Shown piece by piece: positions 1 through 64,000 of a stretch of 64,000 nucleotides of DNA. Within the stretch, counting starts at the first letter, position 1, and every line of letters begins with the position of its first letter. Source of the DNA: Candidatus Electrothrix communis (GTDB lineage Bacteria; Desulfobacterota; Desulfobulbia; Desulfobulbales; Desulfobulbaceae); NCBI GenBank assembly GCA_030644725.1, contig CP130629.1, positions 3,177,501-3,241,500 of the forward strand. The letters are read 5' to 3'. Under the pieces are notes generated by a model. It worked only from the letters and a program-made list of their open reading frames with translations. It had not been told where the DNA came from and did no database searches. The translations under genes and the position numbers were made by a program.

Positions 1-1
1 G

Positions 2-394
2 CAAGGCGGTATTTTAATTGGACATGCTTTTAAAGATTCTGTGCAGGGAATCACGTATTGCATTGCAAAAAAAGCCATCGAAGGAAAGGATGCTCAAGGT
101 TCAGCAGCATATTTACGCATAGAACACCGTGCATGGAAAGCCATGATAGATGAGGCCGATGAACTGCTTGACTCCACTCCTGACAATAACATGCAGATTA
201 TCGGATGGTTTCATACTCACCCTAATGGCCTGCCGGTCTTTATGTCAGGAACAGATCAGATGACCCAGAAACGCATGTTTGCACAGGACTGGCATTTTGC
301 CATTGTTTTGAATCCGCAAAAGCAAATATGGCGAGCGTATTACGGAGCGAGTGCTGAGGAATGCAAAGGTTTCATGCTTGATAAAGATGTTTGA
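2..394 (+). CDS. JAB/MPN-domain metalloprotease-like protein, 5' truncated by window edge
   Basis: The reading frame is already open at base 2, so the N-terminus lies outside the window. What is visible is a JAB/MPN (JAMM) fold: a QGGILIG strand, then GWFHTHP followed by FMSGTD, the zinc-binding HxH...SxxD signature. The catalytic Glu that normally precedes QGG would be just before base 1. It is clearly paralogous to the C-terminal domains of the next two genes, which have nearly the same HTHPN-FMS-TD core. By family it would be a metal-dependent isopeptidase or peptidase. Whether it also carries the E2-like N-terminal domain of its neighbours cannot be seen. Confidence 0.85.
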   Translation, partial: QGGILIGHAFKDSVQGITYCIAKKAIEGKDAQGSAAYLRIEHRAWKAMIDEADELLDSTPDNNMQIIGWFHTHPNGLPVFMSGTDQMTQKRMFAQDWHFAIVLNPQKQIWRAYYGASAEECKGFMLDKDV

Positions 395-435
395 GGCAAA
401 AAAATAACTACCTAATACCATATGTATTCTGAGAT

Positions 436-1788
436 ATGACTCATAATCATACAAATGAATTACGGGAAACATTCGAGGCTATCAAGGCACTTAGAAATGA
501 AATCCCTTGGATTAATATTGTTGCAGATGGAGACCTGCTCGCTCCCAACCGTTATCATGTGGAAATGGAAATCAGAAGCATCACAGGTACAAGCGAAGAT
601 CCTGTTTACTCTCCTGTCTTTCTGTTCGATATTCTGTTACCGGACCAATTCCCCTTTGTTCCCCCTCAATGTATAGCCTTCCCCGTCATACCCTTTCACC
701 CTCATTTCCGAATCCAGAAACACCCTGAATACACAAATGATGATTGCGGAATATGGGTAGATTATCAAAAAAATCAAGATGAGGAACTGAGATCGTTTCT
801 TCTGAGAATAGCCCATTCATTGCAATATCAGTCCGATTATATAGTTACCCCCCGTGACATTGAGATTGGCAACTCACACGCATTTCATTGGTATCAGCAA
901 ACTAGGAACAAGCACCCTGAAATATTTCCTACTGACCGCACAATACTTTCTCGCTCGGTGTCAGTAACGATTCATCCCCTTTCACCATCCGGGCCATCTC
1001 AAAAAAAATTTAAAATCAACACAGAAGAAGCATCTCACACCAGCAAAAAAACGTTTCAGATTGAACAGGTACCTTCTTCTCATAAATTTGATTCTGAAAC
1101 AGAATTAATAATCTCCACACCTCAACCAGAGGTGCAGACTGATGATATTGACATATCCTCTCAAAAAAAATTTGAAATTATCAACTGTACGGCCCCATAT
1201 AGGCCTCAAACAAAATCAGAGCCGAATTTTCAAAAAATTACACGATTTTCATCAGATTTTTATGAGGGCCGGGAGGTTACCTATCGCCTATATTTTACTG
1301 CCAAAGCGAGAAAGAATCTTTTTCAGCATATTAATTGGGAGAAAAAAACAGAGGCAAATAAAGTTGAGCAGGGAGGCCTGTTACTTGGGGAGGTGTCTCA
1401 TGATAACGAAAAAGGAATACTTTATGGGATCGTGCATGAAGTCATACCCGGAGCTGAAGCAAAGGGCTGGAGTACATATTTAGAAATAAGTCATAGCGTC
1501 TGGAAAGAAATGATAGATCATACTGATAGACTTATCGAAGAGGATAATGAGAGTCGAGAACTTCAAATTCTCGGCTGGTATCATACTCACCCGAATAATT
1601 TAGGAGTGTTTATGTCTGATACTGACCTGACTACTCAACGCCTTATCTTCCCAGAAAATTGGCAATATGCTGTTGTGCTCAATCCTCATACAAGAATATG
1701 GAAAGTTTTCGTCGGGAAAGACGCTCAGGAGTGTGGTGGTTTTATGATTAATGAAAACAAGCCCGTTAGCAGTAAAAAAAGCGAATAA
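436..1788 (+). CDS. E2(UBC)-like / JAB fusion protein, 450 aa
   Basis: Residues ~20-140 look like a ubiquitin-conjugating (E2/UBC) fold: a PDQFPFVPP strand-turn, then PFHPH (H88-P89-H90), then GIWVDY. In true E2s the catalytic Cys sits where W107 falls here; a Cys is present three residues earlier (C104). The domain therefore resembles a non-catalytic E2 variant, though alignment is by eye. A polar linker (~150-280) repeats a short KKxFxI motif. Residues ~285-445 are a JAB/MPN domain with E311, H383, H385, S394 and D397 in place, so the protease half looks active. The gap between the second His and Ser is eight residues, one more than in Rpn11 or CSN5. No obvious ribosome-binding site; the start is the first ATG of the frame. 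Confidence 0.8.
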   Translation: MTHNHTNELRETFEAIKALRNEIPWINIVADGDLLAPNRYHVEMEIRSITGTSEDPVYSPVFLFDILLPDQFPFVPPQCIAFPVIPFHPHFRIQKHPEYTNDDCGIWVDYQKNQDEELRSFLLRIAHSLQYQSDYIVTPRDIEIGNSHAFHWYQQTRNKHPEIFPTDRTILSRSVSVTIHPLSPSGPSQKKFKINTEEASHTSKKTFQIEQVPSSHKFDSETELIISTPQPEVQTDDIDISSQKKFEIINCTAPYRPQTKSEPNFQKITRFSSDFYEGREVTYRLYFTAKARKNLFQHINWEKKTEANKVEQGGLLLGEVSHDNEKGILYGIVHEVIPGAEAKGWSTYLEISHSVWKEMIDHTDRLIEEDNESRELQILGWYHTHPNNLGVFMSDTDLTTQRLIFPENWQYAVVLNPHTRIWKVFVGKDAQECGGFMINENKPVSSKKSE

Positions 1789-1830
1789 AATATTCTGGGG
1801 GTAAGCCCTCTCACTCAGGCTCGACTTTCT

Positions 1831-3981
1831 ATGGAATTTTCAGACGATTGCATTAAACTGCTAGATACAAACTGGAATCGTATAAAACAACTCAGTAAAA
1901 AGGATTTTATTGATGTTGAAGAATTTTTCGAACGTTATGGAAATTCGCAAATCATCCGAGTTCGCTACCATATTATCTTGAAAATTCATTCTCCTATAGG
2001 AATCGACAAAAAAACGTTACGGCCCAAAAATGCCACTACCTTAAAATTTGAAATTAAAACACCTCCTGACTACCCTGAGAAGCCTCTACAGTGCAGGGCT
2101 TTACTGGTGCGCCCTTTTCATCCTCATTTTGATAGTAATACATACTGGCTTGACTATCGCACTTCTCTACCAACTGAATTCATAGATTCTTTTATTATCA
2201 GATTAGCTTATTCATTACAATATTATTCCGAATATATTTCAATAGAAAATAATGAGCATATCGGGAATGTTAATGCTCTGCAATGGTATCTGGAGGTAAA
2301 AGATAAAAAGCCTTCTTGGTTCCCTATTGATAAAACTCCGCTTCCTCCTCTGCCATATCAAAACCTAGAGTATCACAAAAGTCCCTCCAAAACTCCCCAG
2401 TTGACTCAACTGACACCATCTAATCCCCCTACTTCGCAGGGTAAGAAAAAGTTTTCTCTTCCCCGCTTTCATTCTTCCTCTCGTTTCAAAATGATTCATT
2501 CAAAGGCTGCTCCTAAACAGAATAAAACTTTTCAAATCGTAAACTCCGCACCTGCATATCAGCCTAGCTCCCAAGTAACACCTTTTCATAAAGAAGGATT
2601 TCCTTCAAGTATCCGTATGGATCATGGTACGCATGAGCTTTATATTCAATCAGAAGCAAAACAAAAAATATTCCGTCATATAGGCTGGGACAATTCGTCA
2701 TATGAAAATTCTGTTGAACAGGGGGGGATTTTACTGGGCCACGTATTCAGAGACCAAGAAAGATCTATCATATACGGTACAGTAGAAGACATTGTTACGG
2801 GAGCATCCGCAAGGGGAACGAATGCATATTTAGAATTAGATCATACAGCTTGGAAGCAGATGATCGATGATGTTGACAAATTACATGCGGAGAGCGGCTT
2901 GCAGATTATTGGATGGTATCACACGCATCCTAATAATCTTGATGTGTTTATGTCGGACACAGACAGAGCTACGCAAAGCAGAATATTCTCTCAACCTTGG
3001 CAATTTGCAGTTGTTCTCAACCCGCATAGAGGTATCTGGCGTGTTTTTCACGGAGCAGATTCATTAGAATGCTTTGGGATTATGTTGGCAGCACCACCAA
3101 GCACTCTGTCGTCTTCTGCCCCCCCGGAAGAAGTCCCGATGAAGGATTTCAGCCACCCTTCTTCATCAGGGCAGGATTTTCAATATTTCAATAAAGTTAT
3201 CAAACAGATACATGCTATTTTTTCTAAAAAGCTCACAGGCTGGTTATCGCTCATCGGACTTCTTGGCATTACAATGCTAGCGGCATGGAAAATATTTCCC
3301 AGCCCCGATAAAACCCTACCTAATCAAAAGCAACAAAAACTTCCTAAATTATCAGCAATTGGTGTGGGAGATTTACAAATCAAGACATTTGTAACCAACC
3401 AGGGACTGAGCAATACAGAGCAAACCGGACAAACGTCTTCTCAAAAAGGAAGCGTTGAGAACGGGACGGCTCCCTCACTCTCCATTTCAACAAGCATAAC
3501 AAACGCACCAGCGACCATGCAATCAAAGGAGCAGCCTATACTACCTGAAGTCCCTGCACTTCCTGCTGTTGAACAGGAATGCTTTGAAATTATTACATTA
3601 GGAGAAAAGAGCTCTAAAAACAATAACAGTGCGTTTAGTTTTTCTGAAAAAAAAACCGTTCCAAGCAGCGGTAAGACTATTGAGCAATCGGATATAATCT
3701 TTGATTTTCAAGGTAATACCCCTCAACTGCTCAGTCCGCATTTAGAACACTCCAACGCAAGGGAAAGTTATTTTAAGATTATTGATAAAAAGGAATCTCA
3801 ACACATTTTTCTTGAAAAATTAGACTTGCCAAGAGAACCAGATAAATATACTGTCATTGTCAAAACTTATGAAGAAAAATACGTAACATTAGAGCTATTA
3901 GAATTCGGAGGAAAATCCCCTGACAGAACTATAAAATTTAAATACTGTTATTCGTCAGAGCCAAAAGAAAAATCTGATTAA
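1831..3981 (+). CDS. E2(UBC)-like / JAB fusion with transmembrane segment and C-terminal domain, 716 aa
   Basis: A paralogue of the preceding gene with the same order: UBC-like domain (~10-140; HPH at 97-99, W106 at the expected catalytic-Cys position in YWLDY, no Cys nearby), a polar linker with KKKFSL and KTFQIV motifs, and a JAB/MPN domain (~265-425) with E296, H364, H366, S375 and D378. It then continues through a Ser/Pro-rich stretch into a hydrophobic segment (~468-490, WLSLIGLLGITMLAAW) and about 220 residues of low-complexity and unrecognised sequence. The JAB domain is probably cytoplasmic and membrane tethered, with the tail across the membrane. It lies 42 bp after the previous gene in the same direction, so co-transcription is likely. 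Confidence 0.78.
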   Translation: MEFSDDCIKLLDTNWNRIKQLSKKDFIDVEEFFERYGNSQIIRVRYHIILKIHSPIGIDKKTLRPKNATTLKFEIKTPPDYPEKPLQCRALLVRPFHPHFDSNTYWLDYRTSLPTEFIDSFIIRLAYSLQYYSEYISIENNEHIGNVNALQWYLEVKDKKPSWFPIDKTPLPPLPYQNLEYHKSPSKTPQLTQLTPSNPPTSQGKKKFSLPRFHSSSRFKMIHSKAAPKQNKTFQIVNSAPAYQPSSQVTPFHKEGFPSSIRMDHGTHELYIQSEAKQKIFRHIGWDNSSYENSVEQGGILLGHVFRDQERSIIYGTVEDIVTGASARGTNAYLELDHTAWKQMIDDVDKLHAESGLQIIGWYHTHPNNLDVFMSDTDRATQSRIFSQPWQFAVVLNPHRGIWRVFHGADSLECFGIMLAAPPSTLSSSAPPEEVPMKDFSHPSSSGQDFQYFNKVIKQIHAIFSKKLTGWLSLIGLLGITMLAAWKIFPSPDKTLPNQKQQKLPKLSAIGVGDLQIKTFVTNQGLSNTEQTGQTSSQKGSVENGTAPSLSISTSITNAPATMQSKEQPILPEVPALPAVEQECFEIITLGEKSSKNNNSAFSFSEKKTVPSSGKTIEQSDIIFDFQGNTPQLLSPHLEHSNARESYFKIIDKKESQHIFLEKLDLPREPDKYTVIVKTYEEKYVTLELLEFGGKSPDRTIKFKYCYSSEPKEKSD

Positions 3982-4026
3982 TTTTTAGCAGTTTTTTATT
4001 CTTGGTTATCACTGTTACAAAAGAAT

Positions 4027-4893
4027 ATGAGTTTACATATTCATAAATTAGATAAGAAGAGACACCATACTTTTCTGCAGGAAAGGCGTCAAGATCCCGT
4101 TACTAAAGAATACCTTGCACATGGCGACGAAATCGTCATATGTACAAATGAAAAAATCGCTTATTTCGCCGCAAGTTGGCAAGCAGGTAGCAAATGCCCT
4201 AATCCTCAATGCAACTGCACCGATACCCTTGCCGCATTACCGACACAACCAACATTCGGCCATATTGGGAAGAAACATACCAGTTCGACAGAAAAAAAAT
4301 CTGCTAAAGTTGGCCATACAGCACAAAAGAACAAGTCATTATGCTCACGAATAGTATTACTTATCTTTTTGATTATTCTAACAATACTTTTTTATTTCCT
4401 GTTCGACCATCTTTGGAATACTCGATTCACCCCTAAGACCTTTTTTATTAATAGAGATGTTAACATTCGAAATATACCTACAGCTATAAACAATGAGCCG
4501 ATCACCTCCTTGAGTTGCGGTGCTCAAGTAGAAAAATTAAGCTATACATCCAGCCCTCATGATGATGAACAAAAATGGTATTATATTCGAACTGCTGAGG
4601 GAATTGAGGGATGGATATGGGCCGGGAATAATGATAATCGGCTTCAGGAGATAAAAGAAGAGCATTTTTTAATTGAACAAAGAGAGATCAGTAAATGTCC
4701 ATCTGTAAACTTCCGCATAGAGCCTGCTCAATGTGCTACTAAAATTAAAGAATTAACCTGTGGTACACAGGTTGAGGTTTTAGGTAGCGCACCAAGCCTT
4801 ACAAGTCCTCAGTATAAATGGTACCATATAAGAACAAAAGACCGTAAAGAAGGATGGATATTTGCCGGAGAAGATGACAAATGGCTTCAGTAA
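4027..4893 (+). CDS. Membrane protein with degenerate RING-like N-terminus and two SH3b domains, 288 aa
   Basis: The N-terminal ~60 residues follow the spacing of a prokaryotic RING/treble-clef module (DPVTKEYL..GDEIVIC....W..GSKCPNPQC), but several zinc ligands appear lost. A strongly hydrophobic segment (~106-130) follows. The rest holds two bacterial SH3 repeats (~138-205 and ~222-288), each with VNxR, a CGxQVE strand, W/KWYxIRT and EGWIxAG. SH3b repeats usually bind peptidoglycan or proteins outside the membrane. The gene follows the E2/JAB genes by 45 bp, and prokaryotic RING-like domains are known companions of bacterial E2/JAB genes, which supports a functional link. The RING assignment is inference; the SH3b calls are firmer. 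Confidence 0.65.
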   Translation: MSLHIHKLDKKRHHTFLQERRQDPVTKEYLAHGDEIVICTNEKIAYFAASWQAGSKCPNPQCNCTDTLAALPTQPTFGHIGKKHTSSTEKKSAKVGHTAQKNKSLCSRIVLLIFLIILTILFYFLFDHLWNTRFTPKTFFINRDVNIRNIPTAINNEPITSLSCGAQVEKLSYTSSPHDDEQKWYYIRTAEGIEGWIWAGNNDNRLQEIKEEHFLIEQREISKCPSVNFRIEPAQCATKIKELTCGTQVEVLGSAPSLTSPQYKWYHIRTKDRKEGWIFAGEDDKWLQ

Positions 4894-4943
4894 TTATAGG
4901 TGGGTACGCTACCGCATAAAAATTATCAACATTAAATGTTCCA

Positions 4944-5085
4944 GAGTGCGTTATTGCCTGCTGTGAAAATCGTCTAAAAACCGATCTGGAACGGCCACTT
5001 AAGCTCTACCACAAGAAAAAAAAGCACACTTCCAGCTGAATCCACGTTTATGTATGCCAGAATTTTGCTGGAACAGGGCGAGTAA
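4944..5085 (+). pseudogene. Decayed coding remnant, possibly the 3' end of a transposase
   Basis: Between the SH3b gene and dnaE, two frames together read like one protein tail: one gives ACCENRLKTDLERPLKLYHK, and after a shift in an A-rich run (~5009-5019) the next gives AESTFMYARILLEQGE and a stop. The basic, Arg/Lys-rich character suits a DDE transposase end, but I do not recognise the family. No terminal repeats were found. Confidence 0.3.
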
Positions 5086-5112
5086 GGGCCAGCGCGATGT
5101 CGCCAACTCTCC

Positions 5113-8100
5113 TCATCCTCCCCTCCCACCCCCAAACCGCTTCTTCCGCTTAACCTCAGCCTGCCGCATCTGCACGGACAGACATCCCGGCCCGAAGGAC
5201 GCCTTCACCTTCTGGAAAAAATCCGAACAAGGCCGCACAGTGATATCCTTCATGGGCAGGATATCCACCTCGCCTCTTCCATCGAAATGGAGGGTCAGTT
5301 TGATCGGGGCGGAGCCGTGGAATTGATAGATCAGCTCCTTGAGTTCGATGAGCTGGTTCCGTCCGATCCTATCGGCAGGCAGACGGATCGAAGCCTGCTC
5401 GGTAAACTGCTCCACCGCCTTATCCAGCGAGTAGATGTCTTCAGCAATAATCTTTGCCCCTCGCTCTCCCTGCTGGACTGTGCCGAGGACGATAAGGGGT
5501 TCGTCTTTGCCGAGATAATGTGAGCAGCGGGCAAAGGTTTCTGGAAAGACAATCACCTCAACACTGGAACTCATATCCTCCAACACAGTAAAGGCCATGC
5601 GGTCGCCTTTTTTGGAGATATGCTCTTTGTACTGCTGGATCAGCCCGCCAACGCGGACGACCTGCCCTTCCCGCCGATTCTCCAAAGCCTCAATATCCGC
5701 ATCAGCAACCATGCGGATCGTATCAATCACCCCATCCAAGGGGTGGCCGGTCAGGAAGAAACCAATGGTCTCCTTTTCATAGGAGAGCTTTTTTAATTGC
5801 GGCCACTCGTCTATATCGGGAAATTTAATTTCAGCGCTGGGCGCACTCTCCTCCTTGCTTCCGCCCACTGCGAACAGGCTCATCTGGCCGCTCAGGCGAT
5901 CCCGCTGCACAGCCTTGGCCTGCTCAAGGGCCTGGTCCAGCACCTCCATGAGCTGGGCTCGTTTCACCTGCACAAAGTCAAAGGCTCCGGCCTTAACCAG
6001 ATTTTCCAAAACCTTCCGGTTAACCTTACTTGAGTCTATCCGACCGCAGAAATCAGCCAGCGAAGTATAAGGGCCGTTTTCCTCCCGTTCCCTGATCATG
6101 GAATCCAGGGCAGAACCACCCACATTTTTGACTGCTGCCAGTCCGAAACGAATCCGATCATTGATAACCGTGAAATCGTGATGAGACTCGTTGATATCTG
6201 GCGGCAGGACCGGGATGGACATCTGCTTGCATTCGTTGATGTACTTGACCACCTTGTCCGTGTTATCCACATCGCAGGACAGCAGGGCAGCCAGAAACTG
6301 GGCGGGATAATGGGCCTTGAGATAGGCGGTCTGGTAGGCGATCAGGGCATAGGCGGCTGAATGAGATTTATTAAAGCCGTAGCCCGCAAACTTAGCCATC
6401 AAGTCAAAGACGTAGGCCGCCTTTTCCTTGGGAATATTATTCCCCTCAGCCCCGGCCATGAATTTGCCCCGTTCTTCCTCCATGACCTCGGGAATCTTCT
6501 TACCCATAGCCCGCCGGAGAATATCCGCATCACCTAGGCTGTACGAAGCTAGAATATTGGATATCTTCATAACCTGCTCCTGGTAGACAATAACGCCGTA
6601 GGTCTCTTTCAGGACAGCTTTGATCTGGGGCAAGGGGTATTCCGGGGGACGGCGGCCATGCTTGGTCTCGACAAATTGATCCACCATACCGGAATCCAAG
6701 GGACCGGGCCGATACAGGGCCACCAGGGCGATCAGATCGGTAAACTGCTCCGGAGCCATCTTGACCAACAGCTCTCGCATACCGTCACTCTCCAGCTGAA
6801 ACACGCCCAAGCTGTTACCCGCACACAATAGATCATAGGTGCGCTGATCATCCATAGGGACTTTACTTAAATCAATCCAGGTGCCGATATCCAGCTCAAT
6901 GAGCTTCAGGGCCCGATCAATAACGGTCAGGGTCTTGAGGCCGAGAAAATCGAACTTAATCAACCCAGTCATCTCGGTGTACTTCATGTCAAACTGGGTC
7001 AGGATCTCCTTTTTGGAGCCGACACAGACCGGCAGATATTCCACCATAGCCTTGGGCGACACCACCACCCCGGCGGCATGGGTGGACTTGTGACGGGACA
7101 GGCCCTCCAGGGTCTGGGCCACCTTGAGCAACTCCCGAACAGCGGGATCCTGCTGCATGGCGTCACGGAGGCGGGGTTCCTTGTCAATGGCCTTTTTCAG
7201 GGTGATTTTTAGCTCATCTGGGACCAGCTTGGCAATCCGGTCCACCACAGGCAGAGGCACCTCTAAAACCCGACCCACGTCTCGGAGTACAGCCCGAGCC
7301 TTCATGGAACCGTAAGCCACGATCTGGGCCACATGGTCATCACCGCCGTACTTGCGGCGAACATAGTCGATCACCTCATCCCGCCGCTCCTTGCAGAAAT
7401 CCACGTCAAAGTCAGGCATGGACACCCGCTCCACGTTGAGGAAACGCTCAAAAAGCAGGCCGTAGGGAATGGGATCGATATCCGTAATGGACATGCAAAA
7501 GGCAGCCAAACTGCCTGCTCCTGATCCCCTTCCCGGACCGACCGGGATTTTCTGGCTCTTGGCCCAGTTGATAAAATCAGCCACGATGAGAAAATAACCG
7601 GAAAAACCCATTTCCTGAATAACCCCGATCTCCATTTCCAGCCGCTCTTGGTACTGTTGCTCCAGTTCCTTGGAAACTTCCTGCAGGCTGCGGAGATGCT
7701 CAAGGCGGATATCCAGGCCGTCCCGACAGGCCTTTTCAAACAGGCTTTCCAGGGATTCATTCTCCGGCACCGGGAAAATGGGAAAATGATTCTCATTGAA
7801 TTCAAGCTCAAGATTGCAGCGGTCAGCCACCTCTAGGGTATTGGCTAAGGCCTCCGGGCAATAACTGAACTGCTTGGCCATGACATCCGGCGACTTGAAA
7901 TACAGTTCATCTGTGGAAAATCTGAAACGATTGGGATCGTTAATGGTCTTGCTGGTCTGAATACAGAGCAGAACCTCATGGGCGTAGGATTCGTCCTGAT
8001 TAAGGTAATGGCAGTCATTGGTGGCCACCACTTTGATGTCCAAATCATTACCCAGCTCCAGCAACCCGTCATTGACCGTTCGCTGCTCCGGGATGCCGTT

Positions 8101-8628
8101 TTCCTGAATCTCGAAATAGAGACGGTCACCGAAAACCTTTTGCAGGTCCAAGGCCTTTTCCTTCGCTTTATCTAACCCATGATGGGTGATAGTCCAGGGA
8201 ATCTCTCCGTGCAGACAGGCGGTCAGGGCAAGCAGGCCCTCCTGATGGGCAAAAAGTAACTTGCGGTCGATGCGGGGCCTATAATAAAATCCAGCAGTCT
8301 GGGCGATGGAGGCGAGCTTCATCAGATTGCGATAGCCGGTCTCGTTCATGGCTAGGAGCACTATATGGAAATTATGACCTGCGCTCTTGTTATGAACAAG
8401 ATGATCGGTCTCCGAAATATAGAACTCACAGCCGACCAGAGGTTTGACTCCGGCCTTATTGGCCTTGGTATAGAACTCCAGAGCTCCGTACATGGCCCCG
8501 TGGTCGGTGACCGCCACAGCGTTCATGCCATAGGACTGGGTCTTATCAAGCAAATCGCCGAGGCGAATGGCCCCGTCGAGCATGGAGTATTGGGTGTGGA
8601 CATGGAGATGGACAAAGGGGGTGGACAT
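5113..8628 (-). CDS. dnaE: DNA polymerase III alpha subunit
   Basis: This is the replicative polymerase of bacterial chromosome replication. The 1171-residue length fits DnaE1. The N-terminal PHP domain opens with FVHLHVHTQYSMLDG and has AVTDHGAMYGA. The polymerase core shows PGRGSGAGSLAAF and the palm motif PDFDVDFCKERR with its catalytic aspartates. The C-terminal part carries the OB-fold (VRVGGLIQQYKEHISKKGD). The ATG at 8628 is the first Met of the conserved PHP start. A candidate promoter lies about 110 bp upstream on the same strand. Confidence 0.97.
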   Translation of the reverse strand: MSTPFVHLHVHTQYSMLDGAIRLGDLLDKTQSYGMNAVAVTDHGAMYGALEFYTKANKAGVKPLVGCEFYISETDHLVHNKSAGHNFHIVLLAMNETGYRNLMKLASIAQTAGFYYRPRIDRKLLFAHQEGLLALTACLHGEIPWTITHHGLDKAKEKALDLQKVFGDRLYFEIQENGIPEQRTVNDGLLELGNDLDIKVVATNDCHYLNQDESYAHEVLLCIQTSKTINDPNRFRFSTDELYFKSPDVMAKQFSYCPEALANTLEVADRCNLELEFNENHFPIFPVPENESLESLFEKACRDGLDIRLEHLRSLQEVSKELEQQYQERLEMEIGVIQEMGFSGYFLIVADFINWAKSQKIPVGPGRGSGAGSLAAFCMSITDIDPIPYGLLFERFLNVERVSMPDFDVDFCKERRDEVIDYVRRKYGGDDHVAQIVAYGSMKARAVLRDVGRVLEVPLPVVDRIAKLVPDELKITLKKAIDKEPRLRDAMQQDPAVRELLKVAQTLEGLSRHKSTHAAGVVVSPKAMVEYLPVCVGSKKEILTQFDMKYTEMTGLIKFDFLGLKTLTVIDRALKLIELDIGTWIDLSKVPMDDQRTYDLLCAGNSLGVFQLESDGMRELLVKMAPEQFTDLIALVALYRPGPLDSGMVDQFVETKHGRRPPEYPLPQIKAVLKETYGVIVYQEQVMKISNILASYSLGDADILRRAMGKKIPEVMEEERGKFMAGAEGNNIPKEKAAYVFDLMAKFAGYGFNKSHSAAYALIAYQTAYLKAHYPAQFLAALLSCDVDNTDKVVKYINECKQMSIPVLPPDINESHHDFTVINDRIRFGLAAVKNVGGSALDSMIREREENGPYTSLADFCGRIDSSKVNRKVLENLVKAGAFDFVQVKRAQLMEVLDQALEQAKAVQRDRLSGQMSLFAVGGSKEESAPSAEIKFPDIDEWPQLKKLSYEKETIGFFLTGHPLDGVIDTIRMVADADIEALENRREGQVVRVGGLIQQYKEHISKKGDRMAFTVLEDMSSSVEVIVFPETFARCSHYLGKDEPLIVLGTVQQGERGAKIIAEDIYSLDKAVEQFTEQASIRLPADRIGRNQLIELKELIYQFHGSAPIKLTLHFDGRGEVDILPMKDITVRPCSDFFQKVKASFGPGCLSVQMRQAEVKRKKRFGGGRGG

Positions 8629-9250
8629 ATTTTTTTCTCGTTATTCGGTGGGAAGACTCTTATTCTCGGGATGCCTCACGACGTTCTGCATCTGCTCCGA
8701 CTCAAGCCCACTACTGTTTTTTTCCGCCGTACAGTGGACCGATACAGCATAACCGCATCCTCTTCTTTGGTCAATTCGAACAGCCCTTCTCATCTGTTCG
8801 GCCCTTCCTTAAAGGAGCAACATCTGTTTCCGTACCATTTTTTCTTCGGACAAGATCTTTTACCAATAAATCCCATTAAGGACACCTTATCCCGCCGGAA
8901 AAGACAAGAAACAGGCATAACACCTTCGGCGGAGTGCTGATCTTTTCATTCTGCCGGAGCAAATTCCCAATCAACAGTTGAATACGACCTGATTATTTGC
9001 TACAAAAGAATGATGCAGATATCGCATCCAGCTGGTAATATACCGTTTTCGTTTATCGCTGCACAACAGAACCAAAAAAAAAACGTACCCAACCAACCGG
9101 TTACACTTAAAATAGCCACTCAAGAAAGAGAAAATAGTAGGCAAAACAGGCCCAGGGCCGACAGGAATCCTTTGTTAACACAACATAAACTTCGTATTAA
9201 CAACCGATAAAGGCAATTCATCATAGAATCATTCCTATCATGCACTCAAT
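8629..9250. other. 622-bp divergent intergenic region
   Basis: This gap separates dnaE (minus) from the phosphatase gene (plus). Apart from the candidate dnaE promoter I see no convincing gene, RNA or repeat. A 66-codon frame at 9010-9210 has low-complexity composition (Asn/Gln/Arg rich) and no clear ribosome-binding site, so it was not called. Confidence 0.6.
8746..8774 (-). promoter_or_regulatory. Candidate sigma-70 promoter for dnaE
   Basis: On the minus strand TTGACC (8774-8769) is followed after 17 bases by TATGCT (8751-8746). The start point would be near 8739, giving a leader of about 110 bases before dnaE. The -10 box matches the consensus at only four positions, so this is a candidate only. 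Confidence 0.35.
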
Positions 9251-9937
9251 ATGACCGCTCTATCGAAAACCTGCATTATCGGCGACATCCACGGATGTCT
9301 GAAGTCGCTGCAAAAACTCATAAAACTGGTTGAGAAGGAAGCAGACACCTTTGTCTTTCTCGGTGATTATATCGACCGGGGATCAGAGTCAAAAGAAGTT
9401 ATCGATTATATTATTAATTTTAAAAAAAGACACCGAAACGTGATCACCCTTTTAGGGAATCACGAGATCATGCTGATCAATTATCTGAAAGGTTATGATG
9501 AAGGGACCTTCATACGAGCCGGTGGCAAAGAAACCTTGATCAGCTACGGAATCAAACCTAAAACAAAGGCGGAAAAGGTAGGAAAAATCTTTCCGGAAGA
9601 ACATATGAACTTCTTTCGAGAACTACCGCTCCTCTGGGAGGATGAGCACGGAATTTATGCCCATGCCGGTATTGAGCCGGGGGTGCATCTGACTCGTCAG
9701 GTGAGTAGCTACTGTCTCTGGGCCAGAGATGAATTCATCCGCACCCCGTATAAATTCACTAAGCCGGTCATCTTCGGTCACACGGTTTTTCGGGAACCGC
9801 TTATTCAAGAAAATAAAATTGGCATAGATACCGGCGCAGTCTACGGAGGAAAGCTCACCGCCCTGATCCTGCCGGAAAAAAGGTTTGTCTCTGTTGAGGG
9901 AGAAAAGTGCAGCTCCTCCCGTCTGTTCCGCAAATAA
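9251..9937 (+). CDS. PPP-family serine/threonine protein phosphatase (metallophosphoesterase)
   Basis: The metal-binding signature of the PPP family is complete: GDIHGCLKSL near the N-terminus, FLGDYIDRGS, LLGNHEIMLI, then YAHAGIEPG and IFGHTVF for the downstream His ligands, and GIDTGAVYGGKLTAL at the end. The 228-residue length fits bacterial PrpA-like phosphatases. The closely related symmetric Ap4A hydrolases (ApaH) are usually longer, so a protein or small-molecule phosphomonoesterase is preferred. It stands alone, convergent with eda. Confidence 0.88.
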   Translation: MTALSKTCIIGDIHGCLKSLQKLIKLVEKEADTFVFLGDYIDRGSESKEVIDYIINFKKRHRNVITLLGNHEIMLINYLKGYDEGTFIRAGGKETLISYGIKPKTKAEKVGKIFPEEHMNFFRELPLLWEDEHGIYAHAGIEPGVHLTRQVSSYCLWARDEFIRTPYKFTKPVIFGHTVFREPLIQENKIGIDTGAVYGGKLTALILPEKRFVSVEGEKCSSSRLFRK

Positions 9938-9949
9938 AATTACCCTTTT

Positions 9950-10600
9950 TCAAAGAGAGGGAGACGCCCCAGCCACCGCCTCTTGAGCCAACGCTGTTAT
10001 GGCTGACCAATCCTCTTGGGCAATTTTCTCCGACGGGACAAGCCAGGAGCCTCCAACACAGGCTACATTCTTAAGGGCGAGATATTCTCTGTAGTTTTGC
10101 GATGTAATTCCGCCAGTGGGACAAAAGGTCACCTGGGGAAAGGGACCGTGAAAGGATTTCAGCATCTGCACTCCGCCCGCTGCCTGGGCAGGGAAAAACT
10201 TCAACTCGGTCAGCCCTGCTTCCAGGGCCAGCATCAGCTCAGAGGCACTTGCCACCCCTGGAATCAGAGGGGTGGATTCTTGGCGGGCAACGACGAGAAG
10301 ATTGGGAGTCAGGCCCGGACTGATGGCGAAACGCCCCCCAACCTCTGCCACCGCATGCAGATCTCGTCCTGAAAGTACTGTTCCGGCTCCAACCAAGGCA
10401 TCGGGAACCTCCAATCGTATGCGGCGGATAGACTCAAGGGCCGCATCGCTGCGCAAGGTTATTTCCAGCACCTTGACCCCGCCTGCCAACAAGGCCTGGG
10501 CCAGAGGAACAGCATGATCAGGATTGCTGATCACAATCACCGGAATAACCGGCCCGCTTTTGAGAACATCCAAGGCGGATAGGCCTTTTTTTTCTGTCAC
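9950..10600 (-). CDS. eda: 2-dehydro-3-deoxy-phosphogluconate (KDPG) aldolase
   Basis: Splits KDPG into pyruvate and glyceraldehyde-3-phosphate, the last step of the Entner-Doudoroff pathway. The class I aldolase features are present: the catalytic Glu in VLEITLR, the Schiff-base Lys in ELKFFPA, and the phosphate-binding CPTGGI and CVGGSWLVP segments. Length 216 residues is normal. The start is a GTG at 10600 supported by AAAGGAGGAG just upstream. It is downstream of edd on the same strand, separated by a palindromic repeat, so the pair is probably co-transcribed. Confidence 0.95.
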   Translation of the reverse strand: MTEKKGLSALDVLKSGPVIPVIVISNPDHAVPLAQALLAGGVKVLEITLRSDAALESIRRIRLEVPDALVGAGTVLSGRDLHAVAEVGGRFAISPGLTPNLLVVARQESTPLIPGVASASELMLALEAGLTELKFFPAQAAGGVQMLKSFHGPFPQVTFCPTGGITSQNYREYLALKNVACVGGSWLVPSEKIAQEDWSAITALAQEAVAGASPSL

Positions 10601-10660
10601 TTACTCCTCCTTTACCTGGCAAAAGATTTGCCAAAAACAAGCTTCCCCTTTTCGGCATTT

Positions 10661-10721
10661 GTAGGGGCAGGCCCCTGTGCCTGCCCGCTATAACAAGGGC
10701 GAACACAGGGATTAGCCCCTA
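10661..10721. repeat. Imperfect palindromic repeat between edd and eda
   Basis: GTAGGGGC (10661-10668) is mirrored by GCCCCTAC (10714-10721), with an inner CCCCTGTG / CACAGGG pairing, so the 61 bp can fold into one long hairpin. It belongs to the GTAGGGGC family seen elsewhere in the window. On the minus strand its TAG is the stop codon of edd. Confidence 0.8.
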
Positions 10722-12542
10722 CGGTATGATCGCGCTTGCCCCTTCTTCCGCACCGGACAGGGCTCTGCGCAGAACATTAAAGAGCTGATGTCCCTGAGCC
10801 GCATAACGGGTCTTCAACTCCACGGCCTCACGTTCGGCCAGCTCATCCTCAGGAACTTTGAGTTCCAGCAGATTATGACGGGCATCCATGCAGATGAGAT
10901 CACCATCCTTCACCTTGGCCAGTAAACCACCTGCTGCGGCCTCTGGAGTGCAGTGGATGGCAAAGGGCACCTTGCCCGAAGCCCCGGAGAGTCTCCCGTC
11001 CGTGACCAGCCCGATCGTGTACCCCTGCTCCATACTGATTGCCAACCAGGTAATCAACTTATGCAGCTCAGGCATACCGTTGGCCCTTGGCCCTTGAAAA
11101 CGAAGCACTGCCACCAGATCTTGATTAAGCTGACCCGCCCGAAAGGCCTGTTCCACCTCCTGCTGGTTATGAAAAACCAGAGCCGGGGCCTCAACCAAGG
11201 TATCCTCTCCATCAGCTAAGGCAGAAATCTTCATAATCGCCCGGCCCAAATTGCCGGTCAGCAACTTGATTCCGCTGATCTCGGCAAAAGGCTTAGCCAT
11301 CGGAGCAATAATTGTCTGATCACCGCTCTGTTCCGGTCCGGCCTGCCAAACCGCCCTGCCCTTTTCCAGCACTGGTTGCTCCAGATATCTGCTCAAACCG
11401 GGGCCAGCCACGGTCTGCACATCTTCGTGGACCAGCCCACCCTCAAGGAGCTCCCGAATCAGCAGAGACATGCCGCCTGCCTGCTGAAAGGAGTTAATAT
11501 CTCCTGAGCCGTTGGGGTAGATCCGAACAAGCAGGGGCACAATGTCAGAAAGCTCGGCAAAATCATCCCAGTTGATTTGAATCCCAGCTGCCTTAGCAAT
11601 CGCCACCAAATGCATGGTCTCGTTAGTGGAACCACCTGTTGCCAACAGGCCGACCATAGCGTTGACTATAGATTTCTCACTGATAACCCGACCCAACGGG
11701 GTATATCCGCCATTGTCAGTATCTAGATGCGTCATACCGGTAATCCGGGCCGCTGCTGCCTTTGTCAGGGCAGTACGCAGCTCGGTCTCGGCATTAACAA
11801 AAGAGGCTCCGGGCAGATGGAGCCCCAGCATCTCCGCGATCAACTGATTGGAGTTGGCTGTACCGTAAAAAGTACATGTCCCTGGGCTATGGTAGGCCCG
11901 ACACTCCGAGGCCAGCAACTCTTCCTGCCCGACCTCTCCTTTGGCAAAGCGTTCCCGTACCTGATTCTTTTCCCGATTGCCGATACCGGATTGCATAGGA
12001 CCGCCCGGCACCAAGATCATGGGCAGATGGCCGTATTGCAGCCCACCCATGAGCAGACCGGGCATAATCTTATCACAGACGCCTAGGAGTAGGGCTCCGT
12101 CAAAGACGTTATGGGACAGGGCAATCACTGTGGACAGGGCGATCACATCCCGACTCATCAGGCTCAGGTCCATGCCCGGTTCTCCCTGGGTGACACCGTC
12201 GCACATGGCGGGCACGCCACCAGCAACCTGGGCATTCCCACCCGCTTCAGCCACCGCCTCCTTGATCAGATTCGGATAGCCCCCCAAGGGCTGGTGGGCC
12301 GAAACCACATCGTTATACGATGAGATAATCCCGATGTTAGGTGCCTTGTCATCAAGCAGGGCTGAACGGCAGGACGGGCAACCTGCCAGATCATGGGCAA
12401 GGTTGCTACTGGGCAGCTGATTCCGGAAAGAACTTTTTGGGCTTTTTCCGGCGGCCTCTTCCATCTGCTCTAAGTAGGCGGTACGACTTCTTCGGCTGCG
12501 CTCAATGATACGGCGGGTTACCTGCTCAACGGTTGTATGCAT
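10719..12542 (-). CDS. edd: Phosphogluconate dehydratase
   Basis: Dehydrates 6-phosphogluconate to KDPG, committing carbon to the Entner-Doudoroff pathway. It is a 607-residue IlvD/Edd-family enzyme. Visible signatures include the cysteines expected to hold the [4Fe-4S] cluster (AGCPSCRSALL, GVCDKIMPGLLMG, CTFYGTANSNQ) and the C-terminal GRLSGASGKVPFAIH motif. The final residues run into a palindromic repeat whose TAG supplies the stop, so the natural C-terminus may have been altered. It lies directly upstream of eda. Confidence 0.95.
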   Translation of the reverse strand: MHTTVEQVTRRIIERSRRSRTAYLEQMEEAAGKSPKSSFRNQLPSSNLAHDLAGCPSCRSALLDDKAPNIGIISSYNDVVSAHQPLGGYPNLIKEAVAEAGGNAQVAGGVPAMCDGVTQGEPGMDLSLMSRDVIALSTVIALSHNVFDGALLLGVCDKIMPGLLMGGLQYGHLPMILVPGGPMQSGIGNREKNQVRERFAKGEVGQEELLASECRAYHSPGTCTFYGTANSNQLIAEMLGLHLPGASFVNAETELRTALTKAAAARITGMTHLDTDNGGYTPLGRVISEKSIVNAMVGLLATGGSTNETMHLVAIAKAAGIQINWDDFAELSDIVPLLVRIYPNGSGDINSFQQAGGMSLLIRELLEGGLVHEDVQTVAGPGLSRYLEQPVLEKGRAVWQAGPEQSGDQTIIAPMAKPFAEISGIKLLTGNLGRAIMKISALADGEDTLVEAPALVFHNQQEVEQAFRAGQLNQDLVAVLRFQGPRANGMPELHKLITWLAISMEQGYTIGLVTDGRLSGASGKVPFAIHCTPEAAAGGLLAKVKDGDLICMDARHNLLELKVPEDELAEREAVELKTRYAAQGHQLFNVLRRALSGAEEGASAIIP

Positions 12543-12687
12543 GGTGTTTTTGTGAGAAAATTTTAAAAGGATACCGTCAGATTAACACAGCTCTCTTTCT
12601 GATGAAAGTATTTTCAGTATGTTGCCTACATCGTCTTTTTTCCTGATTACTGAACACATTGAACATTATTTGGTGTCCCCCTTTTCT

Positions 12688-13752
12688 TCACCGGAGTGTT
12701 TCCTGTTTTTCTCTAGAATGAGGCAGTAACAAGGTGAAGCGTGTTCCCTTTTCTATAAAACTCTGAATATCGATGGTGCCACCGAGAATAGTTACTCTTT
12801 CTCGTATGGTATTTAATCCCAGACAGCCTTTTTCTTGCCGACCGCCAGCCAAATTTGGCATGTCAAAGCCGCAACCAAAGTCGGTGATTTCAATACACAG
12901 GGAATCCGCCCTGTTGACAGTGTTAAAATTGACCTTTTTCGTACCGGAATGTTTTCCGATATTGTTTAAAATTTCCTGTAATATTCGATAAATTTGATGC
13001 TGATCGTATTTTGAAAAGTATTTCTGAACATGAATGCTGCCTAAAACGATTTCTATACCGTAATCTCGACTGAAGTTATCCAAGAATTCCTTAAGGGCCA
13101 AATCAAAGCCAAACTTTTCGATCACAACCGGCCAGAGATTTTGACAGATACTCCTGGTGCTTTCCAGCGTTTGTTGCAAAGTACTACTGATAATAGTGGC
13201 TGCTTCCTGCGTCTCCTCCCTATCATTCGACTCAAGCTGAAAGCAAAAATTATTGAACTGTAATTTCAATGCTATCAAATTTTGACCAATACCATCATGA
13301 AGCTCCATAGCAATACGTTTTCGTTCATTTTCCTGGGCGTCAATAAGTCTGGCAGAGAGACGTTTGTTTTCAAGGACAAGTAAAAAATTTTCGCTTGCCT
13401 TATCGAGAACTTGCAGCAAATCGTTCTCAACCCAAGGTTTAACGATATACTGGTAGATATGGCCCTTGTTGATTGCATCAATTATGTCAGCAACTTCCGT
13501 ATAGGCTGTTAAGACAATCCGAATTACATCCTTATTCTGTTTTTTAATATGTTGAAGCAACTCAACGCCTGTCATGCCGGGCATACGCTGGTCAGTAATA
13601 ACAATCGCAATACCGTCATTATCCTTAAAAATTTCGAGTGCTTCCCGTCCAGAGCTTGCTGTGTATATCTGATATTTTGCTCTAAAAGCAATTGTAAAAT
13701 TAGTTAAGTTGACCCTTTCATCATCAACATACAGCAGCTTTAATTTTGTCAA
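12688..13752 (-). CDS. Receiver domain fused to HisKA_3-type histidine kinase
   Basis: Residues 1-120 are a response-regulator receiver with acidic pair D10/D11, phospho-acceptor D54 in ITDQRMPGMTG and a conserved Lys in VKPW. Residues ~140-210 form a NarX/DegS-type dimerisation domain (RKRIAMELHDGIGQ, H152). The end is an HATPase domain (N box LQEILNNIGKHS, ITDFGCGFDMP, CLGLNTIRERV, GGTIDIQS). The usual order is inverted: receiver first, kinase second, with no membrane segment, so it is a cytosolic relay likely driven by the kinase encoded just upstream, which it overlaps by four bases. No output DNA-binding domain is present and no partner regulator lies nearby. Confidence 0.88.
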   Translation of the reverse strand: MTKLKLLYVDDERVNLTNFTIAFRAKYQIYTASSGREALEIFKDNDGIAIVITDQRMPGMTGVELLQHIKKQNKDVIRIVLTAYTEVADIIDAINKGHIYQYIVKPWVENDLLQVLDKASENFLLVLENKRLSARLIDAQENERKRIAMELHDGIGQNLIALKLQFNNFCFQLESNDREETQEAATIISSTLQQTLESTRSICQNLWPVVIEKFGFDLALKEFLDNFSRDYGIEIVLGSIHVQKYFSKYDQHQIYRILQEILNNIGKHSGTKKVNFNTVNRADSLCIEITDFGCGFDMPNLAGGRQEKGCLGLNTIRERVTILGGTIDIQSFIEKGTRFTLLLPHSREKQETLR

Positions 13753-15524
13753 AACGCTTCTCCTGATAACACCCTATCTTGAGATACTTCTATGGGGCTT
13801 ACCGGCAAAATAATTTCAAATACCGAACCGTTACCAATATCACTCCGCACTTTGATATCTCCACCATGCTGCCTGATAATTGAATATGATATACCAAGCC
13901 CTAGACCGGTTCCCTTGCCAACTTCTTTGTTGGTAAAAAAAGGATCGAAAATCTTTGGCATGTCATGCGCATGGATACCGCAGCCAGTGTCTGAAAAAAT
14001 GATATGAACATGTTCATTCCTCTGCTCTGTTTTGATCGTCAATTGTCCTGTCCCATCCATAGCCTGGATACCATTATTCATGATATTTAAAAATACTTGG
14101 CCCATTCGTCCCGGCAGACAATGAACGAGCGGAAGAGAGCCATAGTCACGATGAATGGTTATATTTTTCAATAATTTTTTATCAACATAATTGATCGTGG
14201 AATCAATGACTGTATGCACGTCAAGCGGGATTACTTTTTCTACATCTTCCCGTGAAAAAATTTTAAGATCACGGACGATACGAGTTGTACGCGTGGTTCC
14301 TTCTTCTATATTTTCCATGAGTTGATCGATGGTGAGAAAAATATCTTCATAAGAACATTTTTCTTTTACGACCCTTATTTCCTCAAATTTTTCATCCAGC
14401 ACATTGAATCCTCTTGATTTTTCAACTTCTTCATATCCGGTAAGAACCTCTTTCATATCATCTAAAGAGCGATGCAAAGAAGGCAGAGCCCCGGAGATAA
14501 AATTAACGGTATTATTGAGTTCATGCGCCACTCCAGCTACAAGCTGCCCCATGGCGGCAAGCTTTTCTTTCTGGATAAGTTGTTCCTGGGTTTCTTTTAA
14601 TCGCCTGAGTGCCTCAACAAGATGCGCGTTACTGCTCTTAAGTTTTTTTTGTCTCTGATAGAGCGCATCATTTGCCTTGGTGAGCTGGAGTGTTCGGCGC
14701 CTCACTTTCCCTTCAAGCCCTTCATTTAATTCACTAATGGTCCGGAATGATCTTTCAAGATCATCTACCATGTTGGTATAGGTTTCGGTCAGCACCTTCA
14801 GATCGTTAGGCTGTTCGGTTCCCTCTTCCCGCCTCCTTATTGTTAACAATAATTTTCTTAATGGTTTCGTTACATTATGCACAACAAAAAATATTGTCAA
14901 CATACTGACAAAGAAAAAGATCAGGACAGAGAAACCTATTTTAATAAAGATATTGCGCACACGTTCTTCAAAGAACTCTTTGGAAAGAACAACTGCTGCA
15001 TAGCCAACAAGCTCTTGTTCTGAGTTATTCTTTTCTTCATCAAAATACCAATCTTCTTCCTGGCTTGATGTTGCATTCAAAAAAATCTGTCCCCATAGTA
15101 TAAAACTATCCTCAGCTTCCATGCTCTGATGGCCACTCTTGTCATGTTGGTTGAGCACCGTTGGCATTTCCATGGGTTTTCCAATAACGCGTAATCTCCC
15201 GGTCAGGTCTTTCGTTTCTTGAAGAAGTACCTCCCAGTCTTTATTCCAAATAACCACCTCAAACACATCATCCAGCTCCAGCAGTCCCGACACCGGCGCA
15301 CGCATTTCATCTTTATTTTCAGTGAAAACAGCAAGCCCGATTGAATGGGCAAGCAGCTGTATAAGGATAGCCCCGTGGGCATCATAGGAAGTTCTATATG
15401 CTTTTTTCTGTATACTGATCAAGGCAATATTAAATAACGCTGCCATGCACATCATGGTCACAATCAGAAAAAGAACTATCTTGGCGCTCAAGCTCTTCGG
15501 CAAAACAAGAAAGCTGTTATTCAT
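13749..15524 (-). CDS. Membrane sensor histidine kinase (HAMP, HisKA, HATPase)
   Basis: A 591-residue kinase. A membrane helix near residues 13-35 and a second near 195-220 bracket a periplasmic sensor region, followed by HAMP and a long coiled coil. The HisKA box GQLVAGVAHELNNTVN contains the phospho-His; the HATPase has FLNIMNNGIQAM, FSDTGCGI, DPFFTNKEVGKGTGLGL and IIRQHGG. It overlaps the binding-protein gene upstream by eight bases and the receiver-kinase downstream by four, so the three form one translationally coupled unit. Confidence 0.9.
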   Translation of the reverse strand: MNNSFLVLPKSLSAKIVLFLIVTMMCMAALFNIALISIQKKAYRTSYDAHGAILIQLLAHSIGLAVFTENKDEMRAPVSGLLELDDVFEVVIWNKDWEVLLQETKDLTGRLRVIGKPMEMPTVLNQHDKSGHQSMEAEDSFILWGQIFLNATSSQEEDWYFDEEKNNSEQELVGYAAVVLSKEFFEERVRNIFIKIGFSVLIFFFVSMLTIFFVVHNVTKPLRKLLLTIRRREEGTEQPNDLKVLTETYTNMVDDLERSFRTISELNEGLEGKVRRRTLQLTKANDALYQRQKKLKSSNAHLVEALRRLKETQEQLIQKEKLAAMGQLVAGVAHELNNTVNFISGALPSLHRSLDDMKEVLTGYEEVEKSRGFNVLDEKFEEIRVVKEKCSYEDIFLTIDQLMENIEEGTTRTTRIVRDLKIFSREDVEKVIPLDVHTVIDSTINYVDKKLLKNITIHRDYGSLPLVHCLPGRMGQVFLNIMNNGIQAMDGTGQLTIKTEQRNEHVHIIFSDTGCGIHAHDMPKIFDPFFTNKEVGKGTGLGLGISYSIIRQHGGDIKVRSDIGNGSVFEIILPVSPIEVSQDRVLSGEAF

Positions 15525-16431
15525 CTGCCTCCTTCCTGTCCGCGATGGATATTCCTAACTTTGCAGTCATTGTGTGATTGATAATGGTTTTAACCGGAGG
15601 GTCAACAAGAGCTGTCTGCTCGGCCCCAACAGGATGGAACAGCATATCTATAGCCAACGCTGCAGCCTGCTTGGCCATCTCATCGGTATCGAATGTTACG
15701 GCGATTGTCGCTCCATGCGTAAGGAGTTTTTGAGAAAAAGTAAGCAGCGGAATTTTATTCCTGATTGAAAAAAGGACATAACTCTGAATGGTCATCTGAT
15801 TGGTAGCCGTGAGATCAGGCAGCATCCAGAGAAAATCCACCTTTCCACGTAAAGAATGTATTAACTCAGGAACTTCAGATATATTTTCAGTAGGCAGAGT
15901 GATAAATTCCAAGTCAGGTCTGGCCGCCTGCAACTGCTCTATAATTTTGCTGCTTCGCTTTGGGTCATAGACAAGTCCAACCCGTTTTACTTCGGGGAAG
16001 TAACGCGTCATTTCGTCCAACTGCACTTTCGGTGGCACGGACAGGCTCACTCCGGTTACAGGTCTTATCGTGTCAGTAATTGTTACCGGATGAATGACCA
16101 GTAGATGAACAACGGGAATATCAGGAACCAAGAGTGCGATTTTCAGCGCTTGGGCACCAAGGGCAAGGATCAAATCAGGGTGAATGCTTTGTATTTTACT
16201 TGCACAGCCTTCTTCATCGCCCCTAGTAATGACGACTTCCGTCATCTGGTTCGGTTGTATGGATTTTAGACCGCGCTGAGGACTACGCTTATCAAATTCA
16301 TCAATAAAAATATTTTGAATTTGCTGGTTAATTTTGCTTGTACTGCTCTTCAGTACCACTATCTCATAGCCAACGGCTCTACCTGCTAGGCTAAAAAAAG
16401 AAATAATGATAAGAAGGAGATATTTATTCAT
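15517..16431 (-). CDS. Periplasmic ABC-type substrate-binding protein (ABC_sub_bind family)
   Basis: The first ~22 residues are a signal peptide (KYLLLIIISFFSLAGRAVG). The body follows the ABC_sub_bind (DUF534-like) pattern: IQSIHPDLILALGAQA, DIPVVHLLVIHP, VKRVGLVYDP, VDFLWMLPDLTATN and GATIAVTFDTDEMAKQA. No ABC permease or ATPase genes are nearby; it is coupled to a two-component pair instead. A role as the ligand-sensing input of that kinase is inferred from the overlap with it. The ligand is unknown. Confidence 0.82.
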   Translation of the reverse strand: MNKYLLLIIISFFSLAGRAVGYEIVVLKSSTSKINQQIQNIFIDEFDKRSPQRGLKSIQPNQMTEVVITRGDEEGCASKIQSIHPDLILALGAQALKIALLVPDIPVVHLLVIHPVTITDTIRPVTGVSLSVPPKVQLDEMTRYFPEVKRVGLVYDPKRSSKIIEQLQAARPDLEFITLPTENISEVPELIHSLRGKVDFLWMLPDLTATNQMTIQSYVLFSIRNKIPLLTFSQKLLTHGATIAVTFDTDEMAKQAAALAIDMLFHPVGAEQTALVDPPVKTIINHTMTAKLGISIADRKEADE

Positions 16432-16672
16432 AAAGTAAAAAATTGGTGTGTTCTCTCGTGAGAAGAGGCTTTTTACTGTCCGAACGCAACAAATATAACA
16501 ATAGCTTTGTAAATAAATAGTTACAAGTAAATTTTACGCCAAATATCCGCTAGGGTTTGAAAAAAATATTCCTTGATAAAATATTAAAAGATATATTGGG
16601 TAGATTCGAGTACTATTTTTTTCAAATTCATCATTCTCAAAAAAAATGGCGTTGTAAAAAATCGATCTACTG

Positions 16673-18586
16673 ATGAAAAATGATTACCTGCTCGCTGCCT
16701 TATTGCTCCTCACAACCTTTCTTGCAGTCCCACCTGCTCTGGCTGATAATAACACGCGTCGGGAAGACAAATTCCTGAAGGAGTGGTATATTGAAGATGA
16801 ACAGGTTGAAACGGCTACCCGCTCTCCCAAACCCATGGCTCAGGTGGCGGAAAATGTAACCATCGTTACCGCCGAAGAGATTGAGGCCATGCATGCCCAT
16901 ACCCTGGCAGAGATTCTCAACCGGCAGTCCGGGGTATTTGTCAATTTCTTTGGTCAGGATTTCCTTGGAGACTCAACTCTCCGTCTTATAGGAACTGGCC
17001 GGCACCATGTGTTACTGCTTCTTGACGGGGTGCGTTTAAACCTTAATTCAACTGGTAGCGCCTTAACTCATTTTATCCCTCTAGGTATTATCAAACGTAT
17101 TGAAATCATCAAGGGGGCCGCCTCATCTACTTGGGGCTCTGCCCTGGGTGGCGTGGTCAATATTATCACCAAGGATGTTGGTAAAAACAATAGACCAACC
17201 GGAAATGTTGATGTCAGTTATGGTGAATGGAACAGTCGTGATGTTTCAGCCGATGTGGCTGGAAAGGTGAAAGCCCTTGGCTATTATCTCTATGCTGGTA
17301 ATATTGATTCGGAGGGTCTACGCCTTGATCGCTACGCTGAAAGAAACTCCTTATACGGCAAAATACAGCTCCAATTGCCCCGCAGTTCGCGTCTGACTTT
17401 CACCGCTGGCTACAGTGATCCTTTCAATAAAAGTCTTAACTGGGAGGATGCCTGGGGGATTGCTGATCTTAATATCTATGAAGATATTGAGCATCAAAAT
17501 ATCTGGGGTACACTGTTTTTTGACACTGAAATAACACAAAATCTCTCCCTCCATCTTTCCGGTCAACATTTTAATAATACTTTTGCAATTGAAAGGTATT
17601 CCTTGGGGATTGGGCTGGGTGGACCCCAGGGTGACCTGATCTTTGGAGAAGAATGGGCGGATGAGATTAACTCCTTTATTGGTCGACTCACCTGGGCAAG
17701 AGAATCTTTTACCGCCAACCTCGGTTTTGAGTCAAGCCGTAGCGAAATGAACTATGCAAGCCGATCAGGATCCTTCTTTGAAGGACCGTCATTAACAGAA
17801 GATGAACCGGTAGCAGAGGATCGGCACGGCCTATACGCTAATCTCACATACGTTAAAGGCAATTTCTCCATTACCCCTGGCTTACGCTATGACGACCACT
17901 CCAATTCAGAGGAATCGGTAAATCCTTCCTTGGGCCTTACCTATCTGCTTTGCCCCGCTACCCTGTTCAGGGGCTCTATTGCCAAGGGGTTTTCAGCCCC
18001 TTATCTGGCTGCCTCTTCTCACTCCCCAGACCTTCAACCAGAAAATACCTGGACCTACCAAGCCGGAATAGAAACCGGTCGTATTCCCTCTCTTCACCTT
18101 AAGGGGACGATCTTTCATCAAGATATTGAAGATGCCTGGGAGTTGACTGTACCATGGATCAATACCGGCACCTCCCGTCTCAATGGTTTTGAGTTTGAGG
18201 CAAAAACTGCTTCCTACTTTGATTTAAGCCTGACCGGCAATTTTACCTATATTAAAGGGAAAAACAAAATAACTGAGAGCAACACCTGGGTTGATGATGA
18301 GACCTCTACCGGCAACCTCATTCTTACCTACTATAACACTGCATATGGCTTGAGGGCAGAACTTGCCAGCCACTATTACAGGATGAATGATCTCGTAACC
18401 AATGAAAAGCCCGAACATGGTACTTTTCTCTGGGAGGTTCTCATTGCAAAAAACTTTGATGTCTTATCCCGCAGTGGTGAAATTTACCTGAAAGGGCATA
18501 ATATCTTTAACGGGGAGCAATACTTTGATGTAGACTATCCCAACCCAGAACGATGGCTGGAAGCAGGGCTTGCTCTTAAATTTTAA
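16673..18586 (+). CDS. TonB-dependent outer-membrane receptor
   Basis: A 637-residue receptor for energised uptake across the outer membrane. Residues 1-24 are a signal peptide ending ...PPALA. The plug domain shows AENVTIVTAEEIEAM, LAEILNRQSGVF, VLLLLDGVRLN and the IEIIKGAASSTWGSALGGVVNIIT segment. The remainder has beta-barrel features (FRGSIAKGFSAPYL, LQPENTWTYQAGIETG) and ends with aromatic Phe after ALK, as barrels do. Overall it is closest in feel to BtuB/vitamin-type receptors, but no cobalamin riboswitch was seen upstream, so the substrate is open. It is followed in 84 bp by a peptide gene and a radical SAM maturase. Confidence 0.9.
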   Translation: MKNDYLLAALLLLTTFLAVPPALADNNTRREDKFLKEWYIEDEQVETATRSPKPMAQVAENVTIVTAEEIEAMHAHTLAEILNRQSGVFVNFFGQDFLGDSTLRLIGTGRHHVLLLLDGVRLNLNSTGSALTHFIPLGIIKRIEIIKGAASSTWGSALGGVVNIITKDVGKNNRPTGNVDVSYGEWNSRDVSADVAGKVKALGYYLYAGNIDSEGLRLDRYAERNSLYGKIQLQLPRSSRLTFTAGYSDPFNKSLNWEDAWGIADLNIYEDIEHQNIWGTLFFDTEITQNLSLHLSGQHFNNTFAIERYSLGIGLGGPQGDLIFGEEWADEINSFIGRLTWARESFTANLGFESSRSEMNYASRSGSFFEGPSLTEDEPVAEDRHGLYANLTYVKGNFSITPGLRYDDHSNSEESVNPSLGLTYLLCPATLFRGSIAKGFSAPYLAASSHSPDLQPENTWTYQAGIETGRIPSLHLKGTIFHQDIEDAWELTVPWINTGTSRLNGFEFEAKTASYFDLSLTGNFTYIKGKNKITESNTWVDDETSTGNLILTYYNTAYGLRAELASHYYRMNDLVTNEKPEHGTFLWEVLIAKNFDVLSRSGEIYLKGHNIFNGEQYFDVDYPNPERWLEAGLALKF

Positions 18587-18670
18587 ATTGACCTTTTCGT
18601 CTCTTATCTGTTAGGTTAAGTTGTTGTGCTAATCGCTTTACTCAACTTTACGGCCTGAAGGAGGCACAGG

Positions 18671-18769
18671 ATGAAGAAAAAATTGATCGTTCTCAAGAAA
18701 GGAAAAAATGTTAGAATCGTAGCTGCTACGGGTGATTGTTGTTCAGGTGGGCCCTCTTCTTCCAAATAA
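18671..18769 (+). CDS. Candidate RiPP precursor peptide, 32 aa
   Basis: A short ORF begins at ATG 18671 behind a strong AAGGAGG ribosome-binding site (~18657-18663) and ends at TAA 18767-18769. The N-terminal half is Lys-rich (MKKKLIVLKKGKNVRIVAAT) and looks like a leader. The C-terminal DCCSGGPSSSK holds two adjacent Cys followed by Gly-Gly-Pro and Ser and looks like a core. An intrinsic terminator follows 25 bp later and a radical SAM/SPASM protein begins 69 bp later. The setting, strong initiation signal and composition support a ribosomally made peptide modified by that enzyme. I do not recognise the family. Confidence 0.72.
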   Translation: MKKKLIVLKKGKNVRIVAATGDCCSGGPSSSK

Positions 18770-18794
18770 CGCATCAACCTATTATTTTTTATTG

Positions 18795-18819
18795 AGGAGA
18801 GCTTTGGCTCTCCTTTTTT
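18795..18819 (+). terminator. Intrinsic terminator between precursor peptide and maturase
   Basis: A perfect 8-bp stem AGGAGAGC / GCTCTCCT (18795-18802, 18807-18814) with a TTTG loop is followed by TTTTT. Placed between the peptide and maturase genes, it would leave abundant peptide mRNA and only read-through maturase mRNA, a common arrangement in RiPP operons. Confidence 0.85.
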
Positions 18820-18838
18820 ATTTCCTTTGGTAAGATAG

Positions 18839-20161
18839 ATGTATTTCACCCCCTACCTCACCGTCCACCGACATCACTCCATCCCGGATCAAGTCCTTCT
18901 TTTTTCCACCAAGACCGGCGCACTTGTCCTGTTGCCGGAAGAGGATTTTACAGCCCTGCAAAACGGGGAGACTGAAAACGACTATATTGAACCCCTCACC
19001 GACATGGGCTTTCTTGTAGAAGACGTGGAGGCAGAACACCGGGACGTTGCACAATATATGGAGGATATTAACCGCCATAACCCCAATCTGACCCTGGCAC
19101 TTATCCTGGGAATGGAATGTAACTTCGGTTGCCGCTACTGTTTTGAGGGGAAACAGAAGGGGAAGAAGACGATGGATGATCGGACGGCAGATCAGCTCAT
19201 CTCCTTTATCAAAGAGCGTTTCAAGCCCGGTAAGAAAAAGCTGATCTTACAAATCTACGGTGGCGAGCCACTCCTCTATACAAAAAGGATTATCTACCTG
19301 GCGAAGCGTTTGAAACCGTTTATTGAGGAAAGGGGAGCGAAATTTGTCTTTGATCTGATCTCCAATGGTTCCCTGCTCACGGAACAAGTGGTGGATGAGC
19401 TGAATGAATGGGGCTTGGACGGTGTCAAGGTGACCATCGACGGACCACCGGAGAACCATAATCAGTTCAGGCCGTTCAAATCAGGTGCCGGGAGTTTTGA
19501 TGTTATTGCAGGGAACCTCAAAAAGGTATGCACCAAGACAAAAATTCGCCTGGGCGGTAACTACACCAGTGAAACATACCGGAATTTTGCAACGGTCCTT
19601 GACCTGCTTTCCCAGAAAGGCATTACCCCGGATAAGGTTGAACGGGTAAACTTTAATATTGTCATGCAGGTCCGTGATAAAATTACCAGCAATGAATTCG
19701 TGGGAGGTTGCGCCACCATCAATGAACCGTGGCTGCGCGATGCCGCTCTCCATGTTCGTAAGGAGGTTTTGCAAAAGGGCTATCCCATCGGAGAACTCGG
19801 CCCGGAACCCTGTGCCGTTGAGATGGATGATGCCTTTACCATTCATTACAACGGTAGCCTCTATAAATGCGTTTGCTGGGTGGGTCACGAACAGTATAAA
19901 ATAGGCGATATCTGGCAGGGTGTTACCGAAAACGTCCAGGAGTCCCACCATCTCTTTCACTGGCAACGGGAAGAAAAATGTCAAAAATGCAAATACCTGC
20001 CTCTCTGCTTCGGAGGCTGCCGCTATATGGCCTATCAACGCGACGGTCATATGGGGCAGGTGGATTGCCGGAAACCCTTTCTCGATGCCACCCTGGAAAC
20101 CATGCTCTTGCAGGATCTCCAGTATCTCCACGGGCAAATAAGCGAGTGCTCACCCGGCTAG
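18839..20161 (+). CDS. Radical SAM/SPASM peptide maturase
   Basis: A 440-residue enzyme. Residues 1-85 are a leader-binding-like N-terminal region (LLFSTKTGALVLLPEEDF). The radical SAM core carries the CxxxCxxC cluster motif C94-C98-C101 in ECNFGCRYCFEG, then IYGGEPLL and LISNGSLLTEQVVDEL. The C-terminal SPASM region has NGSLYKCVCW, CQKCKYLPLCFGGC and VDC, enough Cys for two auxiliary clusters. Such enzymes install thioether or C-C crosslinks in RiPPs. The N-terminal pattern recalls geopeptide-type maturases, from memory only. No protease or exporter gene follows; the next gene is on the opposite strand. Confidence 0.9.
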   Translation: MYFTPYLTVHRHHSIPDQVLLFSTKTGALVLLPEEDFTALQNGETENDYIEPLTDMGFLVEDVEAEHRDVAQYMEDINRHNPNLTLALILGMECNFGCRYCFEGKQKGKKTMDDRTADQLISFIKERFKPGKKKLILQIYGGEPLLYTKRIIYLAKRLKPFIEERGAKFVFDLISNGSLLTEQVVDELNEWGLDGVKVTIDGPPENHNQFRPFKSGAGSFDVIAGNLKKVCTKTKIRLGGNYTSETYRNFATVLDLLSQKGITPDKVERVNFNIVMQVRDKITSNEFVGGCATINEPWLRDAALHVRKEVLQKGYPIGELGPEPCAVEMDDAFTIHYNGSLYKCVCWVGHEQYKIGDIWQGVTENVQESHHLFHWQREEKCQKCKYLPLCFGGCRYMAYQRDGHMGQVDCRKPFLDATLETMLLQDLQYLHGQISECSPG

Positions 20162-20196
20162 TCTCCCTCCTACATTATTAAATAATTCCAACACAC

Positions 20197-20751
20197 TCAT
20201 AAATTCTCTTGCTGCATCTTTCTCGCCATCAACTCTTTCTCCTGAGCAGCTTGAAGGAGACGAAAAATCTCACGGCTATGCTGCCTGTTCCGGCCCATAG
20301 CAAAGAAAAAGGCCAACCGATGCAATTCATGCTGGTCCACAGAGGGTAACTCGACAGCAATATCTTCCACTACAGCGGATGACCAGTCCTCTGTCAAATC
20401 CAGATGCTCCGCCTTTGCCTCGCGCCGAGCTGCAATGGCCTCCTCAATCAAGATGTCCCGGAGATATTCCAACTCATGGAACTGTTTTTTCTTATGAAGC
20501 TCTGTTCCCTTACGTTTTGCCAAAAAGGCATAGAGTTCCTCAGTCGAAGTATCTCGAAGACGCTTGGTAATGTACTTAATTTGCCGCTTTCTCGACCCGC
20601 CTTTCAGGCCAGACACTTCCTGAAGCAACTGCTGAACCTCCTCGTCCACAGGCAATGTCCCCAACAGGCCAGCGGGCAAAGCAACCAACTCTACGACCAA
20701 TTTTTCTACCTGCTTTACCCTACGCTTTTGCTCAGATCTACTCAGATTCAT
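20197..20751 (-). CDS. yjgA: YjgA/DarP family (DUF615) ribosome-associated protein
   Basis: A 184-residue, highly basic and helical protein. SRSEQKRRVKQVEKL at the N-terminus, LPVDEEVQQLLQEV, KGGSRKRQIKYITKRLR and the C-terminal HELHRLAFFFAMGRNRQHSREIFRLLQ match the YjgA family, which associates with late 50S ribosomal precursors. Its start overlaps the coaBC stop by four bases (ATGA), so translation is coupled to coaBC. Confidence 0.9.
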   Translation of the reverse strand: MNLSRSEQKRRVKQVEKLVVELVALPAGLLGTLPVDEEVQQLLQEVSGLKGGSRKRQIKYITKRLRDTSTEELYAFLAKRKGTELHKKKQFHELEYLRDILIEEAIAARREAKAEHLDLTEDWSSAVVEDIAVELPSVDQHELHRLAFFFAMGRNRQHSREIFRLLQAAQEKELMARKMQQENL

Positions 20752-21959
20752 CCTTTCCCCACCTTCCCTAACTCAATAACTTTGTTCAAGATACAGTTTG
20801 CGGTTTCTACCTTGGACAGGAGAGCCAATTGCTCCGCGTCATCCCGAGTGATCAAAGTAACCTGATTGGTATCCACATCAAAGCCGCTTTGTTTTCCAAG
20901 AATATCATTGACCACTATCAAATCGGCCTTTTTGGTTTGTAACTTACGCCGTCCTTCAGCCTCATGGTTATTGCTTTCTGCAGCAAATCCGACCAACACC
21001 TGATCCGCCCTCCTCTCTCTGCCCAAAGTGGCCAGAATATCCTGATTCGGCTCCAACTCAAGCCGGAGATCAGCGCCTGTTTTTTTGATCTTCAGCGAAG
21101 CAACATTTTTCGGTTTAAAATCAGCCACAGCCGCCGCTTTAATAATTATACTGGCATGATCAGCATGCTCTCTGACTGCTTCCGCCATTTCTGCGGCTGT
21201 CTGCACCGAGACCATAGTTACTCCAGGAGGAGCGGGAAAATTTGTCGGGCCGGAAATCAGCGTCACTTCCGCTCCCCGCCGCCTTGCCGTTCGAGCAAGG
21301 GCATAGCCCATTTTCCCGCTGGAACGATTGCTCAAATAGCGGGCCGGATCTAATGCTTCTCTGGTCGGACCTGCTGTAATCAAAACATTTTCACCAGCCA
21401 AATCCTGCTCAACAAAAAGCGCCAGCAAGGTCTCGCGAACCGGGTCCCATTCCGCCAAACGTCCTGAGCCGACTTCCCCGCAGGCCAACGAACCGCATTC
21501 CGGCTCCACAATGATATAACCCAGCTCCCGCAAGGTGGCAAGATTGCGTTGCGTGGCCGGATGGGCAAGCATTTTAGCATTCATTGCAGGACAGACAACC
21601 ACCGGTGCAGCAGCGGCAAGAACAGCTGCGGCAAGCAGGTTGTCGGCCATACCGTGCGCTAACCGAGCGAGAGTCTGGGCTGTTGCCGGGGCGATCAGGA
21701 TCGCGTCAGCATCACTGGACAAGGTGATATGGGCCATCACCTCCTCTGCCTCGGTACTAAACATATCAGTGTAGACCTGGTTACCGGAAAGCGCGCCAAA
21801 GGTAAGGGGAGTAACAAAGCGAGTGGCGGATTCCGTCATCATGACCGTCACTCGCGCCTCTTCTTTGGCAAGCGAACTCACCCAACCAGCTGCTTTAAAA
21901 GCAGCTATCGAGCCGGTCACACCGAAAAGAATTTTTCGGCCCTGCATGGTTGAATGCAT
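20748..21959 (-). CDS. coaBC: Bifunctional phosphopantothenoylcysteine decarboxylase / phosphopantothenate-cysteine ligase
   Basis: Catalyses two consecutive steps of coenzyme A synthesis. The N-terminal CoaC flavoprotein half shows FGVTGSIAAFKA, ALSGNQVYTDMF and the active-site region PAMNAKMLAHPA; the C-terminal CoaB half shows ITAGPTREALDPARYLSNRSSGKMG, KAAAVADFKP and VGFAAES. The frame is open to 22016, but conservation starts at MQGRKILFGVTGS. ATG 21959 has an AAGAAG element upstream and is preferred (403 aa); ATG 21947 is the alternative. Confidence 0.95.
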   Translation of the reverse strand: MHSTMQGRKILFGVTGSIAAFKAAGWVSSLAKEEARVTVMMTESATRFVTPLTFGALSGNQVYTDMFSTEAEEVMAHITLSSDADAILIAPATAQTLARLAHGMADNLLAAAVLAAAAPVVVCPAMNAKMLAHPATQRNLATLRELGYIIVEPECGSLACGEVGSGRLAEWDPVRETLLALFVEQDLAGENVLITAGPTREALDPARYLSNRSSGKMGYALARTARRRGAEVTLISGPTNFPAPPGVTMVSVQTAAEMAEAVREHADHASIIIKAAAVADFKPKNVASLKIKKTGADLRLELEPNQDILATLGRERRADQVLVGFAAESNNHEAEGRRKLQTKKADLIVVNDILGKQSGFDVDTNQVTLITRDDAEQLALLSKVETANCILNKVIELGKVGKG

Positions 21960-22064
21960 ATTGTTCTTCTTGGCAAAAAATACAGAAATTCTAAAGAGTG
22001 ATGCAAGCTCCCTCAAGTGAGGAAGCTTGTTCGAGAAGGGGTCGGGAACTTTGTAGATTATAGA

Positions 22065-22568
22065 TTACTTTGTCGGAATGGCTTCTCCAAAAGGATTCAG
22101 GCCGATAGCAGCAGTCTTATCAATGGTAACATAGAGAGTAAGACCGGTGTTGCGGAAATCATGCTCTGATATGGTCATCATACAGGTCTTATGCGGCTTA
22201 ACAAAGGCAAGCATAATATCACCGGAGGCTGCCTCTCCAACCAATTTCCAGTTAGTGTCTTCCATAGCCCTGGTCATGTAACCCTTCAATGAGGCGGTTT
22301 CCACCAAGCCCGAGTAATGCCAAATTCCACCATGAAAGGATTCTGTCTTGATAGCCATGGATCTCTTCCTGTCCCATTCCATCTCAACCGGGACAATAAT
22401 ATCTTGGATATCATCAGCAAAACCGCCGACTGCTGGCAGCATATCGCCGACACCCGCGCCCTGCATGCCTGTACCGGGAAAAATTGTACTGATGCAGCCG
22501 GACAAAAATAAGGTGATAGCGACCAAAAAGAAGAGTAGAATTCTACTGATTGACGGACATTTTTTCAT
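22065..22568 (-). CDS. Putative lipoprotein, 167 aa
   Basis: A signal peptide (ISRILLFFLVAITLF) ends in the lipobox LSGC, so the mature protein should be lipidated at the Cys near residue 24. The rest is a compact domain with HYSGLVETASLKGYMTRAMEDTNWK and a Cys in HKTCMMTI. I do not recognise the family. It overlaps the nitroreductase gene upstream by four bases, suggesting co-expression. Confidence 0.75.
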   Translation of the reverse strand: MKKCPSISRILLFFLVAITLFLSGCISTIFPGTGMQGAGVGDMLPAVGGFADDIQDIIVPVEMEWDRKRSMAIKTESFHGGIWHYSGLVETASLKGYMTRAMEDTNWKLVGEAASGDIMLAFVKPHKTCMMTISEHDFRNTGLTLYVTIDKTAAIGLNPFGEAIPTK

Positions 22569-23107
22569 GGGGCGGTTCCTCCAAATTCGTGTAAGATAAA
22601 ATCTGCCAGCGGTAATCTTCGGGATTGCTGGTTTCTGTGTAACGGATACCCTAAAGCTACAATAGCCATAAGGTCATATTGATCGCTGAGCTGCAGAACG
22701 TCATTGACCTGCTGCTTATTTTTAAGAATCTGACCGAGCCAAACCGCACCGAGCTCCAGTTCGTGCGCGGCAAGCAGCATGTTCTGAATACATGCTCCTG
22801 CAGCCTGATGATCCTTGACGGAATCATACATCTTTTCCTGATCAAGGTAAACAGCAATAAGCGCGGGAGCCGCCTCAACAATATGACTGTAATGGGTCAG
22901 AGCGGCAAGGCGGACTGAAATGCTATCATCCTGAATTGTGACAAACCGCCAAGGCTGATTGTTTAATCCCGACGGCGCCCAGATACCGGCAGAAATAATT
23001 TTATGGAGCAGTTCTTGCTCTACCGGTTTTTCGCTGAATTCACGAATACTGCGTCGCTCTTTAATTATTTCTTGAATATATTGTTCCATATTTTTATGGC
23101 CGTTCAT
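22565..23107 (-). CDS. Nitroreductase-family flavoprotein
   Basis: A 180-residue FMN-dependent oxidoreductase of the nitroreductase fold. The FMN-binding start ERRSIREFSEKPV, the WAPSGLNNQPWRF loop, the AAGACIQNMLLAAHELELGAVWLG helix and the C-terminal ALGYP are all present. The physiological substrate is unknown; members reduce nitroaromatics, quinones or other small molecules. Confidence 0.9.
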   Translation of the reverse strand: MNGHKNMEQYIQEIIKERRSIREFSEKPVEQELLHKIISAGIWAPSGLNNQPWRFVTIQDDSISVRLAALTHYSHIVEAAPALIAVYLDQEKMYDSVKDHQAAGACIQNMLLAAHELELGAVWLGQILKNKQQVNDVLQLSDQYDLMAIVALGYPLHRNQQSRRLPLADFILHEFGGTAP

Positions 23108-23320
23108 TTTTCGTCGTTATCCGCACCAGAACAAAACAATTTAGCTGGTGTTTGCGAAATATATCGCTCCTGTTAAAAAAAATACGTCCCTCATGTCAAT
23201 GCTCATTGGTCAATAATTATTCCGTTTAACCGCCCAGCAATGCTTTGCTTCTTGTCCTGTCCTCCCCTTTCTGGTATGACTGCATAACAAAGAACATATT
23301 ATCTCATTTTTTATAGAATA

Positions 23321-24148
23321 ATGAAACAAACATCGCAACCACCTGCCCTTTCACTGGGATACGGACTCATCGACTCACATTGTCATCTTGACATGGAAAC
23401 CAGTCAGGATGCCATTGACGATATTATTGGCTCCGCCAAGCAATGCCATGTACATACAATCATCACCATCGGTATTGATCTTGCCAGCTCACAACGGGCT
23501 GTGGAATTAGCTCATACCTATCCCGGTGTTTATGCCTCTGTCGGTATCCACCCGCACAGCGCAGAAGAGGGAGATGATGCTGTTTATCAACAGCTAAAGG
23601 AACTGGCGACCTCAAAAAAAATGGTGGCCTACGGAGAAATCGGTCTTGACTACGCCAAACAATACGCGCCAGTGGAGCGCCAGCGCTTGGAGTTTACACG
23701 ACAGCTTAAGATTGCCAAGGAGCTGGAGTTACCGATCATTATTCATGACCGCGAGGCCCATGAAGACACTGTACACATCATCAAGGAGCAAGGGCCATTC
23801 CCGGCAAGTGGCGTAATGCATTGTTTTTCCGGTAACATGGCCTTTGCCCATCAGGTACTCGACCTGGGCCTATATATTTCTATACCCGGTATTGTTACTT
23901 TTAAAAATGCCTCGGACCTTCAAAAGGTCGCCCGGGAGATCCCCCTGGATCGCATGCTCCTTGAAACAGACGGACCTTTCCTTGCCCCGGTTCCTTTTCG
24001 CGGCAAACGCAATCGCCCTGAATATCTCCTGTATACGGCTGCGATGGTGGCAGAGTTGAGAGGCATTTCAATTGACGAAATCGCTCGCCAAACCTCACGC
24101 AATACCAAACAGCTTTTCACCTTACCTGGTCAAGGTGACGAGCAATGA
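23321..24148 (+). CDS. tatD: TatD-family metal-dependent hydrolase
   Basis: A TIM-barrel metalloenzyme, usually a DNase or 3'-5' exonuclease. Metal-binding motifs run in order: LIDSHCHLD, VGIHPHSAEE, GEIGLDY, IIHDREAHED, MHCFSGN and LLETDGPFLAP. Length 275 residues is typical. Its stop overlaps the start of the next gene (ATGA at 24145), so the two are coupled. Confidence 0.93.
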   Translation: MKQTSQPPALSLGYGLIDSHCHLDMETSQDAIDDIIGSAKQCHVHTIITIGIDLASSQRAVELAHTYPGVYASVGIHPHSAEEGDDAVYQQLKELATSKKMVAYGEIGLDYAKQYAPVERQRLEFTRQLKIAKELELPIIIHDREAHEDTVHIIKEQGPFPASGVMHCFSGNMAFAHQVLDLGLYISIPGIVTFKNASDLQKVAREIPLDRMLLETDGPFLAPVPFRGKRNRPEYLLYTAAMVAELRGISIDEIARQTSRNTKQLFTLPGQGDEQ

Positions 24149-24834
24149 TCTGTACCAATCTGGAGCAGATTCGTTCTGTTATTCGAGAAACAGCCATAGG
24201 CTGCGGGAGAGATCCCCAGGAAATCAAACTTGTTGCGGTCTCGAAACGGATGCCTGTCGAGATGGTCTCTGAAGCCCATCAATGCGACCAAATGCTGTTT
24301 GGGGAAAATTACCTTCAGGATGCCGAGAAAAAAATCCGCCTATCGCCCCCTTCCCTGCGCTGGCATTTTATCGGGCATGTACAAAGTAATAAAGCAAAAA
24401 TGGCTGCTGAACTGTTTCAGATGATAGAGACGATTGATCGATTAAAAATTGCTCGCTCTCTGGATCACCATGCAGGCGTATTACAAAAAAAACTTGATGT
24501 TTTGGTGCAGGTGAATGTGGGGAGAGAACCGCAAAAATCCGGGATCCTCCCTGAAGATGCAGGAGATCTCCTCCGAGCCATGCAGCCCCTGACAAACCTA
24601 CGGTTGCGTGGATTGATGACCATGCCTCCCTACGGACATGAGGCCGAAGCAAGCCGACCTTGGTTTCAGGCCTTGAAAAAATTATCTGTAGAGCTTGCAG
24701 GCGAGAACTGTTTTTATGATAATAAGGCTGTTGAGCTTTCTATGGGCATGTCAGGCGACTTCAACGTCGCCATTGAGGAGGGAGCAACCTTGGTCCGCCT
24801 AGGCACGGCGATCTTCGGTGAAAGGCCTCTGTAG
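24145..24834 (+). CDS. yggS: YggS-family pyridoxal-phosphate homeostasis protein
   Basis: A 229-residue PLP-binding protein of the alanine-racemase-like barrel. The PLP Lys is in LVAVSKRMPVE; FGENYLQDAEKK, WHFIGHVQSNK, VQVNVGREPQKSG, GLMTMPP and LSMGMSGDFNVAIEEGATLVRLGTAIFG complete the family pattern. It buffers PLP and influences amino-acid metabolism. Translationally coupled to tatD. Confidence 0.95.
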   Translation: MICTNLEQIRSVIRETAIGCGRDPQEIKLVAVSKRMPVEMVSEAHQCDQMLFGENYLQDAEKKIRLSPPSLRWHFIGHVQSNKAKMAAELFQMIETIDRLKIARSLDHHAGVLQKKLDVLVQVNVGREPQKSGILPEDAGDLLRAMQPLTNLRLRGLMTMPPYGHEAEASRPWFQALKKLSVELAGENCFYDNKAVELSMGMSGDFNVAIEEGATLVRLGTAIFGERPL

Positions 24835-24959
24835 TAAACCAACAAACGACCTCCCGCCGGTGGTCAAAACGTTGAGCCGGATCCTTGTTTCTCCCTTCTC
24901 TCGGTAAGGGATTCGACCCTCACGGTATATTTTCAGTTTACCCCAAAAAAGGAAAGAGA

Positions 24960-26270
24960 ATGAAGATAGCAATGATTGGGACAGGTTACGTTGGATTAGT
25001 GACCGGAACCTGTTTTGCCGAATTTGGCCATCACGTTACCTGTGTAGACAAACTTGAGGAGAAAATAAAAACCCTCAAGGAGGGAAATATCCCTATCTAT
25101 GAACCCGGCCTGGACTCCATGGTGGCAAAAAATGTTGCGGAGGGACGCCTCCGATTTACCACGGATTTAGCAGATGCTGTCCCTGATGCAGAGGCAGTTT
25201 TTATCGCTGTGGGCACCCCGACCTCACGAAGAGGTGACGGATACGCCGACCTGACCTATATATACGCTGCCGCCAAGGAAGTGGCTGAGCACCTTGAAGG
25301 CTACACCGTTATTGTGGATAAAAGTACTGTACCTGTCGGAACTGCCCGCCAAGTGGCGAGAATCATCAGCGAGACAAATCCAGCAGCGGATTTTGATGTG
25401 GCTTCAAATCCTGAATTTCTCCGAGAGGGTGCGGCTATTGCTGATTTTATGCGTCCCGACAGAGTCGTCATAGGGATCGAGTCGGAACGTTCAGAGCAGG
25501 TATTACGGGAAATATATCAGCCACTGTACCTGCGTGATACGCCCATTGTTAGCACCACCATTGAGACAGCGGAACTGACAAAATATGCGGCAAACGCTTT
25601 TCTTGCCGTAAAAATAAGCTTTATCAACGAAATAGCTGCTGTCTGCGAGGCAGTAGATGCAAATGTAACAGATCTTGCCAAGGGAATCGGCATGGACGGC
25701 AGGATCGGCAGTAAATTCCTCCACCCAGGACCCGGTTACGGCGGATCCTGCTTTCCCAAGGACACCCTGGCCCTGATGCGCCTAGTTCAAGAATATGGTG
25801 AGAGTTTACGCATCGTCGAGGCAGCTGTAGAGGTCAATGCAGCGCAGAAGGCCCGAATGGTCAAAAAAATTAGAGATGCCCTCGGTGGTTCAGAAGCAGG
25901 AAAAACCCTCGCTGTACTCGGCCTTACCTTTAAACCAGAAACCGATGATATGCGTGATGCACCAGCTCTTACCATCCTGCCTGCCCTGTTAGAAAAAGGC
26001 GCTACTGTCCGAGCCCATGATCCAAAAGGAATGGAGGAAGCAAAAAAATACCTTCCAGAAGGTGTGGAATATTCGAGCGATGCTTATAATGCCTGCGAAG
26101 GAGCAGATGCTGTGGTACTGATGACAGAGTGGAATCAATACAGAGCCTTGGATTTTGAGAGACTCAAGAAAGGTATGAAAACGCCGATCTTTATTGATCT
26201 ACGCAATGTGTATGATCCAACGAGCTTGAAAAATTTAGGCTTCAGCTACGTCGGCGTGGGGAGAAAGTAA
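24960..26270 (+). CDS. ugd: UDP-glucose 6-dehydrogenase
   Basis: Oxidises UDP-glucose to UDP-glucuronate for envelope polysaccharides. The NAD fold begins at MIGTGYVGLVTG; IAVGTPTSRRGDGYADL, SNPEFLREG, the catalytic Cys in GYGGSCFPKDT and LGLTFKPETDDMRDAPA follow. The frame is open from 24885, but the ATG at 24960 with GGAAAGAG in front and the Rossmann start immediately after is the likely start (436 aa). A GC-rich hairpin follows the stop. Confidence 0.95.
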   Translation: MKIAMIGTGYVGLVTGTCFAEFGHHVTCVDKLEEKIKTLKEGNIPIYEPGLDSMVAKNVAEGRLRFTTDLADAVPDAEAVFIAVGTPTSRRGDGYADLTYIYAAAKEVAEHLEGYTVIVDKSTVPVGTARQVARIISETNPAADFDVASNPEFLREGAAIADFMRPDRVVIGIESERSEQVLREIYQPLYLRDTPIVSTTIETAELTKYAANAFLAVKISFINEIAAVCEAVDANVTDLAKGIGMDGRIGSKFLHPGPGYGGSCFPKDTLALMRLVQEYGESLRIVEAAVEVNAAQKARMVKKIRDALGGSEAGKTLAVLGLTFKPETDDMRDAPALTILPALLEKGATVRAHDPKGMEEAKKYLPEGVEYSSDAYNACEGADAVVLMTEWNQYRALDFERLKKGMKTPIFIDLRNVYDPTSLKNLGFSYVGVGRK

Positions 26271-26286
26271 AAACGAGCAAAATGAC

Positions 26287-26311
26287 CTCCCCCGCCCCTA
26301 GGGCGGGGGAG
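26287..26311. terminator. GC-rich hairpin downstream of ugd
   Basis: An 11-bp perfect stem CTCCCCCGCCC / GGGCGGGGGAG with a three-base loop sits 16 bp after the ugd stop and 38 bp before the convergent PxxKW gene ends. There is no long T run, so it may be a terminator lacking a tract or a mobile hairpin repeat. Confidence 0.5.
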
Positions 26312-26349
26312 TAAAACCCGAGGTTTCGCAATAAAGAAAATTATCTTTA

Positions 26350-26601
26350 TTAGCCTCTGCGCTTGGAACTTGCCCGTTTTGCCGCCTTCAACGGGTTAAC
26401 TCGTACTGTTACCACCTCTATTTCCGGTTTCGCATGGGTGGCGAAATTACATATACCCAAGCGCCATTTTGCCGCCGGATCAACATAGGTTTTACAATAC
26501 TGACTGCTGTTTTCCTCAACGACACGATCGCAGCCGTCGCATTTCTCTATAATCGGCTGAAAGGGACCATCGCTATAATTTACGGCGTTGCCGGTCTGCA
26601 T
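26350..26601 (-). CDS. PxxKW-family cysteine-rich small protein
   Basis: An 83-residue protein with KCDGCDRVV, SQYCKTYVDPAAKW and GICNFATHAKPE. The spacing of four Cys (CxxC...C...C) and the PAAKW signature match the PxxKW cysteine-rich family common in Desulfobacterota. The Cys pattern suggests a zinc or iron-sulfur site. The C-terminus is basic (KAAKRASSKRRG). Function unknown. Confidence 0.8.
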   Translation of the reverse strand: MQTGNAVNYSDGPFQPIIEKCDGCDRVVEENSSQYCKTYVDPAAKWRLGICNFATHAKPEIEVVTVRVNPLKAAKRASSKRRG

Positions 26602-26787
26602 TTTGCGAACCTCCTGAAAAAATATAAGATTTCTCTTGAAACAGAAAAAAAACTTACATACAATGAGAATAAAATGTACTGTTCAATTTTAGTCCAAAAA
26701 TACTACCTTATAAAGGCTATCAACGGAACTGTCAATACATTATCCGATCTACCCTGCATTCACATAAATATTTCTGGAGTTTGAATT

Positions 26788-27993
26788 ATGCCTGTCTACG
26801 TCTGGAAGGGAAAAAACACCCTGGGCAATACAATTAAGGGTGAGGTTGAAGCGGGCAATGAGACCGCTGTCATTGCTCAGCTCAAACGCTTACGCATCCA
26901 AAATCCGAAGATAAAGGAAAAACCTAAGGATATGTTTGCGAATGTCGCATTCTTACAACCGAAAGTTACCGGCAAGGACATCGTTGTTTTTACTCGGCAG
27001 ATGTCTACTATGATTGACGCAGGACTCCCCTTGGTACAAAGCCTGCAAATACTCTCAAAACAGCAGGAAAATCCGACCTTTAAACGCGCTCTCCTTGCGA
27101 TTGTCAACGATGTGGAAACAGGTACAACCCTTGCCGACGGCATGCGTAAACATCCGAAAGTCTTTGATCCCCTTTTTTCAAATATGATTGAAGCTGGAGA
27201 GGTGGGTGGTATCCTTGATACCATCTTGAGTCGTCTGGCGGACTTTAAGGAAAAGTCCATGGCCTTGCAGAAAAAAATCAAGGGAGCCATGACCTATCCG
27301 ACAATCTGTCTCTTCATTGCCATCCTTATCCTTGCCGTCATTCTGATTTTTGTTATCCCGGTTTTCGAAGAGATGTTTGCCAGTATGGGGAGTGCCTTAC
27401 CGGCACCGACCCAGTTCGTTGTTGATGCGAGCGAATTTGCCCAGTCCAATCTTTTCTATCTCATTGCAGCAGCTTTTTTTGCAGGTTTTATCTTTAAAAA
27501 AGTCTATGCTACAGAAAAAGGCAAACTCAAAATAGATGGTATGCTCCTCCATGCCCCGATCGCAGGCGTACTCATCCGTAAGGTAGCTGTAGCCAAGTTT
27601 ACCCGAACCCTCAGTACCATGCTGGAGAGTGGCGTGCCCATCCTTGACGCCTTGCAAGTCGTGGCTAAAACGGCAGGCAATAAAGTTATCGAACAGGCCG
27701 TCTTTCATGTCGCTGATTCTATTGCTGAGGGCCGGCCTATTGCTGAACCATTAGAAGAATCCGGCGTCTTTCCTAACATGGTCGTCCAGATGATCAATGT
27801 CGGTGAATCGGTCGGTGCCCTTGATGCGATGCTTGAGAAAATTGCTGATTTTTATGATGAAGAGGTTGACCAGGCAGTAGAAAATCTGACCGCCATGATT
27901 GAACCCTTTATGATGGTTTTTTTAGGTGGAACAATCGGTGGCCTAGTTATCGCCATGTATCTTCCTATTTTCACAATGGCCGATGCTATCTAA
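26788..27993 (+). CDS. pilC: Type IV pilus inner-membrane platform protein PilC (T2SS F family)
   Basis: A 401-residue platform protein. Two T2SSF repeats are visible: FTRQMSTMIDAGLPLVQSLQIL with MIEAGEVGG, and FTRTLSTMLESGVPILDALQVV with MINVGESVGALD. Three hydrophobic helices occur at about 170-195, 215-235 and 375-395. It works with the assembly ATPases at the base of type IV pili; those genes are not in this window. No neighbouring pil gene is present, so this copy is detached from a pilus operon. Confidence 0.92.
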   Translation: MPVYVWKGKNTLGNTIKGEVEAGNETAVIAQLKRLRIQNPKIKEKPKDMFANVAFLQPKVTGKDIVVFTRQMSTMIDAGLPLVQSLQILSKQQENPTFKRALLAIVNDVETGTTLADGMRKHPKVFDPLFSNMIEAGEVGGILDTILSRLADFKEKSMALQKKIKGAMTYPTICLFIAILILAVILIFVIPVFEEMFASMGSALPAPTQFVVDASEFAQSNLFYLIAAAFFAGFIFKKVYATEKGKLKIDGMLLHAPIAGVLIRKVAVAKFTRTLSTMLESGVPILDALQVVAKTAGNKVIEQAVFHVADSIAEGRPIAEPLEESGVFPNMVVQMINVGESVGALDAMLEKIADFYDEEVDQAVENLTAMIEPFMMVFLGGTIGGLVIAMYLPIFTMADAI

Positions 27994-28061
27994 CCTTTGG
28001 CAAGCAAAAGAAGATAGCTAAAAAATAATGAGCATAGCTCCCCGTTACGACTAGATTATGA

Positions 28062-28089
28062 TTGACATGCCTGTCAAATTTCGTATCAT
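28062..28089 (+). promoter_or_regulatory. Sigma-70-like promoter with overlapping palindrome upstream of ihfA
   Basis: TTGACA (28062-28067) is separated by 16 bases from TATCAT (28084-28089), a near-consensus promoter. The -35 box is half of a 16-bp palindrome TTGACATGCCTGTCAA (28062-28077) that could be an operator. The predicted start point falls near 28096, exactly where a MITE begins. Confidence 0.6.
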
Positions 28090-28096
28090 ATAGTAG

Positions 28097-28219
28097 GTAT
28101 CCTCTCCAAAATCCAGGGTAAAAAATGTTTAACGACATTATCCTGCATTACAAGTGGCTGAATTTATATGAAAAACAAATTACGCCAACGGAAACTACCC
28201 TGAGATTTGGAGAGGATAC
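28097..28219. mobile_element. 123-bp MITE related to the outer IS66-like element
   Basis: Two 24-bp terminal inverted repeats (28097-28120, 28196-28219; 21 of 24 identical) start GTATCCTCTCCAAA and end CAGGGTA. The left repeat is identical over all 24 bases to the right terminal repeat of the outer element at 60248-60271. The element is flanked by near-identical 8-bp sequences TATAGTAG and TATAATAG. It is too small to encode a transposase, so it is a non-autonomous derivative mobilised by that element. Confidence 0.85.
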
Positions 28220-28277
28220 TATAATAGATTGAAAAATCAAGAGAAGCACTCAATTGATCCTGTGGAGGTCGTATAAA

Positions 28278-28562
28278 ATGACATTAACAAAAGCAAACCT
28301 CGTGCAAGAGGTTTATCAGCAGCATCCTGGGCTGACAAAGGCCCAGGCAACGGATTCCGTAGAAACGTTTATTACTCTTGTTAAAGAGTCATTAATCGCT
28401 GGAGAAGATCTTCTTCTGAGTGGATTCGGCAAGTTCAACGTTAAGGACAAACGCCCGAGAAGAGGTCGCAATCCTCAAACAGGCGACGAGTTGATCCTTG
28501 ATGCGAGGCGGGTAATTACATTTAAGCCCTCTGGTATTCTCAGAAACAAGATCAACGGATAA
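28278..28562 (+). CDS. ihfA: Integration host factor alpha subunit / HU-family DNA-binding protein
   Basis: A 94-residue DNA-bending protein. MTLTKANLVQEVYQ, the LLSGFGKFNVKDKRPRRGRNPQTG arm with the conserved RNPQTG tip, and VITFKPSGILRNKIN identify the family; the sequence is closest to IHF-alpha. The frame is open from 28254, but ATG 28278 preceded by GTGGAGG is the proper start. Its likely promoter is separated from it by a MITE. A clear terminator follows. Confidence 0.93.
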   Translation: MTLTKANLVQEVYQQHPGLTKAQATDSVETFITLVKESLIAGEDLLLSGFGKFNVKDKRPRRGRNPQTGDELILDARRVITFKPSGILRNKING

Positions 28563-28601
28563 GGTTTCACCTCTTCGGTTGTTCAGTTTAACCGATGATG
28601 A

Positions 28602-28640
28602 ATCGAGACGTCCTTCATTGTGACGTCTCGATTTATTTTT
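28602..28640 (+). terminator. Intrinsic terminator after ihfA
   Basis: AATCGAGACGTC (28602-28613) pairs with GACGTCTCGATT (28623-28634) and is followed by a T-rich stretch. Confidence 0.85.
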
Positions 28641-28693
28641 TCTTTTCCCCCTCCCTCTCCCTCATTTTTATTTTTTCTAACATATAGGCAAAA

Positions 28694-29737
28694 GTGAAAA
28701 ACGCAACGCCCTGCTATCGTCAAGTAAGGTTACAGGATATTAATCTGACCGACAGGAGTTACACCCTCAATCCTTTCTCACAAGGACCCGAGCAAGAATT
28801 ACTGCAAAATATAAGAAACTTCGGGATACTCCAACCACCACTCTTATTAGAAAAAAAGGATCATACACTCACTGTTCTCTCAGGGAGAAGACGTATAGAG
28901 GCCTATCTTCAGATCGACGATATCCAGGAATGCCAGCCAGATAAAGTAGACTGCCATCTCACCGCTCTTATCATCCCTTTCCGCGAAGAGAAGCTAGAGA
29001 ATCAGCGCCACCTGTTTACGACCTTATTGCAGCATCAGCTACTGAGTGGAAGCTTGACAGTGATTGAGCAGGCAATATTTTTTCAGAAAGCTACGCTGGT
29101 CCTTGAGGAACAGGAGATACTTGTCTTGCTTCCGATGCTAGGTCTTAAGGCCAAGCCTCATATACCAGGAGAGCTCATTTCTCTGCTTGACCTGGAGCCT
29201 GCTGTTCAGCGAGGATTACATAGCGGCATCATTGCGCAACGATCAGGAAAAAAACTTTCTCGATTTTCGCCTGTTGACCAAGAACAACTCGCTGAAGTCA
29301 TCGATACATATCAGCTGGGGGGATCAAAACAACAAAAATTGATAGATCGTTTTTTTCAACTGACTCAACGGGAGCAGGTTTCGGCTGAGATACTGCTTGG
29401 TCGCTGGTGGGCCAGAGAAAAAGACAAACAGCTGAATGGACCGCAAAAAACAAGCTCCCTTTTGCGCTGGCTTGAAAAAGAATGTCAGCCGAGACTTACA
29501 CAGGCTGAAGAAGAATTTAAAAAATTCAGCAACCAGCTTCAGTTACCAGCTGGAGTACGGCTTGAGCACAGCCGCTCTTTTGAAGAGGAGCAAGTAACAT
29601 TGAACATGGATTTCAGCAGTAAGGAAGAGTTGGCCCGAATTTGGCCACAGTTGGAGGCGTTGTGCTTAAGTAGGAGTAAGCAGGAAGTAAAAATACTGGG
29701 CGGGAGAGCCCGAAGCTCCCCCGATTCATCGTTATAG
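28694..29737 (+). CDS. ParB-like (ParB N-terminal domain) protein, 347 aa
   Basis: The first ~110 residues show a ParB/Sulfiredoxin-type domain: VRLQDINLTDRSYTLNPF, LLQNIRNFGILQPPLL and LTVLSGRRRIEAY, the last being the CTP/nucleotide-binding GRRR-type motif. The central region is helical and ParB-like in layout; the C-terminal third is not recognised. No ParA partner or parS site was seen, so a role in chromosome partition is unproven. Start is GTG at 28694. Confidence 0.75.
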   Translation: MKNATPCYRQVRLQDINLTDRSYTLNPFSQGPEQELLQNIRNFGILQPPLLLEKKDHTLTVLSGRRRIEAYLQIDDIQECQPDKVDCHLTALIIPFREEKLENQRHLFTTLLQHQLLSGSLTVIEQAIFFQKATLVLEEQEILVLLPMLGLKAKPHIPGELISLLDLEPAVQRGLHSGIIAQRSGKKLSRFSPVDQEQLAEVIDTYQLGGSKQQKLIDRFFQLTQREQVSAEILLGRWWAREKDKQLNGPQKTSSLLRWLEKECQPRLTQAEEEFKKFSNQLQLPAGVRLEHSRSFEEEQVTLNMDFSSKEELARIWPQLEALCLSRSKQEVKILGGRARSSPDSSL

Positions 29738-29755
29738 CTTCATGGTTTCAGTACT

Positions 29756-30859
29756 TCAGTACAACAGGCCCTGAATCAATATATCACGCCTCACTTTTTC
29801 TGTCGTTTGCTCTTGCAAAGAAAGCGATGTTTCTTCTCCGCCGATGCTGTAGCCACTGAGAAGTGATGTTCCCCGCTCGCCGATGAAATACGGTGCCATG
29901 AAGAGGTAGACCTGATCCACTAATTTTTTCTTGAGAAATGAACCGTGGACAGCAGCGCCACCTTCCACCAAGAGAGACGCAATATCGGCCTTCCCTAATT
30001 GACGCAGGACCTGCGCAAGATCAAGCCCGCCATCCTGATCTCTATCTACCCTATGAATAATTGCCCCGGCCTGTTCCAGATCCTTCTGCTTTTGCTCTGA
30101 GGCATGCTGATCACAGAAGATCCACGTTGCTGCCGATGATTGTTGCGTCAGCATGCGGGCATCAGGAGAGAGCCTGAGTTGACTGTCCAGAATCACCCGG
30201 AGAGGGTCACGGCTAGCTTGCTGCTCCAGCCGGGTTGTCAAAGAGGGATCATCAATAAGGGCTGTTCCGCAACCGATAAGAATCGCATCCAGCTGATTCC
30301 GTAACGCATGAACTCGTTGCTTTGCAGCGGACCCGGTGATAGCTCCGCCTTCTCCCAGTCTGCGGCTGATCTTGCCGTCCAGGCTCACGCCCGCCTTCAT
30401 CACAACCCAAGGAAGACCAGTGACCGAATGTTTGAGAAAGGGATAGTTAAGCTGTCGGCATTCCTGTTTAAGGACGCTCAATCTGACCTCAACACCTTGC
30501 GACCGGAGAAAATCAGCACCGCCGGAGGCAACAGGATTAGGATCAGCCATGCCGATAACCACTCGGCTGAATCCGGCGGTAAGGATGGCCTGGGTGCAGG
30601 GAGGGGTCCTGCCCGTATGATTGCAGGGCTCCAGAGTAACATAGATAGTTGCGCCTACGCAACTATACGCTTTTTCAAGAACATCAGCAATGGCATTGAC
30701 CTCGGCATGGGGGGTTCCGGCTTGGCGATGATATCCCTGCCCTATGATCTGATCATCTTTGACAATGACTGCACCAACGCAGGGATTAGGTGATGTTCTC
30801 CCTAATCCCTTTTCCGCCTCCTTGATGGCAAGGCGCATATATGCGGTATCAGACTTCAT
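29756..30859 (-). CDS. ribD: Riboflavin biosynthesis deaminase/reductase
   Basis: A 367-residue bifunctional enzyme of riboflavin synthesis. The N-terminal zinc deaminase has GTPHAEVNAI and EPCNHTGRTPPCTQAI; the C-terminal reductase has WVVMKAGVSLDGKIS, DAILIGCGTALIDDPSLTTR and LLVEGGAAVHGSFL. It follows nrdR on the same strand with a hairpin in the 108-bp gap. Confidence 0.96.
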   Translation of the reverse strand: MKSDTAYMRLAIKEAEKGLGRTSPNPCVGAVIVKDDQIIGQGYHRQAGTPHAEVNAIADVLEKAYSCVGATIYVTLEPCNHTGRTPPCTQAILTAGFSRVVIGMADPNPVASGGADFLRSQGVEVRLSVLKQECRQLNYPFLKHSVTGLPWVVMKAGVSLDGKISRRLGEGGAITGSAAKQRVHALRNQLDAILIGCGTALIDDPSLTTRLEQQASRDPLRVILDSQLRLSPDARMLTQQSSAATWIFCDQHASEQKQKDLEQAGAIIHRVDRDQDGGLDLAQVLRQLGKADIASLLVEGGAAVHGSFLKKKLVDQVYLFMAPYFIGERGTSLLSGYSIGGEETSLSLQEQTTEKVRRDILIQGLLY

Positions 30860-30879
30860 AACCGAAAAATTTTATAAAC

Positions 30880-30900
30880 TCCCACCCCTCTGGGGTGGGA
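30880..30900. repeat. GC-rich hairpin between nrdR and ribD
   Basis: TCCCACCCC pairs with GGGGTGGGA around a TCT loop in an otherwise AT-rich gap. Its style resembles the hairpin at 26287-26311. A second inverted pair TATGAAAGT / ACTTTCATA (~30909-30917 and ~30949-30957) lies beside it. Confidence 0.55.
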
Positions 30901-30967
30901 CAACAAAATATGAAAGTTATGAAACGGTCGGTAGTTGTTGCCACGATTACTTTCATATAAAATCTGC

Positions 30968-31426
30968 TTAATGCTGCTTCCCTAAAAAATATTTGAGCTC
31001 ATCCATAAACTCATTCACATCCTTGAACTGCCGATAGACTGAAGCAAAGCGGACATAGGCGACTTCATCAAGTTCAGGCAGGGCCTCCATAACCCATTCT
31101 CCGAGCTGAGAGGTGAGAAGCTCTTTGCCTCCTGTATCCTGAAGTCTATGCTCAATCTCATCGACAAAACGGTCAATATCCTCCAATCCGACTGGGCGTT
31201 TCTCGCAGGCCTTTTCCAAGCCGATAATCATCTTCCCTCTATCCCATGCTTCCCGACGCCCATCTTTTTTCACCAGCATGGGCAGCATCATTTCAATACG
31301 CTCATAGGTGGTGAAACGCTGATCACAGGCCTCACAATGACGCCTCCGCCGAGTGATAATTTTATCCTTATTTAGGCGGGAGTCAATGACCCGGTTGTCC
31401 AGCTGACCGCAATAGGGGCATTTCAT
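30968..31426 (-). CDS. nrdR: Transcriptional repressor NrdR
   Basis: A 152-residue repressor of ribonucleotide reductase genes. The N-terminal zinc ribbon is CPYCGQLDNRVIDSR with RRRHCEACDQRFTTYER, followed by the ATP-cone domain (MLVKKDGRREAWDRGKMIIGLEKACEKRPV). It lies 51 bp downstream of glyA on the same strand. Confidence 0.97.
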   Translation of the reverse strand: MKCPYCGQLDNRVIDSRLNKDKIITRRRRHCEACDQRFTTYERIEMMLPMLVKKDGRREAWDRGKMIIGLEKACEKRPVGLEDIDRFVDEIEHRLQDTGGKELLTSQLGEWVMEALPELDEVAYVRFASVYRQFKDVNEFMDELKYFLGKQH

Positions 31427-31477
31427 AGCGTAAGCAGAGGAGACAAAAAAAAGATGAAGGCCAATATAAACAGCATC

Positions 31478-32731
31478 CTAGAGCGAATCATCCCGTGCAA
31501 TCTCCGGGTATAAGGGAACCGTCTCGCAAAGTTGCCGTACTTCCTGCCGTACCTGAATCGCCTCTTCTTCTCCTGAGGTAAGAACCCGATTAATCCAGTC
31601 ACCGATCATAACCATCTCTGGTTCTTTAAGCCCTCTGGTGGTGACAGCCGGGGTACCGACACGGATACCGCTGGTCACGAAGCGAGATTGAGTGTCAAAA
31701 GGAATGGCGTTCTTATTCACTGTCAGACCTGCCTTCTCCAAACGCTCCTCTGCGTCTTTCCCGGTAAGATTCTTGCTGCTCAGGTCAATCAGGAGGAGAT
31801 GGTTATCTGTTCCACCGGATACAATCCGAAAGCCATGCTCAGTCAAACGAGCCGCCAGCGCAGATGCATTAGCCACAACCTGCTTCTGATATTGACGGTA
31901 CTCCTCAGTCATTGCCTCCTTAAAACTGACTGCCTTCGCAGCGATCACATGAACAAGCGGCCCACCCTGAATTCCAGGAAAGATATTGGAGTCCAAGGCC
32001 TTGGCAAATTTGTTTTTGGCCAAAATCAAACCACCTCGCGGTCCACGCAAGGTCTTATGGGTCGTGGTGGTGACAAAATCAGCATAGGGTACCGGTGATG
32101 GATGCTCACCCGCAGCCACTAAACCGGCAATATGGGCCATATCTACCATGAACAGCGCACCGATCTGATCCGCTATATGACGAAATCCTTCGAAATCAAT
32201 AACACGGGGATAGGCACTTGCTCCGGCCACGATCATCTTAGGGCGATTCTCAAAGGCAATCCGTTCCACTTCCGCCATATCAATGGTTTCTGTATCCCGC
32301 TTAACGCCGTAGGAGATAAAATTAAACAGCTTACCAGAAAAAGAAACCGAGGCTCCATGGGTCAGATGCCCGCCGTGGGCCAAATCCATGCCCAGTACTT
32401 TGTCCCCCGGCTTCAGCGTGGCAAAATAAACGGCCATATTGGATTGGCTACCGGAATGGGGCTGAACATTAGCGTACTCGGCGTTGAACAGTTCCTTGGC
32501 ACGCTCACAGGCTAAGGACTCCACCACATCGGCATGGTCGCAACCGCCGTAATAGCGCCTGTTCGGATAGCCTTCTGCATATTTATTGGTAAAAATGGAG
32601 CCTTGAGCCTCCAGCACAGCCGGGGAAACAATATTCTCCGAAGCGATCAGTTCCAGCTGATTGGCCTGACGCTCCAGTTCATATTGAACCTGTTTATAGA
32701 TATCCGGGTCTGTCTCTTTTAGCGTTGCCAT
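31478..32731 (-). CDS. glyA: Serine hydroxymethyltransferase
   Basis: Interconverts serine and glycine with tetrahydrofolate. The 417-residue sequence has [48 protein letters not shown], the PLP Lys in [14 protein letters not shown] and [16 protein letters not shown]. It starts a likely glyA-nrdR-ribD group; a terminator separates it from rpiB upstream. Confidence 0.97.
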
Positions 32732-32766
32732 ACCTTCCGCCTAAAATATTTTATCGTTAATTTTAA

Positions 32767-32801
32767 AAGAAAAAAAACGGCAGCTCCGTCAGGGGCTGCC
32801 G
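32767..32801 (-). terminator. Intrinsic terminator after rpiB
   Basis: On the minus strand CGGCAGC (32801-32795) pairs with GCTGCCG (32784-32778) and is followed by a run of T (32777-32767). It ends the fatty-acid/rpiB operon before glyA. Confidence 0.85.
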
Positions 32802-32888
32802 AAAAATCGTCATCAAGAAAGACAGCAGGACAACAATACTCTTTATCTGCACGCAGCAACAAACAACTGCCTTTCGTTAACTAAATAG

Positions 32889-33314
32889 TTAACTGAACAT
32901 ATCCAATCTTCGTTGATGCCGTCCGCCAGCAAACGCTGTCTCCACCCAGGTTCTGACGATATCCAGAGCAATTTCCGGTCCAATCACGCGTCCACCAAGA
33001 CAGAGTACATTGGAGTTGTTATGTTCCCGACTCATTCTCGCAGTAAAAGCTTCATGGCAAAGTGCTGCCCGGATCTCTTTATGTCTATTAGCGGCAATGG
33101 ACACCCCAATACCGGTTCCACAGACTAAAATTCCTCCTTCACAGTGCCCTTCCTGAACCTGGTGGCAGACCTTCTCAGCAATATCAGGATAATCAACAGA
33201 CTCCAAGGAGTGGCAGCCCACAGACTCAACCTCATGACCAAGTTCACCCAGGAATTGAACGACAAGCTCCTTCAGCTCAAAGCCCCCGTGGTCACTGCCT
33301 ACTGCAATTTTCAT
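32889..33314 (-). CDS. rpiB: Ribose-5-phosphate isomerase B
   Basis: A 141-residue RpiB/LacAB-fold isomerase of the pentose phosphate pathway. IAVGSDHGGFELKE, LVCGTGIGVSIAANRHKEIRAALC and SREHNNSNVLCLGGRVIG are characteristic. The frame is open to 33347, but ATG 33314 with GGAGAAAA upstream starts the conserved protein. It is the last gene of the fab operon, 22 bp after fabF. Confidence 0.95.
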   Translation of the reverse strand: MKIAVGSDHGGFELKELVVQFLGELGHEVESVGCHSLESVDYPDIAEKVCHQVQEGHCEGGILVCGTGIGVSIAANRHKEIRAALCHEAFTARMSREHNNSNVLCLGGRVIGPEIALDIVRTWVETAFAGGRHQRRLDMFS

Positions 33315-33336
33315 GTTTTTTCTCCGAGGCCGCTGT

Positions 33337-34590
33337 TCAGCCTTCAAACCGTTTCATGATGATGACCCCGTTGGTGCCACCAAAACCAAAAGAGTTGGAC
33401 ATTGCCGCCCGAATTGAAACCTCACGAGCTGTGTTCGGCACATAGTCGAGATCACAGTTTGGGTCTGGATTTTCCAGATTGGCCGTCGGAGGAATACATT
33501 GCCGGTGCAGAGTCAAGGCGGTAAAAGCCGCCTCAATGCCTCCAGCCCCGCCAAGCATATGGCCAGTCATGGACTTGGTCGAGCTGATAGCCAACTTATA
33601 GGCGTGGTCACCATAAACCTGCTTAATAGCGGAGGTTTCGCAACGATCGTTCAGCGGCGTCGAGGTGCCGTGGGCATTGATGTAATCAATCTCATCAGGA
33701 TTCATGCCTGCGTTCCGCAAAGCCATCTTCATACAACGAACCGCGCCTTCTCCATCTTCCGGCGGCGCTGCTATATGATAGGCATCACTGGATTGACCGT
33801 AGCCAACCATCTCAGCCAAAATTTCAGCTCCACGGGCGCGGGCGAATTCAAGTTCCTCCAGAATAATCATGCCAGCGCCTTCTGCGATGACAAATCCATC
33901 TCGATCTTTATCAAAAGGGCGAGAAGCATGCTCTGGATCATCATTGCGAGTGGACAAGGCCTTCATTGATGCAAAGCCGCCGACCGCCAAAGGACATATA
34001 ACCGATTCTGTTCCACCTGTTACAGCAACATCACAATCGCCGAACATAATATGACGATAGGCTTCACCCACCGCATGGGTTCCGGCGGCGCAGGCTGTAG
34101 ATAAGGCCAGATTCGGCCCCTTGGCATTGAGATACATGGAAATATGCCCTGACGGCATATTCGGAATCATCCGAGGCACCAGAAAAGGAGTAATCCGACG
34201 CGGCCCTCTGTTCAACAGGACGCTATGGTACTCCTCAATAGTGGGCAGGCCGCCCATGCCGCATCCGGTGACAACCCCGATACGCTCGGCCATTTCCTCG
34301 GTAATCTCCAAGCCGCTGGCTTTAACAGCCATGTCAGCGGCGGCAATACCATATTGAACAAAATGATCAAGATGTTTAGCCTGTTTTTTTTCAAACCAGA
34401 GCTCAGGGGTAAAATCCTTTACCTCAGCAGCAATTTGAGAGGTATGTGCGGATGCATCAAAACGGGTAATAGGGCCGATACCGCTCTGCCCATTTACCAG
34501 CCCCTGCCATGTTTTGTCCGTCCCGGTTCCCAGAGGAGTAACTAATCCGACTCCGGTAACAACAACCCGCCGCTGTGCATTATTGACCAT
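33337..34590 (-). CDS. fabF: Beta-ketoacyl-ACP synthase II
   Basis: Elongates acyl-ACP with malonyl-ACP. The 417-residue sequence has VVVTGVGLVTPLG at the start, the nucleophile Cys in STACAAGTHAVGEA, His in INAHGTSTPLNDRCE and His in SMTGHMLGGAGG. It lies downstream of acpP. Confidence 0.97.
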   Translation of the reverse strand: MVNNAQRRVVVTGVGLVTPLGTGTDKTWQGLVNGQSGIGPITRFDASAHTSQIAAEVKDFTPELWFEKKQAKHLDHFVQYGIAAADMAVKASGLEITEEMAERIGVVTGCGMGGLPTIEEYHSVLLNRGPRRITPFLVPRMIPNMPSGHISMYLNAKGPNLALSTACAAGTHAVGEAYRHIMFGDCDVAVTGGTESVICPLAVGGFASMKALSTRNDDPEHASRPFDKDRDGFVIAEGAGMIILEELEFARARGAEILAEMVGYGQSSDAYHIAAPPEDGEGAVRCMKMALRNAGMNPDEIDYINAHGTSTPLNDRCETSAIKQVYGDHAYKLAISSTKSMTGHMLGGAGGIEAAFTALTLHRQCIPPTANLENPDPNCDLDYVPNTAREVSIRAAMSNSFGFGGTNGVIIMKRFEG

Positions 34591-34758
34591 GCTGAAATAA
34601 TCTGTAAGATTTCCTATAATCCGAGTATCAGCCTAAGTCTACACGCTGACACCGCACGCTCTCTACTGAGAAAGCAAAAGCAATCCCTGTTCGCTGTGCT
34701 TTTCCGATAACCCCGTTGTGATAATCGGTTAAACAATGGAGAGCTTCTGCTTCAACCC

Positions 34759-34992
34759 TTATGCCTGCATTTTACCAACGTAATCAATTGCAGCCTGGAC
34801 AGTTGAAATTTTCTCTGCATCTTCATCAGGGATCTCAACATCAAACTCTTCTTCCATAGCCATGATCAGTTCGACCAGATCAAGGGAATCCGCACCGAGG
34901 TCATCAACAAAAGATGCGCCAGGAACTATTTTTTCTTTGTCAACACTGAGCTGTTCTTCAATAATGTCGATCATTTTTTCTGCAACTGCCAT
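34759..34992 (-). CDS. acpP: Acyl carrier protein
   Basis: A 77-residue acidic carrier. The phosphopantetheine Ser is in [18 protein letters not shown], and [19 protein letters not shown] follows. The frame is open to 35064, but ATG 34992 with AGGAGAAAA in front is the start. A terminator-like hairpin lies in the leader between fabG and acpP, which may tune ACP supply. Confidence 0.97.
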
Positions 34993-35022
34993 TCTTTTTC
35001 TCCTGAATTGATTGTATGTAGC

Positions 35023-35051
35023 AAAAAAGTTCGGGAACACCCGTTCCGAAC
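35023..35051 (-). terminator. Terminator or attenuator between fabG and acpP
   Basis: On the minus strand GTTCGG (35051-35046) pairs with CCGAAC (35034-35029), extended by inner GAAC/GTTC pairing, and is followed by TTTTTT (35028-35023). It lies in the middle of the operon, so partial termination followed by a separate acpP promoter is plausible. Confidence 0.7.
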
Positions 35052-35105
35052 GAAAGTTTTCCACACTTAAGTTGGATTACTTTAAGAGCACACCTGCTCA
35101 GCAGG

Positions 35106-35855
35106 TTAATTTCCCATGTACATCCCGCCATTCACATGTAGGGTCTGCCCGGTCATATATCCGCTTTCTTCCGAAGCCAAGTAAGCCGCAGCTCCGGCTA
35201 CATCTTCCGGGCTGCCCAAACTACCCAACGGTATTTGCGCTTTGATGCTCTCCTGGATATCCTCAGACAGCTCGCTGGTCATATCTGTTGCAATGTAACC
35301 AGGGGCGACGCAGTTGACCGTGATCTGACGTCCAGCCAGTTCTCTGGCCATAGACTTGGTCAGTCCGACCAGCCCGGCCTTAGCCGATGCATAGTTCACC
35401 TGACCGGCATTACCAAGAAAACCGATCACTGAAGTAATGTTGATAATCCGGCCCCAGCGCTTTTTCATCATTCCACGCATTACCGCTTTGGAGCAGGTAA
35501 AAGCACCTTTGAGATTGGTATTTAGGACCGCATCCCAGTCATCATCTTTCATCCGGGCCATGAGCCCGTCTCTGGTGATACCCGCATTGTTGACCAAAAT
35601 GTCCACCCCGCCCTGCTCGGCAGTGATTTCCTTGACAGCTTTCTGGACCGCCTTGCTGTCAGCAACGTCAAAACCGCTGATAAAACCTTTGCCGCCCTGG
35701 GCAATTATCTCGGCTAACACTTCTTCAGCAGCGGTGGAGTTGCTCACATAATTAATGCCGATCGTCGCGCCCTGAGCAGCCAGATGCAGGCAGATGGCCC
35801 GTCCGATCCCCCGGCTACCGCCGGTCACCAAGACTACTTTTTCATCAAGAGACAT
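35106..35855 (-). CDS. fabG: 3-oxoacyl-ACP reductase
   Basis: An NADPH-dependent short-chain dehydrogenase of fatty-acid elongation. TGGSRGIGRAI, LVNNAGITRDGL, the Ser of NITSVIGF, the YASAKAG Tyr/Lys pair and CVAPGYIATDMT are all present. An upstream in-frame GTG (35861) exists, but ATG 35855 has better spacing to AAGGAGC. The start overlaps the etfA stop by 11 bases. Confidence 0.96.
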   Translation of the reverse strand: MSLDEKVVLVTGGSRGIGRAICLHLAAQGATIGINYVSNSTAAEEVLAEIIAQGGKGFISGFDVADSKAVQKAVKEITAEQGGVDILVNNAGITRDGLMARMKDDDWDAVLNTNLKGAFTCSKAVMRGMMKKRWGRIINITSVIGFLGNAGQVNYASAKAGLVGLTKSMARELAGRQITVNCVAPGYIATDMTSELSEDIQESIKAQIPLGSLGSPEDVAGAAAYLASEESGYMTGQTLHVNGGMYMGN

Positions 35856-37044
35856 GACCACGCTGCTCCTTTATTTTTTGGGTGAGTAGAGGCAGAATTT
35901 CAAACAAATCCCCCACCAGCCCATAGGTGGCAAGGTCAAAAATCGGTGCTTTTTCGTCCCGGTTAATCGCCACAATGGTTTCTGCAGATTGCATACCCAC
36001 CGTGTGTTGGACAGCTCCAGATATTCCGCAAGCAAAATACAGTTTAGGACTGACAGTCTTACCGGTCTGTCCCACCTGACAGGGATAGCCGATCCAACCG
36101 GCATCCACCGCAGCTCTGGAAGCGGACACTGTCCCGTTCAGTTCACCAGCAAGCTCCCGAAGCAATGCAAAACCCTTTTCGTTTTCCATCCCCCGACCGC
36201 CACTGACCAGAACCTCCGACTCACGAATATTCCCCTGCTCTTCCTCGCAGATCACTGTTTCCAGGACCTCGACCTTGGAGGACAGGAGCTCCAGGGAGAG
36301 TTCGACGTCGACAACCTCACCGGTTCGGGAGGAGTCTGACTCAGCTGGGGCCATAACATTGGGTCGTACAGTGGCCATCTGCGGACGAGAACGAGGACAC
36401 TCAATGGTCGCCATAATATTGCCGCCAAAGGCGGGTCTGGTCTGGAGAAGGACTCCGTCTTCCGCACGTATGGCAAGGTCGGTACAATCCGCCGTCAGTC
36501 CGGCGCTTAAGGCGGTCGCCACTTGAGGGATAACCGAACGACCAATGGCGGTGGCACCGGCCAGCAGTACCTCGGGCTTGTATTCGGTAATCAGATGCTC
36601 CAAGACCTTACCGTACACATCTTCACGGTACTGGGCCAAGGCCGGGTCATCAGCCAGCAAGACCTTATCCGCACCTGCCGCGATCAGCTCATCCGTCTTA
36701 TCACGCAGGTCTGCTCCGAGCAGAACCGCTGTCAGAGAAGCCTTGCGTTGATCAGCCAATTGCCTACCAATGCCCAAAAGTTCAAAGGCCACCGGGGCAA
36801 TCTTCCCGTGCCTGGCTTCGGCAAAGACCCAGATGCCTGACCAAGCAGAGAGATCGGCCTGTACTTTTTTCTCAGCCCCTTCAATGCGCAAGGCTTCGAC
36901 TTCGCAGCTGTCCACGCAGGAACCGCAAAGGGTGCAGGTGTCGCCGACCACGGCAATGCCGTCTTCCAAAGTAATTGCGCCGAAAGCGCAGTTGGCTTCA
37001 CAGGCTCCGCAACCTATGCAGGTTTCGGTATTAACTATAAGCAT
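35845..37044 (-). CDS. etfA: Electron transfer flavoprotein alpha subunit with N-terminal ferredoxin domain
   Basis: Residues 1-60 hold two [4Fe-4S] motifs, CIGCGACEANC and CTLCGSCVDSC. The ETF-alpha body follows: GATAIGRSVIPQVA, TADCTDL, RPAFGGNIMATIECP, and the C-terminal FAD site VSGGRGMENE, VDAGWIGYPCQVGQTGKTVSPKLYFACGISG split across the domain. Length 399 residues. The added clusters are known in ETFs of anaerobes and would wire the acyl-CoA dehydrogenase to ferredoxin or membrane carriers. Start and etfB stop overlap as TAATG. Confidence 0.94.
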   Translation of the reverse strand: MLIVNTETCIGCGACEANCAFGAITLEDGIAVVGDTCTLCGSCVDSCEVEALRIEGAEKKVQADLSAWSGIWVFAEARHGKIAPVAFELLGIGRQLADQRKASLTAVLLGADLRDKTDELIAAGADKVLLADDPALAQYREDVYGKVLEHLITEYKPEVLLAGATAIGRSVIPQVATALSAGLTADCTDLAIRAEDGVLLQTRPAFGGNIMATIECPRSRPQMATVRPNVMAPAESDSSRTGEVVDVELSLELLSSKVEVLETVICEEEQGNIRESEVLVSGGRGMENEKGFALLRELAGELNGTVSASRAAVDAGWIGYPCQVGQTGKTVSPKLYFACGISGAVQHTVGMQSAETIVAINRDEKAPIFDLATYGLVGDLFEILPLLTQKIKEQRGHVS

Positions 37045-37823
37045 TATAAGTACCCTCTGATCTCATCCACCAGTTGCTCAACCTGCTCCTCAACTGATCC
37101 TGAAAACATTCGCCGTTCCCCGCGCGGTTCAGGAGAAAAAACTTTAGCCACTTGGGTCGGTGAACCAGCCAGCCCAATGCAATCCGCTTCAGCTCCGATA
37201 TCGGCAGCAGACAAAACCTTGATCTCCACCTTTTTCGCCTTCATCTTGCCCTTCAAAGAAGGTACTCGAGGCTCATTGATATCCTTAACCACAGTGAGCA
37301 AGGCAGGAAGGGGAAGCTGCACCACATCATACCCGTCATCCATCATGCGTTCCACCTGAATGGCGCTCTCACTCACCTCACGGGTCTTCTGCACACAGGT
37401 GACATAGGGCAAATTCAACTGATATGCCAATCCAGGACCAACCTGAGCTGTGTCGCCGTCAATGGCCTGTTTCCCGCAAAGGATCAGATCAGCATTACCA
37501 ACAGTCTCGACTGCCTTGGCAAGCGTGTAAGAGGTGGCCCAGGTATCAGCTCCGGCAAAAGCCCGGTCAGATACCAGCACCCCTTCATCGGCACCGCAGG
37601 CAATGGCCTCACGCAGAACCTCTTCAGCCTGGGGCGGTCCCATAGACAACACTGTGACCTTACCACCAACTTTTTCTTTTAAGCTGACACCCTCTTCCAA
37701 GGCATGGCGATCAAAGGGATTCATGATCGATTGCACACCCTCCCTGGACATGGTATTTGTCTTGGGATCCAGCCGGACATCCTTGGCATCAGGTACCTGT
37801 TTTATACAGACGACGATATTCAT
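37044..37823 (-). CDS. etfB: Electron transfer flavoprotein beta subunit
   Basis: A 259-residue ETF-beta. IVVCIKQVPDAKDVRLD, MNPFDRHALEEGVSLKEK, LILCGKQAIDGDTAQVGPGLAYQL and the adenine-nucleotide-binding region are typical. It pairs with etfA and the acyl-CoA dehydrogenase just upstream. Confidence 0.95.
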   Translation of the reverse strand: MNIVVCIKQVPDAKDVRLDPKTNTMSREGVQSIMNPFDRHALEEGVSLKEKVGGKVTVLSMGPPQAEEVLREAIACGADEGVLVSDRAFAGADTWATSYTLAKAVETVGNADLILCGKQAIDGDTAQVGPGLAYQLNLPYVTCVQKTREVSESAIQVERMMDDGYDVVQLPLPALLTVVKDINEPRVPSLKGKMKAKKVEIKVLSAADIGAEADCIGLAGSPTQVAKVFSPEPRGERRMFSGSVEEQVEQLVDEIRGYL

Positions 37824-37872
37824 GTCATTTATTGCACAGCTTAATTAAAATAAAAATTTCCGATGAAAAACC

Positions 37873-37900
37873 GTAGGGGCACGGCATGCCGTGCCCCTAC
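37873..37900. repeat. Perfect 28-bp palindromic repeat between acd and etfB
   Basis: Each half reads GTAGGGGCACGGCA on its own strand. It is the best-preserved member of the GTAGGGGC repeat family and lies within the operon. Confidence 0.9.
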
Positions 37901-37922
37901 AGCACCCTGCAAAATCTAAAAT

Positions 37923-39071
37923 TTATGCGTATTCCTTATTCAGTTCCTGCCCAATCACATTACGCTGAATCTGGTTAGTTCCTTCATAAATCTGAAGAAT
38001 CTTGGCATCTCGCATCATCTTTTCCACCGGATATTCCTTCATATACCCGTAGCCGCCCATAACCTGCACAGCATCCGTGGTCACCTTCATGGCCATATCC
38101 GTGGCAAAAACCTTACACATGGACGAGCCCTTGCTCATATCCTTGGGATGGGCATCAATATGACGAGCTGTACCATAGACTAAACTTCTGGCTGCCTCGA
38201 CCTGGATAGCCATGTCCGCCAGCATATGCTGCACAGCCTGAAAGCTAATGATCGGTTTATCGAACTGCACACGCTGCTTGGCATAGACCACTGCCTCATC
38301 AAGGGCAGCCTGGCCCAGACCAACAGCAAGGGCTGCAATACTGGGGCGTGAGACATCCAAGGTCTTCATAACCGTGATAAATCCTGTACCCTTTTTCCCA
38401 ATCAGGCGATCCTTGGGAATACGGCAATCTTTCATGATCAGCTCACGGGTGGCTGATGCTCGGATCCCCATCTTATCTTCCTTTTTTCCGTAAGAAAAAC
38501 CTGGGTCACCATCTTCTACAACAAAGAGCGATGCGCCGCGAATACCTTTTTCCGGATTGGTCAGGGCAATAATCGTATAGATTTGTGCCTCGCCGCCGTT
38601 GGTGATCCATTGCTTGGTACCGTTAAGGACCCATTCATCACCGTCAAGCACTGCTGTCGTTTTGATACCGGCTGCGTCCGAGCCAGCACCAGCCTCGGTT
38701 AAGCCAAAGGCAGCCCAGCTGGATCCCTCAGCAAGAGCAGGAAGATATTTTTCTTTCATCTCCTTGCTGCCCGCAACCAGCACAGGCAGAATGCCCAGAC
38801 CGTTGGCGGCAAAGCTCGTCGCCACACCCACGCAGCCTCGGGCCAGCTCTTCCAGGGCCAAAACGGTTTCAAAACAGCCACCACCGAAACCGCCATATTC
38901 CTCCGGAACAAATATAGAAAACAGGTCCGCCTTAGCTATATCTTTAAGGATCGCACCGGCAAATTCATTTTTTTCATCAAGCTCTGCCCGCTTGGGAATG
39001 ATCTTTTCCTCGGAAAGCTCACGGGCGGTATCCTTGATCATTTGTTGTTCTTCAGTCAGAAAATAATCCAC
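37923..39071 (-). CDS. Acyl-CoA dehydrogenase (short-chain type)
   Basis: A 382-residue FAD enzyme. FAAFGLTEAGAGSDAAG (written AAFGLTEAGAGSDA), QWITNGGEA, DKMGIRASATRELI, VQMGGYGYMKEYPVEK and the catalytic Glu in ILQIYEGTNQIQRNVI match the butyryl-CoA dehydrogenase group. It transfers electrons to the EtfBA pair encoded next to it. Its position between fabH and fabG is unusual. Confidence 0.93.
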   Translation of the reverse strand: MDYFLTEEQQMIKDTARELSEEKIIPKRAELDEKNEFAGAILKDIAKADLFSIFVPEEYGGFGGGCFETVLALEELARGCVGVATSFAANGLGILPVLVAGSKEMKEKYLPALAEGSSWAAFGLTEAGAGSDAAGIKTTAVLDGDEWVLNGTKQWITNGGEAQIYTIIALTNPEKGIRGASLFVVEDGDPGFSYGKKEDKMGIRASATRELIMKDCRIPKDRLIGKKGTGFITVMKTLDVSRPSIAALAVGLGQAALDEAVVYAKQRVQFDKPIISFQAVQHMLADMAIQVEAARSLVYGTARHIDAHPKDMSKGSSMCKVFATDMAMKVTTDAVQVMGGYGYMKEYPVEKMMRDAKILQIYEGTNQIQRNVIGQELNKEYA

Positions 39072-39098
39072 CTTTTTCTCCTTTTTTCTCCCGCCACG

Positions 39099-40073
39099 CT
39101 ACCATTGCATAAGCATGGAACCCCAAGTGAACCCACCGCCGAAGGAACAGAATAGCACAAGATCACCTTGTTCGAGGCGTTTTTGCCTATTGGCTTCATC
39201 AAGGGCTATTGGAATGCTTGCTGCGGAAGTATTACCATATTTGTCGACGTTTATGAATACCTTTTCCTGGTCAGCGCCGAGTCTTTCCGTTAACTTGCTG
39301 AGAATTCGAATGTTTGCCTGATGGGGAATGATCAAAGAAATGTCATTGATTGAAACCTGCTGACGATCGAGCAGATCAAGAACAGCGCTTTCCATAGCCC
39401 GAACAGCATGCTTGAAAACATCACGTCCGGTCATCTGCATAAAACAGCCGTTGCGTTCTTCGATGAGAAGATCTGGATTGCGACTGGCCGGACTGTCCAT
39501 ATAGAGCAACTTCCAGAGGCTACCATCGGAATAAAGATTACAATCCACAATCCCGCGTTGTTCAGCACCGGTGAGCACGCAGGCTCCGGCGCCATCACCA
39601 AACAAAATACAGGTATTGCGATCCTCCCAGTTCATCCGCGCAGAAAGGGTCTCCGAGCCGATCAGCAGGACTTTCATATCCGGGGTTGCAGCTATATACT
39701 TTCCCGCCATATCAAGCCCATAAAGAAAACCGGAGCAGGCAGCGTTCAGGTCAAAGGCAAAGGCATTTTTCGCCCCGATCTCGGCTTGGACAAAACAAGC
39801 ACAGGAGGGCATCATCATATGGGGGGTCAGGGTAGCAACAATGACCAGATCAATCTCTTCCGCACTGACTCCGGCTGCTTCTAAAGCTTTTTCCGCCGCC
39901 TGGGATGCCAGTTGGTAGTTTTGTTCACCATCACCGGCGATACGTCGAGTACGGATACCGGTACGAGCGGTAATCCATTCATCCGAGGTATCCACCATCT
40001 GTTCAAGATCATCATTTGTCAGCACCCGACGAGGCAGACAGGAACCGGTTCCAAGGACAACAGCACGGTGCAT
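39099..40073 (-). CDS. fabH: Beta-ketoacyl-ACP synthase III
   Basis: Starts fatty-acid synthesis by condensing an acyl-CoA primer with malonyl-ACP. The 324-residue sequence shows the active-site Cys in LNAACSGFLYGL, His in IPHQANIRIL and Asn in DKYGNTSAASIPIAL. It follows plsX by 19 bp. Confidence 0.96.
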   Translation of the reverse strand: MHRAVVLGTGSCLPRRVLTNDDLEQMVDTSDEWITARTGIRTRRIAGDGEQNYQLASQAAEKALEAAGVSAEEIDLVIVATLTPHMMMPSCACFVQAEIGAKNAFAFDLNAACSGFLYGLDMAGKYIAATPDMKVLLIGSETLSARMNWEDRNTCILFGDGAGACVLTGAEQRGIVDCNLYSDGSLWKLLYMDSPASRNPDLLIEERNGCFMQMTGRDVFKHAVRAMESAVLDLLDRQQVSINDISLIIPHQANIRILSKLTERLGADQEKVFINVDKYGNTSAASIPIALDEANRQKRLEQGDLVLFCSFGGGFTWGSMLMQW

Positions 40074-40092
40074 AAATCTTTCCTCTTAACAG

Positions 40093-41103
40093 CTACGCGG
40101 TGATATACTGGCGCAATGATTGGACAATGGAATCGTTCACTTTATTCTCCACCAACTTGGCAGCCTCACCTATGGCGTTACAAATAGCTACCGATGACGA
40201 TGAACCGTGGCAAATAATACCGATCCCGTTGATCCCTAATAAAGGTGCGCCGCCGTATTCGGCATAATCCACCCGTTTACGAAATGCTGCAAAGGCCTTA
40301 CGGATAAGGAGATAGCCTATTTTCGCCCGGAGAGACTTCATAATTTCATCTTTCAACATCTGCATGGCCGCTTCAGCGAGCCCCTCACTGATTTTGAGGG
40401 AGATATTGCCGACAAAGCCGTCACAAACCACAACATCAAGTTCGCCACCATACACGTCGCGACCTTCCACGTTGCCGACAAAATTAAGATTGCTCTGCCT
40501 AAGCAGCTCATGGGTTTCCTTGATCAAGGCGTTTCCCTTACCCGGCTCAGAGCCGATACTGAGCAGACCGACACGAGGACTATTCCTATTCTGTAAAAGG
40601 GCACAACAGGAAGAAGCCATAACCGCGAACTGGAAAAGATGCTGAGGGCGACAATCCACATTAGCTCCGATATCCATCAACATGACCGGAGCCTTGCGCG
40701 TCGGGAACAGGCTGGCAATACCTGGGCGAGAAACCCCTTCCAATCGCCCGAGCTTACGTATGGCTGCTGCCATGGTCGCCCCGGAATGACCCGCTGACAC
40801 CATGGCATCTGCCTGCCCGCTCTTAACAAGGTCAAAGCCACGCATTATGGTTGAGTCCTTTTTCTTGCGGATGGCCTCCACAGGGGACTCTTCCATAGTG
40901 ACTGTCTCAGGGGCATGCTCAACAAGCAGTCTTCCGGCGACATTGCCGGAATCAGCACATTGCGCAATCCGTTCTTTCAGAAGGTTTTCAGGCCCGAGCA
41001 GGATTATCTTGAGCTCTTTTTTCCTCTTGAGAGCGCGGAGAGCTCCGTCAATCAAGAGTTCAGGGCCCTGATCACCACCCATGGCATCAAGGGCTATCTT
41101 CAC
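40093..41103 (-). CDS. plsX: Phosphate acyltransferase PlsX
   Basis: Makes acyl-phosphate from acyl-ACP for phospholipid synthesis. IALDAMGGDQGPE, MVSAGHSGATMAAA, LLSIGSEPGKGN, NFVGNVEGRD and VVCDGFVGNISLK are family hallmarks; 336 residues is normal. Located between rpmF and fabH, the usual arrangement. Confidence 0.96.
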   Translation of the reverse strand: MKIALDAMGGDQGPELLIDGALRALKRKKELKIILLGPENLLKERIAQCADSGNVAGRLLVEHAPETVTMEESPVEAIRKKKDSTIMRGFDLVKSGQADAMVSAGHSGATMAAAIRKLGRLEGVSRPGIASLFPTRKAPVMLMDIGANVDCRPQHLFQFAVMASSCCALLQNRNSPRVGLLSIGSEPGKGNALIKETHELLRQSNLNFVGNVEGRDVYGGELDVVVCDGFVGNISLKISEGLAEAAMQMLKDEIMKSLRAKIGYLLIRKAFAAFRKRVDYAEYGGAPLLGINGIGIICHGSSSSVAICNAIGEAAKLVENKVNDSIVQSLRQYITA

Positions 41104-41117
41104 AGGTCAGCCTAATC

Positions 41118-41306
41118 CTAATCCAGTTCGTCTCCGAACTGATAAAAGGTTTTCCCTTTATATGTTCCGCAACCGGAACATAACTGATGCGGCATTTTCG
41201 GCTCACCACACTCTGAGCAACGGCCCACACTGGGACCGGTTAAAAAATCGTGCGATCTCCGTTTACGGGTTCGTGAACGTGAATGTCGTCTTTTTGGTAA
41301 TGCCAT
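41118..41306 (-). CDS. rpmF: 50S ribosomal protein L32
   Basis: A 62-residue basic protein with ALPKRRHSRSRTRKRRSH and a zinc-ribbon CSECGEPKMPHQLCSGCG. Length and position between yceD and plsX are standard. Confidence 0.96.
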   Translation of the reverse strand: MALPKRRHSRSRTRKRRSHDFLTGPSVGRCSECGEPKMPHQLCSGCGTYKGKTFYQFGDELD

Positions 41307-41405
41307 GACCTTCCTCCTGAAGTAAAAAACTGTAATCTTCCTGAATGGATGATATCCAGGTTGTTTTATTATTATGTATTATGTGTTGTCCGTATGAGGC
41401 AGGAC

Positions 41406-41921
41406 TCAACCTTTTTTCAACGAAGCCAGTACTACAAAAGGAGAATTGCTCGTCTCGTTGGCACAGAAACATTCTCCAGTCTTCAAATTTGTTCCGCACT
41501 GTGTACACAGCCCCTTGCAATCTGGGGAGCATACCTTTTTCTCTGGCAACACGAGATAGAGTTGCTGCCGAAGAAGATCCGAAATATCAACCACCGGCTC
41601 ATCAACCTGAATAATATCAAGATGAGCCCTTGTGCATTCCAGCTCTTTTATATGACCGCTCTCTTCGCTTTCTACATCCAGTATATAATGAAAAGCGGCC
41701 TGCGCAGCAAAACTGTAGTCGGCAAGGCAACGATCACAGACGAGCAGCACCCCGGCGTTTAGATTCCCGCGCACTTCAACTCGTCTACTATTTTTTCGCG
41801 TGAGCGTCAACTCCGCATGGACCGGAGCGTTTTTCTGAAGATCTGTCTGAGCAAGCCAATTATCGTCAGTAATAATATAACAATTGCCCGCTGTAGAAAC
41901 GTCTGTAAATTGAACTTTCAT
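41406..41921 (-). CDS. yceD: YceD-family (DUF177) protein
   Basis: A 171-residue protein preceding rpmF, as in most bacteria. LVCDRCLADYSF and the C-terminal CSPDCKGLCTQCGTNL cysteine cluster are typical. YceD is linked to 23S rRNA metabolism. It heads the yceD-rpmF-plsX-fab operon; a candidate promoter lies just upstream. Confidence 0.93.
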   Translation of the reverse strand: MKVQFTDVSTAGNCYIITDDNWLAQTDLQKNAPVHAELTLTRKNSRRVEVRGNLNAGVLLVCDRCLADYSFAAQAAFHYILDVESEESGHIKELECTRAHLDIIQVDEPVVDISDLLRQQLYLVLPEKKVCSPDCKGLCTQCGTNLKTGECFCANETSNSPFVVLASLKKG

Positions 41922-42230
41922 TTTGATGCCCGGCAGACTGCCTGTTAACGACCACTACTTTTTGCAAGAATAGCCACCATACACAAAAATAACAACCCAT
42001 GACAAGAAAAAAAGTACAGAATCGCGGCAGGACCGTAAAAAGGAGGAAAAGAGTCGACCTGAGCAGCCTCCTTGCCAAATCATCGACAAGTAATTGGCAA
42101 CTCGTTGGCAACGCCACCGGTCACAAGGCTTGACAGCAATGATGGATTAGGGATAACCTGTTAGAGTTTAGAGGAAGCAACTAGTACGTAAAAAAACATT
42201 TCAGCGGAACATGCACTGAGACATCCTCAT
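41922..42230. other. 309-bp divergent intergenic region between yceD and mqnD
   Basis: Besides the candidate yceD promoter, a TTGACA hexamer at 42130-42135 on the plus strand could serve mqnD, although the -10 (ATAACC, 17 bases on) is poor. No RNA gene or repeat was seen. Confidence 0.5.
41976..42005 (-). promoter_or_regulatory. Candidate promoter of the yceD-rpmF-plsX-fab operon
   Basis: On the minus strand TTGTCA (42005-42000) is followed after 18 bases by TATGGT (41981-41976), about 55 bases before yceD. Match to consensus is moderate. Confidence 0.35.
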
Positions 42231-43082
42231 ATGACCCCCTCGCTTACCATAGGCTACTCGCCATGCCCCAATGATACCTTTATCTTCTATGCCCTCACGC
42301 ACGGGAAAATCCCTCTCCGGCATATCCATTTTGCACCGCCGCTGCTTGAAGACGTGGAAACCCTCAATAGCTGGGCCATGAACACTAGACTTGACGTGAC
42401 CAAATTATCCTTTCATGCGTTAGGCCATGTGCAGGGCAACTACACCATGCTCAATGCGGGTGCGGCTCTCGGACGAGGCTGCGGTCCTCTCCTGATTACG
42501 CGACCGGATCAGCAGACAAGACCGTCCTCCTGGAGGATAGCCATCCCAGGCCAATACACAACCGCCGCTCTCCTCCTTCAGCTGTTTCTTCCTGAGCACA
42601 GCAAGACAATCATGATGCCCTTTGATACTATCATGGATGCTATCAAAGAGGGCAAGGCAGATGCCGGGGTGATTATCCATGAAAGCCGCTTCACCTTTCA
42701 GAATCACGGCCTTGCCTGCGTACAGGATCTGGGCGAGTGGTGGGAAAAAGAAACCGGGCTGCCCATTCCCCTGGGCTGTATCGCAGCCCGTACAAGCCTT
42801 GGCCAGCCAGCCATCAAAGAGACTGAAGAGGCCATAGCCTCCAGTCTCGGCTGGGCCTACGCCCATCCGGAAGCCTGCACCGCATATATCAAACAGCATG
42901 CTCAAGAACTGGATGACCAGGTGATTTCTGATCATATCAAGCTCTATGTTAATGATTTTTCCAGAGACCTTGCTGACATAGGACGGGCTGCCGTGCAAGA
43001 GCTTTTACGCCGAGGAAAAAAATCCGGTATTTTCAACGACAAAACCGGGACTTCTCCCCTTGGAGTCGGATCGTCAGTATGA
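42231..43082 (+). CDS. mqnD: 1,4-dihydroxy-6-naphthoate synthase (futalosine menaquinone pathway)
   Basis: A 283-residue periplasmic-binding-fold enzyme that converts cyclic dehypoxanthine futalosine to dihydroxynaphthoate. TIGYSPCPNDTFIFYAL at the N-terminus, VTKLSFHALGHV, AALGRGCGPLLI, DAGVIIHESRFTF and GLPIPLGCIAAR are typical. It implies that menaquinone is made by the futalosine route. Its stop overlaps the next start (ATGA). Confidence 0.95.
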   Translation: MTPSLTIGYSPCPNDTFIFYALTHGKIPLRHIHFAPPLLEDVETLNSWAMNTRLDVTKLSFHALGHVQGNYTMLNAGAALGRGCGPLLITRPDQQTRPSSWRIAIPGQYTTAALLLQLFLPEHSKTIMMPFDTIMDAIKEGKADAGVIIHESRFTFQNHGLACVQDLGEWWEKETGLPIPLGCIAARTSLGQPAIKETEEAIASSLGWAYAHPEACTAYIKQHAQELDDQVISDHIKLYVNDFSRDLADIGRAAVQELLRRGKKSGIFNDKTGTSPLGVGSSV

Positions 43083-44194
43083 AAAAAGAAAAGAATTCAC
43101 ACCCATCATCAGATCCCTTATCAGATCCACAGACTCCCTACCCTGTTCTGGGAATCTGTGGATATAGCGGGGTAGGTAAAACCACCCTAATCGAGGCATT
43201 AATCCCCCAGCTGCGCTCCAGAGGCCTGCACGTCGCTGTGGTCAAAGACGGTGCCCATAAGGTCCAGGTTGATGCTCCGGGCAAGGACAGTGATCGTTTT
43301 TTTTCCGCCGGTGCTGATGTCGCTCTGCTGGGGGAACAGCATTTTATCCGCCACCATCAACAGGGTGACCTGACCGCCTTCCTGATCACTCTCTGTTCTT
43401 CCTATGATATTGTTCTGGTCGAGGGACATGCGACAACGGCAATACCAAAAATCTGGCTTTCCGGCCCCGAAGGCCGGAGTGGTGTGCCGCCTGAAAATAA
43501 GGGCCAGGTTCTCGAAACCCTGAGCAGGGAGCAGGCCACGATTGACCACCTCTTCGCCCTTGTCCAATCGTTGATCACGACCAGATGGGAGCGGACGCCC
43601 GTCTGGGGATGCGTCCTGATCGGCGGCAGGAGCAGTCGGATGGGTAGGCCCAAGCATCTTATCCGAGACAAAGACAAAACCTGGCTCGAACATGCGGTGA
43701 AAACCTTGACCCCCAAGATGGATCGGGTTGTCCTTTCCGGTTCAGGAGAAATCCCGGCGTCACTTGCCGCCCTGCCCCGCATTCCAGATGCACCCGGCCT
43801 GGCTGGCCCCCTTGCCGGAATCCTTTCAGTCATGCGCTGGCAACGTGGCGTCTCCTGGTTGGTGATGGCCTGTGACCAGCCTGATGTGCAGCCGGAAAGT
43901 CTAGATTGGCTCCTTGCCCAACGTCAACCCGGTGTCCGGGCTGTTCTGCCCGACCTGCTCGGGGACGGTCATCTTGAACCACTCCTAGCCTGGTATGATT
44001 TTCGCTGCCGTCCACAACTGGAAACCATCGCCGCATCCGGCTCTCTCCGGATCAGTCAGCTGGCGCATCAGGTCGGCGTCCACCATTTTCAACCTCCCGA
44101 GCACCTGCACAATTCCTGGCGCAATGTCAACACCCCTGATCAAATAATACGAAAAGACAAGAGAGCTTGGCGAAAATTGGAGAACCCATGCTGA
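43079..44194 (+). CDS. mobBA: MobB-MobA fusion (molybdopterin-guanine dinucleotide biosynthesis)
   Basis: Residues ~20-170 are MobB, a GTPase-like adaptor with P-loop GYSGVGKTTLIEAL, KDGAHKVQVDAPGKDSDRF and IVLVEGHA. Residues ~180-365 are MobA, the nucleotidyltransferase, with VLIGGRSSRMGRPKHLI, GPLAGILSVM and MACDQPDVQ. Fusion of the two supplies the bis-MGD cofactor for formate dehydrogenases and related enzymes. It overlaps both neighbours. Confidence 0.92.
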   Translation: MKKEKNSHPSSDPLSDPQTPYPVLGICGYSGVGKTTLIEALIPQLRSRGLHVAVVKDGAHKVQVDAPGKDSDRFFSAGADVALLGEQHFIRHHQQGDLTAFLITLCSSYDIVLVEGHATTAIPKIWLSGPEGRSGVPPENKGQVLETLSREQATIDHLFALVQSLITTRWERTPVWGCVLIGGRSSRMGRPKHLIRDKDKTWLEHAVKTLTPKMDRVVLSGSGEIPASLAALPRIPDAPGLAGPLAGILSVMRWQRGVSWLVMACDQPDVQPESLDWLLAQRQPGVRAVLPDLLGDGHLEPLLAWYDFRCRPQLETIAASGSLRISQLAHQVGVHHFQPPEHLHNSWRNVNTPDQIIRKDKRAWRKLENPC

Positions 44195-45678
44195 TTATTC
44201 CTGTTTCCGACGGCCCTCAAAGACGATTTCCCTTCGTAACCATCTTCCTTATTCTGCTGAACATAGGTGCGTTCTTCTATTTTCAGCATAACGAGCAACA
44301 AAAGTACATGCAAGCTGTTTCCTGGGCCCGCTCTTCAGGACTCTTGGAAATAGAGCTAGAGGCTTATCAAGAATATCTCCAACGCCGTCATGAGGCGATT
44401 CCCGATTTTCTGCACGATACAAAGAAGCCCGCAGCGATTTTTCAGCATCTTATCCAGGATGATCAATTTCAATCCGCGCTCCGCCAGCAAATCCTGATAC
44501 CGCCTGCTGATCCCCGCTTTGCTGACTGGTCTCCAAAACGAAAAATCTTTGAAGAAAAACTTAATCAAAGCCTTGCTTATCGTTTTGGTTATTCTCCGGC
44601 TCGAAAAAACTATCGCGGAATAACCACCTATATGTTCCTCCACGATGATATCATCCTTTTTCTCGGCAATATGGTGTTTCTCTGGTTTGTCGGATCTTGG
44701 ATAGAAATAGGCATCGGTCGAATCCTCTATCTTGGGATCTATCTCATGACCGGGGCATTTTCTGGATTGACCTTTGGTTTCATCCATCCTTTCAGCCAAG
44801 GCCCGCTTCTCGGCGCGACCGGTGCCATTGCCGGGTTAATGGGAACCTACCTCCTGGTATACGGGGGTAAAAGAAACAGGGTGCTTTGTTCTCTAGGGTT
44901 TTGCAGTAGACACACGACGGTTTTCGGCTGTTTCCTCTTCCCCTTCTGGGTAAGCAAAGAAGTCTACCTCTTTGCCAACTCTCCAGAGACACAGACCGTT
45001 ACAGCCCATGTCGGTGGCTTACTGGCTGGCACCATGATCGGTCTTATTTTCCGTACAAATGAAGGAAAACAGATAGAGGAAGAAGAAAGCCCAACAAAAC
45101 GACAAGGAGCAGCGACTCAGAACCGCATCCTGTTGCCTGAGCAAAATATACAGGTTCCAGACAACCTGTCTGACAAAGAAGCTCTGAGCCTCAAGAAAAA
45201 GATTGTGGAGGCATTAAAGAAGGATCCAAATAATCTCACCGAGCTCGCCCGACTTTTTCATCTTGATAAACGCAGCCCGAAAAGTGACCAGTTTCACAAA
45301 ACCGCAGGAAGACTCCTCCGGCAACTTGCGGCCCAAGAAAGCTCCCAAGATCTTCATGCGTATTTCCAAGAATACAAACAGGTAAGCGGTGCCCCTCGTT
45401 TACAGCCCTCGGTCATGCTTGCTCTTGCGGAAATACATATTCGTTCCGGCGAGACAGCCCAGGCAGCCCGCTTTCTCCTCCTCCTCATGAAACAACGCCC
45501 TCAATATCCGGGTCTCCCATCCTCTCTCTTTAAATTAGGTTGTGTTTATCGGGAGCAGGGCAAGGAAGAGCGGGCGGAAAAATGCTTTCAGCTTATCTGC
45601 AAGCAGTATCCACGGACGATTATCAGTCAACAGGCAGAAGAAATGCTGACACCGCCCTATAGTATTGCAGTTCGGTGA
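44188..45678 (+). CDS. Rhomboid-family membrane protein with TPR-like C-terminus; catalytic Ser replaced by Thr
   Basis: The N-terminal ~270 residues have the rhomboid layout: RRFPFVTIFLILLNIGAFF, TYMFLHDDIILFLGNMVFLWFVG (split motif), GRILYLGIYLMTGAFSG, LGATGAIAGLMG and TAHVGGLLAG. The usual GxSG nucleophile motif reads GATG here, with T211 where Ser is expected, while the partner His remains. It may be a pseudoprotease or an unusual Thr protease. The C-terminal ~200 residues are helical and TPR-like. ATG 44188 with GGAG upstream is preferred over the TTG at 44167; it overlaps mobBA by seven bases. Confidence 0.85.
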   Translation: MLIIPVSDGPQRRFPFVTIFLILLNIGAFFYFQHNEQQKYMQAVSWARSSGLLEIELEAYQEYLQRRHEAIPDFLHDTKKPAAIFQHLIQDDQFQSALRQQILIPPADPRFADWSPKRKIFEEKLNQSLAYRFGYSPARKNYRGITTYMFLHDDIILFLGNMVFLWFVGSWIEIGIGRILYLGIYLMTGAFSGLTFGFIHPFSQGPLLGATGAIAGLMGTYLLVYGGKRNRVLCSLGFCSRHTTVFGCFLFPFWVSKEVYLFANSPETQTVTAHVGGLLAGTMIGLIFRTNEGKQIEEEESPTKRQGAATQNRILLPEQNIQVPDNLSDKEALSLKKKIVEALKKDPNNLTELARLFHLDKRSPKSDQFHKTAGRLLRQLAAQESSQDLHAYFQEYKQVSGAPRLQPSVMLALAEIHIRSGETAQAARFLLLLMKQRPQYPGLPSSLFKLGCVYREQGKEERAEKCFQLICKQYPRTIISQQAEEMLTPPYSIAVR

Positions 45679-45744
45679 AGGGGTTCGGCAAAATGACTTG
45701 GCCCTGAACTCCGATCCCACCTGTCGGCAGAAGGAGCAGCAAGC

Positions 45745-47301
45745 CTATTTCATCCGCCCTTGTTCAACAAAGCTGTGGAAATGGCTGTACTGGGTAATCA
45801 CGGTAAAAAAACGTTTCACTAACTTCGGATTTATTTTCCAGGTCTTTCGCAGCATTCTAAAAAACAGCGCTCGAACATCCCGATCCGCATGAAAGATAAA
45901 ATATGTGAAAATCCTGATCCCAAACACCATCTGTTTTGGGTCAGCCTTTTTATTCACATAGATGGTACTGAAATAATCAACATGTTGTAACCATCGCAGG
46001 AAGCGGTCCTCAAAATATTCTGGTTTGTATATTTTCTGAAAGAGATCCCAATATAAGGTGGCTAACCGCTCAGGACTCATCTGTTTGGGAATGATATTAG
46101 ACTGGAGCTGCCATTCTCCGGCGAAACTATTGTCGGCCAAACGGTTCTCTTGCTGGAGTCGTTTATAGAGGGGGGTATGGCGAGGCGCATTTAACAGACT
46201 GATACCGGCAATCGGGCTGGCGGTTACGTTAAGAAAATTCTCCAAGTCCTCGAAAATTCCCTCATCATCGCTATCAAAGCCGACAATCAGGCCAATAAAG
46301 GGAACAATGCCATAGCGGGATATCTTACGGATTCTCTCGAAGATATCTCTGTCCACGTTCTGACTTTTGTGTACCTCTGCTAGGCTTTCCTTTCTCACAG
46401 TTTCCACTCCGAGAAACAGGACGGAAAATCTTGCGTCGGCAAACATCTTCAGCAACGCATCATCGTCAGCGACCTGAACCGTGATCTGGGTTGAAAACGA
46501 CAGAGGCCTTGCCTGCTTGACGTTCCATTCAATCACCCGGCTGAGCAGTTCTTCGGTGAATTTCTTATTACCGAGAAAATTATCATCTGAAAAGAAAACC
46601 GTTCTCGCGCCGATGTCCAGCGCATTCTGCAGCTCCACCAAGATCTGCTCAATGGATTTCGTCCGGTACCTCCTGCCCACATACTGTATCACGTCACAAA
46701 AATCACATTGATTGGGGCATCCCCTGCTGGTCTGAATGCTGATATTAACATAGTCTCCGGCGGATACCAGGGACCAGTCAGGAGGCGGGCTATCCTTCAT
46801 GTCAATATAGCCTTCCTGGGTATACACTTTCTGAGCAATGCCGGTTGTCCATTGCTTCAGGAAAAGCGGCCAGGTGTATTCAGCTTCCCCAATAAAGAGG
46901 TAATCCGCCAACCCCTCACATCTGTCATGTTCAATAGAGGCGTAGGTGCCTCCGAGGGCGACCTGTCTCCCTTTCTGTTTAAACTGATCACAGAGATCAT
47001 TGATTCGCGGGGCATGAAGCGTGCCTCCGGTTATGACGACAAGATCACAGGGATGATCGAAATTTATTTCGCTGACATTTTCATCGGCCAGTGCATACTG
47101 AATGTCAACTCCGGCTGGCGTCAAGGCCATCAGGGTCGCCAAGGCTGAATTCGGCATCAGGGTTTTAGCCCCCAGCACATCCGCTGTTCCCTGCATGGAC
47201 CAAAAATTATTCGGATGCTTTGGAGCTATCAGATAGATTCTTTTGCAACCCTTTTTTGATCCATAATGTTTATACGTTGCATGATTCATAAATTTTCCCA
47301 T
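45745..47301 (-). CDS. B12-binding radical SAM protein (DUF4070 type)
   Basis: A 518-residue protein. The N-terminal ~150 residues form a cobalamin-binding-like fold (PNNFWSMQGTADVLGAKTLMP trimmed here to NNFWSMQ and AKTLMP, VDIQYALADENV, DLVVITGGT). The radical SAM core has ISIQTSRGCPNQCDFCDVI (CxxxCxxC) and ARTVFFSDDNFLG. The C-terminal third matches the DUF4070-type tail. Class B radical SAM methylases such as hopanoid methylase HpnP share this plan, but no hopanoid genes are nearby, so the substrate is unknown. Confidence 0.88.
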   Translation of the reverse strand: MGKFMNHATYKHYGSKKGCKRIYLIAPKHPNNFWSMQGTADVLGAKTLMPNSALATLMALTPAGVDIQYALADENVSEINFDHPCDLVVITGGTLHAPRINDLCDQFKQKGRQVALGGTYASIEHDRCEGLADYLFIGEAEYTWPLFLKQWTTGIAQKVYTQEGYIDMKDSPPPDWSLVSAGDYVNISIQTSRGCPNQCDFCDVIQYVGRRYRTKSIEQILVELQNALDIGARTVFFSDDNFLGNKKFTEELLSRVIEWNVKQARPLSFSTQITVQVADDDALLKMFADARFSVLFLGVETVRKESLAEVHKSQNVDRDIFERIRKISRYGIVPFIGLIVGFDSDDEGIFEDLENFLNVTASPIAGISLLNAPRHTPLYKRLQQENRLADNSFAGEWQLQSNIIPKQMSPERLATLYWDLFQKIYKPEYFEDRFLRWLQHVDYFSTIYVNKKADPKQMVFGIRIFTYFIFHADRDVRALFFRMLRKTWKINPKLVKRFFTVITQYSHFHSFVEQGRMK

Positions 47302-47364
47302 TAAATGGATAACGACACATGTGTTTGTAATTACTTATAGTCAGGTGGAATCCCAGTCACGTAG

Positions 47365-47381
47365 GGTGCGCTTTGCGCACC
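47365..47381. repeat. Short palindromic repeat GGTGCGC-TTT-GCGCACC
   Basis: A 7-bp perfect stem with a TTT loop in the 257-bp gap between the B12-radical SAM gene and trmO; the preceding GTAG resembles the start of the GTAGGGGC repeats. Nothing else was recognised in this gap. Confidence 0.55.
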
Positions 47382-47558
47382 ATTTGTTTGGACATGCATA
47401 ATCCGATAATCTATTTTTGTCGATAGAAATCAAATAGCTTCAGTGCAGGGACCACACCCTACCAGGATAAAAACGTGGCCTGTCCCTCCTTTCCCTTGTT
47501 GAGGCCTTGTGAGGCCTTGGATCAGGTTGTTGCAAACGTCGTTTGAGGAGCAGCCGTT

Positions 47559-47954
47559 TCAGGATGGAATATTTTTGATATCCACAATGGGCGTGCCGTT
47601 AAGGATGTCCAGGCCAGAAACTTCAATTCGGCAGCCCTCCACGGCCAAGACTTTCAGCTCAGAAATGGCAATGGGATTGGGCCGCATAGGGCTGCGAGTG
47701 GCGAACACACCGTGTAAGCCTCTTGACTTATCACCGCGCGGATAGACTTGCAGGGTGTCCCGATCAGCCTGATGAAACCAACAGAGGACAACGATGGTCT
47801 GACCTACGGCGATGCCTTTTAACCCTTCTTGGTATTGAGGATAGATTTCCAAGGTTCCGGTGCGATCTGACTCGGCGTGAAATTTCGGGGCATCCTTGAT
47901 GGTGAGGATGTCGCTGTGGACTTTGCCAATAAAATGGAGTTCAGGAGGGTGCAT
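47559..47954 (-). CDS. trmO: TrmO/TsaA-family tRNA methyltransferase
   Basis: A 131-residue YaeB/TrmO barrel that methylates t6A37 in tRNA using SAM. ELHFIGKVHSD, GTLEIYPQYQEGLKGI, VVLCWFHQADRD, GVFATRSPMRPNPIAISELKVL and VSGLDILNGTPIVDIK match the family. Confidence 0.9.
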   Translation of the reverse strand: MHPPELHFIGKVHSDILTIKDAPKFHAESDRTGTLEIYPQYQEGLKGIAVGQTIVVLCWFHQADRDTLQVYPRGDKSRGLHGVFATRSPMRPNPIAISELKVLAVEGCRIEVSGLDILNGTPIVDIKNIPS

Positions 47955-47983
47955 GGAGGGGATTAACGGTTAAGAGAGTCGAA

Positions 47984-48406
47984 TCATCTACCTTTTGCAA
48001 TCACTCGGTCGAAATTGACAAGGCCTCTATCGTTTATCTTGCCAATAATGATCTCCCAAGCATTAGAAGGCAGATGGGCAACGTTTTTCATTGCTGTGCT
48101 GAAGAAGGGGGCAGATTTAGGAAGATCCATATATTTAGCTGGATCTGTATTTACCAGCTTAACTAATTCTGGCATATAGCATTGCAAGTCACTTTGATCG
48201 TTGTTTGTTAGCCCGTTCCAGTCATCAATGCTTATGTAGAGAATCACGGATGGAGTTTTAGTCCCATATCCTGTGATAATTGGACCGATATCTCGAATAG
48301 AAGAAAGCTGCATATATACCATCTTTCCACTCACGGAACAATCAGCAGCAAACAGGTTCGCACAGTTCAAGCTGAGTATCAGTAGGACAACAAAACGCTT
48401 TAGCAT
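47984..48406 (-). CDS. Secreted protein of unknown function, 140 aa
   Basis: Residues 1-20 are a signal peptide (RFVVLLILSLNCANLFA, cut after ANLFA). The mature part has two Cys (DCSVSGK and LQCYMPEL) that may form a disulfide, and no recognised domain. It stands 71 bp downstream of the GGGtGRT gene. Confidence 0.7.
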   Translation of the reverse strand: MLKRFVVLLILSLNCANLFAADCSVSGKMVYMQLSSIRDIGPIITGYGTKTPSVILYISIDDWNGLTNNDQSDLQCYMPELVKLVNTDPAKYMDLPKSAPFFSTAMKNVAHLPSNAWEIIIGKINDRGLVNFDRVIAKGR

Positions 48407-48430
48407 TTACTCTTCCCCTCGGAATCATTC

Positions 48431-48460
48431 GGATGCCGCCGTATTTCAACGGCAGCATCC
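48431..48460. terminator. Stem-loop downstream of the GGGtGRT gene
   Basis: GGATGCCGCCGT and ACGGCAGCATCC pair with one mismatch around an ATTTCA loop. There is no good T run in the direction of transcription, so termination is only suggested by position. Confidence 0.45.
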
Positions 48461-48477
48461 TTAAAAACAACTACAAG

Positions 48478-49479
48478 TTAGGACTTACAAGCCTGCTCCA
48501 TAGCAACCGCAACTGCAACCGAAGCACCAACCATAGGATTATTGCCCATGCCGATAAAGCCCATCATTTCCACATGGGCCGGAACCGAGGAAGACCCGGC
48601 GAACTGGGCATCGGAATGCATCCTACCCATGGTGTCGGTCATGCCGTAGGAGGCCGGTCCAGCAGCCATATTATCTGGATGCAGCGTTCGACCGGTACCG
48701 CCGCCCGAGGCAACAGAGAAGTACTTTTTGCCCTGCTCCAGGCATTCCTTTTTATAGGTACCTGCTACAGGATGCTGGAAGCGGGTCGGGTTGGTGGAAT
48801 TACCGGTGATAGAGACATCCACCCCTTCATGATGGTTGATAGCCACACCCTCACGGACATCATCAGCGCCATAGCAGCGTACCTGAGCCCGAAGTCCCTC
48901 AGAGAAAGGTTTTTCCGACACAATATCCAAGGCACTGCTGGCATAATCAAACTGGGTCCTCACATAGGTGAAGCCGTTGATCCGGGAGATGATATAAGCA
49001 GCATCCTTGCCCAGACCGTTGAGGATGACCCGCAAGGGCTCAGTGCGCACTCGGTTTGCGGACTGAGCAAGACCGATGGCCCCTTCCGCAGCGGCAAAGG
49101 ACTCGTGCCCGGCCAGAAAGGCGAAGCAACGGGTTTCTTCGTTGAGCAGCATGGCAGCCAGATTACCGTGACCGATACCCACCTTACGGTTTTCAGCAAC
49201 CGAGCCGGGAATACAAAAGGCTTGGAGACCGATACCCAGGGTCGAGGCGATATCCACCGCCTTGGTCTGGCCTTTTTTCAGAGCCACAGCAGCCCCGGCA
49301 ATATAGGCCCAACAGGCGTTTTCAAAGCAGATGGGTTGCACTTCTTTTACAATGCTGTACACATCAAGGCCCGCATCCGTGCTCATTTTGCGGGCTTCCT
49401 CAAGATCCTTAATACCGTGCTCGGCCAGAGCCGCATTGATCTTATCGATTCTTCGTTCGTATCCTTCAAATAAGGCCAT
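48478..49479 (-). CDS. GGGtGRT family protein
   Basis: A 333-residue protein named for the motif seen here as VASGGGTGRTLHPDN. Other conserved parts are QLEGYERRI-like start (ALFEGYERRIDKIN), IALFAGHESFAAAEGAIG (FLAGHESFAAAEG), and MGFIGMGNNPMVGASVAVAVA at the end. The biochemical role is not established. The NifU-like gene sits six bases upstream, so they act together, probably in metal or Fe-S chemistry. Confidence 0.9.
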   Translation of the reverse strand: MALFEGYERRIDKINAALAEHGIKDLEEARKMSTDAGLDVYSIVKEVQPICFENACWAYIAGAAVALKKGQTKAVDIASTLGIGLQAFCIPGSVAENRKVGIGHGNLAAMLLNEETRCFAFLAGHESFAAAEGAIGLAQSANRVRTEPLRVILNGLGKDAAYIISRINGFTYVRTQFDYASSALDIVSEKPFSEGLRAQVRCYGADDVREGVAINHHEGVDVSITGNSTNPTRFQHPVAGTYKKECLEQGKKYFSVASGGGTGRTLHPDNMAAGPASYGMTDTMGRMHSDAQFAGSSSVPAHVEMMGFIGMGNNPMVGASVAVAVAMEQACKS

Positions 49480-49484
49480 GATAT

Positions 49485-50177
49485 CTACTCCTGCCGGGGA
49501 TCAATAGTTTTCACGGCATCAGCGAACCTGCCGTAGGTGCCGGTAGCCTCTTCCATTGCCGTTGCCGGATCAACGCCTTTCTTGATAGCGTCCATCATCG
49601 GCCCCATTTTGAGAAATTTATAACCGATAATTTCATCATCCTTGTCCAGGCCCAGCTCTATCACATAGCCTTCAGCCACTTCCAGGTAGCGGGGGCCTTT
49701 GAGCTTGGTGCCGTAGGTGGTTCCGGTCACCGAACGCAGTCCCTTGCCCAGATCTTCAAGACCGGCCCCGATGGGCAGACCGCCTTCTGAAAAAGCGGAT
49801 TGACTGCGACCGTAGGCGAGCTGCTTAAAGAGCTCCCGCATGGCCACGTTGATGGCGTCACAGACCAGATCAGTGTTCAGGGCCTCTAGGATGGTCTTGC
49901 CCGGCAGGATCTCCGAAGCCATAGCTGCGGAATGGGTCATACCGGTGCAGCCGATGGTCTCGATCAGGGCCTCCTCGATAATCCCTTCCTTGACGTTCAG
50001 GGTCAGCTTGCAGGCTCCCTGATGGGGAGCACACCAGCCTACACCGTGGGTAAGTCCGTTGATATCTCCAATCTGACGCACTTGATTCCACTGTCCCTCC
50101 TGGGGGATGGGCGCAGGCCCGTGGTTTGTCCCCTGGACAACACAGTGCATCTCCTTTACTTCAGAAGAGTAGTTCAT
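49485..50177 (-). CDS. NifU/IscU-like iron-sulfur assembly scaffold protein
   Basis: A 230-residue scaffold-like protein with three Cys in plausible cluster positions: GVGWCAPHQGACKLTL and IETIGCTGMTHSAAMASE. The frame is open to 50333, but ATG 50177 (MNYSSEVKEMHC) with GGAGACTC upstream is the likely start. It is paired with the GGGtGRT gene, a pairing I recall from other anaerobes. Confidence 0.85.
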   Translation of the reverse strand: MNYSSEVKEMHCVVQGTNHGPAPIPQEGQWNQVRQIGDINGLTHGVGWCAPHQGACKLTLNVKEGIIEEALIETIGCTGMTHSAAMASEILPGKTILEALNTDLVCDAINVAMRELFKQLAYGRSQSAFSEGGLPIGAGLEDLGKGLRSVTGTTYGTKLKGPRYLEVAEGYVIELGLDKDDEIIGYKFLKMGPMMDAIKKGVDPATAMEEATGTYGRFADAVKTIDPRQE

Positions 50178-50440
50178 AATGAGTCTCCACAATGAATGAG
50201 TAATAATCTGGAGCCCATGATACCTATAACCGGGTAAAAATACCATGACAAAATTGCAGGAAGATTGCAGCAGAAGGTATGGAAGATCCTTTTCTTCCTG
50301 CCTTTTCAGCAGGGGGTGAAAGAGCTGTTGCATTTATTTTTCTCTATGGTACTTGTTGTACCCGGCGTTTCTGGAACAGGGCAGGTCGCCTGGAAAAGAC
50401 AAGAGAAAAACCCCTGAAAAAAGATCAAAATCATATTCTT

Positions 50441-51190
50441 ATGCACCTCCCACCCCTTCGTCAGCACGGCACCCTGCTGCGACGCTATAAACGCTTTCTC
50501 GCTGATATCGTCCTTGTTGACGGCACCGAACTGACCGTGCATTGTCCCAACTCCGGTGCCATGCGCGGCTGCTCTGCACCGGGCAGCCCGGTTATTATCT
50601 CCAAGTCGGATAATCCCAAGCGAAAATATGCCTGGACCTTGGAAATGGTGCAGGATAACGGAGTCTGGATTGGGGTCAATACCAGCATGACCAATAAGCT
50701 GGTCCATGAGGCCTTCACAAGCGGCGTGATTGATGTCTTTGGCCGGATCAAAGCTGTGCAGCCGGAAGTCAAGGTCTCGGATAAAAGCCGCCTTGATTTT
50801 TTGCTGCAAGCAGAGGCCGGGTCGGTTTATGTTGAGGTGAAAAACTGCTCTCTGGTGGAAGAGGACAAGGCCATGTTCCCAGATGCGGTCACAGCTAGGG
50901 GCACCAAGCATCTGCATGAGCTTGCTCGCCTGATTGATAAGGAAACACGGGCTGCGGTGCTGTTCTGTGTGCAGCGGGCGGACGGTCGTTGTTTTGCCCC
51001 GGCCCGGCATATTGATCCGGTATACGCAGAAACCTTGGCTGAGGTGCAGAAGCAGGGAGTGGAGGTGCTTGCCTATCGGGCCGAAGTCAGCCCGGAAGAG
51101 GTACGCATTATGTCAGCAATGGAAATATGCCCGGAATTCCTGGAAAAACAGCCAGGAGAGAAGAAAGAAACAAGGATGAACAAGGGATGA
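50441..51190 (+). CDS. sfsA: SfsA family protein
   Basis: A 249-residue DNA-binding/nuclease-like protein first linked to sugar fermentation. [64 protein letters not shown] and [13 protein letters not shown] match the family. ATG 50441 begins the conserved part; upstream codons of the open frame are not conserved in type. Its stop overlaps the queC start. Confidence 0.93.
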
Positions 51191-51885
51191 GCATAAAACG
51201 AAAAAAAGCAGTTATTCTCCTCAGCGGCGGCTTGGACTCCACAACAGTCCTGGCCATTGCCCGATCCAGGGGCTTTCAATGCTATTGCCTTAGCTTTCGC
51301 TACGGTCAAAAGCAGGATATTGAATTGCAGCGGGCCGCAGCCATTGCCCAGAATATGGAAGCGGCTGAGCATCTGGTCCTCCGCCTGGACCTAGGGGCCA
51401 TCGGCGGGTCCGCCCTGACCTCAAACATAGAGGTGCCCAAGGATCGGGAGGTCGCGGAGATGGAGCAGGAAATCCCGGTCACCTATGTCCCGGCTCGCAA
51501 TATCATCTTCCTCTCCCATGCCCTGGCCTGGGCCGAGGTGATCGGAGCCACAGATATCTTTCTCGGTATTAATGCGGTGGATTACAGCGGTTATCCGGAT
51601 TGTCGTCCTGAATTCCTCAAGGCCTTTGAGCGGGCCGCCAATCTGGGCACCAAGGAGGGCAGCACCGGCTCTCCCTTTACCCTGCATGCGCCCCTGATTG
51701 AGCTGAGTAAAAAAGAAATCATCGAGGTGGGCAACCAGCTGGGGGTGGATTACTCCAAGACCCATAGCTGCTACGATCCTGCGGATGACCTTGCCTGCGG
51801 TCATTGCGATGCCTGTATCCTGCGGCTGCGCGGCTTTGCTGAGGCCGGGCTGGAAGATCCGGCACCCTATGTCGCGTCAACCTGA
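51187..51885 (+). CDS. queC: 7-cyano-7-deazaguanine synthase
   Basis: Makes preQ0 for queuosine. The PP-loop [44 protein letters not shown] (as [10 protein letters not shown]), [17 protein letters not shown] and the zinc site HSCYDP...[10 protein letters not shown] are present. ATG 51187 overlaps the sfsA stop (ATGA-type). queH further along the window belongs to the same pathway. Confidence 0.96.
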
Positions 51886-52051
51886 CCCGGTGCTATCCGA
51901 CCTGTTGGGACAGATTTACGCCCCGACAGCATATCGTGATGACGGCACGGGAGGTGCCCGGCGTGTTGCACCGGGCCGGTTCCCTGCCCCGACGGGGTAA
52001 TATCTAACCAGCACGGGGTAACACCCTGTGTGGGATGGCGGGAAACGATAC

Positions 52052-52075
52052 GGGCACGGCACGCCGTGCCCCTAC
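52052..52075. repeat. GTAGGGGCACGG palindromic repeat at the 3' end of the STAND gene
   Basis: GGGCACGGC (52052-52060) mirrors GCCGTGCCC (52063-52071), continued by CTAC. On the minus strand its TAG is the stop codon of the STAND gene. The 186-bp gap between queC and this point holds further GC-rich low-complexity sequence but no gene. Confidence 0.85.
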
Positions 52076-54126
52076 CCCCGCCGCCGTTCGGCCCGCACCT
52101 GTTCTAGGCCGTCGCGGCATTCTTCCGCATCTGGAGTGCCGATGGCTTCTTTAATTTGCACGGCCAGAACCATGTATTCCTCAGTCTTGGCAAGGTCGCC
52201 CAAGTCTTCATAGGAGCGACTGATTCGCCAGCAGCTCTCTGCCTCTCCAGCCCGGTCACCCTGCTCCTTCCGTATCGCCAAGGCTTGTTCATGATATTCC
52301 ATCGCCTTGCTCGGGTTGCCCTGCGCACGGTAGATCTCGGCAATGTTGTTCAGGGTTTGGCCTACTCCAATCTCATCACCAGCTTCCTGCCTGATAGGGA
52401 GGGCCTGCTCAAGATATGTCGAGGCTGTGTCCCATTCGTCTTGGTACATATAAAGCAGACCGATATTATTCAGAGCCGCACCTTCCCCCTCTCGGGTGCC
52501 GACCTCTTGCCAGATGCTTAAGCTCTGCTGACATATCTGCAAGGCTAACTCGTATTTGTCCTGTTGCTGATAAACCATAGCGATGTTGTTCAGGACTGCG
52601 CCTTCTTCCTTTCTTTCTCCGAGTTGTTGGAATATGGGCAGGCTTTGTTTATACCATATCAATGCGTTATCAAGATCACCTCGCCGTTTGCAGGTGTATC
52701 CCAAGCTGTTCAGGCACCACGCTTCACCCCATTGATCTTTAGTTTGATGAGCCGCAGTCAGGTTCATCTTCAGGGCGGCCAGTTTCTCTGTCCACCAGCC
52801 CTGCCGATCTAAGTAGGTAGAAATTGCCCCGACCAAGCCTTTCACCCCCTGCCATAGCCCGCTCTCCAGGCAGGCCGCTATCAGCCGCAGGCAATGCGCC
52901 CGCTCGCCATCCAGTAGGGCATATCCAGACAGGCCTGCCTTGCTTTGTTCCGTGCAGAACCATATATAATACTCGGCAAGCCGTTCCAGGGTATCCCTAC
53001 TCAGAGCCAGCTCGGTACGGGCGTAGGTGTGGATCAGGGCATGGCTTATCTTCCAGCCTTTCTCGGTCGTCTCCAGCAGGCCGTACCTGACCAGCTCGCC
53101 CAGGGCCTCGTTGCTGCGCAGCTCAAGCTCGTCCGTGTCTTCATCCTCCGTATACATGGCTAAGGCGAACGGCATCAGGCTGACGGGCGCAAAGGCAAGC
53201 ACCCCGGCTAGGCGCAGGGCCTGAACAGCATCTGCACTCACCTGCTCCACGCTGCGCTCCAGCAGCAGGGCCGCGTTGTCCTCCTGATGCTCGCCGGTAC
53301 GCAGCTTCCTGAAGGGCCGCTTCTTCAGCCAGCGCAGATAGTCTGCCGCGCTCTCCCCCCTGCTGCTGAGATAACGGCCTGCAATGCGCAGGCCCACGGG
53401 CCAGCCGCCCAGTATCGTACAGATGCCCTGCACAGCAGTATCATCCGCTGCAAGCCTGCTGTGTTCCCTCAGCACCTCTGCTGCCGGTTCATCTTCCAGC
53501 GGAACCAGGTCAAGCCGAAAGCCACGGGCATCGTCCCGCTTCCTGCTGGTAATCAGCACCCCGCAGGTGCTCCGCAGATCAAGTACCGCTTTCAGATTAT
53601 CCGCCTCCTCCGTACCATCGAGAATGAGCAGGGCCTTCCTGTTGGCAAGAAGACCTTTCACCGTGGTCTCAAGCCCCGCCTTTGCCTCTACCTGAAAGGC
53701 TGCGCAAATGGTTTGCAGGGGCTGCTCGGTCTCGGGATGTCCATAGAAGCTGTGAAAAACAATGCCGTCCGGGAAGCGATCTTCCGCCAGCTTATGTACC
53801 GCCTGAGCAGCCAGCGCAGACTTGCCCATCCCGCCCGGCCCGCAGACGTCTACCACCTTTCCGGGATGCAGCTGATCAATTAAATCAGTAAGATCCTTAT
53901 CCCTGCCGAGGAAGCAGGCATCTAAGGACGGCAGCTGGCGGGGGATGATGGGCCGGGCAGTCGGATGATTATTATTCGTTATGTTAACATCCCTGCCTGC
54001 GGTAATGTTCTCATTGCCCTCAATGGTCTGGGTGGTGGATCTGTTGTCGTTAATCTGCTTACCGATAGCCCCATCACCTTGCGCGACGTTCTGGTCTTTG
54101 CCTTTGTTCTCGAATCGGTTATCCAT
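52072..54126 (-). CDS. STAND NTPase: NB-ARC domain with C-terminal TPR repeats, 684 aa
   Basis: An NLR-like sensor. Residues 10-27 hold DQNVAQGDGAIGKQIN, a motif shared with the small gene upstream; a second Asn-rich unit NENITAGRDVNITNN follows. The NB-ARC has Walker A GPGGMGKS (96-103), Walker B ALLILDG, GVLITSRKR and GGWPVGLRIAG. A winged-helix-like region precedes about six 40-residue TPRs (AWCLNSLGYTCKRRGDLDNA, AVLNNIAMVYQQQDKYELAL and so on). ATG 54126 fits GCAGGAGC better than ATG 54135. The stop lies in a palindromic repeat. Such proteins serve in bacterial defence or signalling; the effector is not part of this polypeptide. Confidence 0.88.
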   Translation of the reverse strand: MDNRFENKGKDQNVAQGDGAIGKQINDNRSTTQTIEGNENITAGRDVNITNNNHPTARPIIPRQLPSLDACFLGRDKDLTDLIDQLHPGKVVDVCGPGGMGKSALAAQAVHKLAEDRFPDGIVFHSFYGHPETEQPLQTICAAFQVEAKAGLETTVKGLLANRKALLILDGTEEADNLKAVLDLRSTCGVLITSRKRDDARGFRLDLVPLEDEPAAEVLREHSRLAADDTAVQGICTILGGWPVGLRIAGRYLSSRGESAADYLRWLKKRPFRKLRTGEHQEDNAALLLERSVEQVSADAVQALRLAGVLAFAPVSLMPFALAMYTEDEDTDELELRSNEALGELVRYGLLETTEKGWKISHALIHTYARTELALSRDTLERLAEYYIWFCTEQSKAGLSGYALLDGERAHCLRLIAACLESGLWQGVKGLVGAISTYLDRQGWWTEKLAALKMNLTAAHQTKDQWGEAWCLNSLGYTCKRRGDLDNALIWYKQSLPIFQQLGERKEEGAVLNNIAMVYQQQDKYELALQICQQSLSIWQEVGTREGEGAALNNIGLLYMYQDEWDTASTYLEQALPIRQEAGDEIGVGQTLNNIAEIYRAQGNPSKAMEYHEQALAIRKEQGDRAGEAESCWRISRSYEDLGDLAKTEEYMVLAVQIKEAIGTPDAEECRDGLEQVRAERRRG

Positions 54127-54154
54127 GTGTATCATGCTCCTGCATTCATACCCC

Positions 54155-54370
54155 GCGATAAATCACAGGGCTCTAATCGGTTGTCCCTCTGGGACAAGGA
54201 AGAAAGGCCGTCCCGGAGGGACGTAGCGAATAGAGCCCAGGGTCTCAACCCTGGGGATTATATGTAAGGGCACGGCGTGCCGTGCCCCTCCGTGATCACA
54301 TCCCCGCCATTTTACCGCACCAAATCAACGCATCACCCAGCAGTTTACCCACAGGCAGAGCCGCAGTCAC
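54155..54370. repeat. Copy A of a ~215-bp dispersed repeat block
   Basis: Contains hairpins GTCCC-GGGAC, CGTCCC-GGGACG and CCCAGGG-CCCTGGG, a GGGCACGGC palindrome (54268-54287) and the 3' end of the small partner gene. A close copy in the same orientation is at 62023-62237. Confidence 0.85.
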
Positions 54371-54676
54371 TGTGCCGGGTACCGCCTTGAGCACTTTCTG
54401 AGCACGGGTCAGCGTAGCCACGATCTCCTCCCTATCCGGCTTATCCCCCTTGGCTTCCATCTCGACTTCTTCCACTGCATTGCGCAGTTTGACCTGTTCC
54501 TTGTCGGGCAGCTCCGGCAACCGTTCCTTAATCTCCGCCAGCAGGTTGAGCAGCTCCTCCGGCGAGGCCTGCGGTCCGCCGATGTTAACCTGCTTGGCAA
54601 TGGCCCCATCGCCCTGGGCGAAATTTTGCTCACCGCTGCCGCTGTTGGTTATCGTGTTATTGTAAGTATGTCCCAT
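54296..54676 (-). CDS. Small partner of the STAND protein, 126 aa
   Basis: The N-terminal ~32 residues are Asn/Gly-rich and include EQNFAQGDGAIAKQVN, matching the STAND motif in 12 of 15 core positions (QNxAQGDGAIxKQxN). The rest is predicted helical (ELLNLLAEIKERLPELPDKE, EEIVATLTRAQKVLKAVPG) and ends in a hydrophobic, Gly-containing segment (TAALPVGKLLGDALIWCGKM). The shared motif suggests homotypic assembly with the STAND protein. A membrane-active effector role for the C-terminus is inference. ATG 54676 has GAGGTGAC in front. A fragment of a second copy lies at 62163-62234. Confidence 0.7.
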   Translation of the reverse strand: MGHTYNNTITNSGSGEQNFAQGDGAIAKQVNIGGPQASPEELLNLLAEIKERLPELPDKEQVKLRNAVEEVEMEAKGDKPDREEIVATLTRAQKVLKAVPGTVTAALPVGKLLGDALIWCGKMAGM

Positions 54677-54848
54677 GTCACCTCTATTCAGTTATATTTT
54701 AATCGGTAAGCCTTCTCACCATACCCCAATCTCCCGCGTCCCTGCACGAAAAATATCCCGCTCCTCGCCGACCGCATTGCCTATACACAATGAGAATGTG
54801 AAGGTAATTTGGGTATCCTCTCCAAAAACCAGGGTAACAGGAATATTT

Positions 54849-56371
54849 TCAGGCGGGGTCGGAAGCAGTATGCTGAGATTGAGATGAAATGATGGATGCC
54901 AAGGAGGGCATTTCGTACTTTTTGCTGATACGGTCATGGATGTATTCAAACACATTGACCGACATTTTTTTTGCAGTTTCGACCACAGTCATCATGGTGT
55001 CTTTTGCTTGAGTCCCTTTTTCGTTTTTCGTCTGGAAACTGACATCCCGTTTTCGTGCCTGAACTCTGGCACCAAGTTCCGCAGAATTATTATGCAAAGG
55101 AATGTGCGGATATTGCAGGACAAGCAGAAGATTATCCTTCTTGGCCCATGTTTTCCGTAAACGGTCATCTAGCTGATCATAGCCTGTTGTTTGCAGGAAT
55201 AAGGTGTCGAACTGCTCGGAAAGACGTTCAGCTTCAGCCTTGGAGGGAGCCTCTTTATAGCTCCGCAGGCAATGGTAATAATCCCAAAAGTCACTGAGCA
55301 CTTTTGCCAGTTTCTCGCGATTATTTTCCATGAACGGCTGCAGTTTCTTGTAATGCCTGCCTTCGTGGACCCAGCATAGACCAAGATGTTCGGTGATCCC
55401 CTTAAACTGAGGGGCATCATCACAGATAAGGATCGGAAACGGGCGGCCCTGATGACGAAACGCTGTCACAGCACAGGCTTCCAAAATGCGTTGACGATTC
55501 GTTTTCTGTTTGCCAGGGTCAGGAAACAGCCTACTCAACAAAGCATCCATTTCAGAACGCTCCATTATGCGTTCACTTAAAAATGGTGTCAGACGTTGCC
55601 GCTGTTTTTCAGACAGGTTAAAGTCACTTAACAGTTCAATGGTTTGCGAGTTTAGCTGGAAGGTCAATTCGCCTTCACTGAATATTTCCAGCAGAGTCAG
55701 GCGATTCTTCTTCGCTCTGGTAAAATATGCTGTATAATAGGGGCTGCAGAGTACATGGTTGTAGAAATTGGCGCCATTGACACGAGCACTGGTATCATCA
55801 GCATTCTGATAATTCGTTGCTTGAAGACCAGCCGAGACAATTTCAGATTTTTCGTCGTGAAAACAGGTAACATCGTCTGTTATTATGCGAGAAATTGTTG
55901 CTGGTGAGATTTCAACACCGACTGTCTGCAACAAGCTATGGATTTTAGGCTGACTCATGTTGGAGTCATTATATAAGCAGAGGACCAATGTCCTGATGCC
56001 GGGGCCGAAACCACCTTGATATTCAATGGGTAATGCGCCGATGATTCGTCGGTTTTCTGATGCTGAATAATAGACTTCCCGCTTAAAGGCGGTGTTTTTC
56101 ACCTCTATAATAATATCCTGAACAACAACGGTATCGTGTCCTTTTGGTACAGCATCAGCGGGTAATTTTTCCTTATCCACTGGGCAGCTTTTTTTCTCAT
56201 GGATAACAAAATTGCGTTTTTTCCGTTTGGGTTGCTTTGTTGTTTTTTTCTTTTTACGGTCCGACTCCGATGAAATATCACCAGATTGTGTTTTGGGTCG
56301 AATTATCGGACACCCCTGCTCTCCTTTGAGACGGTTGTTCTCGTCTTTGAGCAATTTGACAGTTTCCTTGA
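54849..56371 (-). pseudogene. tnpC-like: ISa transposase, C-terminal part (IS66-like), split by insertion
   Basis: This part begins inside VKETVKLLKDENNRLKGEQG and carries the whole catalytic region: Asp in YQNADDTSARVNG, Asp in ILICDDAPQFKG with CWVHEGRHY, and Glu in LHNNSAELGARVQARKR. All three acidic residues survive. The N-terminal part lies beyond the IS1634 insertion at 60057-60189. Joined at the 4-bp duplication, the two give an uninterrupted 551-residue protein. An alternative GTG start at 56387 is within the inserted element. Confidence 0.88.
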
Positions 56372-58275
56372 CCCAACTTTGCGACACAGAGGAAACAAAA
56401 CCCTTAAAATCAGCGCATTAAGGGTTTTGATGATTCGTTCTTGGCACCACAGATTTTTTTATTTTCATCTTTTTTCTTACTGTCCCGCCGGGATAGTACG
56501 GCATTTCAAGGGCATCATAGATTATCTGTTGTCTTGGTTCTGGTGCTGTACTTTTCCTTATGTGAAGCATTTCACCATCTTCACATTTCATTGATGTTGT
56601 CGTGAGAACTTGACCATCAAGCTGTCTTCTTAAACCATCCCAGCTCGAATGAATATTATGTTGTTTCAACCGGTAACGAATTGAATGGACCAAATGGTAT
56701 GCGAGCAGAGTAATGAACAGATGCCCGCTCACTCTACTTGTAATCTGATGATGAATAGGACGTAGCCCCAGCTCCGATTTAAGACATCGAAAAACGGCTT
56801 CCAGCTCTGTCAACATGGTGTAAGTGTGCCACAACGCTGATTCATCAAGCTGGGTATGATTCGTTCGAAGGCAGTACACACCAGGATGCGTAGCCTGGGT
56901 GTTTTGTTTGTCTTTCCGTTTCCAGGTAACCTGTGAGGCATTGCCTGTTTTTTCGTCCTTGTCTACATCTACTTGATAATGTTGAGCCGAACGGGAATAT
57001 TGTTGTTTAAGTCGGCCAAGTTTTTCTACAACTTTTTCATATTTCTTCGTACAATATTTCTTATGCAGACCGGAATGTAATTTCTTCAACTCTTCCTCAA
57101 AGCGAGTTGAAGAGCAATCCTGCATTGCCTGCTCCTTTTTCTCACGAAGAGTTGAGTGACAATAGAGCTCAATCTCACCTGTTTTTTCGTTAATTGTTCT
57201 CTGTGCCTTGACGGTATTTTCACCACTCTTTTTAACAACGATTGCCTCTTGCTCACAAAACTCACGCTTCCGTTTCCTGCTGACAACTATGTATTTGTAA
57301 CCATTCTCTTTCAGCCAGGTAATGTTTTCTTCAGTCGCAATCCCGGCATCCATAACTATTGTTGGTTTTTCCTGAGGATTAAGGCACTTCTCGTGGAGTT
57401 CTGTAATCATCTGCTCCAAGGTACTTGCTTCGCCCACATTACCAGAAAAAAATTCACTTCTTTTGGGAAATCCGCTGGCATCAAGAACTAGTCCAAGGGT
57501 CACAAGAGGACAATCGGTACGTTTTTCTTTAGATTTCCCGAGGGCTGCCAGTTTATTATATTTACCGCTGCCTTCAAGATAGGTGTTGGTGAGGTCGTAG
57601 AGGGTGATGGTTTCTTTGAATTGGAAAACACTTCTTTCTTTTTTGTAAAGATAGCTCTCTATTTCGTCTTTATTTTTAAGCAACAGATCGGAAGCCTGGT
57701 AGAACTTGTACAGGTTCATTTCCTCGAAATCACTTCCAATAAGTTCGCCGAGACCAGATTTATTTTGGAGCCAGTAATGGGTTGCCAGTTCACTGCCCGG
57801 TTGAATCATACGGCCTATAATCGTGCCAATCGCAGCATGTCTTTGGGGCCGAGTTAAACCCAGATCAGTGAGTTTTTGCTCAAATCCCATATCTTTTACA
57901 GTCTCATAGACAACATGTTCAACGCTTACACTCCTTGGCCTGGATGTTTCCAAACTGTCAATATCAATAGAATAATATCGAGAGACCTCCTTGTTGCTAA
58001 CCTCGCTACCCTCCTGTTTTCGTATAATTTTTGCCGCATACTGCTGGGCGGCTACTTCTATGTCATCAGGTGGTGCGAACACTGGCCGCTGTCCATACAG
58101 AATTTGTTCAATACGCTTGGCAAGAGACCTCCAGTTCTCTTTTGGAAAAGAAAAATCAATCCCCAGATTGAGAACAATGCGTTGGCTCGTACCATTTTCA
58201 GTACGTACATTGTAACTACTCAGCCAGTCGCCAAGCCTCTTGACAGAAGCAACGGGTTAAGATTATTTTGCTGTT

Positions 58276-59747
58276 ATGAATTTTAGTATCCCCGAAGAGA
58301 AAGAAGTCCGTACGGCCTTTGCGGAAGGTGAAGAGGCAATTATTGCCCTGTTCGGCAGTATAACCGCGCAGGTTAAAGAACTCGCCGCTCAGTTGGAAAA
58401 ACAGGCCGGAGTATTGAAGGATTTACAGGCCCGGCTGTCGAAAAACAGCCGCAACAGCGGTAAACCGCCTTCAAGCGACGGATACGGTAAACAGAACAAG
58501 ACGGAAAGCCTGAGAAAATCTGGTCAAAAGTCGAACGGCGGGCAGCCGGGTCATGAAGGGCGGACTCTTAAGCGGTCGGAAAACCCAGATCATACGGAAA
58601 CGTATAAACCCGACACATGTGACAACTGCCAGACATCGCTTGAGGACGTCGCCGCCGTCGGAGAGGAAGAACGACAGGTTTATGATATTCCGGCGATACG
58701 AATCGAAGTCACCTCGCATCGTGCGGAAATCATAATTTGTCCCGAATGCGGCATGGAAAATACGGGAAAATTTCCGGAAAGTGTGGGACGGGGCGTTCGA
58801 TACGGCAGAGGCGTGAAGACATGGGCCACGTATTTCGGGAATCAGCATCATATTCCGCTTGAACGCACTGCACAGATTTTTGAAGATCTGATCGGGCACG
58901 GAATTTCGGAGGGTTCGCTGCTGAAGGCATCTGAAGAACTTTCCGAGTGCGTCCGGCCCTCGACCGAGGCGACAGCGGAGCTTCTGCGTAATGCCGAGGT
59001 TCTGAAAGTGGACGAAACCGGACTGCGGGTCAAAGGAAAACTCCATTGGCTGCATGTAGCTTCGTCGGACCTCCTCACTCATTATAACGTGCATGAAAAG
59101 CGGGGAAAAGAAGCGATGGATGCAGCCGGAATCCTCAGTGAATTCGAAGGAAGGATGCTGCATGATCACTGGAAATCGTACTTCGGATATAAAAATTGCC
59201 GTCATGGGCTGTGCAACGCGCACCATCTTCGCGAGTTTAAATTCATAGGCAAACAGTATGAACAGGCATGGGCTGGAGACATGGCCGACTTACTGCTTGA
59301 GATAAAAGAGGAGGTCGAAAAACTGAAGCCGGACCGGGATCGTTTCGGGCCGGAACAGATCGAAGGTTTTGAACGGCGATACGATGAAATCATTTGTCGG
59401 GGCTTCGCGGACAATCCCTTCACGCCTCCAAAAGAAAAAAGAAGGGACGACTGAAAAGACCGCCGCCGCTCAATCTGCTGATACGGCTCCGGGATTACAA
59501 GTCGGAGACTCTCGCCTTTATGTACGATTTTCGGGTTCCGTTCGACAATAATGCGGCGGAAAGGGATGTGCGTATGATGAAGGTCAAACAGAAGGTTTCG
59601 GGTTGTTTCCGAACTGTTGAAGGTGCGGAACGGTTCGCTTCTATCCGGGGATATATCTCCACGGCTCGTAAAAATTCAAAAAACATTTTCGAGGCGATCA
59701 AAGACGCCTTCAACGGCGATCCTTTTATTCCCGATGTCGCAGTATAA
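58276..59747 (+). pseudogene. tnpC: IS66-family transposase TnpC with a -1 frameshift
   Basis: The first frame (58276-59454) has a leucine-zipper start, GQPGHEGRTL, a zinc-site pair (CDNCQTSL, CPECGMEN), and Asp in VLKVDETGLRVKGK and LHDHWKSYFG. It ends at TGA 59454 just after an A-rich run GAAAAAAG (59434-59441). The second frame (to 59747) continues with [11 protein letters not shown] and the Glu of [15 protein letters not shown] -1 slip or a one-base loss joins them into a 490-residue TnpC. Confidence 0.9.
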
Positions 59748-59752
59748 AAAAA

Positions 59753-59786
59753 GGCCGCTTTCATAACTTTTGAAAGCGGCCTTTTT
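59753..59786 (+). terminator. Intrinsic terminator at the end of ISc
   Basis: GGCCGCTTTCA (59753-59763) pairs with TGAAAGCGGCC (59771-59781), with TTTTT after it and AAAAA before it, so it may stop transcription in both directions. Confidence 0.9.
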
Positions 59787-60056
59787 CGTTAGGCTGAGTA
59801 GTTACCGTACATTTTCCACAAGCCTGTAGGTGAAATATTGTTTGGCACCATATTTGCTGCATGCCGTTTTTCTGATAAACATCACATCAGCATACACTAA
59901 AATTCAGTTTTTTCAAGACAGCTTGGTAATTTCTTGGCACCGCAAAAAGCTTAAAAAATATAACTAATTAATATTACATGAAAAATATTTTCACGGCCAA
60001 CGAAAAATCAGCTAGTTGGGCAGATCTTAATAATAATTCTCGCAAAGTTGGGTTGA

Positions 60057-60189
60057 GTTCTTGGTTCTCCTGGGCTAACTGCTCAACGATGTTTATCAAC
60101 AGCATGATTTTATCCTGCACCCCATTGTCGGGCAGTGAGTCAAAATCAATATGAAGCTGTTGTAAGGTTTTCAGACTATCTGCATTCAT
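60057..60189 (-). pseudogene. ISa transposase, N-terminal fragment
   Basis: MNADSLKTLQQLHIDFDSLP and the coiled coil IVEQLAQENQEL form the N-terminus of the IS66-like transposase; it breaks off where ISb enters and is continued at 56371. Two more in-frame ATG-type starts exist upstream to 60225. The fragment lies 59-83 bp inside the right terminal repeat. Confidence 0.85.
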
Positions 60190-60379
60190 GAGGCATATAT
60201 TCTTATAAATTGAGCCATATTGCAAGCTTTGAAAAATTTTATTTAGCTACCCTGGATTTTGGAGAGGATACGTAATTTGCCTTTTCCCACCGGAAGTGGT
60301 TAACTGCGTTCCAAACAGATGACCGCGCCGCCCGGTTCGATACCCAGCCTTGGCGCAATACTTCTTACAGGAGGACAGC

Positions 60380-61997
60380 ATGAAGACAGGACTGACAATA
60401 TTTTTTCTCGTCGTACTGCTTGTAGTAGGCCGGACCCAGGCAGCAGATATCACTGTGGACGGCAGCACTTGCACCTTGTTTGATGCCATTACTGCGGCTA
60501 ATAATAATGCCAATGAGGGCGGCTGCACCGGCAGCGGACCGTATGGGGACGATACCATCACCTTGCAGACCGATGTCCTCCTGACGGCTTTCCTGCCGGA
60601 GATTGTCAGTACCATCACCATTGAGGGGCAGGGGCATACCATTGACGGTAATGATGACTCATCGGTCGGTACTGTGTTGCGCATCAGTTCAGCAGGTGAC
60701 CTGACCCTGAATCAGGCCACTGTCACCGGCGGCAATGCCTCAGGCGGCTTCGGCTACGGAGGGGGCATTTGGATCAAGAGTGGCGCCGTCACGCTGAACG
60801 GCTCCACAGTCAGCGATAACTTGGGGGAGGTCTCGGCGGGGGCATTTCTAACGAGATCAACGGGATTGTTACGCTGAATAGCTCTACGATCAGCGGCAAC
60901 ACGGCCTCAGGCATCCACGCCTTGGGCGGGGGCATTTACAATGAGAACGGCACCGCCACCCTGACCGATTCCACGGTCAGCGACAACACGGCCTCTGGAT
61001 TAGCAGGTGCCTATGGCGGGGGGATTTCTAACTCGGGCACTCTCACCCTGACCGATTCCACGGTCAGCGGCAACATTGCGTCAGGCGACTCCGTCTACGG
61101 CGGAGGGATTGATAACTACGGCACCATCACCCTGACCGACTCCACGGTCAGCGACAACACGGCCTCCGGATCAGCAGGTGCCTATGGCGGGGGGATTTCT
61201 AACTCGGGCACTCTCACCCTGACCGATTCCACGTTCAGCGGCAACACTGCGTCAGGTGACTCCGTCTACGGCGGAGGGATTGATAACTACGGCACCATCA
61301 CCCTGACCGACTCCACGGTCAGCGACAACACGGCCTCTGGATCAGCAAGTGCCTATGGTGGTGGGATTTTGAATGATTTAGCAGGCACCGTTAGCTTGAC
61401 CAATTCAACGATCAGCGGGAACACAGCAGGCAATGACGGCGGGGGAATTGAAAACTACGGTACGACCACGCTGACTAATTCCACGGTTAGCGGGAACACT
61501 GCACACGGCTATGGCGGGGGATTGATAACTGGGGACCTAATGCCGTACTCACCCTGCACAGCTCCCTGATCAGCGGCAACACGGTTATCATCGACGGGGA
61601 TGAGATCTACAATTCTGATGATCCTCTCTATACTGGTACTGTCACTGTCGACAGCTCCAACCTCTTCGGTCACAGTGGCAAAAGCAGCGCTGAGGCCCTA
61701 TATGGCTTCAGCCCCGGCACCAGCGATATCACGGCCACCAGCGACGGCACCGACTCGACTTCATTATCCGCAATTCTTGATATTACATTGGCAGACAACG
61801 GCGGTCCTACCATGACCCATGCCTTGGTGAAAGGCAGTCCGGCTGTTGATTTGGACAGAGAATGTAGCACCAATCTAGCTGAAGATCAGCGCGGTGAACC
61901 CCGCCCGCTCGGCAAAGGCTGCGACGCCGGTTCTTTTGAATCCGTCTACAGCGTATCACCAAAGGCCATGCCGTGGATCTATATGTTGCTTTTGTAA
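60380..61997 (+). pseudogene. Secreted right-handed beta-helix repeat protein with two frameshifts
   Basis: ATG 60380 follows CAGGAGGACAGC. A signal peptide (GLTIFFLVVLLVVGRTQAA) leads to DITVDGSTCTLFDAI, TITIEGQGHTIDG and then repeated TLTDSTVSDNTASG and YGGGISNSG units typical of parallel beta-helices. The C-terminus (LADNGGPTMTHALVKGSPAVD, GCDAGSFES) is of the choice-of-anchor Q type. The frame changes near 60826-60850 and again near 61515-61525, each equal to one missing base beside a G5 run. The protein is broken unless these are sequence errors or phase-variable tracts. Confidence 0.8.
60961..61340 (+). repeat. 171-bp tandem repeats within the beta-helix gene
   Basis: CTGACCGA-TCCACGGTCAGCGACAA begins units at 60961, 61132 and 61303, an exact 171-base period (57 codons) over about 2.2 copies with few differences. 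The near identity suggests recent duplication. Confidence 0.88.
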
Positions 61998-62022
61998 TGC
62001 TGTGAAGGGTATTGACACCCCT

Positions 62023-62237
62023 CGATAAATCACGGGGTTCTAATCGGTTGTCCCTCCGGGACAAGGAAGAAGGGTCGTCCCGTAGGGACGTAGCGAATAG
62101 AGCCCAGGGTTTCAACCCTGGGGATTATATGTACGGGCACGGCACGCCGTGCCCCTCCGTAATCACATCAAACCCATCTTCCCACACCAAATCAGGGCGT
62201 CACCCAGCAGCTTACCCACAGGCAAAGCCGCCGCGAC
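62023..62237. repeat. Copy B of the ~215-bp dispersed repeat block
   Basis: Same orientation and order as 54155-54370: hairpin units, GGGCACGGC palindrome (62135-62154), then the 3' coding end of the STAND partner. By eye the two copies differ at roughly one base in eight to ten. Confidence 0.85.
62163..62234 (-). pseudogene. C-terminal remnant of a second STAND-partner gene
   Basis: The minus strand reads AAALPVGKLLGDALIWCGKM then GLM and TGA, almost identical to the end of the 126-aa partner at 54296-54676. The reading frame is cut just upstream by the rdgB stop, so only 23 or so codons remain. Confidence 0.8.
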
Positions 62238-62921
62238 TTAGACCATCCTCTCCTGCGACCAGTCATTATGCTCGAATTCAGCATGATCCGGCTTTTTGGG
62301 TTTAATCTCTTCCATACGCTGACGAAGCCAGGTCGTCACCTTGTCTAGCTCAGAGCTTAGCTCCTGCATAGCCTTGCCCCGATGACTGACCGCGCTTTTT
62401 TCTGCCATGCCTACCTCGGCAAAGGTTTTGCCAAAGTCCTCGTAGTAAAAAACCGGGTCATAACCAAAGCCTGAATCACCCTGGCGCTCTTCTGTGATTT
62501 TCCCCTCACAGCTGCCTTCCCAGGTCAAGGCCGGGCCTCCCGGTGTTGCTAAAGAGAGAACGCATTGAAAACGGGCTGTACGGTCTGTTTTCCCTTGCAT
62601 CTCCTGAAGCAGTTTTTCGCAATTATCCCAGTCACTGGCATCCTCACCGCTATAGCGGGCAGAATAGACGCCAGGTGCTCCGTCAAGGGCATCCACTACC
62701 AGGCCGGAATCATCGGCAAGTGCTGGTACGCCGAGGACTCGTGCGTAATGATAGGCCTTTTTATAGGCATTATCCTCAAAGGTCGCGCCATCTTCAATCG
62801 CTTCAGGCAAGGGGCCGTAGTCTTTCAGACATTTTACCTCAATTGGAAAATCCTTTATCAACGCTTGAAACTCTTTGACCTTATTCTGGTTATTGGTGGC
62901 AAGAACAATAATGTTGTTCAT
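62238..62921 (-). CDS. rdgB: XTP/dITP diphosphatase (RdgB/HAM1)
   Basis: Removes non-canonical purine nucleotides. LATNNQNKVKEFQAL, EDGATFEDNAYKKA, LADDSGLVVDALDGAPGVYSARY (in parts), GDSGFGYDPVFYYEDFGKTFAEV and SHRGKAMQEL are typical. At 227 residues it is slightly long; the C-terminal ~25 residues (EEIKPKKPDHAEFEHNDW) are not conserved in type and run into the repeat block, so the 3' end may be altered. Confidence 0.94.
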   Translation of the reverse strand: MNNIIVLATNNQNKVKEFQALIKDFPIEVKCLKDYGPLPEAIEDGATFEDNAYKKAYHYARVLGVPALADDSGLVVDALDGAPGVYSARYSGEDASDWDNCEKLLQEMQGKTDRTARFQCVLSLATPGGPALTWEGSCEGKITEERQGDSGFGYDPVFYYEDFGKTFAEVGMAEKSAVSHRGKAMQELSSELDKVTTWLRQRMEEIKPKKPDHAEFEHNDWSQERMV

Positions 62922-63000
62922 AGGTTTATCTCCATAAGAAAGGAATCAGAATATCGTTTTTATTTCGTTTTTTTCCCGGCCCGGCGGCTCAGAATGGGAG

Positions 63001-63543
63001 TTATTTTTTTCGCATCTTTTTATCATACCGTTCCTGCTCACTGTAAATACAACCGCAATAAGGCTGGCGATACAAATCCATTGCAATGGATTCATCAATT
63101 CCCTGTTGCCAGCCTTCACGAAAATCCTGATAGAGAAACTGGACAGAAAATTTCCGCGCCAAGGCCTCGGATTTTTCCTGAATCATCGCATGACGCTGAT
63201 ATTTTGAGTAGAGCAGAGTGGTTGTAAAGGCATCAAAGCCTTGAGCAGCAGCCCGTTCTGCAACGGCCTCAAGACGTATATCATAACAGAGGCCGCACCG
63301 CTCGTTTTCATGAAAAACAACCTGGCGGAGATATTCTGTTAAGCCGTAGTTACGGTCAATGGCTACCTTGAAATCTTTTTTTTCGGAAAATTCAACCAGG
63401 GCATTCATCCGCCGTTTAAACTCACGAAAGGGGTGAATATTAGGGTTAAAGAAATAGCCGCTAACCTCATGCCCCTGGCTGCGCAACACCTCTAGCGGGT
63501 AGACCGTGCAGGGGCCGCAGCAGGTATGGAGCAGTACCTTCAT
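63001..63543 (-). CDS. queH: Epoxyqueuosine reductase QueH
   Basis: Final step of queuosine synthesis, the alternative to QueG. VLLHTCCGPCTVYPLE and ERCGLCYDIRLE give adjacent and paired Cys for the Fe-S cluster, and YCGCIYSEQER lies at the C-terminus. 180 residues is normal. Its start overlaps the upstream regulator stop by four bases. queC of the same pathway is 11 kb away. Confidence 0.94.
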   Translation of the reverse strand: MKVLLHTCCGPCTVYPLEVLRSQGHEVSGYFFNPNIHPFREFKRRMNALVEFSEKKDFKVAIDRNYGLTEYLRQVVFHENERCGLCYDIRLEAVAERAAAQGFDAFTTTLLYSKYQRHAMIQEKSEALARKFSVQFLYQDFREGWQQGIDESIAMDLYRQPYCGCIYSEQERYDKKMRKK

Positions 63544-63998
63544 GATTTTACCTTGAACTGCTTCGGATCAATCCCGTAATTATGTATTTTATAATTAATG
63601 ATCCGGAGGCTTGTTTCCAAGCGGGCTGCCGCCTTGGTTTGGTTGCCGTTGGTATGCTTAAGTGCATCAATAATCAGCTCCCGCTCAAAGCTCTCTACCG
63701 CACCGGCCAAAGAGAGTTGGCTGTCAGTGCTCACCGTTTCTGAACTTTGCAGGGTAGGGGGGAGATGGACCGAGCTTATCGTGTTAGAATCACAGATAAG
63801 TACGGACCGTTCCATGCAGTTTTGTAATTCACGGACATTGCCCGGCCAATGATATTTAATCAGCAGGTCAATAGCTGTGGTCGATATCCGTTCAATCCGT
63901 TTATTATTTTCTTTGCAAAATTGCTCCAGAAAATATTCCGCCAGCAGCAGGATATCTGTCCGCCGTTCTCGGAGGGGAGGGAGATGCACAGGAAAGAC
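63540..63998 (-). CDS. Sigma-54-dependent activator, NifA-like, 5' part outside window
   Basis: Only the C-terminal ~152 residues are visible. FPVHLPPLRERR and YHWPGNVRELQNCMERSV belong to the AAA+ sigma-54-interacting domain; NQTKAAARLETSLRIINYKI with HNYGID is a Fis-type helix-turn-helix of the NifA style. The frame is open to the window edge. The signal-sensing domain and the target promoters cannot be judged. Confidence 0.88.
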   Translation of the reverse strand, partial: VFPVHLPPLRERRTDILLLAEYFLEQFCKENNKRIERISTTAIDLLIKYHWPGNVRELQNCMERSVLICDSNTISSVHLPPTLQSSETVSTDSQLSLAGAVESFERELIIDALKHTNGNQTKAAARLETSLRIINYKIHNYGIDPKQFKVKS

Positions 63999-64000
63999 AT

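What the first reader, a model, noticed from the sequence alone, without database searches (positions are those of the whole stretch)
18671..20161. Unannotated 32-residue RiPP precursor with terminator and radical SAM/SPASM maturase
A tiny gene with AAGGAGG initiation, a basic leader and a DCCSGGPSSSK tail precedes a perfect terminator and a SPASM maturase. The vicinal Cys-Cys followed by Ser-Gly-Gly-Pro is an unusual core; thioether formation or Cys modification is possible. No protease or exporter is adjacent. This is a strong candidate for an undescribed peptide family.
Basis: partly seen in the sequence, partly recalled or inferred. Interest (0 to 1): 0.8.

Follow-up and report, generated by a model that had tools for sequence, protein, structure and literature searches.

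The report
Modified-peptide system with private outer-membrane receptor
A cable bacterium carries a tiny gene for a two-cysteine peptide beside the enzyme predicted to modify it; in its relatives the pair regularly comes with a dedicated outer-membrane uptake receptor and a sensor, which suggests that the finished peptide is released and taken back in, perhaps carrying a nutrient such as a metal.

Summary
A 32-aa ORF (18671-18769, AAGGAGG) lies before a terminator-like hairpin and a radical SAM/SPASM maturase (18839-20161). The maturase is NCBIfam TIGR04280 'geopeptide radical SAM maturase' (480.9 bits, cut-off 400), so the family has a name, but the curated precursor model TIGR04229 misses this peptide. 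A CC peptide lies near 53 of 55 over-cut-off maturases from two genome samples; at the other two the contig ends. It is under purifying selection. The maturase has a predicted RRE and a CteB-like fold.

A TonB-dependent receptor lies beside 52 of 55 maturases (37 of 37 with at least 6 kb upstream); a PF04392 binding protein (36 of 37) and a histidine kinase (35 of 37) lie near. The receptors form one clade that tracks the maturase across genomes: 26 of 26 with, 1 of 271 without, at a threshold set afterwards. One genome keeps receptor and sensor with only a maturase stub.

Best reading: a released RiPP, retrieved and sensed, methanobactin-like in logic. Chemistry and ligand are inferred.

The parts
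18671..18769 (+). 32-aa geopeptide-like RiPP precursor; leader with IVLKKG, core around CCSGGPSSSK
   Evidence: ORF; purifying selection; homologues at 53 of 55 over-cut-off maturases
18658..18664 (+). Shine-Dalgarno AAGGAGG of the precursor
   Evidence: sequence
18794..18815 (+). terminator-like hairpin between precursor and maturase (probable attenuator giving more precursor than enzyme; inferred)
   Evidence: a terminator-like site in 20 of 43 gaps
18839..20161 (+). geopeptide radical SAM/SPASM maturase (TIGR04280)
   Evidence: 480.9 bits against cut-off 400; predicted fold nearest CteB, Z 29.0
18839..19093 (+). predicted N-terminal RRE (leader-binding) domain of the maturase, residues 1-85
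   Evidence: model pLDDT 90.6; best matches TigE N-terminus Z 7.5, TbiB1-leader complex 6.7, lasso B1 6.1
16673..18586 (+). TonB-dependent outer-membrane receptor of the geopeptide-linked clade
   Evidence: Pfam Plug and barrel; homologue beside 52 of 55 maturases; one clade; co-occurrence
15517..16431 (-). binding protein, PF04392 (ABC_sub_bind), divergent from the receptor
   Evidence: Pfam; 36 of 37 loci with enough flank; co-occurrence
13749..15524 (-). sensor histidine kinase, overlapping the end of the binding-protein gene
   Evidence: Pfam HATPase_c; a related kinase near 35 of 37 maturases with enough flank, (no background rate measured)
12691..13752 (-). response-regulator/histidine-kinase hybrid next to the kinase
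   Evidence: Pfam Response_reg, HisKA_3, HATPase_c

Best explanation
The locus makes a small RiPP and takes it back in. The maturase's RRE grips the IVLxxG leader; its radical SAM centre and SPASM clusters modify the two adjacent cysteines, most likely as thioether(s); the product, roughly CC plus the next eight residues up to a basic residue, leaves the cell by a generic route, picks up or is itself a scarce ligand (most likely a soft metal or a metal complex), is re-imported through its private TonB-dependent receptor, and is reported by the binding protein and the histidine-kinase relay. Shown by comparison: the precursor-maturase pairing and the pairing with this receptor clade. Strongly suggested: pairing with the binding protein. 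Suggested: the kinase and the RRE. Inferred: the thioether chemistry, the ends of the mature peptide, its export, its identity as the receptor's ligand, and the metal.
For: Precursor: CC peptide at 53 of 55 over-cut-off maturases, the other two at contig ends; pN far below pS; K/R at +8 after CC in 42 of 58 peptides, shuffle mean 8.3, maximum 18 in 10,000. Enzyme: TIGR04280; the next-best NCBIfam models include the Cys-every-fifth CefB, rSAM_vs_C_rich (TIGR04463) and PapB maturases; fold nearest CteB, Z 29.0 over 385 residues; ten cluster-binding Cys invariant in 47 sequences; RRE-like fold. Receptor: within 6 kb of 52 of 55, and of 37 of 37 with at least 6 kb upstream, against 8 receptor genes in the 4.85 Mb own genome; the pairing survives changes of gene order (41 same strand upstream, 9 opposite strand upstream, 2 opposite strand downstream); one clade against 24 other receptors, SH-aLRT 100; co-occurrence 26 of 27 genomes with against 3 of 69 without an over-cut-off maturase, those 3 having partial or sub-cut-off matches, and 26 of 26 against 6 of 271 at E 1e-80 in a phylum sample, or 1 of 271 in the clade's own score range. 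Two-copy genomes G190, G223, G243 and G115 have a receptor at each copy. G095 keeps receptor, binding protein and kinase with only a 141-aa maturase stub, and no CC precursor was found there, as expected if the ligand can come from others.
Against: No exporter or protease among the scanned window neighbours. The precursor tail does not vary with the receptor once maturase distance is allowed for (partial correlation 0.05, p 0.22, n 43), while it does follow the maturase (0.24, p 0.002), so recognition of the core by the receptor is unsupported. No convincing Fur box in the window's divergent gap and no Rfam match in the window or seven loci, so nothing points to a given metal. The clade's best matches among solved structures are Cir, BtuB and PirA, which do not name a ligand. 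The own genome has another binding-protein/receptor pair in a stretch where I saw no maturase. Six genomes with sub-cut-off maturase matches have no receptor match at E 1e-80. Histidine kinases are common, and no background was measured for the kinase.
Confidence: 0.45

Rival explanations
1. Signal rather than carrier: the modified peptide is a pheromone-like cue, imported by the receptor and read by the binding protein and kinases, without carrying a nutrient.
For: Binding protein and kinase near 36 and 35 of 37 maturases with enough flank; apart from maturase, receptor, kinase/regulator and binding protein, no gene family recurs in more than 7 of 66 loci, so no permease is a constant partner; paralogous copies with different cores in one genome (G190, G223, G243, G115).
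Against: TonB-dependent uptake is costly for a mere signal (recalled); the core does not covary with the receptor.
Confidence: 0.2
2. The receptor and sensor take up and sense an unrelated outside nutrient (for example a corrinoid, haem or siderophore), and the geopeptide is an intracellular or periplasmic product, such as a redox cofactor or metal buffer, made in the same response.
For: The receptor's best NCBIfam hit is the B12 receptor model, though far below its cut-off (121.8 against 599.7); no exporter or leader protease among scanned neighbours; no receptor-core covariation.
Against: Receptor clade nearly absent from genomes without the maturase; no cobalamin riboswitch found in the window or in seven related loci.
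Confidence: 0.22
3. A peptide antibiotic (microcin-like) whose entry route or immunity involves the receptor.
For: Variable tail behind a leader with a recurring motif; TonB-dependent receptors are known entry routes of microcins and colicins (recalled).
Against: No further gene family, so no immunity or export gene, recurs in more than 7 of 66 loci; the same gene content recurs across a phylum sample, unlike typical bacteriocin loci (recalled).
Confidence: 0.08
4. A chance ORF: the small reading frame is part of the maturase mRNA leader and not a substrate.
For: It is only 32 codons and matches no curated model above cut-off.
Against: pS 0.62 against pN 0.19; homologues at 53 of 55 maturases; profile-profile match to the group that TIGR04229 partly recognises, probability 94.9.
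Confidence: 0.02

Closest known systems
Geopeptide / geopeptide radical SAM maturase (NCBIfam TIGR04229 / TIGR04280)
   Same: The maturase passes the curated TIGR04280 cut-off. In G290 a peptide that TIGR04229 scores 29.4 against its cut-off 30 (L045) sits in the same place beside a 679-bit TIGR04280 maturase, and its group aligns with the window's group (hhalign probability 94.9).
   Different: The window peptide is missed by TIGR04229, as are four tested relatives; no paper naming geopeptide, TIGR04229 or TIGR04280 is in the searched library.
CteB (SCIFF maturase) and PapB (ranthipeptide maturase); roles recalled
   Same: RRE plus radical SAM plus SPASM fold; CteB is the nearest solved structure (5why, Z 29.0); Cys is the expected target.
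   Different: Scores far below the curated cut-offs (PapB 138.5 against 340, SCIFF 103.3 against 425); two adjacent Cys; no invariant acceptor residue among 58 precursors.
Methanobactin operons (copper-binding RiPP)
   Same: RiPP precursor, modifying enzyme, commonly a TonB-dependent receptor, and in some operons periplasmic binding proteins (PMC3621798, passages and section 11 read).
   Different: Enzyme is radical SAM/SPASM, not MbnB; sensor is a histidine-kinase relay, not FecIR-like; no MATE exporter among scanned neighbours; no copper evidence.
BtuB/Cir-type TonB-dependent receptors
   Same: Plug and barrel; Cir, BtuB and PirA are among the best solved-structure matches of the clade profile.
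   Different: A clade apart from 24 other receptors, far below the BtuB equivalog cut-off.

Membership tests
Geopeptide radical SAM maturase (TIGR04280) | whole-protein score above the curated cut-off of 400 bits | tested here: met
   480.9 bits over 1-429
Geopeptide precursor (TIGR04229) | score above the curated cut-off of 30 bits | tested here: not met
   no match for the window peptide and none at this place in the own genome; described therefore as a homologue outside the model, on position and profile-profile match
RRE-dependent radical SAM RiPP system | RRE fold in the maturase | tested here: met
   predicted model only; the leading rows are RiPP proteins with leader-binding domains: TigE, TbiB1, lasso B1, ThcOx, CteB, McbB, SuiB, best Z 7.5; Foldseek E 0.011 at best
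RRE-dependent radical SAM RiPP system | radical SAM CX3CX2C and seven-Cys SPASM motif | tested here: met
   C94, C98, C101 and C325, C344, C381, C384, C390, C394, C410 invariant in 47 sequences; TIGR04085 57.4 bits against 27; Pfam SPASM 16.0, below 21.5
Ranthipeptide / sactipeptide | thioether link between Cys sulfur and a carbon of another residue | not testable with these tools
   needs mass spectrometry of co-expressed peptide
PapB-type ranthipeptide maturase (NF047865) | score above the curated cut-off of 340 | tested here: not met
   138.5 bits
SCIFF maturase (TIGR03974) | score above the curated cut-off of 425 | tested here: not met
   103.3 bits
Methanobactin | MbnB-type modifying enzyme beside the precursor | tested here: not met
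   the enzyme beside the precursor is radical SAM; the scanned window neighbours are of other families; the rest of the genome was not searched for MbnB
Methanobactin | TonB-dependent receptor in the locus | tested here: met
Vitamin B12 receptor BtuB (TIGR01779) | score above the curated cut-off of 599.7 | tested here: not met
   121.8 bits
TonB-dependent siderophore receptor (TIGR01783) | score above the curated cut-off of 223.5 | tested here: not met
   113.1 bits

The most novel reading that the evidence does not exclude
Geopeptides are a phylum-wide class of radical-SAM-made metallophores or ligand carriers: short two-cysteine peptides that are released, loaded and retrieved through a private clade of TonB-dependent receptors and monitored by a binding-protein/histidine-kinase relay, so that uptake-based RiPPs exist beyond methanobactin-type chemistry, and some genomes keep only the receptor and sensor and live off others' product.
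Probability: 0.35. Interest if true: 0.85.

Novelty: new variant of a known kind. Interest (0 to 1): 0.62.

Why it matters
TIGR04280 is a curated maturase family, but no paper in the searched open-licence library names it, TIGR04229 or geopeptides. The receptor and sensor give it a testable function: uptake. If the peptide is the receptor's ligand, this is a radical SAM RiPP made to be re-imported, in cable bacteria and other members of their phylum for which trace-metal supply may matter. A paper on nickel in cable bacteria reports several TonB-dependent transporters per genome, none related to known nickel transporters (PMC11247825, passages read). The work also shows that the curated precursor model misses most of the precursors gathered here: 11 of 58 match even at E 0.1.

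Tried and rejected
Chance ORF: rejected. Receptor-core coevolution: partial Mantel test negative (tail with receptor given maturase 0.05, p 0.22; tail with maturase given receptor 0.24, p 0.002; leader with receptor given maturase 0.11, p 0.10; leader with maturase given receptor 0.30, p 0.002; 43 loci). Fur boxes in 31 divergent gaps: the window's best match (12 of 19) is no better than its shuffles (mean 11.8); of the 31, L050 (15 of 19) alone exceeded the maximum of its 50 shuffles (13). Rfam at gathering thresholds: nothing in the window or in seven of the fetched loci. Promoter-like sites: not above chance. PHROGs: for the peptide nothing, for the maturase radical SAM, Fe-S or unnamed families. 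Exporter: none among scanned window neighbours; one MFS gene family lies at L124, L125, L129, L130 and L132 (two of the five scanned, PF07690 and PF05977); neighbours of the other loci were clustered, not scanned for exporters. Papers: mycofactocin in Geobacter (PMC3023750, passages), RiPP mining in anaerobes (PMC4289311, 12 of 13 passages), two radical SAM RiPP reviews (PMC8326336, PMC5682303, term searches without a hit), RRE-Finder (PMC7470986, passages); the wider word searches were seen as capped listings only and prove no absence.

Limits. Precursors of L015, L117 and L120 were found only with CC in the pattern, and the profile weighs CC heavily, so 'CC in all' is partly by selection, which found 26 of the first 27, only one Cys and a ribosome-binding site were required, though where several ORFs passed I chose the CC one. 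Left out of the set of 58: L009 and L026 (same as L059), L011 and L042 (same as L074), and candidates at sub-cut-off loci L134, L135 and L136. One search's gene calls were greedy and missed receptors hidden by antisense ORFs (L061, L125, L132); tblastn put this right. Fisher p-values ignore shared ancestry; 15 of the 20 rows of the receptor profile A6 come from genomes counted and 4 from genomes counted; the clade's score range (493 bits and up) was drawn after seeing the scores. The tree is a quick search. Shuffles were mononucleotide, and 43 gaps of 58 precursors could be measured.

Full report
What was checked. The window contains, on the + strand, a 32-codon ORF at 18671-18769 with AAGGAGG six bases before its ATG, a 9-pair hairpin followed by T's at 18794-18815, and a 440-codon ORF at 18839-20161.

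Where it is. The window lies at 3177501-3241500 of a 4,845,585-bp single-contig genome. A named contig of Candidatus Electrothrix aarhusensis (L009, 43,710 bp) has the same length as contig C70 of G004, which is listed as the same genus as the window, and its receptor is identical to that of G004. I infer that the window is from a cable bacterium, Ca. Electrothrix.

The enzyme. The maturase scores 480.9 bits against NCBIfam TIGR04280 (cut-off 400), 'geopeptide radical SAM maturase'; the other maturase models among the 25 shown are far below their cut-offs. An alignment of 47 relatives keeps the CX3CX2C of radical SAM and seven SPASM cysteines without exception. The predicted structure (mean pLDDT 93.2) matches CteB best (5why, Z 29.0, rmsd 4.5, 385 residues, model residues 4-428). 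Residues 1-85 predicted alone (pLDDT 90.6) match TigE, TbiB1 with leader, a lasso B1, ThcOx, CteB, McbB and SuiB as the leading rows, proteins with RREs or RRE-like domains (recalled); each Z is below 8 and Foldseek's best E is 0.011, so the RRE rests on the agreement of the list, not on one score.

The peptide. It matches no NCBIfam family and nothing in Pfam above cut-off. The partner model TIGR04229 finds 3 of 297 phylum genomes at E 0.01, none above its cut-off, while TIGR04280 is above cut-off in 26 of 297 of the same draw. Of 58 precursors gathered here, 11 match TIGR04229 at E 0.1. Yet a peptide of this kind lies near 53 of 55 over-cut-off maturases (27 from 96 relatives, 28 more from the phylum sample); at the other two (L129, L130) the contig ends 1.6 and 0.8 kb upstream. 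In L124 and L128 it lies about 1.7 kb upstream, and in L125 on the opposite strand. The window's group aligns by profile with the Geobacter-type group (probability 94.9, E 4.5e-8 for that single comparison). Within six close relatives pS is 0.62 and pN 0.19 in frame, with no such difference out of frame. Across the 58: CC in all (partly by selection, see Tried and rejected), a [VIL][LIVF]xx[GPA] motif before CC in 57, A or G five residues before CC in 45, and K or R eight residues after CC in 42, against a shuffle mean of 8.3 and maximum of 18 in 10,000. In 22 of 31 peptides with longer tails the K/R is still at +8, which hints at a fixed core of CC plus eight residues; that is inference.

The attenuator. 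A terminator-like hairpin lies between precursor and maturase in 20 of 43 measurable gaps, against 1.4 expected from simple shuffles. This would give more precursor than enzyme (inference).

The receptor. Directly upstream of the peptide is a TonB-dependent receptor (16673-18586). By tblastn, a homologue lies within 6 kb of 52 of 55 maturases; the three misses (L124, L129, L130) have 1.8, 1.6 and 0.8 kb of upstream sequence. Among the 37 with at least 6 kb upstream the counts are receptor 37 (within 6 kb), PF04392 binding protein 36 and histidine kinase 35 (within 9 kb). The kinase count has no background and kinases are common. The own genome holds 8 receptor genes, so about 1.7% of positions lie within 5 kb of one; eight other genomes hold 37 in all, G119 only the linked one. 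The receptor is on the maturase's strand upstream in 41, on the opposite strand upstream in 9 and on the opposite strand downstream in 2, so the pairing outlives changes of gene order. In a tree of 54 linked and 24 other receptors the linked ones are one side of a branch with support 100.

Co-occurrence. A profile of the linked receptors at E 1e-100 finds 29 of 96 relatives: 26 of the 27 genomes with an over-cut-off maturase and 3 of the 69 others. The one miss, G013, has a receptor fragment at a contig end (L068); the three extras, G065, G086 and G095, have maturase matches that are split by contig ends, sub-cut-off or a remnant. In the phylum sample at E 1e-80 it finds 32 of 297: all 26 with an over-cut-off maturase and 6 of 271 others, of which G188 and G253 carry sub-cut-off maturase matches; among the six only G244 scores in the clade's range (653 bits; the rest 276-427). 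A binding-protein profile gives 29 of 96 at 248 bits or more: 25 of the 27 maturase genomes, and G063, G065, G086, G095 besides. These counts ignore shared ancestry.

A receptor-only locus. In G095 (2 contigs, 100% complete) the receptor (636 aa), the binding protein (301 aa) and a kinase (601 aa) are open reading frames of normal length, and 149 bp behind the receptor stands only the C-terminal part of a maturase; no CC precursor was found. Receptor without producer is what users of a shared product look like, but one case of recent decay cannot be excluded.

How it most likely works. Leader held by the RRE, cysteines modified by the radical SAM enzyme, product released, retrieved by the receptor, reported by the binding protein and kinase. 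The precursor-maturase and receptor pairings are shown by comparison; chemistry, export, ligand identity and metal are inferred. The nearest functional parallel is methanobactin, whose operons commonly hold a TonB-dependent receptor and sometimes periplasmic binding proteins (PMC3621798, passages and section 11). The block is not a methanobactin locus: its enzyme is radical SAM.

Results against this reading. No exporter or protease among the scanned window neighbours. The precursor tail follows the maturase, not the receptor, in a partial Mantel test on 43 loci. No convincing metal-regulator site in the window and no Rfam match. The own genome has another binding-protein/receptor pair where I saw no maturase. 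Genomes with sub-cut-off maturase matches G106, G117, G125, G142, G174 and G178 have no receptor match at E 1e-80.

Print. No paper in the searched open-licence library holds geopeptide, geo-peptide, TIGR04280 or TIGR04229, and none holds TonB-dependent receptor, radical SAM, SPASM, RiPP and Geobacter together. Subscription papers are not held, so absence from print is not shown.

Verdict.

Noticed in passing
L078 (G095:C1:2646000-2664000), 6686-9155: Full-length receptor, with binding protein and kinase, but only a 141-aa C-terminal maturase remnant and no CC precursor found: a natural receptor-only locus.
   Followed up: yes
L137 8831-12034 (G000:C1 about 1.199-1.202 Mb): A second PF04392 binding protein directly before a TonB-dependent receptor in the own genome, no maturase seen beside it; this receptor falls outside the linked clade.
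   Followed up: partly
G000:C1:3627856-3680257: Six of the own genome's eight TonB-dependent receptors lie within about 52 kb.
   Followed up: no
L132 9245-9564: Two geopeptide precursors in tandem before one maturase.
   Followed up: no
L124, L125, L129, L130, L132: An MFS transporter family (PF07690/PF05977; two of the five scanned) near the geopeptide genes in this group, a possible exporter.
   Followed up: partly
G073:C49 (L061); binding proteins of G049, G060 and G064: Receptor with one in-frame stop, and binding-protein matches with one stop inside, in otherwise conserved systems.
   Followed up: no
L069 and L074: Two receptors of the linked clade near one geopeptide maturase.
   Followed up: no
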